Positions 1 to 20,120 of a DNA stretch of 20,120 nt are shown piece after piece. This stretch comes from a virus. Under the pieces are notes generated by a model, which was given only the letters and a program-made list of their open reading frames with translations, had not been told where the DNA came from and did no database searches. The translations under genes were made by a program, and so were the position numbers. The stretch is from positions 1-20,120 of IMG/VR virus record IMGVR_UViG_3300032287_003532. One strand, written 5' to 3'. Each line of letters begins with the position of its first letter. Within the stretch, counting starts at the first letter, position 1.

Positions 1-1
1 C

Positions 2-490
2 ACCGAACTGAACATGATCGACCGAGCGAAGCAGACGGAAGGGCCTTTATCGAGCTTTGGAGCGGCAAGCAACAACGTCAACAGCCAAATGGAAAAGCTC
101 TGGACGCAAGTTTTATCTTTACTTTTAAAGATGGAACCAGCGCTAACGACGGGGGCGAACGTTGTGTCGGTAACGCTTGCCGAAACTACAAAGATGGTCG
201 CGTTGCTCGATGGCATCCTTGCGATGCTTAAGGCGCAAGCGGCAGCATGGACGGCAACCCCGCTCGATGACGCGGCAGCCGCAGCGCAAGTGGCGAACGC
301 GGTTAATGCGTTTGTGGCCGCACAGAAAGAAGCGACAAAAGCCTGGGCAGAATTACGCGGCGATGACACCACAGGCGTAAACAACGGCGTTCAAGTGATG
401 TTTGCTGATGTCCTATCGGCAGACTTAGACGACCAAGGGAACTTGGTTAAGAAAAAGAAGCACGGTCAAGCGAAAGGAGGCAATCCATAA
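2..490 (+). CDS. C-terminal part of an Ala-rich phage protein (possible tape-measure end)
   Basis: The frame is open to the left edge of the window (T-E-L-N precede the first Met at 14), so this is probably the 3' end of a longer gene, although a start at ATG 14 (158 aa) cannot be excluded. The visible part is helical and Ala-rich: residues around 70-110 counted from Met14 are almost all Ala, Val, Gln, Lys and Asp. It ends in a Lys-rich tail, KKKKHGQAKGGNP. Long Ala-rich helices just before other virion genes suit the end of a tail tape-measure protein, but no specific motif proves it. The TAA stop overlaps the ATG of the next gene (TAATG), so the two are translationally coupled. The function is inferred from composition and position only. 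Confidence 0.6.
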   Translation, partial: TELNMIDRAKQTEGPLSSFGAASNNVNSQMEKLWTQVLSLLLKMEPALTTGANVVSVTLAETTKMVALLDGILAMLKAQAAAWTATPLDDAAAAAQVANAVNAFVAAQKEATKAWAELRGDDTTGVNNGVQVMFADVLSADLDDQGNLVKKKKHGQAKGGNP

Positions 491-2169
491 TGGGAATGTC
501 TCGAGTCACCTACAACGACTATGTGTTTCCTGATCGATCCAACTTCCACATTGTGGAATCGTTCGTTTACGATCCATCCGACAGAACGGTTATTGCAACG
601 CGGTTCTCCCTGCGACTCCAGACAATCATTGTCAATGAGGCAGCGACAGGACCACTAGATTCGTTTAGTTTTGCGGCGAAAGATTACGTCCACTACGCAC
701 GGCAGCGAATCAGCAAAGCGGGTGCTAGGCTAATTATCGAGCATGACGGATTCGGACCAACGCTGGACATAAACGGCGGAGGAGTTAAGGATGTCGCCTG
801 GGGACCAAAACCAAGGGTTATCGATTGGAATCCAGTAGGGCATACAAACTCGGTAGAGGTCACATGGGAAGTCGAATGGCAGATACCGATTTGCGATGGT
901 AGCTCACCACCGAACTTTACTGGATTGTCATCCTTTTCGTATGGCGTGTCTTTTGATATTGACGAACGCGGTTACACGACACGAACCATCAGTGGCAACA
1001 TCCAAATCGCTTTGAGCAGGCAGAACGGCGGGAGAAACTTAGTCGATTCTGTTGACAACTACCGCAATAAAGTCAACTTCGCCAAGCCAACAAACTTTCA
1101 GCGAAGAACCTCTTGGCAGGTATCGGAGGATAAACGGACGGCGAACTTCACAATCGTCGATTCCGAGATTGCATCTCCGAACGCCTGGCCAGCCGGTGTC
1201 GTGAGTATCAATGCTACGCATCGCGCGAGCTGGCAAAGGACTAGCGTTCGTCGGGTGATGAATACGATCTCCGCGACGATCGAGATGTCTCCCGATGAGC
1301 ACAAGGCGCGATCATGGATGATATTTCGTGGGCTAGTCGAAAAGAGAATTGTTTACGCAAAAGCAGGTGAACCGAAAGCGATCTTCATCGAAGCGATCGA
1401 TGTCATCGAAGATATCTTCGAGAACCGCGTATCGTTCCAATTGACCTATCGTGTCATCGGTTCAGGGGAGGAAGTTGGAGCAACAGCGATTTTAACACAG
1501 GGACTGTTCCAGCCTGTCAGCGATGAGATCGATTCCTGGCAAGCGTGGGACGATTCTGTTAAAGCACTGCAACCGTTTCGCGGTCTAAATACAGACCGAG
1601 GCAATGCAGGGTTGCGGCATGAATGGCAGAACGAAAGGCTCGTGGACTTGTGCAACCAGTCTCCACCGGAAACATCGAACTACCCTAAACCACTGACTCC
1701 CCCTAGGGCTTTAACTCCTGTTCTGTGCAATGAAAGACCCGCACCCAATCGCAGTTGGCTATCGTTTGAAGCAACGCTGACCTACTACGAAAATGGTATC
1801 GATCATACTGCCGTCGAAATCAAAGCAAACGACCTGGAACACAAAGAATACAACGCGAATTCCCCTGACGCTGGTTACGCGACCGTAAGTCAAGAAAAAG
1901 CCGAGAGATTCACGGAAGATCAAGCTGGAGTACAGGAGTTTGTGTGGACAGGAAAAGCGGAACGAGTTGGGTATCCGATTAGAAAACCGGGACAGCTCAG
2001 GATAGGAAACAAAACTTACCGTCCGATCGGGAAAGGCATTTTCTCGCAAGCCTATCTCGGTTTGTATTTCTGCCAACCGAAGTATGCAGCGGCATGGAAG
2101 CAACGCTATCGGCTCGTGGAACCAGTTACCACAGTTGAAACGAAAGATGTGAACGGGGGTGTGGAATGA
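490..2169 (+). CDS. Phage structural protein of unknown function (559 aa)
   Basis: I do not recognise a named family. The 559-aa protein has no signal peptide or membrane segment. It is rich in alternating beta-type segments with many aromatic residues (for example the stretch around residues 115-135, VEVTWEVEWQIPICDG), as expected for a virion beta-sandwich protein. The start ATG overlaps the previous stop, and the stop overlaps the next start (ATGA at 2166-2169), so it is embedded in the late operon. A tail or baseplate role fits its place directly before the portal block, but that is inferred from position. Coding is supported by the length of the uninterrupted frame and the perfect junctions at both ends. 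Confidence 0.8.
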   Translation: MGMSRVTYNDYVFPDRSNFHIVESFVYDPSDRTVIATRFSLRLQTIIVNEAATGPLDSFSFAAKDYVHYARQRISKAGARLIIEHDGFGPTLDINGGGVKDVAWGPKPRVIDWNPVGHTNSVEVTWEVEWQIPICDGSSPPNFTGLSSFSYGVSFDIDERGYTTRTISGNIQIALSRQNGGRNLVDSVDNYRNKVNFAKPTNFQRRTSWQVSEDKRTANFTIVDSEIASPNAWPAGVVSINATHRASWQRTSVRRVMNTISATIEMSPDEHKARSWMIFRGLVEKRIVYAKAGEPKAIFIEAIDVIEDIFENRVSFQLTYRVIGSGEEVGATAILTQGLFQPVSDEIDSWQAWDDSVKALQPFRGLNTDRGNAGLRHEWQNERLVDLCNQSPPETSNYPKPLTPPRALTPVLCNERPAPNRSWLSFEATLTYYENGIDHTAVEIKANDLEHKEYNANSPDAGYATVSQEKAERFTEDQAGVQEFVWTGKAERVGYPIRKPGQLRIGNKTYRPIGKGIFSQAYLGLYFCQPKYAAAWKQRYRLVEPVTTVETKDVNGGVE

Positions 2170-2663
2170 TTGTCAGCATCGAAAACACAACCATGACGCT
2201 ATCGCTCGTCAAGGTGTCTCGAGAACTGTCGAGTTTGTCAGCGAATTTGCAGGTTACTAGCAACAAGATGCGTCCTACACTGTCGTTTCTAAGAAACGTA
2301 GTCGAGTGGATGCAAAAGCAAGGGATACACGACGCGACCATCACATCCGCATGGCAACTTTGGAAAGTAGTCTCGGATGCTACAAACCTGGCACGGTCGA
2401 ACGAGGAACCGAACGCCGAGGTTGCGTATTGGTATGGCGTCGATCCGCATGCGATCAGCGAGTCGCAGCAACTTGGGTTACTCGAAAATTTGCCTAAACT
2501 TATTGCGCAAGAACGAATCTATCACGGCAACTATTCGCCATCGGATCCGGCTGGAGTCTACGCATTGTTTATGTCTGCGTTCGATGATGAGAACGTAGCA
2601 CGCAAAGCACAATTGGAAGCAGCCAAGCACATGGTCGATGCAGCAACAAAGAGGTTGAAGTAA
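2166..2663 (+). CDS. Unknown phage protein (165 aa)
   Basis: A mostly helical 165-aa protein without recognised domains, signal peptide or membrane segment. It begins at the ATGA overlap with the preceding gene and its TAA shares a base with the ATG of the portal fusion at 2663 (TAATG), so all three appear to be translated in a chain. The C-terminal third is an amphipathic helix rich in Ala and Lys (residues about 140-165). Sitting directly upstream of the portal it could be a head-tail connection or portal-associated factor, but there is no motif to support that. What is certain is only that it is a real gene in the operon. Confidence 0.75.
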   Translation: MIVSIENTTMTLSLVKVSRELSSLSANLQVTSNKMRPTLSFLRNVVEWMQKQGIHDATITSAWQLWKVVSDATNLARSNEEPNAEVAYWYGVDPHAISESQQLGLLENLPKLIAQERIYHGNYSPSDPAGVYALFMSAFDDENVARKAQLEAAKHMVDAATKRLK

Positions 2664-5600
2664 TGTCACTCACGGAACGAGCGCTAGCCGTCCTAAAACA
2701 ATGGACGACTAAAACCAACGAGCCTGGCAAACTGCCATTGCCTACCGAGAAGGAACGCAAGACTCGACAACATACGCATAGTTATGTCCATCAGGACTGG
2801 TACATGCACGCTCGAGACTTGCCTCTGTTTACGTTCCAGACGATTCGGGAAATGCTCAGGGATCCACAGGTGCGGCTATGTCTTGCGATGCGCCAAGCTC
2901 CTATCTTTGGAGTTGAGTTCGCTTACATCGACGGCGTTGGCCAAGACGGCAAGCCTACTTGGGTGCCAGGCGTGAAAGCACGAAACCCGATTGTCGCGGC
3001 ATGGGTGCAAAGGCAACTGCAAACAATTTGGAACAGCTATTTACCGCACTTGCTCGCGTCTCAAACATGGGGTTGGGCAGGCGGCGAAGTTACGCTTCGG
3101 TTGACCGAATCGAACCTCATTGAAATCGATACGCTTCATCCGAGACACCCTAAAGATATTCGCATGCTCGAGCTGCACAGTAGCGGGGATCCATGGGGAA
3201 TCGAGGTGAAGAACGTTGCGGGTGAAGGAACCGTACAACTTCCTTTCCCTTACAGTTACTTCGTTCGATTCCGACCAGAGAACGGAGAGAAGTACAGTAG
3301 CTCGGTATTGATCGGTGCGTATTCGCCATGGGCAGACAAGTGGCTAAACGGTGCGGCGCTCGATACACGACGACTCTACATGCACAAAGACGCCTACGGT
3401 GGCATGAAAGTAGGCTACCCTAGCGACCAGCAAGTTTACGTGAACGGACCAGATAGGGATCCTGTTCCCGCGCGAGACGTAGCGCTTCAGATTGCGGAAC
3501 AACGCTACTCGGGTGGAACGGTAGTCTATCCGACCGACCACGACATGAACGGAAATGCAAAGTGGACTATCGACGATGCAACGGTCGCAAGTAATCCACA
3601 GCATATCCTTCAGTATCCGAAAGACCTCGACAACGAGATTCGCCAAGGGCTCGAGATTCCAGACGGAGCGATCAGCAACGATGGAAGCGGCGCATGGGAG
3701 GGTAAATCGATTCCACTCGCAGCGTTCTTCTCGGGGCTTGATACTTGGGTCACGCAAATACTTTGCGATATCAGGAAAACCCTAGACCCGCTCGTTCTGT
3801 TGAACTGGGGTACGGCAGAAGAGTACGAGATCACTCACAAGCCTCTCGGACTCCAAGCCATGGAGCAGCAAGGGGCGAAACGTGACGGCAATGGCGCGAT
3901 GGGTCCAATGGATCCAATGCAGCAACAACAAATGGATCAGCAATCCGATCCGTATCGAATGTCCATCGATCCAGTAGCAGCCGTAGGACGCGGGGCATTG
4001 AAAGCGGTCGATGTTGTCAAAGCAGCCAGGACAGCTCTAGGGTATGACACCGACATCACGACCATGGCGGCCATGAGAGCGCCAAAGGGGTACTCGAAGG
4101 ACAACCCTCTGGTTATCAACAACAAGCCCTACGTGGGTGGAATGTATATTCCAGGCGATCAACTGGAGCACGCGACCGGCGAACAGATGGAGGAAATCAA
4201 GTCGGGGGTGAAGAAAGCAGATACTCCCGCCATTGAAGAAAAACCAAGCGATATCAAGCCAGAATCACCAAAGTACGAAGCGGTCGAGACTGGACCAGGA
4301 ACTGCGCACGAAAAGACATCGAAACTCATCGCAAACAGGCGAAGCGTAAAGCTGAAGGATGGGCACGCTATCAAAGTGCAATACGATCGCTCGAGCAGAG
4401 ACAATACAGGCTATCGCGTAACGCACACGGATCCTGACAAAAACAAAACAGAACATCCCGAACGATTCGCTACCCTCGAGGAAGCCGCGAGTTTTGCTGC
4501 GACGATGCTGCAAAACAAACAGAGAGAAGCGAAATCGCAAAAACAAGAAGCGGAACCAACCAAACCCGCTCAATCCAAGCCTATCGCTACAACGCGAGAA
4601 AATGGAACTCCAGTCGATCCGACATCGAAGGACGTATTTACAGTCCCTGTCGGTTCTCTCAAGACGGACGCAAAGAGATTCCAGTACAAAGTCAAGGATA
4701 TCGACGCGGACGGGGTAACGCAGGAATTGAAGAGTGTTGGGAAGTGGAACCATGAACTCGCTGGCGTTTTGTTGGTGTGGAGAGATCCTGAGAATGGAAT
4801 TGACTATGTGGTGAATGGTCACCATCGCCATGATTTAGCGAATCGACTCAGGGCGGATTTCCTCAATGTGCGATACATCGACGCAAAAGATGCACTGGAA
4901 GCACGAGCCCGCGGCGCTCTAGCAAACATCGCAGAGGGCAGAGGATCCTCGATTGATGCGGCTAAGTATTTGCGTGATACGGGTCACGATGTTGAGCACT
5001 TAAAAAACGCTGGCATAAGCCTATCTGGCAAGGTTGCATTCGAAGCGACGATCCTCAAAAACCTTGCTGACAAACCGTTCCAGATGGTAACGCAGGGAAC
5101 CCTCGAGGAATCCAAAGCGATCGCAGTAGCGAAGCACTTGAAAGACCACGATCTCCAAAACGCACTGTTCAAGAAACTCGAGGACAGGGAAGAAGACGGA
5201 AAGGAATGGAACACTCGAGAGATTGAAACAGCCGCCAAGAAAATGGGCAACGCTGGAAAGTATGTTGAGAAAGGACAAGATTTGTTTGGAATGTTCGAGG
5301 ATGAACACTCAACATTTGACCAAGAAGTGGAATTAGAGGCGCATGTTGCAAGATTCCTCGGGCAAGAAGCGAGAGACTTCCGAGCTATTTCCAGCCAGAA
5401 ACGTGCAGACCGTGTTTCGGATGCAGGTAACACACTTGCCGTCGATGAGAACCTGAAGCGAGCCATCGCAGCCGAAGCAGCCGCGGCAAACTTTGAACGC
5501 GAAGCTGGATTGCGTGGTCCGATCTCAGCATTGATTAAAGAACATGCGGCAGAGTTAGCGCAGGCGAAAACGAAAAAGCAAAAGGAAGCCGTCAAGGAAA

Positions 5601-7069
5601 AGACGTTCGCGGCCATAAAGGAAGCGCAACGAGCCATGGGAGAAGGCAGTTCGCAGGCGATCGCGGAATCAGCAAGTAAGCCGCCAAGCGACGCCCGCGC
5701 TGCAGCTATGTCAAAGTTTGAAGAACGCAACAATCCAATCCAATCCCCTGGCATTTCCATGCCGTCACCCACCAAGCCAATCGACGAAGCCGATGAAGGA
5801 GACCAACTCGGGCTATTCGGCGAAGCATTCAAGGCACCTTCGAAGAAATCTAACCTCAAGGTTGAAGATCCAACGAGAGCGAGACAGGGCGGATTGTTCG
5901 ATACGAAGGGGAACGCCGATCAAATGGATTTGTTTGGTGATGGTGTCATGCCAGACGATTTGGTCTACAAACCGCAGCCTGAACCAGCAAAGCCCGAGGA
6001 ACCACAGCAACCGAAGGACAACGACGGAAATGAATTCGCGCCTGGCGTTTCTTATGGTTCCATTCCAACCTCCGCAGCTTATAACGCTCACCGCAATACA
6101 AGTTTTTCTCCAGAACGGAGAGCAAAACAACGCCAAGAAGATTTCGCCCATGAATTGAACGCAACATACGCAAGTCTTAAACGATCTGCTAAAGGGGATG
6201 AAAACAAGCTCCAGATCCTAGAAACTGAATGGCCTCGTTATTTGGAGCGAGCAAAAGCCAATTACCTAGCAGCACTGAGCGCCGATAGTCGAACCGCTTC
6301 CACGATGATAACGGGAGGCTCGAATTTCAACGTAGCACGCAACCGGAAAAAACTGGACGCAGCCCAAAACAAATGGGAAGCGTACAGCGAACACAGCGAC
6401 AAGGGAGAGTCGGCTATCTGGAAAATGATGCACCCTGAGTTAGCTCCCAAGAAAATTGGTGGCGCTGACACCGGAAGCTATATCGAAAAGGAAATCGCTC
6501 GAAGGCAAAAAATTCAAGACGACATGAAGACGGTAAATAAGGTTCTTCAAAAGGCTGGAATCTTTGGATACAACCGCCAAGGAGTGGCGTATGCGGCTGG
6601 TCACACACCGGAAACCACCGTTCAAAAGCTCATGGAAATCGAGGGGATGGACGAAGCTACAGCAAGGCAATTGATTCGCCCCGATGTAATGGGTCACATT
6701 GGTCACGAAAGCTACATGCTCACGAACAACAACGCCAATTTGCAGCGGTATAAAAAACAAGCGCAAAAGCAATTGGCATTCGAAAGGGAGGCAGAAGCAG
6801 CCTCCGAAAGTGGCGATGAAGCAACTTCCCACCAATTTGACGGCGGCATGGTGCATTTAGATTACGATGACAATAGAATCCGAATCGTTCACGACACGAA
6901 GCCGTCGAAGGAAGTGATTTCCAATCTAAAATCCAACGGGTTCAAGTGGTCGCCGAAAAACAACGCATGGCAACGCCAATTGACTAGGGCGGCAAAATTC
7001 GCTGCTCACAGCATAACGGGCGTAGAGCTTGAGAAACTGACACCGAAAGGAAACAATGACAATGAGTAA
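2663..7069 (+). CDS. Giant fusion: DUF935-like phage portal + ParB/DdrB-like domain + polyvalent C-terminal module
   Basis: 1468 aa, about three times a normal portal. Residues 1-400 resemble Mu gp29/DUF935-type portals (DPQVRLCLAMRQAPI at 67-81, then MHKDAYGG, YPKDLD and an AWEGKSIPLAAFF stretch). A Met/Gln-rich linker (about 400-430) follows. Residues about 659-770 look ParB/DdrB-like, with the core NGHHRHDLA at 718-726. Residues about 850-1100 contain QDLF, QLGLF, QGGLF and QMDLF motifs resembling sliding-clamp-binding peptides. Residues about 1140-1450 match a module known from phage and plasmid giant proteins: SNFNVARNRKKLD, LTNNNANLQR (1353-1362) and GFKWSPKNNAWQRQLT (1426-1441). Portals form the DNA entry/exit ring of the head; ParB-type and polyvalent domains often act on DNA or host factors after entry. 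No frameshift or stop breaks the fusion. The portal assignment is fairly confident; activity of the downstream domains is inferred. Confidence 0.7.
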   Translation: MSLTERALAVLKQWTTKTNEPGKLPLPTEKERKTRQHTHSYVHQDWYMHARDLPLFTFQTIREMLRDPQVRLCLAMRQAPIFGVEFAYIDGVGQDGKPTWVPGVKARNPIVAAWVQRQLQTIWNSYLPHLLASQTWGWAGGEVTLRLTESNLIEIDTLHPRHPKDIRMLELHSSGDPWGIEVKNVAGEGTVQLPFPYSYFVRFRPENGEKYSSSVLIGAYSPWADKWLNGAALDTRRLYMHKDAYGGMKVGYPSDQQVYVNGPDRDPVPARDVALQIAEQRYSGGTVVYPTDHDMNGNAKWTIDDATVASNPQHILQYPKDLDNEIRQGLEIPDGAISNDGSGAWEGKSIPLAAFFSGLDTWVTQILCDIRKTLDPLVLLNWGTAEEYEITHKPLGLQAMEQQGAKRDGNGAMGPMDPMQQQQMDQQSDPYRMSIDPVAAVGRGALKAVDVVKAARTALGYDTDITTMAAMRAPKGYSKDNPLVINNKPYVGGMYIPGDQLEHATGEQMEEIKSGVKKADTPAIEEKPSDIKPESPKYEAVETGPGTAHEKTSKLIANRRSVKLKDGHAIKVQYDRSSRDNTGYRVTHTDPDKNKTEHPERFATLEEAASFAATMLQNKQREAKSQKQEAEPTKPAQSKPIATTRENGTPVDPTSKDVFTVPVGSLKTDAKRFQYKVKDIDADGVTQELKSVGKWNHELAGVLLVWRDPENGIDYVVNGHHRHDLANRLRADFLNVRYIDAKDALEARARGALANIAEGRGSSIDAAKYLRDTGHDVEHLKNAGISLSGKVAFEATILKNLADKPFQMVTQGTLEESKAIAVAKHLKDHDLQNALFKKLEDREEDGKEWNTREIETAAKKMGNAGKYVEKGQDLFGMFEDEHSTFDQEVELEAHVARFLGQEARDFRAISSQKRADRVSDAGNTLAVDENLKRAIAAEAAAANFEREAGLRGPISALIKEHAAELAQAKTKKQKEAVKEKTFAAIKEAQRAMGEGSSQAIAESASKPPSDARAAAMSKFEERNNPIQSPGISMPSPTKPIDEADEGDQLGLFGEAFKAPSKKSNLKVEDPTRARQGGLFDTKGNADQMDLFGDGVMPDDLVYKPQPEPAKPEEPQQPKDNDGNEFAPGVSYGSIPTSAAYNAHRNTSFSPERRAKQRQEDFAHELNATYASLKRSAKGDENKLQILETEWPRYLERAKANYLAALSADSRTASTMITGGSNFNVARNRKKLDAAQNKWEAYSEHSDKGESAIWKMMHPELAPKKIGGADTGSYIEKEIARRQKIQDDMKTVNKVLQKAGIFGYNRQGVAYAAGHTPETTVQKLMEIEGMDEATARQLIRPDVMGHIGHESYMLTNNNANLQRYKKQAQKQLAFEREAEAASESGDEATSHQFDGGMVHLDYDDNRIRIVHDTKPSKEVISNLKSNGFKWSPKNNAWQRQLTRAAKFAAHSITGVELEKLTPKGNNDNE

Positions 7070-8795
7070 CGAACCCAATAAGCGTAGCGAGTGGTGGATG
7101 ACCCCTGAGCAAACCGCAAGAGTTGAAGCAGGTCACCGCGAAATGGTAGCTATTCAAGCGCTGAATCTACCTGTCATTCCGCTTCCGCCAAAGAAAAGGG
7201 ACTGGATAAAAGAGGCAGAGAAACTCCGCTACACAAGGCCACATGCTTGGGAACAGTTGTACTCGGACTCGATCGAAATTATCGATCCTGATTTGTTCGA
7301 GGAACTCAACCAAAGCGGCGAGTTTGATGCGTTCGTGAAAGTCAAAGTCTCGGAGGCCTTGGATTCTTACCAACTGTATTTGCATAACGACATGGATCCC
7401 CAGAGAGCCAAAGAACTGGCGCTCAGTGAACTGATGGGAATGGATACAGATGACGACGATGAAGGAGAAGACGATGAGGACATGGATCCGATGGAATGGG
7501 ATGACGAGGACGACGAAGAGGAAGACAAGCCAAAGCGCATGGCACTCCAAGTCGGGACCACGATCAACAAGAACGGGCAACAGTATCGCCTCAATGAAAA
7601 CCACCGCTGGACGAAAGTGGAGCGTGCTGGGCAATCCGCACCACAGACGGCTAGACCGCAACAACAGCAACAGCAGCCACAGAAACCGCAACAACCTCAG
7701 CCACAGCGACCAGTAAAGCCAAACGCGGCACCAAAACCGCAAAACAGGGCTCCGCAAGCTCCCATCGCTCCAGCTCAACCGAAACCACAGGCAGCGCCGC
7801 AAGCTAGCCAATCGGTATTCCAGGGGCAGCACAACCCGCAAGTCGATTCCGATCCGAATCACGATGGTATAACGGACCGCGCTCGAGTTGGTGTTCCGGC
7901 GTTCGATGTACCTCCACCACCGAAGCGAGTGACGCGAATCCCTGGATTGACGGGCGTGGCGAAACGTGCCGAATCGCACTTTGCTGAGGCATTCGAGAAG
8001 GATCCTGATTCGCTGACCGATGAAGCGGTCATTATGTTCACTGCACACTCGGAACCAGGAAAGCCCGTTACATTCGAGACGGATGCGTGCAAAAAGCAGT
8101 CTCCTTTCTGGAACTCCGCAGACTTGGATGAAGACCTAGAGCAAAGAGCAAAAAACCGAGCAACACTAAATCTTTCGCTACACCAGACGGCTAACGCAAT
8201 TTGCAAGCGTGCATTTGTCAAGCATCTGGACACTATTCCCGAGGGTTCGGAGATCCTGGTTACGGTAGGAGGATGCGGGGCTGGAAAAGGCTACGCGCTC
8301 AAAAACGTTCCGCAAGCCTTGGAAATGAAGAACCGCGCGGCAGTCGTTTGGGATTCGGCTGGAGATCAGAACGCCACGGAAAACCCTTGGATTCTACAGG
8401 AAGCTCGCAAGCGTGGTCTAAAAGTAAACTACGTGTTCGTCCATGCCGATCCTAATACCCAATGGGCTAATCCCGAACGCGGAGTTGTAAAGCGTGCTCA
8501 GGATCCAAACGACGGGCGAATGGTCGATGCGATGGTATTTGCGGATTCGTATGCGATCGGTGCAAAGAACCATCATGCGTTCGCTGAAAAGCACAAGAAC
8601 GACGGCGACGTAAGGTGCGTCTATCTCGTCAACGGAGCACAACCAAAGCTACTTGATACAATGCCACCAGAGGCATTGAAAGTCGATAGGCGAGCGCTTG
8701 CGAAGTTCGCCGTAGATTATGTGAACGGAAACCCCGATGTTCCTGAGCACATTCGCAAGGGTGCAACGGACGGTGTAAAGATTTGGCAAGACTAA
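7056..8795 (+). CDS. Zeta-toxin-like P-loop protein with acidic and Pro/Gln-rich linker
   Basis: 579 aa in three parts. An N-terminal helical region (1-125) is followed by a strongly acidic stretch (about 129-157, mostly D and E). A Pro/Gln-rich disordered linker (about 190-250) comes next. The C-terminal domain (about 300-579) has a Walker A motif GGCGAGKG at 405-412, then VWDSAGDQ and a VNYVFVHADP...PERGVVKRAQ...GRMVDAMVFADSY segment typical of zeta/PezT-like kinases in phage proteins. Canonical zeta toxins phosphorylate UDP-N-acetylglucosamine; whether this one does is unknown, and no epsilon-type antitoxin gene is seen beside it. The first ATG (7056) overlaps the portal-fusion stop; a second in-frame ATG at 7062 lies better spaced from AAAGGA at 7046-7051, so the true start may be two codons later. 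It probably acts as an injected or head-associated effector, given its place between portal and head genes. Confidence 0.75.
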   Translation: MTMSNEPNKRSEWWMTPEQTARVEAGHREMVAIQALNLPVIPLPPKKRDWIKEAEKLRYTRPHAWEQLYSDSIEIIDPDLFEELNQSGEFDAFVKVKVSEALDSYQLYLHNDMDPQRAKELALSELMGMDTDDDDEGEDDEDMDPMEWDDEDDEEEDKPKRMALQVGTTINKNGQQYRLNENHRWTKVERAGQSAPQTARPQQQQQQPQKPQQPQPQRPVKPNAAPKPQNRAPQAPIAPAQPKPQAAPQASQSVFQGQHNPQVDSDPNHDGITDRARVGVPAFDVPPPPKRVTRIPGLTGVAKRAESHFAEAFEKDPDSLTDEAVIMFTAHSEPGKPVTFETDACKKQSPFWNSADLDEDLEQRAKNRATLNLSLHQTANAICKRAFVKHLDTIPEGSEILVTVGGCGAGKGYALKNVPQALEMKNRAAVVWDSAGDQNATENPWILQEARKRGLKVNYVFVHADPNTQWANPERGVVKRAQDPNDGRMVDAMVFADSYAIGAKNHHAFAEKHKNDGDVRCVYLVNGAQPKLLDTMPPEALKVDRRALAKFAVDYVNGNPDVPEHIRKGATDGVKIWQD

Positions 8796-9103
8796 TGGAC
8801 CAACAACCGAAAATATCAGCATTGCCCGAAGACTTCTGGGCGGAAGAAGATCAACGTAGCCAAGAACTAGATTCCTTCTTGAAGGAAAACAAAATGGGCG
8901 GCTACGCATCAGAACTGCCACCGGATGCATACGCGGAAGACGACGATACAGAATCTCCCGCGCAAACCGACGAAACGGCACCAACGGACGACGATGAAGC
9001 GGAATCGGCAGAAACACCCACCGAGGAAGCTGGAGATCAACCCGTCGAGATTAGCGACATTGACGAGGCTGTAAACGAACTGACAAAACGAAAGCCAATG
9101 TGA
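8795..9103 (+). CDS. Small acidic phage protein with C-terminal RKPM tag
   Basis: I chose ATG 8795 because it overlaps the preceding TAA (TAATG), the junction type used twice earlier in this operon; a TTG at 8783 would add four residues. The 102-aa product is very acidic in its middle (runs of D, E and T) and probably disordered. It ends in AVNELTKRKPM. The next gene ends in AVEKLTIRKPM, so the two share a C-terminal tag although the rest of their sequences do not look alike. Between portal and gpF-like genes a scaffold- or assembly-related role is possible; that is a guess. No known family was recognised. Confidence 0.7.
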   Translation: MDQQPKISALPEDFWAEEDQRSQELDSFLKENKMGGYASELPPDAYAEDDDTESPAQTDETAPTDDDEAESAETPTEEAGDQPVEISDIDEAVNELTKRKPM

Positions 9104-9104
9104 G

Positions 9105-9686
9105 ATGAATGCGAACTTTGAAGAATCGAAACATCCGAGAGATAGCGATGGGAAGTTCGCTGCGAAAGTAGATTCTTCTCTAGTTAGCGAGTTTTTGAAA
9201 AACGGTCAGGCATCAGCTTATCGCATTCACGACGGAAACCGCGATTTACCAGCAAGATCGCGAAATGAATGGTCGGATAGTTCGGAATACATGGAAGGTG
9301 TAAGCGGATATTCTTCACTGTCTGCTGCAGTAGCTGACATGCTGCTAGGTGCGGCAGAGTCGGTTACTGGAGAAAACTACACCAAACGAACTAAGAATCC
9401 AATGCTTATTATGCTGCATGGGAAGCAACTGGATGCCCCAGGCGCAGAGTACGTTATTCCTAGCCCAAAGGTTTCTGTAGTTCTGTCAAAAGCAGAACTA
9501 GAAAAAGCAATGCGAGACACTTTAGAGGAATCCGATAAGCAATTGCCGATTGATGAGATTCTCGATCAATATAGCTTTGACGATAGCGACCTTGAAGCAA
9601 TTGCTATGGATGCAGCGAAACACAAGTACAAGCAATTAGATCAAGACAAAGCGGTTGAGAAACTAACCATTAGAAAGCCGATGTAG
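9105..9686 (+). CDS. Unknown phage protein with HPRDxxGKFA N-terminus and C-terminal RKPM tag
   Basis: A 193-aa protein starting one base after the previous TGA. Near its N-terminus is HPRDSDGKFAAK, a short motif often found in phage head-module and polyvalent proteins. The centre carries an alpha/beta-looking segment (NPMLIMLHGKQLDAPGAEYVI), and the C-terminal half is acidic and helical. It ends in AVEKLTIRKPM, matching 8 of 11 residues of the end of the preceding protein. By eye its DNA is somewhat more AT-rich than the portal gene, so it may be a later addition. The function is not recognised; the shared tail suggests that both small proteins bind the same partner or are processed alike. 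Confidence 0.75.
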   Translation: MNANFEESKHPRDSDGKFAAKVDSSLVSEFLKNGQASAYRIHDGNRDLPARSRNEWSDSSEYMEGVSGYSSLSAAVADMLLGAAESVTGENYTKRTKNPMLIMLHGKQLDAPGAEYVIPSPKVSVVLSKAELEKAMRDTLEESDKQLPIDEILDQYSFDDSDLEAIAMDAAKHKYKQLDQDKAVEKLTIRKPM

Positions 9687-9688
9687 CT

Positions 9689-10696
9689 ATGGATGCGTCG
9701 ATCAAACAAACCGACAGGATTGTTGGCAGGGCGTTGATCGGCGCTGAAGCTCTATTCGCGGACTTACGGTTCAAGATCGTCGATAGTCTCTACCGGCAGT
9801 TTGGATCAGTTCCGAATGAATGGCTTTTGCAAGCGACTCGGAGCGCGATCGCAAGAACGACACCGCTTCTCATCGACCACATGAGCGATTCAGAACTCGC
9901 AGGATGGATCGGTGGCATGGACAATCTTTCCAGGCAATTCCCCAGTTGGGTTTGGGAGGAATTCCAGACAGGAGTCAGGCAACCGCCATCTCCCCCGAGT
10001 TTTCGATTGACTAGCCTTTTTAATGACCAGCCAAAGCTCCGTTTTCCACTCCTAGAGGAAGCGGCCAGTAAATTGGCACAACGGAACGCATTCACTCGAG
10101 AACAGTGGGACGCGGCAAGCGATGAGGCCAGGAAGAAAGCCTACATGATTACGGGCGATCTTACTGAGGACACTATCGGTCGCGTTCGGGACATGCTTTC
10201 TGCCGATGTCGATGAGGGTACTTCCCTCCGATCGTTCAAAGCTAGGCTAGGGGATGTTCTCGAGAAATCAGGATTGGGACCAGCGAGAGTAGAAACGATC
10301 TATCGAACGAACGTCCAAGGTGCATTCCGAGACGGTCGCGAAACACTCGCTACGGATCCAATCGTTTCGGAGTTGTTCCCGTACCAAGCCTATTTGCCGA
10401 TCGACGATGCCAGGACTCGAATGACTCACTTCCAGCTCGGGCAACTCGGGCTAAACGGCACAGGGATCTATCGTCGAGATGATCCGTTTTGGGATCGGTT
10501 CACCCCGCCATGGGATTACAACTGTCGATGCGGCGCTAGATTAATGACGATCGCCGCAGCCGCACGCGCAGGGGTTAGGGAGGCTAAGGAGTGGTTGGAC
10601 ACTGGAGTCGCTCCTAAACAACCAGAATGGAGGTTTGAACGGATACCATTTCCAGCCAATGAGGGTTGGGGTTCTCGAGGATTGGTGGCAGCATGA
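9689..10696 (+). CDS. Mu gpF-like phage head morphogenesis / minor capsid protein
   Basis: 335 aa, a normal length for this family. The C-terminal domain carries the recognisable Phage_Mu_F pattern: RVETIYRTNVQGAFRDGR (about 200-217), DDARTRMTHFQL (about 239-250), and the terminal motif WDRFTPPWDYNCRC ending at C281. In Mu and SPP1-type phages this protein sits in a few copies near the portal inside the capsid and is needed for head assembly or DNA delivery. Its presence just after the portal fusion supports the portal call. The start ATG follows the previous stop by two bases; the stop overlaps the next ATG (ATGA at 10693). The N-terminal half is helical and less conserved, as usual. Confidence 0.88.
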   Translation: MDASIKQTDRIVGRALIGAEALFADLRFKIVDSLYRQFGSVPNEWLLQATRSAIARTTPLLIDHMSDSELAGWIGGMDNLSRQFPSWVWEEFQTGVRQPPSPPSFRLTSLFNDQPKLRFPLLEEAASKLAQRNAFTREQWDAASDEARKKAYMITGDLTEDTIGRVRDMLSADVDEGTSLRSFKARLGDVLEKSGLGPARVETIYRTNVQGAFRDGRETLATDPIVSELFPYQAYLPIDDARTRMTHFQLGQLGLNGTGIYRRDDPFWDRFTPPWDYNCRCGARLMTIAAAARAGVREAKEWLDTGVAPKQPEWRFERIPFPANEGWGSRGLVAA

Positions 10697-12003
10697 GTGG
10701 CGTCTACGGATACGAGTGGTCGGTTGATGGTAGAAACGCAATCCAAGTGCCATCGAGCGAGACGGAGGAGCGCGGTTACATCGATTGCCCTCGAGGGACT
10801 CGGGCGGGTAAGGCATGCATGTACTTGCGTTCCGCCGATGCTGCGTTCATCGTCGCTGCCGGTGCGGAGGTGACGATCAAATGTGTGGTCAAGAAACGCG
10901 ACCAAGCAGACCGATGGCAGACGGAAAAAACGGTCGAATGGAAAGGGTATATCGCGACGGAATGTTCAGCCCTCGACGACTCGGACAACTGTTGGGTTAC
11001 GTTCCACGATAAGCGAATTCACCTCGAGCGAGCTTCGATCGATCGCATTTTCAACTCGCTGTTCCTAATGACTTGGGAGACGGGCGGGACAACGCAGCAC
11101 AAAATCTACGATCCTGATTACTGCCAGGCGTCCAACGTGCCCTACACGTTCGAAGAAATCCTGGACGAACTGTTTGCACTGACATCGTTGACGGCTCCCT
11201 CGTTGCCAGTGACCCCAGATTCCCCCGACAATATCCATGCCCATGGCTCCGTGGCGGATGTTCTCGCTGGTTTGCTGGCTACTCAAGGCTGTGACCTGTT
11301 ATTTGATCCGTTCACGGGTGAACTGACGGTCATCCTCCTGAGCGACAACCAAGACACGGAAGCGATTACCGAAGCCCAGGACGAGGGAAGGTTAGTCGGG
11401 AATGAAGTCTTTACGCTGGCAGACGAAGACAAGCACGGCAAAGTAGAAATATGGCCAAGGGACTGGTATCCGATTCGAACGGTCGAAAGCGATACTGCTA
11501 CGTTCGGAACAGGAGAGCGTGTTATTTGCATCCGCGACCACGAACTAGCCAACGAAACAACCAGGAAGGTTCTTACGGCCAGGAAAACGGAAATCTCGAC
11601 GGCATGTGCGGCATGGTTCACAGCCGAGGGCGACATACGCGATGAAACCTACTACGGGGTAATCGAACAAGCTCCAGGCGAAGAAATCCGACAGGTCCAA
11701 TGGTGGCTTCCTGACGAAACGGGGTATCAATCAACTCGAATCATCAACAACGCTGTTCCGATGCCATGGATCAAGCGTGTCGAGCATTTCTACCCACCAT
11801 GTTTGCGGGGAAAGACGACTACAGAGGGATTAGGAATCACATCTCCCGAGTTGGTAGAATACTGGAGATCGATCAAGGACGGAGCATATGAGGATAGCGG
11901 GTACTTTGTTAAGGCTATTTCGGTAGTCTCGGAAATCGATCCTGAGGTAGATATCGTCATGTGGGCAACAGAGTACAAATGGCTTGCTTTGAGGGTTTGC
12001 TAA
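10693..12003 (+). CDS. Phage structural protein, possibly tail-hub/tip-like (436 aa)
   Basis: I chose ATG 10693, which forms an ATGA overlap with the gpF-like stop; a TTG at 10666 would add nine residues inside the upstream gene. The protein is beta-rich. The segment FEEILDELFALT...SVADVLAGLLATQGCDLLFDPFTGELTVI (about 145-205) recalls tail hub and tip proteins, in which a helix-rich 'local frame' precedes a short DxxTGxL strand pair. That resemblance is by eye and weak. It is followed without gap by a small Cys-rich gene (stop 12003, ATG 12004). An alternative is a head-tail joining or fibre-base protein. Coding is certain; the function is open. Confidence 0.8.
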   Translation: MSGVYGYEWSVDGRNAIQVPSSETEERGYIDCPRGTRAGKACMYLRSADAAFIVAAGAEVTIKCVVKKRDQADRWQTEKTVEWKGYIATECSALDDSDNCWVTFHDKRIHLERASIDRIFNSLFLMTWETGGTTQHKIYDPDYCQASNVPYTFEEILDELFALTSLTAPSLPVTPDSPDNIHAHGSVADVLAGLLATQGCDLLFDPFTGELTVILLSDNQDTEAITEAQDEGRLVGNEVFTLADEDKHGKVEIWPRDWYPIRTVESDTATFGTGERVICIRDHELANETTRKVLTARKTEISTACAAWFTAEGDIRDETYYGVIEQAPGEEIRQVQWWLPDETGYQSTRIINNAVPMPWIKRVEHFYPPCLRGKTTTEGLGITSPELVEYWRSIKDGAYEDSGYFVKAISVVSEIDPEVDIVMWATEYKWLALRVC

Positions 12004-12504
12004 ATGGGGTCGTTTGTAAACTGTTGTTGCGGTGATTGCTTGATTGGCGAGGACGACTTCAACCGTGCTGATGGTGATCCTGGCGCTGGGTGGTTTGGTG
12101 ATGGAGTCATAACGGATAATATATTAGTATCCGATACTGATAGGACAACAATATGCCACCCATCATACGCACCAAAAGGTTCATTCTGGTCACAATCTAC
12201 AATGCGTAACGCGACTGACGGAAGCGTTTATGTCATCAAGGTCGGTGATCCGGCTTTAGATTATCGCGTTCGTGTGACGTTTGCAGGTTCATTTGGAGTT
12301 GGCGGCACACTTACGGTTCGAGTGGAGGACGGAACAGATTTTGAAGAGTGGGAGTACGTGTGGGAATTAGAGGACGAGATACTTTTTGTTTGCTGGCAAC
12401 CTGATGTACAGTTATCGGCCGGGATACAAACCCGAACGAGCCAATCGCCTTTTTGGGTGACGATGTGCGTAGATACTCCTGGGGATACATGCTGGACGGT
12501 GTAA
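12004..12504 (+). CDS. Cys-rich protein with concanavalin/LamG-like opening motif
   Basis: 166 aa, starting directly after the previous stop. The N-terminus has four clustered cysteines (NCCCGDC, residues 7-11) and then DDFNRADGDPGAGW, a pattern common at the start of lectin-like beta-sandwich domains on surface and tail proteins. Eight cysteines in total, with four more scattered to the C-terminal CWTV, are unusual for a cytoplasmic phage protein and suggest disulfides or a bound metal in the mature particle. No signal peptide is visible. By eye the DNA is more AT-rich than the genes before it. It probably decorates the tail or a receptor-binding structure; this is inferred from the fold-like motif and position. 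Confidence 0.7.
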   Translation: MGSFVNCCCGDCLIGEDDFNRADGDPGAGWFGDGVITDNILVSDTDRTTICHPSYAPKGSFWSQSTMRNATDGSVYVIKVGDPALDYRVRVTFAGSFGVGGTLTVRVEDGTDFEEWEYVWELEDEILFVCWQPDVQLSAGIQTRTSQSPFWVTMCVDTPGDTCWTV

Positions 12505-12505
12505 C

Positions 12506-13186
12506 ATGACTGAAGTTGGAAATTTCGAATTTGAATCCGGTGATTTCGATGATTGGAGATACGAGGTCCATTTTCAGGAAAACAGAGCATGTCCGCAGTG
12601 TGATTGCTATTGCACTGATCGCAATGGAGCGACACTGGATGTAAAGTGTATTCCGAAACGTTTATACCTCACGATTACCGCAGACAATTGCCCTGGCATT
12701 GAGGGGACGTATGAAATGAACCAATGTCATGTCGATGAAATTCCTCTTCTGACTCCACCTGTAACGCAATACTGGCCGTTAAAGCTCGAGTGGTGCAGCG
12801 AAGTAGTGCTGTGTCCAGAAGCTGGAATTGAAAGCCATGCGTTAGCGTTTATCCTTTTGTGTCGAACGACATCATTAACGGATCGTCCGCAATTTCTACT
12901 TACCGCGGTTCGATTTGGTGGTACTGCTTACTTGTGCTCGACGCTCAATTTCGATCCAGACGATGTGGACACGGTGTACAACACAACTCCAGATAACGAC
13001 ATTCCGCCGAGCGCAGGGGCAAATGCAAAAGCCACATCGACTTGCATACCTTTTAATCTAGAGTTTCCGTGGCTGACCGAAAAGAACTTTGAATGCAGCG
13101 GCGTAGGTGCTTGTTGTGGAGGCACGATTGTTTCGGAGGGTGGTGAATCAGACCCTTCTTACTTTTATCTGACTATTACAGAATGA
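12506..13186 (+). CDS. Cys-rich virion-type protein (15 Cys in 226 aa)
   Basis: Starts one base after the previous stop. The opening NFEFESGDFDDW resembles the entrance of carbohydrate-binding or LamG-like beta sandwiches. Fifteen cysteines are spread over the chain, including CPQCDCYC near residues 29-36 and ACCGG near the end. No transmembrane segment or signal peptide is seen. With the preceding protein it forms a pair of Cys-rich, beta-type products at the end of the late operon, where phages commonly encode fibres or spikes. No named family was recognised. The next gene overlaps its stop (ATGA) and encodes a protein with a sulfhydryl-oxidase-like signature, which may be meaningful for the many cysteines here. 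Confidence 0.72.
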   Translation: MTEVGNFEFESGDFDDWRYEVHFQENRACPQCDCYCTDRNGATLDVKCIPKRLYLTITADNCPGIEGTYEMNQCHVDEIPLLTPPVTQYWPLKLEWCSEVVLCPEAGIESHALAFILLCRTTSLTDRPQFLLTAVRFGGTAYLCSTLNFDPDDVDTVYNTTPDNDIPPSAGANAKATSTCIPFNLEFPWLTEKNFECSGVGACCGGTIVSEGGESDPSYFYLTITE

Positions 13187-13656
13187 ATACTGATTGCGTC
13201 TGCCCTGTGGCTGGTTGGTGCGATCGCAACAAACGACGCATGATAGGACGATTGCATGAGTTGTGCCAAACAAACGCAGTTTATTGCGAGGCTTTTCGAG
13301 ACGACGAAAAAAAGACATCGAAACAAAATGAATCAAGGATAGCGAGAGAGCTTGCTAGGGAAGAACGTGATAAACAACTACTAAATATTTATCATGCTCT
13401 ATGGCAAGAACTACACACCAAAAAAGACGCAACCAAAGAATGGTTTGCAAGCTGGCTAAAGCGAATCCCGAGCCTTGGATGCGAATGCCGCAACGCATTC
13501 GAGGCGATAATGAAAGCGAATCCTCCGAGGTTCGACGATTGGTGGAGATGGACTTGGGAGGTCCATAACGCGGTCAATCGCAAGCTCGGTAAGCCTGAGC
13601 TATCTTGGGAAGATTCCGTGGCGATTTGGGGTTGGTACACCCTGGGTGTACTTTGA
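13183..13656 (+). CDS. Putative Erv1/ALR-like protein (HNxVNxxLGKP motif)
   Basis: 157 aa. The C-terminal two thirds follow the order of an Erv/ALR FAD sulfhydryl oxidase: WQELH (W75 to H79, compare WxxLH), GCEC at 100-103 where ALR has CxxC, and HNAVNRKLGKP at 129-139, near-identical to the ALR HNEVNRKLGKP FAD-contacting motif, 26 residues after the second Cys (about 29 in human ALR). ALR enzymes pass electrons from substrate thiols to oxygen. Here the redox pair is CxC rather than CxxC and the first helices are shortened, so it may be a weak or inactive relative. The N-terminus has a second Cys set (C5, C7, C13, H25, C28, C35) that could bind zinc. The start is set by an ATGA overlap with the Cys-rich gene. 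The last codons overlap a palindromic arm-like site of the att region. Confidence 0.6.
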   Translation: MNTDCVCPVAGWCDRNKRRMIGRLHELCQTNAVYCEAFRDDEKKTSKQNESRIARELAREERDKQLLNIYHALWQELHTKKDATKEWFASWLKRIPSLGCECRNAFEAIMKANPPRFDDWWRWTWEVHNAVNRKLGKPELSWEDSVAIWGWYTLGVL

Positions 13657-13890
13657 GGTGTACTGGTACTTTCTGACAAGTTGTGAAGGTGTATCGGCAC
13701 ACCAAAAACGGAGACGCACCAAAGAAAACACAGCACATAACCTCAAGCTAAGGAACGCAATCTACTATCTTCGGAACCGAGGGTTGAAGGTTCGAATCCT
13801 TCCGGGCGTACTAATGATTTGCAAGGGATACTCCCGATTCGCGGTTTTGTGCGGTACACCCAGCTATGATTTAACCGGGTGTACTGTACT
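13635..13890. other. Probable phage attachment site (attP) with tRNA core and arm-type repeats
   Basis: A 43-bp tRNA 3' fragment (13768-13810) is bracketed by copies of GTACACCC/GGGTGTAC. On the left is a perfect 17-bp palindrome GTACACCCTGGGTGTAC (13635-13651), then AGGTGTACT (13656-13664) and a weaker AGGTGTATC (13687-13695). On the right are GTACACCC (13854-13861) and GGGTGTAC (13877-13884). A crossover core inside a tRNA gene with repeated integrase-binding sites on both sides is how attP sites of tyrosine-recombinase phages are built, and the integrase gene lies 0.4 kb away. An integrated prophage end would normally have arm sites on one side only. The reading as attP is an inference from this layout. 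Confidence 0.7.
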
Positions 13891-14177
13891 CCTGGCAGCT
13901 TGATCGACCTGCGGAAGTTCGAGAAAACTTCGGACAGGGTAAACGTTTGTCTGCCCTTTGGCTTGTACCATTTTCCGTTGACTCGGATTCGGTAGACATC
14001 GCCGCGAGTTTCGTGGTACATCAGTCCGGATTGACGACCGGCACCGAACATAGCTTTTGGTCGCCATAGGCTCGCAGGAAATAGCTCTATTTTGGCGATC
14101 CGTTTCTTGCGAGTACTCTCATAATTGCCTTGCCAGACGGCAATGAATACAAGCTCAGGTTTACGTTTTTCCGCCAT
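13743..14177 (-). CDS. Small basic protein next to integrase, reading through the att core
   Basis: I chose ATG 14177 (MAEKRKPELVF), preceded by GGAAGGAAAACAAAGGTAAA, a good ribosome site. The frame can be extended to 14405, but that would overlap the integrase. The 144-aa product is basic, with a central SGLMYHETRGDVYRIRVNGKWYKPKGRQTF segment that looks like a compact beta fold. About the last 22 residues (RPEGFEPSTLGSED...) are the antisense translation of the tRNA fragment, so the natural C-terminus depends on whether the element is integrated. No family was recognised; a DNA-binding accessory role in recombination is possible from its charge and position. Confidence 0.5.
   Translation of the reverse strand: MAEKRKPELVFIAVWQGNYESTRKKRIAKIELFPASLWRPKAMFGAGRQSGLMYHETRGDVYRIRVNGKWYKPKGRQTFTLSEVFSNFRRSIKLPGVQYTRLNHSWVYRTKPRIGSIPCKSLVRPEGFEPSTLGSEDSRLRSLA
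13768..13810 (+). tRNA. tRNA-Arg(TCG) 3'-half fragment, att core (not a complete tRNA)
   Basis: The fragment contains the anticodon loop CTTCGGA (anticodon TCG), the 3' anticodon strand ACCGA, a short variable loop, a T arm GAAGG-TTCGAAT-CCTTC, and the 3' acceptor strand CGGGCGT with discriminator A. The 5' half (an ACGCCCG acceptor strand, D arm and TCGGT strand) is absent from the preceding 110 bases. The sequence to the left of the anticodon loop is unrelated. This is what a phage carries so that insertion rebuilds the host tRNA. It should not be annotated as a functional tRNA. Confidence 0.8.
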
Positions 14178-14253
14178 TTTACCTTTGTTTTCCTTCCGTT
14201 GCGGTGTGCGGCTCGATCGATCGATTGGATCCAACGTGTACGGAGAAGCTGCG

Positions 14254-15348
14254 CTAAGAGTTTCCAAATAGCCAAGCGTGAACCGTGTCCGTCGCTTTGT
14301 GTAGTCGGTTCTCTCGCAAGAGTTGCCTGTATTGCCCTGGAACGCTGTCGTCAACGTGACCCATGATCGCATCGACGGCGATCTGATCGGCGCACTCCGA
14401 TGCATAGGTGGCGAACGTTTTTCGTAGCCAAGAGAACCCGCCGCCCTTTACCCCCGCCATTTCTCGGATGGATCGGAAGTATTTCGCGACTTCGGCGTTT
14501 CCGGCCGTAAGTGGTTCGCCATCGAAACGGAGGAAGCATTGCGGATTCTTGGAGTCAGGACGGATCGCCAACCAGGATTCAAGAGCCCCAATCGTTTCCG
14601 GCCACAGCGGACAACCGCGCTCGATCTCCGTCTTTTCCCGAGGAAGCTCCATGACTCCCTTGGCGATCGCAGCCTTGGCAATTTTCAATGGCAGTCGTTC
14701 GATGTCATCGTTTTGGAACGCGCAGTTGATTCCCAGGAGGATCGCGGATCGCATTTTAATCCCGCACTCGTTTAGGATCGCATGGATGTCGGGAGCCGTG
14801 AAAAGCATTTCCCCTCGGGCGCGACGATATCGCCTAGCGACTTTCCTCGACGGTTTCTTAAACGTGGAACCGAAATCAACTTCCTCGATCAGCTTCGCTT
14901 GCCGCAGCCATTTAAAAGCAGACTTGATTCGCGTAGCCTCGTTCCCGCACGCTACAGGGTTGTTTCGCGCTGCGTAGGCATTCTGGTAGGAAGTGAAGTC
15001 AAGTACCGACAGCGATTGAATGGTGCGGTTTGAACCGAAGAATTTCGCGAACGCGGAAAGAGTGCGTTTGTAGTCGGTAAACGTTCGAATGGCTATCGTC
15101 TTCGCGTCCGCGTCTTTCTTGCGCTGGGTGAGGTAGATGTTGAATGCGTTTTTGATCGAAAGTCCATCGGAGCTTGGCAACGCTGGCGTCTCTTGCGATC
15201 GCATCCACTCTTGGTACTCTCGAAGCGCTCCTTCAGGATCCTCCCACCGACCAAAGTATTTCGTACTGCCGTCTACCTTCTTTGCCCACTTGCCTCGTGA
15301 GTGAGCGAAGAGAGGAAAGTCAGGACGTGGTTTGTCTGGTTTGGTCAA
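14254..15348 (-). CDS. int: Tyrosine recombinase / phage integrase
   Basis: I chose TTG 15348 (MTKPDKPRPDFPLF), 364 aa, because a strong GAGGAGAGGT site precedes it and its TTG overlaps the TGA of the ORF upstream (TTGA). An upstream TTG at 15399 would add 17 residues. The N-terminus has the GKWAKK...YFGRW block seen in planctomycete-type integrases, followed by a core-binding helical domain. The catalytic domain shows K239 (REKTEIE), R309 (WLRKTF), GH at 330-331 and the nucleophile Y340 (GQYR). The usual first Arg box is replaced by GINCAFQNDD (206-215), and the HxxR His is Ser306. The enzyme would integrate and excise the element at the tRNA-Arg core nearby. It lies in a leftward operon with the excisionase gene. 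Confidence 0.92.
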   Translation of the reverse strand: MTKPDKPRPDFPLFAHSRGKWAKKVDGSTKYFGRWEDPEGALREYQEWMRSQETPALPSSDGLSIKNAFNIYLTQRKKDADAKTIAIRTFTDYKRTLSAFAKFFGSNRTIQSLSVLDFTSYQNAYAARNNPVACGNEATRIKSAFKWLRQAKLIEEVDFGSTFKKPSRKVARRYRRARGEMLFTAPDIHAILNECGIKMRSAILLGINCAFQNDDIERLPLKIAKAAIAKGVMELPREKTEIERGCPLWPETIGALESWLAIRPDSKNPQCFLRFDGEPLTAGNAEVAKYFRSIREMAGVKGGGFSWLRKTFATYASECADQIAVDAIMGHVDDSVPGQYRQLLRENRLHKATDTVHAWLFGNS

Positions 15349-15539
15349 CCTACCTCTCCTCGGTAGATTTGATCCTTCGTGCCGGTGGGGTAAAACCAAC
15401 CACCCATCGCAAGAGGACTTTTCGCTTCGGCAATGCCGGAGGGGTCAACGTGAGTGTAGATCATGGTCGTTCTGTTGTCGGAAGCGTTCACACGACCTTG
15501 CGCAACACTGCCAAAGTCGCTTCTCTTGCTTTTCGCCAT
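15345..15539 (-). CDS. Small ORF coupled to integrase, with integron-integrase-like tail motif
   Basis: A 64-aa frame whose TGA overlaps the integrase TTG start. It begins inside the 3' end of the upstream HTPGPW-family gene (52-bp overlap) and has only a poor ribosome site, so its expression is uncertain. Residues 24-43 read TTMIYTHV, nine residues, SPL. That is the same spacing as the nucleophile-Tyr tail of integron integrases (TTMIYTHV...RSPL). The rest of a recombinase is missing. It may be a remnant of an earlier integrase that now serves as a leader ORF coupling translation to the present one, or the likeness may be chance. Confidence 0.4.
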   Translation of the reverse strand: MAKSKRSDFGSVAQGRVNASDNRTTMIYTHVDPSGIAEAKSPLAMGGWFYPTGTKDQIYRGEVG

Positions 15540-15832
15540 CCAAAGTCGTTTGCGGTTGCGTTGCCCGATTCCGCAACTTCAGTCCAAAGCAACTTTAACG
15601 CTTCGAGCATTTCGGGGGCGGCCGAAATCAACTTGAGGTCTGCATCTGTCCATTCTTCTTTAGGGTCCACTTGGTAATTGTGTGCCGCTCTGAGATGACC
15701 ACACGTTAACGACCGAACTGCCTCCCAGGGTCCAGGCGTATGAACAACGGATTGATCCGAAGGCTTGGTCTCTTGGTTTGCCATCTTTGCTCTCTCAATT
15801 TGGCGTAAATGTAATTCGTAACTGTCTGGCAT
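15488..15832 (-). CDS. Small phage protein of the HTPGPW family
   Basis: 114 aa from ATG 15832, which follows CGAGGCGACC; a second Met at 15784 (MANQETKPSDQSVVHTPGPWE) would give 98 aa and may be the true start. HTPGPW followed by a C-terminal half with ADLKLISAAPEMLEALKLL marks a very common small phage and prophage family of unknown function. It usually sits among early genes, as here between the ASCH-type gene and the integrase. There is no catalytic motif or membrane segment. It starts 24 bases after the previous stop in the leftward operon. Confidence 0.8.
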   Translation of the reverse strand: MPDSYELHLRQIERAKMANQETKPSDQSVVHTPGPWEAVRSLTCGHLRAAHNYQVDPKEEWTDADLKLISAAPEMLEALKLLWTEVAESGNATANDFGWRKAREATLAVLRKVV

Positions 15833-15856
15833 TGGTCGCCTCGGATAATCCTGACG

Positions 15857-16231
15857 TTATCCACACATGCCGATTGTGTACTGTCGCTTGAGATACGCTC
15901 GCTTGGAGGAAGACGGTTCTTCCTTGCGAATCGCTTCCTCTTGCGCCACAAACTCGACTTGCCTTTGAACGTCAACAAACTCTGGTTTGTCGCCACCTCG
16001 CTTTTCAACCAACACCCAGTAATTGACCCCTGCGTTTCCGTACCGCCAAAACAGTTCTGCGAGCCTCGGTAATTCGCTGTCCTCGACATACTCCGCGTCC
16101 GAACACGCCCAGTAAAAAGCGTCGTTAAGGTTAATCATCTGCGCGTACTTTGGATCGTCTTCGGGATCGTCGCACCCAAAAAAGATGTCCGCTTTCGTTA
16201 ATAGTTCTCTGGCCGAATCAACTGTGAACAT
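15857..16231 (-). CDS. Unknown phage protein (124 aa)
   Basis: I took ATG 16231 (MFTVDSAREL); a TTG at 16243 would add four residues. Neither has a clear ribosome site. The protein is acidic at the N-terminus (CDDPEDDPKYAQMINLNDAFYWACSDAEYV) and basic at the C-terminus (PSSSKRAYLKRQY). A central GGDKPEFVDVQRQVEFVAQEEAIRKE segment gives an alpha/beta impression. I associate proteins of this type with early regions of related phages but cannot name a function. It is the third gene of the leftward operon, preceded by an intergenic inverted repeat at 16251-16308. Confidence 0.7.
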   Translation of the reverse strand: MFTVDSARELLTKADIFFGCDDPEDDPKYAQMINLNDAFYWACSDAEYVEDSELPRLAELFWRYGNAGVNYWVLVEKRGGDKPEFVDVQRQVEFVAQEEAIRKEEPSSSKRAYLKRQYTIGMCG

Positions 16232-16250
16232 GGTGGATAACAAACCAATG

Positions 16251-16308
16251 CAATCGAGTTGCCGTCGATGCGTGTTTGGGATGGAAAATCAATCGCGGCA
16301 ACCGATTG
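16251..16308 (-). repeat. Imperfect inverted repeat between two operon genes
   Basis: CAATCGAGTTGCCG (16251-16264) faces CGGCAACCGATTG (16296-16308). The arms pair over 13 bp with one bulged A and enclose about 31 bases. It lies in the 96-base gap after the ASCH-type gene and before the next leftward start. There is no U-run after it, so it is not a simple intrinsic terminator; an mRNA-stability hairpin or an operator is more likely. The pairing is read directly; the role is not known. Confidence 0.45.
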
Positions 16309-16327
16309 ATTGGTAGCGTTCATGCGA

Positions 16328-16957
16328 TCAAACCCGACGGAACTGGACAACCCAGACCCACGGATTGCTGTCCCAACTGTCTGGACCGTTGATCGACTTC
16401 CAAAGCGTCATAAACGAAAACTCCGGCTTGCTCGTCGCGATGCCTTCGGCCTTCGCGTCCGCTTCGCTAATGTCGTTCAGTCCCTCGACGCGAACGGATT
16501 CAATCTCGAGATTTATCCGGCTTGCCTTTCTCGGCATGTGAATCGACGGCTTCCACGGTCCACCGATTCCATCGCTAATTGGCGTAAATTGACCGTAATC
16601 TGCTCGGTAAATGTATCCGTCTCCGTACTGGCAATGAGTCTCGCGAACCCATAGACGATCTCCGAGCTTTCCGTATGGAAACTTGTAATACCTATCGTGA
16701 TCGTCTTGAAATCCCCATCCGAAAACACGTTGCTCATCATCTTCGATGTGGTATGGAGCTCGCTTGCTCAATTCGTTTCCGTGCAGTTCGTTGATCCACT
16801 CTGGAGGCTGTGGCTTAACGATTCTCCGCGTTTGCGTCTTCTTGCCTTCCAATATCGCTCTGACCATCGGAGCGCTGAATAAAATAGGCTTTTCTCGAAT
16901 TGACGCATGAACAATTGATTGGATCGAAGCCCCATCAACATTGGTTTGGTTTTGCAT
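16328..16957 (-). CDS. ASCH-domain phage protein
   Basis: 209 aa, ATG 16957 preceded by AAAGGA eight bases upstream. Near residues 23-50 is KPILFSAPMVRAILEGKK followed by TQTRRIVKPQ, which contains the ASCH signature GxKxxxxR (G38, K40, R45). KLGDRLWVRET, a WKPSIHMPRKASRINLEI block, DISEADAKAEGI and the ending SWDSNPWVWVVQFRRV complete a pattern very common in phage and prophage proteins. ASCH folds resemble PUA RNA-binding domains; some family members bind or cut RNA or hydrolyse modified nucleosides, but this subfamily is not characterised as far as I know. It is the second gene of the leftward operon. Confidence 0.85.
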   Translation of the reverse strand: MQNQTNVDGASIQSIVHASIREKPILFSAPMVRAILEGKKTQTRRIVKPQPPEWINELHGNELSKRAPYHIEDDEQRVFGWGFQDDHDRYYKFPYGKLGDRLWVRETHCQYGDGYIYRADYGQFTPISDGIGGPWKPSIHMPRKASRINLEIESVRVEGLNDISEADAKAEGIATSKPEFSFMTLWKSINGPDSWDSNPWVWVVQFRRV

Positions 16958-16990
16958 AGTTTTTCCTTTGGGGCTCGATCAATCATTGCG

Positions 16991-17218
16991 TTACTTAATG
17001 AACTCGATCACATCGCCGGTCACGACTTCAACGCGTCGCGTAGAAGCAACGATAAGTTTATTCACATCCTCATTGCGAATAGCGTAACGAGGGAACTCCG
17101 GTGTGTTGATGTTGCTTGCCGGTAGACGACCGTCTTTGATGCGACGGACTACCCAAGAGGGAGATTTTCCAAAACGGTCAGCGACTTGACGCACCGTCAG
17201 GTAATCGGGATTGCTCAT
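16991..17218 (-). CDS. Excisionase-like HTH DNA-binding protein
   Basis: 75 aa. DYLTVRQVADRFGKSPSWVVRRIKDGRLPA (5-34) is a MerR/excisionase-type winged helix-turn-helix with the recognition helix around SPSWVVRRI. It is the size of phage Xis proteins. The start at 17218 follows ACGAGGTATCT, a good ribosome site. As the first gene of the leftward operon that also carries the integrase, it probably acts as the directionality factor and/or as a repressor of its own promoter at 17273-17302. A second protein of the same type is encoded at 18710-18934, so which of the two drives excision cannot be told. Confidence 0.8.
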   Translation of the reverse strand: MSNPDYLTVRQVADRFGKSPSWVVRRIKDGRLPASNINTPEFPRYAIRNEDVNKLIVASTRRVEVVTGDVIEFIK

Positions 17219-17272
17219 AGATACCTCGTACAGCGGAAACGTGGCGGGGACTGCTGTTCGTGGTGAGCTAAT

Positions 17273-17302
17273 ACTTTACGCAGGCGGGACCAAAGGTGTC
17301 AA
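17273..17302 (-). promoter_or_regulatory. Sigma70-type promoter for the excisionase-integrase operon
   Basis: On the minus strand TTGACA (17302-17297) is a perfect -35. It is followed 18 bases later by TAAAGT (17278-17273), a 4/6 match to TATAAT. Transcription would begin near 17265, giving a leader of about 47 bases before the HTH gene. The -10 lies within an 11-mer (AATACTTTACG on the plus strand) that recurs at 18632-18642. Confidence 0.5.
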
Positions 17303-17361
17303 GATGGCTAGCAAAATCTACCTAAAAGAAAAAGCAACCCGAACACGATAGAGGCATTAGC

Positions 17362-17679
17362 ATGTGGGAAGTGATCGCGACAAGCAAGAGCGGCAAAGTG
17401 CGGACCAAAGTAGTCAACCATTGGAAGCACGGCATGCGGTTGGCAGGACGAGCAATGGATATGGGCTGGAGAGTAACGATAGTGCCCGTCTACGTCGATT
17501 TGCTGATCGCGGACGAAGAGGGAGAGTTTACTAGGGTTATCGCTCGGGTCAGTCCACACAACGCAGCGAGGAACGCAGTACGATGGGCAAGAATTGATCG
17601 AGAATCAGGCTGTTTGATATGGCCGCACGGATTGCCAACGCCGAGAGACTGGAGGGTTGTTGAGAAATCTAATCGATAA
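17362..17679 (+). CDS. Unknown small protein (105 aa)
   Basis: ATG 17362 is preceded by GAGG ten bases upstream. The product is basic and Trp-rich (MWEVIATSKSGKVRTKVVNHWKHG...), with a beta-alpha feel and the segment SPHNAARNAVRWARIDRE near residues 64-81. There is no signal peptide or membrane segment. The gene stands alone on the plus strand, divergent from the excisionase gene and overlapping the tail of the convergent membrane-protein gene by 11 bases. I do not recognise the family; position suggests an early or regulatory gene. Confidence 0.65.
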   Translation: MWEVIATSKSGKVRTKVVNHWKHGMRLAGRAMDMGWRVTIVPVYVDLLIADEEGEFTRVIARVSPHNAARNAVRWARIDRESGCLIWPHGLPTPRDWRVVEKSNR

Positions 17680-18232
17680 GCAAATCAATCCAGACTCTAC
17701 CGTCAATACTCGCTTGGAGTACACATCCAGGCGGAAGTTGGTACAGAAGGTGAGTCGCACCATTCAAAAATGAGCACTCAACCGTGCATGATGTTTGCAA
17801 CGACTCTCCTGGTAGAATACCGCCGCGAAACTTGAAAGTTGCAAACGTGCTGTAATCGGGCAACGGGCGATTTGGTTGCTTAGTCCGAAGTAGCAATATG
17901 CCACTCGGTTGCGGCTCAGACGAATTGTTTTTTATCGTCAAATCAAACGTAAATTGGGGATTGTCCCACACATCTTTCCGAACCTTAATCGATTCGATAA
18001 TTAGGCGTTGTTTATCTTGGACATTCATAAGGAAGTCTATTTGGCCAAAAGCCTGAAAACCGCCTAAATCTAAGGGTGGTTTGGATTGTTGCCGTACCAT
18101 CCATAACGAGAATACAAGTAAACAACATGCGCCAACGATGGCAAAAACAGGCAACTTTGGTTTTGCCATTTTAGACTGTCGGGGGCCAATGGTGAACTTA
18201 GGTTGAATTGGTGGTGGAACGATTTGAGACAT
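17669..18232 (-). CDS. Single-pass membrane-anchored protein of unknown function
   Basis: 187 aa. After a Pro/Lys-rich N-terminus comes one hydrophobic helix (LPVFAIVGACCLLVFSLWMV, about 27-46) flanked by Lys before it and Arg after it. A roughly 140-residue beta-rich domain follows (FDLTIKNNSSEPQPSGILLL, then FRGGILPGESLQTSCTVEC) that resembles an Ig- or DUF4352-like extracytoplasmic fold. It probably sits in the inner membrane with the C-terminal domain outside. The ATG follows the stop of the upstream gene directly (TAAATG), so the two form an operon. A lysogenic-conversion or superinfection role is conceivable from topology and location; nothing proves it. Confidence 0.7.
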   Translation of the reverse strand: MSQIVPPPIQPKFTIGPRQSKMAKPKLPVFAIVGACCLLVFSLWMVRQQSKPPLDLGGFQAFGQIDFLMNVQDKQRLIIESIKVRKDVWDNPQFTFDLTIKNNSSEPQPSGILLLRTKQPNRPLPDYSTFATFKFRGGILPGESLQTSCTVECSFLNGATHLLYQLPPGCVLQASIDGRVWIDLLID

Positions 18233-18568
18233 TTAGGTTTTCTTCTTGCGAACTGATCTCTTCGCGTCCAGCGTTTTCTTTTGTTCCTCGAGGGTCTTTT
18301 TGGATCCTCGGGTCTTTGTGCTAGATGGGCCAAGTGGTTGACCTTTTGCGTGCATCTGCATTGAGCGACGCATCTCTGGCAAAAACGCTTCTAGTCTACG
18401 CAATCCTTCTTCAAGACTGAACAGCCGAAAACACCAAAGCTCTTTAGATTCTGGGTGAGTCTTAAACCAATCGAGTAGCTCGGGAAGTGCTGTACGGATG
18501 TACTCCAGCCTTCGAATTGCAACATCCGCTTCGTTCGCATTTATCGGTGCTATCGCTTCTTTACCCAT
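18233..18568 (-). CDS. Small helical protein with Lys-rich tail
   Basis: 111 aa from ATG 18568; no clear Shine-Dalgarno is seen before it. Residues 10-70 are helical (EADVAIRRLEYIRTALPELLDWFKTHPESKELWCF), and the last 35 residues are basic and disordered (GSKKTLEEQKKTLDAKRSVRKKKT). Such a tail could contact nucleic acid or phospholipid. It is the first gene of a two-gene leftward operon with the membrane protein. A TTGACA -35 sits at 18603-18598 on this strand, but the matching -10 is weak. No family was recognised. Confidence 0.65.
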   Translation of the reverse strand: MGKEAIAPINANEADVAIRRLEYIRTALPELLDWFKTHPESKELWCFRLFSLEEGLRRLEAFLPEMRRSMQMHAKGQPLGPSSTKTRGSKKTLEEQKKTLDAKRSVRKKKT

Positions 18569-18674
18569 ATCGACACATGACCATAGGCGTAGACAAGTGT
18601 CAATAACAAAAAATTTATCTTCTTGCTACGCAATACTTTACGACTGTAATTGCAGAAATATTAAAATACAAGCC

Positions 18675-18703
18675 TTGCAAATATCGATATGTGTAGATAA
18701 TAT
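18675..18703 (+). promoter_or_regulatory. Promoter of the rightward operon, possibly leaderless
   Basis: TTGCAA (18675-18680), a 17-base spacer and TAATAT (18698-18703) form a fair sigma70 promoter in an AT-rich stretch. The expected start, six or seven bases further on, falls on the ATG at 18710. No Shine-Dalgarno is present before that ATG, which supports a leaderless message. The 141-base gap 18569-18709 is otherwise the divergent control region for the leftward pair. Confidence 0.5.
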
Positions 18704-18709
18704 TCCGAC

Positions 18710-18934
18710 ATGAGCAAAACACAAGCATTTCTTCACCCTCGGCAGTTAGCAGACGCATGGGGTGTGAACTACGAAACTATCCTTCGTCGGATTGCACGCG
18801 GCGACATCCAAGCGATCAACGTATCGCCCAAAGGTTCGCCCGTGAAACGCTGGAGGATACCTGCGAGCGAAGTCAATCGACCTGGGATGGTTGAAGAACC
18901 AACTCCGGTCAAGAAGAAAAAGGCGAAGCGTTAG
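18710..18934 (+). CDS. Excisionase/MerR-like HTH DNA-binding protein (second copy type)
   Basis: 74 aa. FLHPRQLADAWGVNYETILRRIARGDIQAINVSPKG (7-42) is a helix-turn-helix of the excisionase/AlpA class, followed by WRIPASEV, the usual strand-helix that closes this fold, and a Lys-rich tail ending PVKKKKAKR. It lacks obvious sequence identity to the 75-aa HTH protein at 16991-17218 but has the same architecture. As first gene of the rightward operon, behind its own promoter and divergent from the leftward pair, it is a candidate early regulator. Its start lacks a ribosome site (see the promoter at 18675-18703). Confidence 0.75.
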   Translation: MSKTQAFLHPRQLADAWGVNYETILRRIARGDIQAINVSPKGSPVKRWRIPASEVNRPGMVEEPTPVKKKKAKR

Positions 18935-18938
18935 TACA

Positions 18939-19017
18939 GGCCCGTTCCTCATGGTAGAGGGGCTACACGATTTCGGGCGTGATGTGTGGCTGCGAGGTTC
19001 GAACCCTCGACGGGCAC
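18939..19017 (+). tRNA. tRNA-like sequence with distorted anticodon arm (pseudo-tRNA candidate)
   Basis: A good T arm (CGAGG-TTCGAAC-CCTCG, 18993-19009), a D arm (CCTC-ATGGTA-GAGG, 18947-18960) and a 6-bp acceptor (GCCCGT at 18940-18945 with ACGGGC at 19010-19015) are present at tRNA-like spacing. The anticodon arm does not fit. Pairing ACACG (18965-18969) with TGTGT (18983-18987) leaves a 13-base loop. Pairing CACG (18966-18969) with CGTG (18978-18981) leaves an 8-base loop (ATTTCGGG) and an 11-base variable region. No CCA follows. It may be a decayed tRNA, a divergent phage tRNA or a tRNA mimic. Confidence 0.45.
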
Positions 19018-19042
19018 TATCCCTGTGGCGGGGATTGCTGTT

Positions 19043-19079
19043 CCTCCGGTGGCAATAGTTGCTGCCGGGGGGACTTTTT
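19043..19079 (+). terminator. Hairpin with T-run before csrA
   Basis: CCTCCGG (19043-19049) pairs with CCGGGGG (19065-19071), and GCAA pairs with TTGC inside the loop. CTTTTT follows within a few bases. This has the shape of a rho-independent terminator or attenuator. It sits between the tRNA-like sequence and csrA, so it could end the HTH-tRNA transcript or limit read-through into csrA. Confidence 0.6.
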
Positions 19080-19087
19080 GAAGTTTG

Positions 19088-19115
19088 ATGGAATCTTTTG
19101 CATGGAGTGTTGGAG
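19088..19115 (+). promoter_or_regulatory. GGA motifs in the csrA leader (possible CsrA autoregulation)
   Basis: Three GGA cores, in ATGGA (19088-19092), ATGGA (19102-19106) and TTGGA (19110-19114), lie in the 28 bases before the csrA start; the last is the Shine-Dalgarno itself. CsrA binds ANGGA in loops and commonly represses its own or neighbouring messages by covering the ribosome site. A further ATGGA (19276-19280) overlaps the ribosome site of the next gene. Binding itself is an inference. Confidence 0.4.
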
Positions 19116-19292
19116 ATGTTGATTCTCAGTAGGAAAGCAATGGAGCGAATTCGAGTCAACGATGACATCTCGATCGTCGTCTTGGAGATTCGCGGCGATA
19201 AGGTGCGATTGGGTTTTGAGGCATCAAAGGATGTTCAGATTCATCGCCAAGAGGTCTACGACGCTATTCAGCGAAATGGAGGTGAAGCGTGA
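19116..19292 (+). CDS. csrA: Carbon storage regulator CsrA
   Basis: 58 aa from ATG 19116, with GGAG just upstream; an upstream TTG at 19098 would add six residues not found in the family. MLILSRK, VLEIRGDKVRLGFEA, and VQIHRQEVY follow the CsrA/RsmA pattern closely, and the two RNA-binding arginines R6 and R44 are both kept. The usual Gly after SRKx is replaced (SRKAMERI). CsrA is a small dimeric RNA-binding protein that blocks or stabilises mRNAs with GGA motifs. Here it is the first recognised gene of a chain of overlapping small genes; a phage copy could redirect host translation or regulate this operon. Confidence 0.93.
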   Translation: MLILSRKAMERIRVNDDISIVVLEIRGDKVRLGFEASKDVQIHRQEVYDAIQRNGGEA

Positions 19293-19555
19293 GCAATATG
19301 CAATTTTCAGTGAGCACAAGTGAACTTGTTGAACGTACTCCGCAGCTTAGTGACGGAAGGTTTCCGCCACTGGATTTATGGATCTTCGTCGCAACACGAC
19401 TAATAGAACGATTGAACCAAGGCGGAGTCATTGCCAAGCGAGAGCAAGGTAAGTTCGCTGGCGGCGAATCTGGTTTTTGGTCGGTGTATTTTGGTGACGT
19501 TTCTGAAGCGTACTTTGGAGAACTTCTTCCGAAGTTGAAGCGAGGTGAGTCGTGA
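19289..19555 (+). CDS. Unknown small protein after csrA (88 aa)
   Basis: Starts with GTG at 19289, overlapping the csrA stop (GTGA), with a strong GGAGGT at 19279-19284. The product has a helical middle (LDLWIFVATRLIERLNQGGVIAKRE) and an aromatic C-terminal part (GFWSVYFGDVSEAYFGELLPKLKRG). There is no membrane segment long enough to be confident, and the family is not recognised. The tight coupling suggests co-translation with CsrA and a possible shared role. Confidence 0.7.
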   Translation: MSNMQFSVSTSELVERTPQLSDGRFPPLDLWIFVATRLIERLNQGGVIAKREQGKFAGGESGFWSVYFGDVSEAYFGELLPKLKRGES

Positions 19556-19725
19556 GTCTATCGACTGTTGAACGTGCCCAGCTAGCTCAAGAGATCGAGA
19601 CATCGATCCTCGAGACTATCAACAAACTGGGCTATCGAAGTGGTATTGCGGTTCAGGCTGCCGAGTCTGCCGCAAAGATGGTGGCACAGCGAGTACAAGA
19701 GAGAAAGGCTAAGGCGAAGTCATGA
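19552..19725 (+). CDS. Very small unknown protein (57 aa)
   Basis: GTG 19552 overlaps the previous TGA (GTGA), preceded by GAGGTGA. The 57-aa product MSLSTVERAQLAQEIETSIL...AKAKS is a helical protein with a basic C-terminal tail (RVQERKAKAKS). It ends in an ATGA overlap with the next gene, so both boundaries match the style of its neighbours. This makes it credible despite its length. No function is recognised. Confidence 0.65.
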   Translation: MSLSTVERAQLAQEIETSILETINKLGYRSGIAVQAAESAAKMVAQRVQERKAKAKS

Positions 19726-20057
19726 TGCTCTATCTTCGGGTTGAGGTTACTCGAATCTGCGGCAAGGTTCCCTCGGGCAGAACCGGGAGATTCTTCGCGG
19801 TGCTGACATCGGAAGCTATTTCTTCCGGTCGGTTCGATGAGACAACGACGGAGTTTCTTGCCGTCAATTGCTGCGACGAACGCGATGCGAATCGCGAGTT
19901 CCGACGACGCGATGGAGAGATCCGCCAAAGGTTCCCGAACGCAATAGTCTCTATCCGTGCAATTTCTGCGAACGAATACGAATACTACAAATCGCAAGAG
20001 GAAGTGTTCGATGATTTTATGCATCGAATCCTTGAAGGGAAGGTGGTGAAGTCGTGA
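19722..20057 (+). CDS. Unknown small protein (111 aa)
   Basis: ATG 19722 overlaps the preceding stop (ATGA). The product opens with a beta strand (MMLYLRVEVTRIC) and a small basic loop (GKVPSGRTGRFFAVL), has two adjacent cysteines (VNCCDERDAN) and a charged helical C-terminal half ending FDDFMHRILEGKVVKS. I do not recognise a family. Gene order and overlap place it in the csrA operon. Confidence 0.68.
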   Translation: MMLYLRVEVTRICGKVPSGRTGRFFAVLTSEAISSGRFDETTTEFLAVNCCDERDANREFRRRDGEIRQRFPNAIVSIRAISANEYEYYKSQEEVFDDFMHRILEGKVVKS

Positions 20058-20120
20058 ACGTCTACGAACTAAATCAACGTGAATGCAGGCTGTTAAAGGA
20101 GCAAGGATACAGCGACGATC
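20054..20120 (+). CDS. Start of another operon gene, cut by the window end
   Basis: GTG 20054 overlaps the previous TGA (GTGA), with GGTGGTGAAG upstream. Only 22 codons are visible (MNVYELNQRECRLLKEQGYSDD), so nothing can be said about function. The identical junction style argues that the operon continues to the right. Confidence 0.55.
   Translation, partial: MNVYELNQRECRLLKEQGYSDD

Follow-up and report, generated by a model that had tools for sequence, protein, structure and literature searches.

The window, i.e. the whole stretch of 20,120 nt analysed here, contains a gene in which a Mu-type portal, a ParB-fold domain and a polyvalent-protein domain, as recognised by sequence and fold comparison, are joined in a single frame, with exchange of the added regions among relatives. 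The gene is probably to be read as a portal whose C-terminus carries an exchangeable payload, injected together with the genome. Portals are usually seen as structural ring proteins of some 400-550 residues, whereas the family described here reaches 2952 residues, which are mostly exchangeable payload. The fusion had been reported in a first-pass annotation of the window, and that observation proved to be real, and wider in scope than was claimed there: the portal seems to serve repeatedly as a carrier of payloads. Of the assignments made there, the portal, the ParB-superfamily domain and the polyvalent C-terminal module were recovered, while the qualification "DdrB-like" does not hold in its strict sense. 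The relevant features are listed in Table 1.

Table 1. Features of the fusion gene and of its neighbours, with positions in the window.
Feature	Position	Strand	Basis
Whole fusion gene: portal, linker, ParB, linker, C-terminal polyvalent domain	2663..7069	+	ORF and order in relatives
Mu-type portal domain, residues 39-403	2777..3871	+	PF06074, solved-portal profile matches, family HMM
Portal-payload junction motif APKGYSKDNPLVINNKPYVGGMYIP, residues 473-498	4079..4156	+	motif class common to payload starts
ParB/sulfiredoxin-superfamily domain and helical DNA-binding-like region, residues 659-989, NGHHR at 718-722	4637..5629	+	phrog_21, AlphaFold, Foldseek
Linker with three QxxLF motifs (residues 1048, 1075, 1087)	5804..5935	+	motif reading
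C-terminal polyvalent-protein domain, residues 1134-1455	6062..7027	+	phrog_19458, IMG/VR relatives, AF2
P-loop (VGGCGAGKG) kinase-like protein, encoded directly after the portal gene with a 14-base overlap	7056..8795	+	P-loop; PF06414 below cut-off
193-aa gene between portal and MuF, beginning with junction motif HPRDSDGKF	9105..9686	+	motif
MuF minor head protein, 335 aa, without payload	9689..10696	+	PF04233

Structure of the fusion gene

Translation of the gene gives a single ORF of 1468 aa, which opens with an ATG and contains zero internal stops, so that the uninterrupted frame originally claimed is confirmed. Homologues keeping the same fusion, a search proposed in the first-pass annotation, were found: the order portal-ParB recurs in about a dozen distinct IMG/VR relatives, and relatives at 60-70% identity keep it in one frame, which shows that the fusion is not an artefact. 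Nine relatives were collected by scanning with the portal part of the 1468-aa protein; ParB lies in frame behind the portal in L010, L012-L015 (1950 aa), L016/L017 (1212 aa) and L009 (1869 aa when counted from an upstream start). Further members, namely L018, L024, L026, L104, L194, L200, L206-L208, L210, L211 and L215, came from profile scans. Single-protein scans with the full protein and with its C-terminus gave no close relatives, and the full-length protein produced zero portal or ParB matches in Pfam and the PDB, where fragments and family profiles were needed.

With portal, ParB and C-terminal domains in one chain, and MuF encoded downstream here as in relatives, the product corresponds to the definition of a polyvalent protein (at least two functionally disparate domains in a late-gene or virion context). 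The HExxH zincin metallopeptidase motif, related to self-processing and common, though not obligatory, in polyvalent proteins, is absent from the 1468-aa protein.

A portal had been proposed for residues 1-400. In agreement, the Portal_Mu profile PF06074 reaches 30.5 bits on residues 1-433, where the curated cut-off is 23.9; the match is missed when the full-length 1468-aa protein is scanned against Pfam. The same cut-off is passed by the relatives L014, L016, L026, L099 and L100. A profile built from ten related portals gave weak but specific matches to six solved portal proteins, including 5ngd and 4zjn (E about 0.02), and MuF (PF04233) is found 2.6 kb downstream. None of 50,697 named phage records matched this portal subfamily, when L105 was used as a probe.

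The core NGHHRHDLA, at residues 718-726, had been taken as evidence for a ParB domain. N718, G719, H720, H721 and R722 are invariant among five fused relatives, and NGHxR is invariant (N60, G61, H62, R64) in an alignment of 34 diverse ParB copies. In phrog_21, a "portal protein", the last third of the profile matches residues 651-991 with E 3.8e-90. A ParB-superfamily assignment is upheld by a weak match of this region to phrog_1033 (ParB) and by Foldseek comparison of its AlphaFold (AF2) model (pLDDT 87.4) with the PDB, where the top matches are all ParB, Noc, KorB or Spo0J (best E 3.6e-5, prob 1.0), sulfiredoxin and PadC being ranked below. Over the whole domain the TM-scores are moderate, which is to be expected when about 330 residues are matched to about 190. 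An alignment of the ParB sequence profile with ParB of Caulobacter (E 0.29) covers the stretch from GERR to the helix-turn-helix. The label "DdrB-like" applies only loosely, since the ddrB-ParB profile PF18763, which works as a control on the giant protein L117 (119.6 bits), matches 0 of the 34 ParB copies at E up to 1; strict DdrB membership was rejected, and the closest solved structures are the canonical ParB/Noc/KorB. Fold and motif suggest that the domain may have catalytic or DNA-binding activity.

The linker beyond ParB contains its three QxxLF motifs within about 45 residues, two more being found in L100; those of the window resemble beta-clamp-binding peptides. In the C-terminal region, the GFKWSP..AWQR module described earlier turned out to be real and recurrent. 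Residues 1192-1452 match phrog_19458 with E 6.6e-25; its name, primase, is the library's label for a putative function. Residues 1137-1452 have 386 relatives in IMG/VR, and of 86 ORFs carrying the domain 28 exceed 1000 aa and 50 are below 450 aa. The AF2 model is very confident (pLDDT 94.9), and no fold match to it was found in the PDB. The domain is an unnamed polyvalent-protein module recurring inside giant phage polyvalent proteins, and this company points to a role early in infection.

Payload exchange among related portals

In terms of domain content, the portal is retained among relatives, and the remainder of the protein is replaced. Across the family of the window portal, the extension following the portal domain varies between 73 and 2567 aa. 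In L014 it contains a zincin (HEWGH), LPD1, 2H/Acb1-like, SAP and ParB domains, in L009 the same set without 2H, and in L016, L017 and L018 ParB together with a Zeta-like kinase, the fused Zeta scoring above the Pfam cut-off. A DNA methylase-SNF2 helicase region lies behind the portal in L195, L198, L207 and L212. For that of L212, 40 named phage records cover at least 80% of the query, with identities of roughly 31-34%; the RefSeq name is "DarB-like antirestriction". Both ParB and methylase-SNF2 are present in L207 (2935 aa), while the longest portal, L198 (2952 aa), ends with a stretch read as P-loop kinase-like.

On the portal-domain tree, from which incomplete or doubtful rows were left out, the ParB label needs at least six changes, by gain or loss. 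L102, L104 and L105 share 99% identity over 4.6-9.9 kb, yet only L104 contains ParB, in-frame losses being located directly after the portal helix in L102 and L105, relative to L104; this difference is to be taken with caution, as these are metagenome contigs and assembly-type indels occur elsewhere (L060/L062). L024 and L025 share a ParB tail with 98.6% DNA identity, fused to the portal in L024 and encoded by a separate ORF behind a different portal in L025, so that the portal-ParB fusion is not obligatory.

Some loci of the set deserve a separate mention. Portals of 2351-2952 aa are found in L198, L195, L204, L207 and L212, and those read have a DarB-like methylase-SNF2 behind the portal. 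The Acb1-like/2H domain inside the portal fusion of L014 (8013-13865; PF23474 28.3 bits, PF13563 39.2 bits) might possibly provide a virion-borne anti-CBASS activity. In L026 (8062-14895), three large overlapping or adjacent genes directly follow the portal-ParB gene, the first matching ART-PolyVal PF18760 with 45 bits; the run is possibly a payload operon.

The junction between portal and payload

The junction motif is found after the last helix of the portal, and also between payload units. It occurs in the forms APKGYxKxxPLVIxGxxYxGGxFIP, DHPRGxxGRF and GHEHKGKGxGGGQF, usually with a methionine just before. Of 30 distinct occurrences, 25 are in portals, two directly behind a MuF domain (L194, L211) and three in neighbouring payload-type genes, among them the 193-aa gene at 9105-9686 of the window, a count which is not an unbiased survey since the loci were gathered through portals and ParB; none was found elsewhere among 5098 ORFs. 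The motif may represent a processing or loading signal. An internal translation start at the conserved junction methionine was rejected, no Shine-Dalgarno-like sequence being found upstream. In L194 (13223-19138) and L211 (14717-19096), MuF carries a payload of >1100 aa behind the motif, and the neighbouring portal is loaded too.

The same ParB domain on other carriers

Lambda-type portals are fused to the same ParB in L059, L061, L063, L066, L069 and L071 (PF05136, 360-383 bits) and, according to a local HMM, also in L067, L070, L079 and L081. A second Mu-type portal group carries it in L075 (PF06074, 290 bits), L074 and L080, and a 1734-aa MuF protein (L068:2846-8050) contains a Zeta_toxin kinase (168.7 bits) and two ParB domains. 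These fusions, to lambda-type portals, to the second Mu-type group and to MuF, evidently arose independently. The presence of the same ParB on several portal groups and on MuF suggests selection for placement at the head vertex. In L060 and L062, which represent one phage type, the lambda-portal/ParB gene is split by frameshifts judged to be assembly-type indels, a warning on single metagenome contigs.

No portal-ParB fusion was found among the 50,697 named phage records; the ParB domain occurs in only 21 of them, within large late proteins encoded behind tail genes, such as a large virion-region protein of the podovirus Prochlorococcus phage P-SCSP1. L005 (NC_023841.1), which bears the name of a Dunaliella (green alga) virus and is classed within Caudoviricetes, carries the same phage ParB, and its host label looks doubtful. 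A scan of a genome collection detected ParB in three contigs only, two of Nostoc and one of Verrucomicrobia, which do not contain the window portal type; its absence from 688 genomes of the phylum of Nostoc and of Verrucomicrobia is uninformative as to host.

Neighbouring genes

The product of the kinase-like gene following the portal gene matches PF06414 with E 0.0093, below cut-off, and homology to the L016-type fused kinase was rejected, as no BLAST similarity was detected. The MuF protein scores 33.6 bits with PF04233 (cut-off 29.6) and is conserved downstream of the portal in relatives; MuF homology reaches its very end, so it is not of the MuF-toxin type. MuF proteins loaded with payload behind a junction motif were seen in L194 and L211 only.

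In the rest of the window, a 157-aa product (13183-13656) matches the Erv1/Alr sulfhydryl oxidase profile (PF04777, 36.8 bits), unusual in a phage, and a small ORF (19098-19292) resembles CsrA by eye. A tRNA-3'-end-like sequence, GGTTCGAATCC... (13770-13812), lies near a tyrosine integrase (14254-15399) and is likely the attachment site of a temperate phage. RNA families and complete tRNAs were not found within the 20,120 nt.

Interpretation

In phage P22 the portal C-terminus forms a crown/barrel pointing into the capsid, where ejection proteins are clustered (PMC4992974). The window portal would likewise assemble as a ring at one head vertex with its C-terminus facing the capsid interior, and the extension of roughly 1065 residues is likely to be located inside the head, beside the DNA. 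The payload, either intact or after a peptidase has released it at the conserved junction, would leave the head with the genome; in the new host, ParB would act on DNA by NTP-regulated binding, clamping or nicking, and would protect or set up the incoming genome, as the P1 Dar/DdrB proteins do. Injection, cleavage and ParB activity are steps which we infer. Injection with proteolytic release is plausible, being backed by payload exchange, by the shared junction motif and by the parallels with P1 Dar, and the payload types (zincin with LPD1 and 2H/Acb1, Zeta-like kinase, DarB-like methylase-SNF2, ART-PolyVal) match injected early-infection functions. The best reading is that of a portal-tethered injected payload, analogous to P1 Dar/DdrB or to MuF cargo, built onto the portal. 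As relatives swap the tail for other, often anti-defence-type, modules, the portal doorway looks like a delivery platform.

A wider proposal, to which we give somewhat less than an even chance, is that this uncultivated phage group uses the portal as a general carrier: a dedicated junction peptide, sometimes placed after MuF, would take up counter-defence modules that can replace one another, the largest being an entire DarB-like methylase-helicase per subunit, and a site-specific cut or an unfolding would then free them for ejection.

ParB might instead stay attached to the ring of portal subunits and act on phage DNA, by binding, clamping or nicking it, in packaging, end-holding or ejection, with nothing injected. 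A fold of the DNA-binding/CTP-clamp type, SAP-type motifs preceding ParB in relatives and the occurrence of ParB on portals of three groups would suit such a role, which we nevertheless hold to be unlikely: ParB is dispensable for the portal, since close relatives lack it and have kinases, MTase-SNF2 or next to nothing instead, and the same domain is also found in large internal-virion-type proteins and on MuF. Distinctly less probable is that the payload is cut off in assembly and acts in the producing cell, for instance on rival DNA or host replication, the portal serving as an expression carrier; conserved junctions and the zincin peptidase of the L014 type are in line with this, but action in the cytoplasm would need no carrier portal, and MuF, which likewise belongs to the inside of the head, has this junction and payload too. 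The canonical ParB fold could also reflect a plasmid-partition ParB fused by chance and segregating a plasmid-like prophage, a very improbable origin, given that in several portal groups ParB is fused downstream of a late head gene and that the integrase and the tRNA-end-like sequence near it indicate that the phage probably integrates. An artefact, i.e. two genes joined by assembly or sequencing error, the frameshift or misassembly of which the first-pass annotation had warned, or a frame open by chance, is scarcely credible: although the source is a metagenome contig and L060/L062 show assembly-type indels, the same one-frame order in many separate contigs and samples speaks against such a join.

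If the payload is indeed ejected with the genome, portal extensions, and MuF extensions with the same junction, would guide metagenome searches to counter-defence proteins that are still unknown, and the junction motif would become a testable processing or loading signal. A physical question would then be how up to twelve large portal-tethered domains fit into the head and get out of an intact ring.

Comparison with known systems

In the part of Iyer et al. 2017 (PMC5512222) considered here, portals fused to PBECR, 2H and inorganic pyrophosphatase (InPase) domains are noted. Portal-effector fusion is thus a known kind since 2017, of which the window gene is a variant, and it does not hold that such domains always sit on separate proteins. 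A portal-ParB fusion was not found in the literature searched, the same part of PMC5512222 naming other portal fusions; what is new here is the portal as a recurrent payload carrier, with ParB among the payloads. Like the polyvalent proteins described there, the window protein combines several unrelated effector-type domains, including one of the ParB superfamily, in one late-gene protein; it differs in that the portal is the recurrent carrier, with many payloads, the longest of 2567 aa, and with one junction motif common to them. According to the same source DdrB, which has a ParB domain, undergoes processing prior to its packaging, whereas the window ParB is not of the Pfam ddrB-ParB type.

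The Dar proteins of P1 (DarA, DarB, DdrA, DdrB, Hdf, Ulx) are co-ejected, and they shield the DNA against type I restriction as it enters the cell (PMC12810830). The window family shares with them two payload types, ParB (DdrB) and the DarB-like methylase-SNF2, the latter on the portals of relatives, with the reservation that the window ParB is not matched by PF18763. P1 encodes separate internal proteins, DarA-Hdf being placed on the capsid wall (PMC12810830), whereas the window family fuses its payloads to the portal.

The window domain resembles the CTP-dependent DNA clamps ParB, Noc and KorB in its fold, in the GxxR-type NGHxR motif and in the helical region downstream, and differs from them in being attached to a portal. 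The PHROG family phrog_21, a "portal protein" with a profile of 1362 positions, contains the same ParB in its C-terminal part (about 951-1351), of which its name makes no mention; there, ParB follows a PF05136-like, lambda-type portal half and not the Mu-type portal of the window. MuF polymorphic toxins (Jamet et al. 2017, PMC5576092) offer a further parallel, as head proteins encoded beside the portal with a variable C-terminal effector. In the window the carrier is the portal and MuF is bare (335 aa), while in L194 and L211 MuF is loaded as well.
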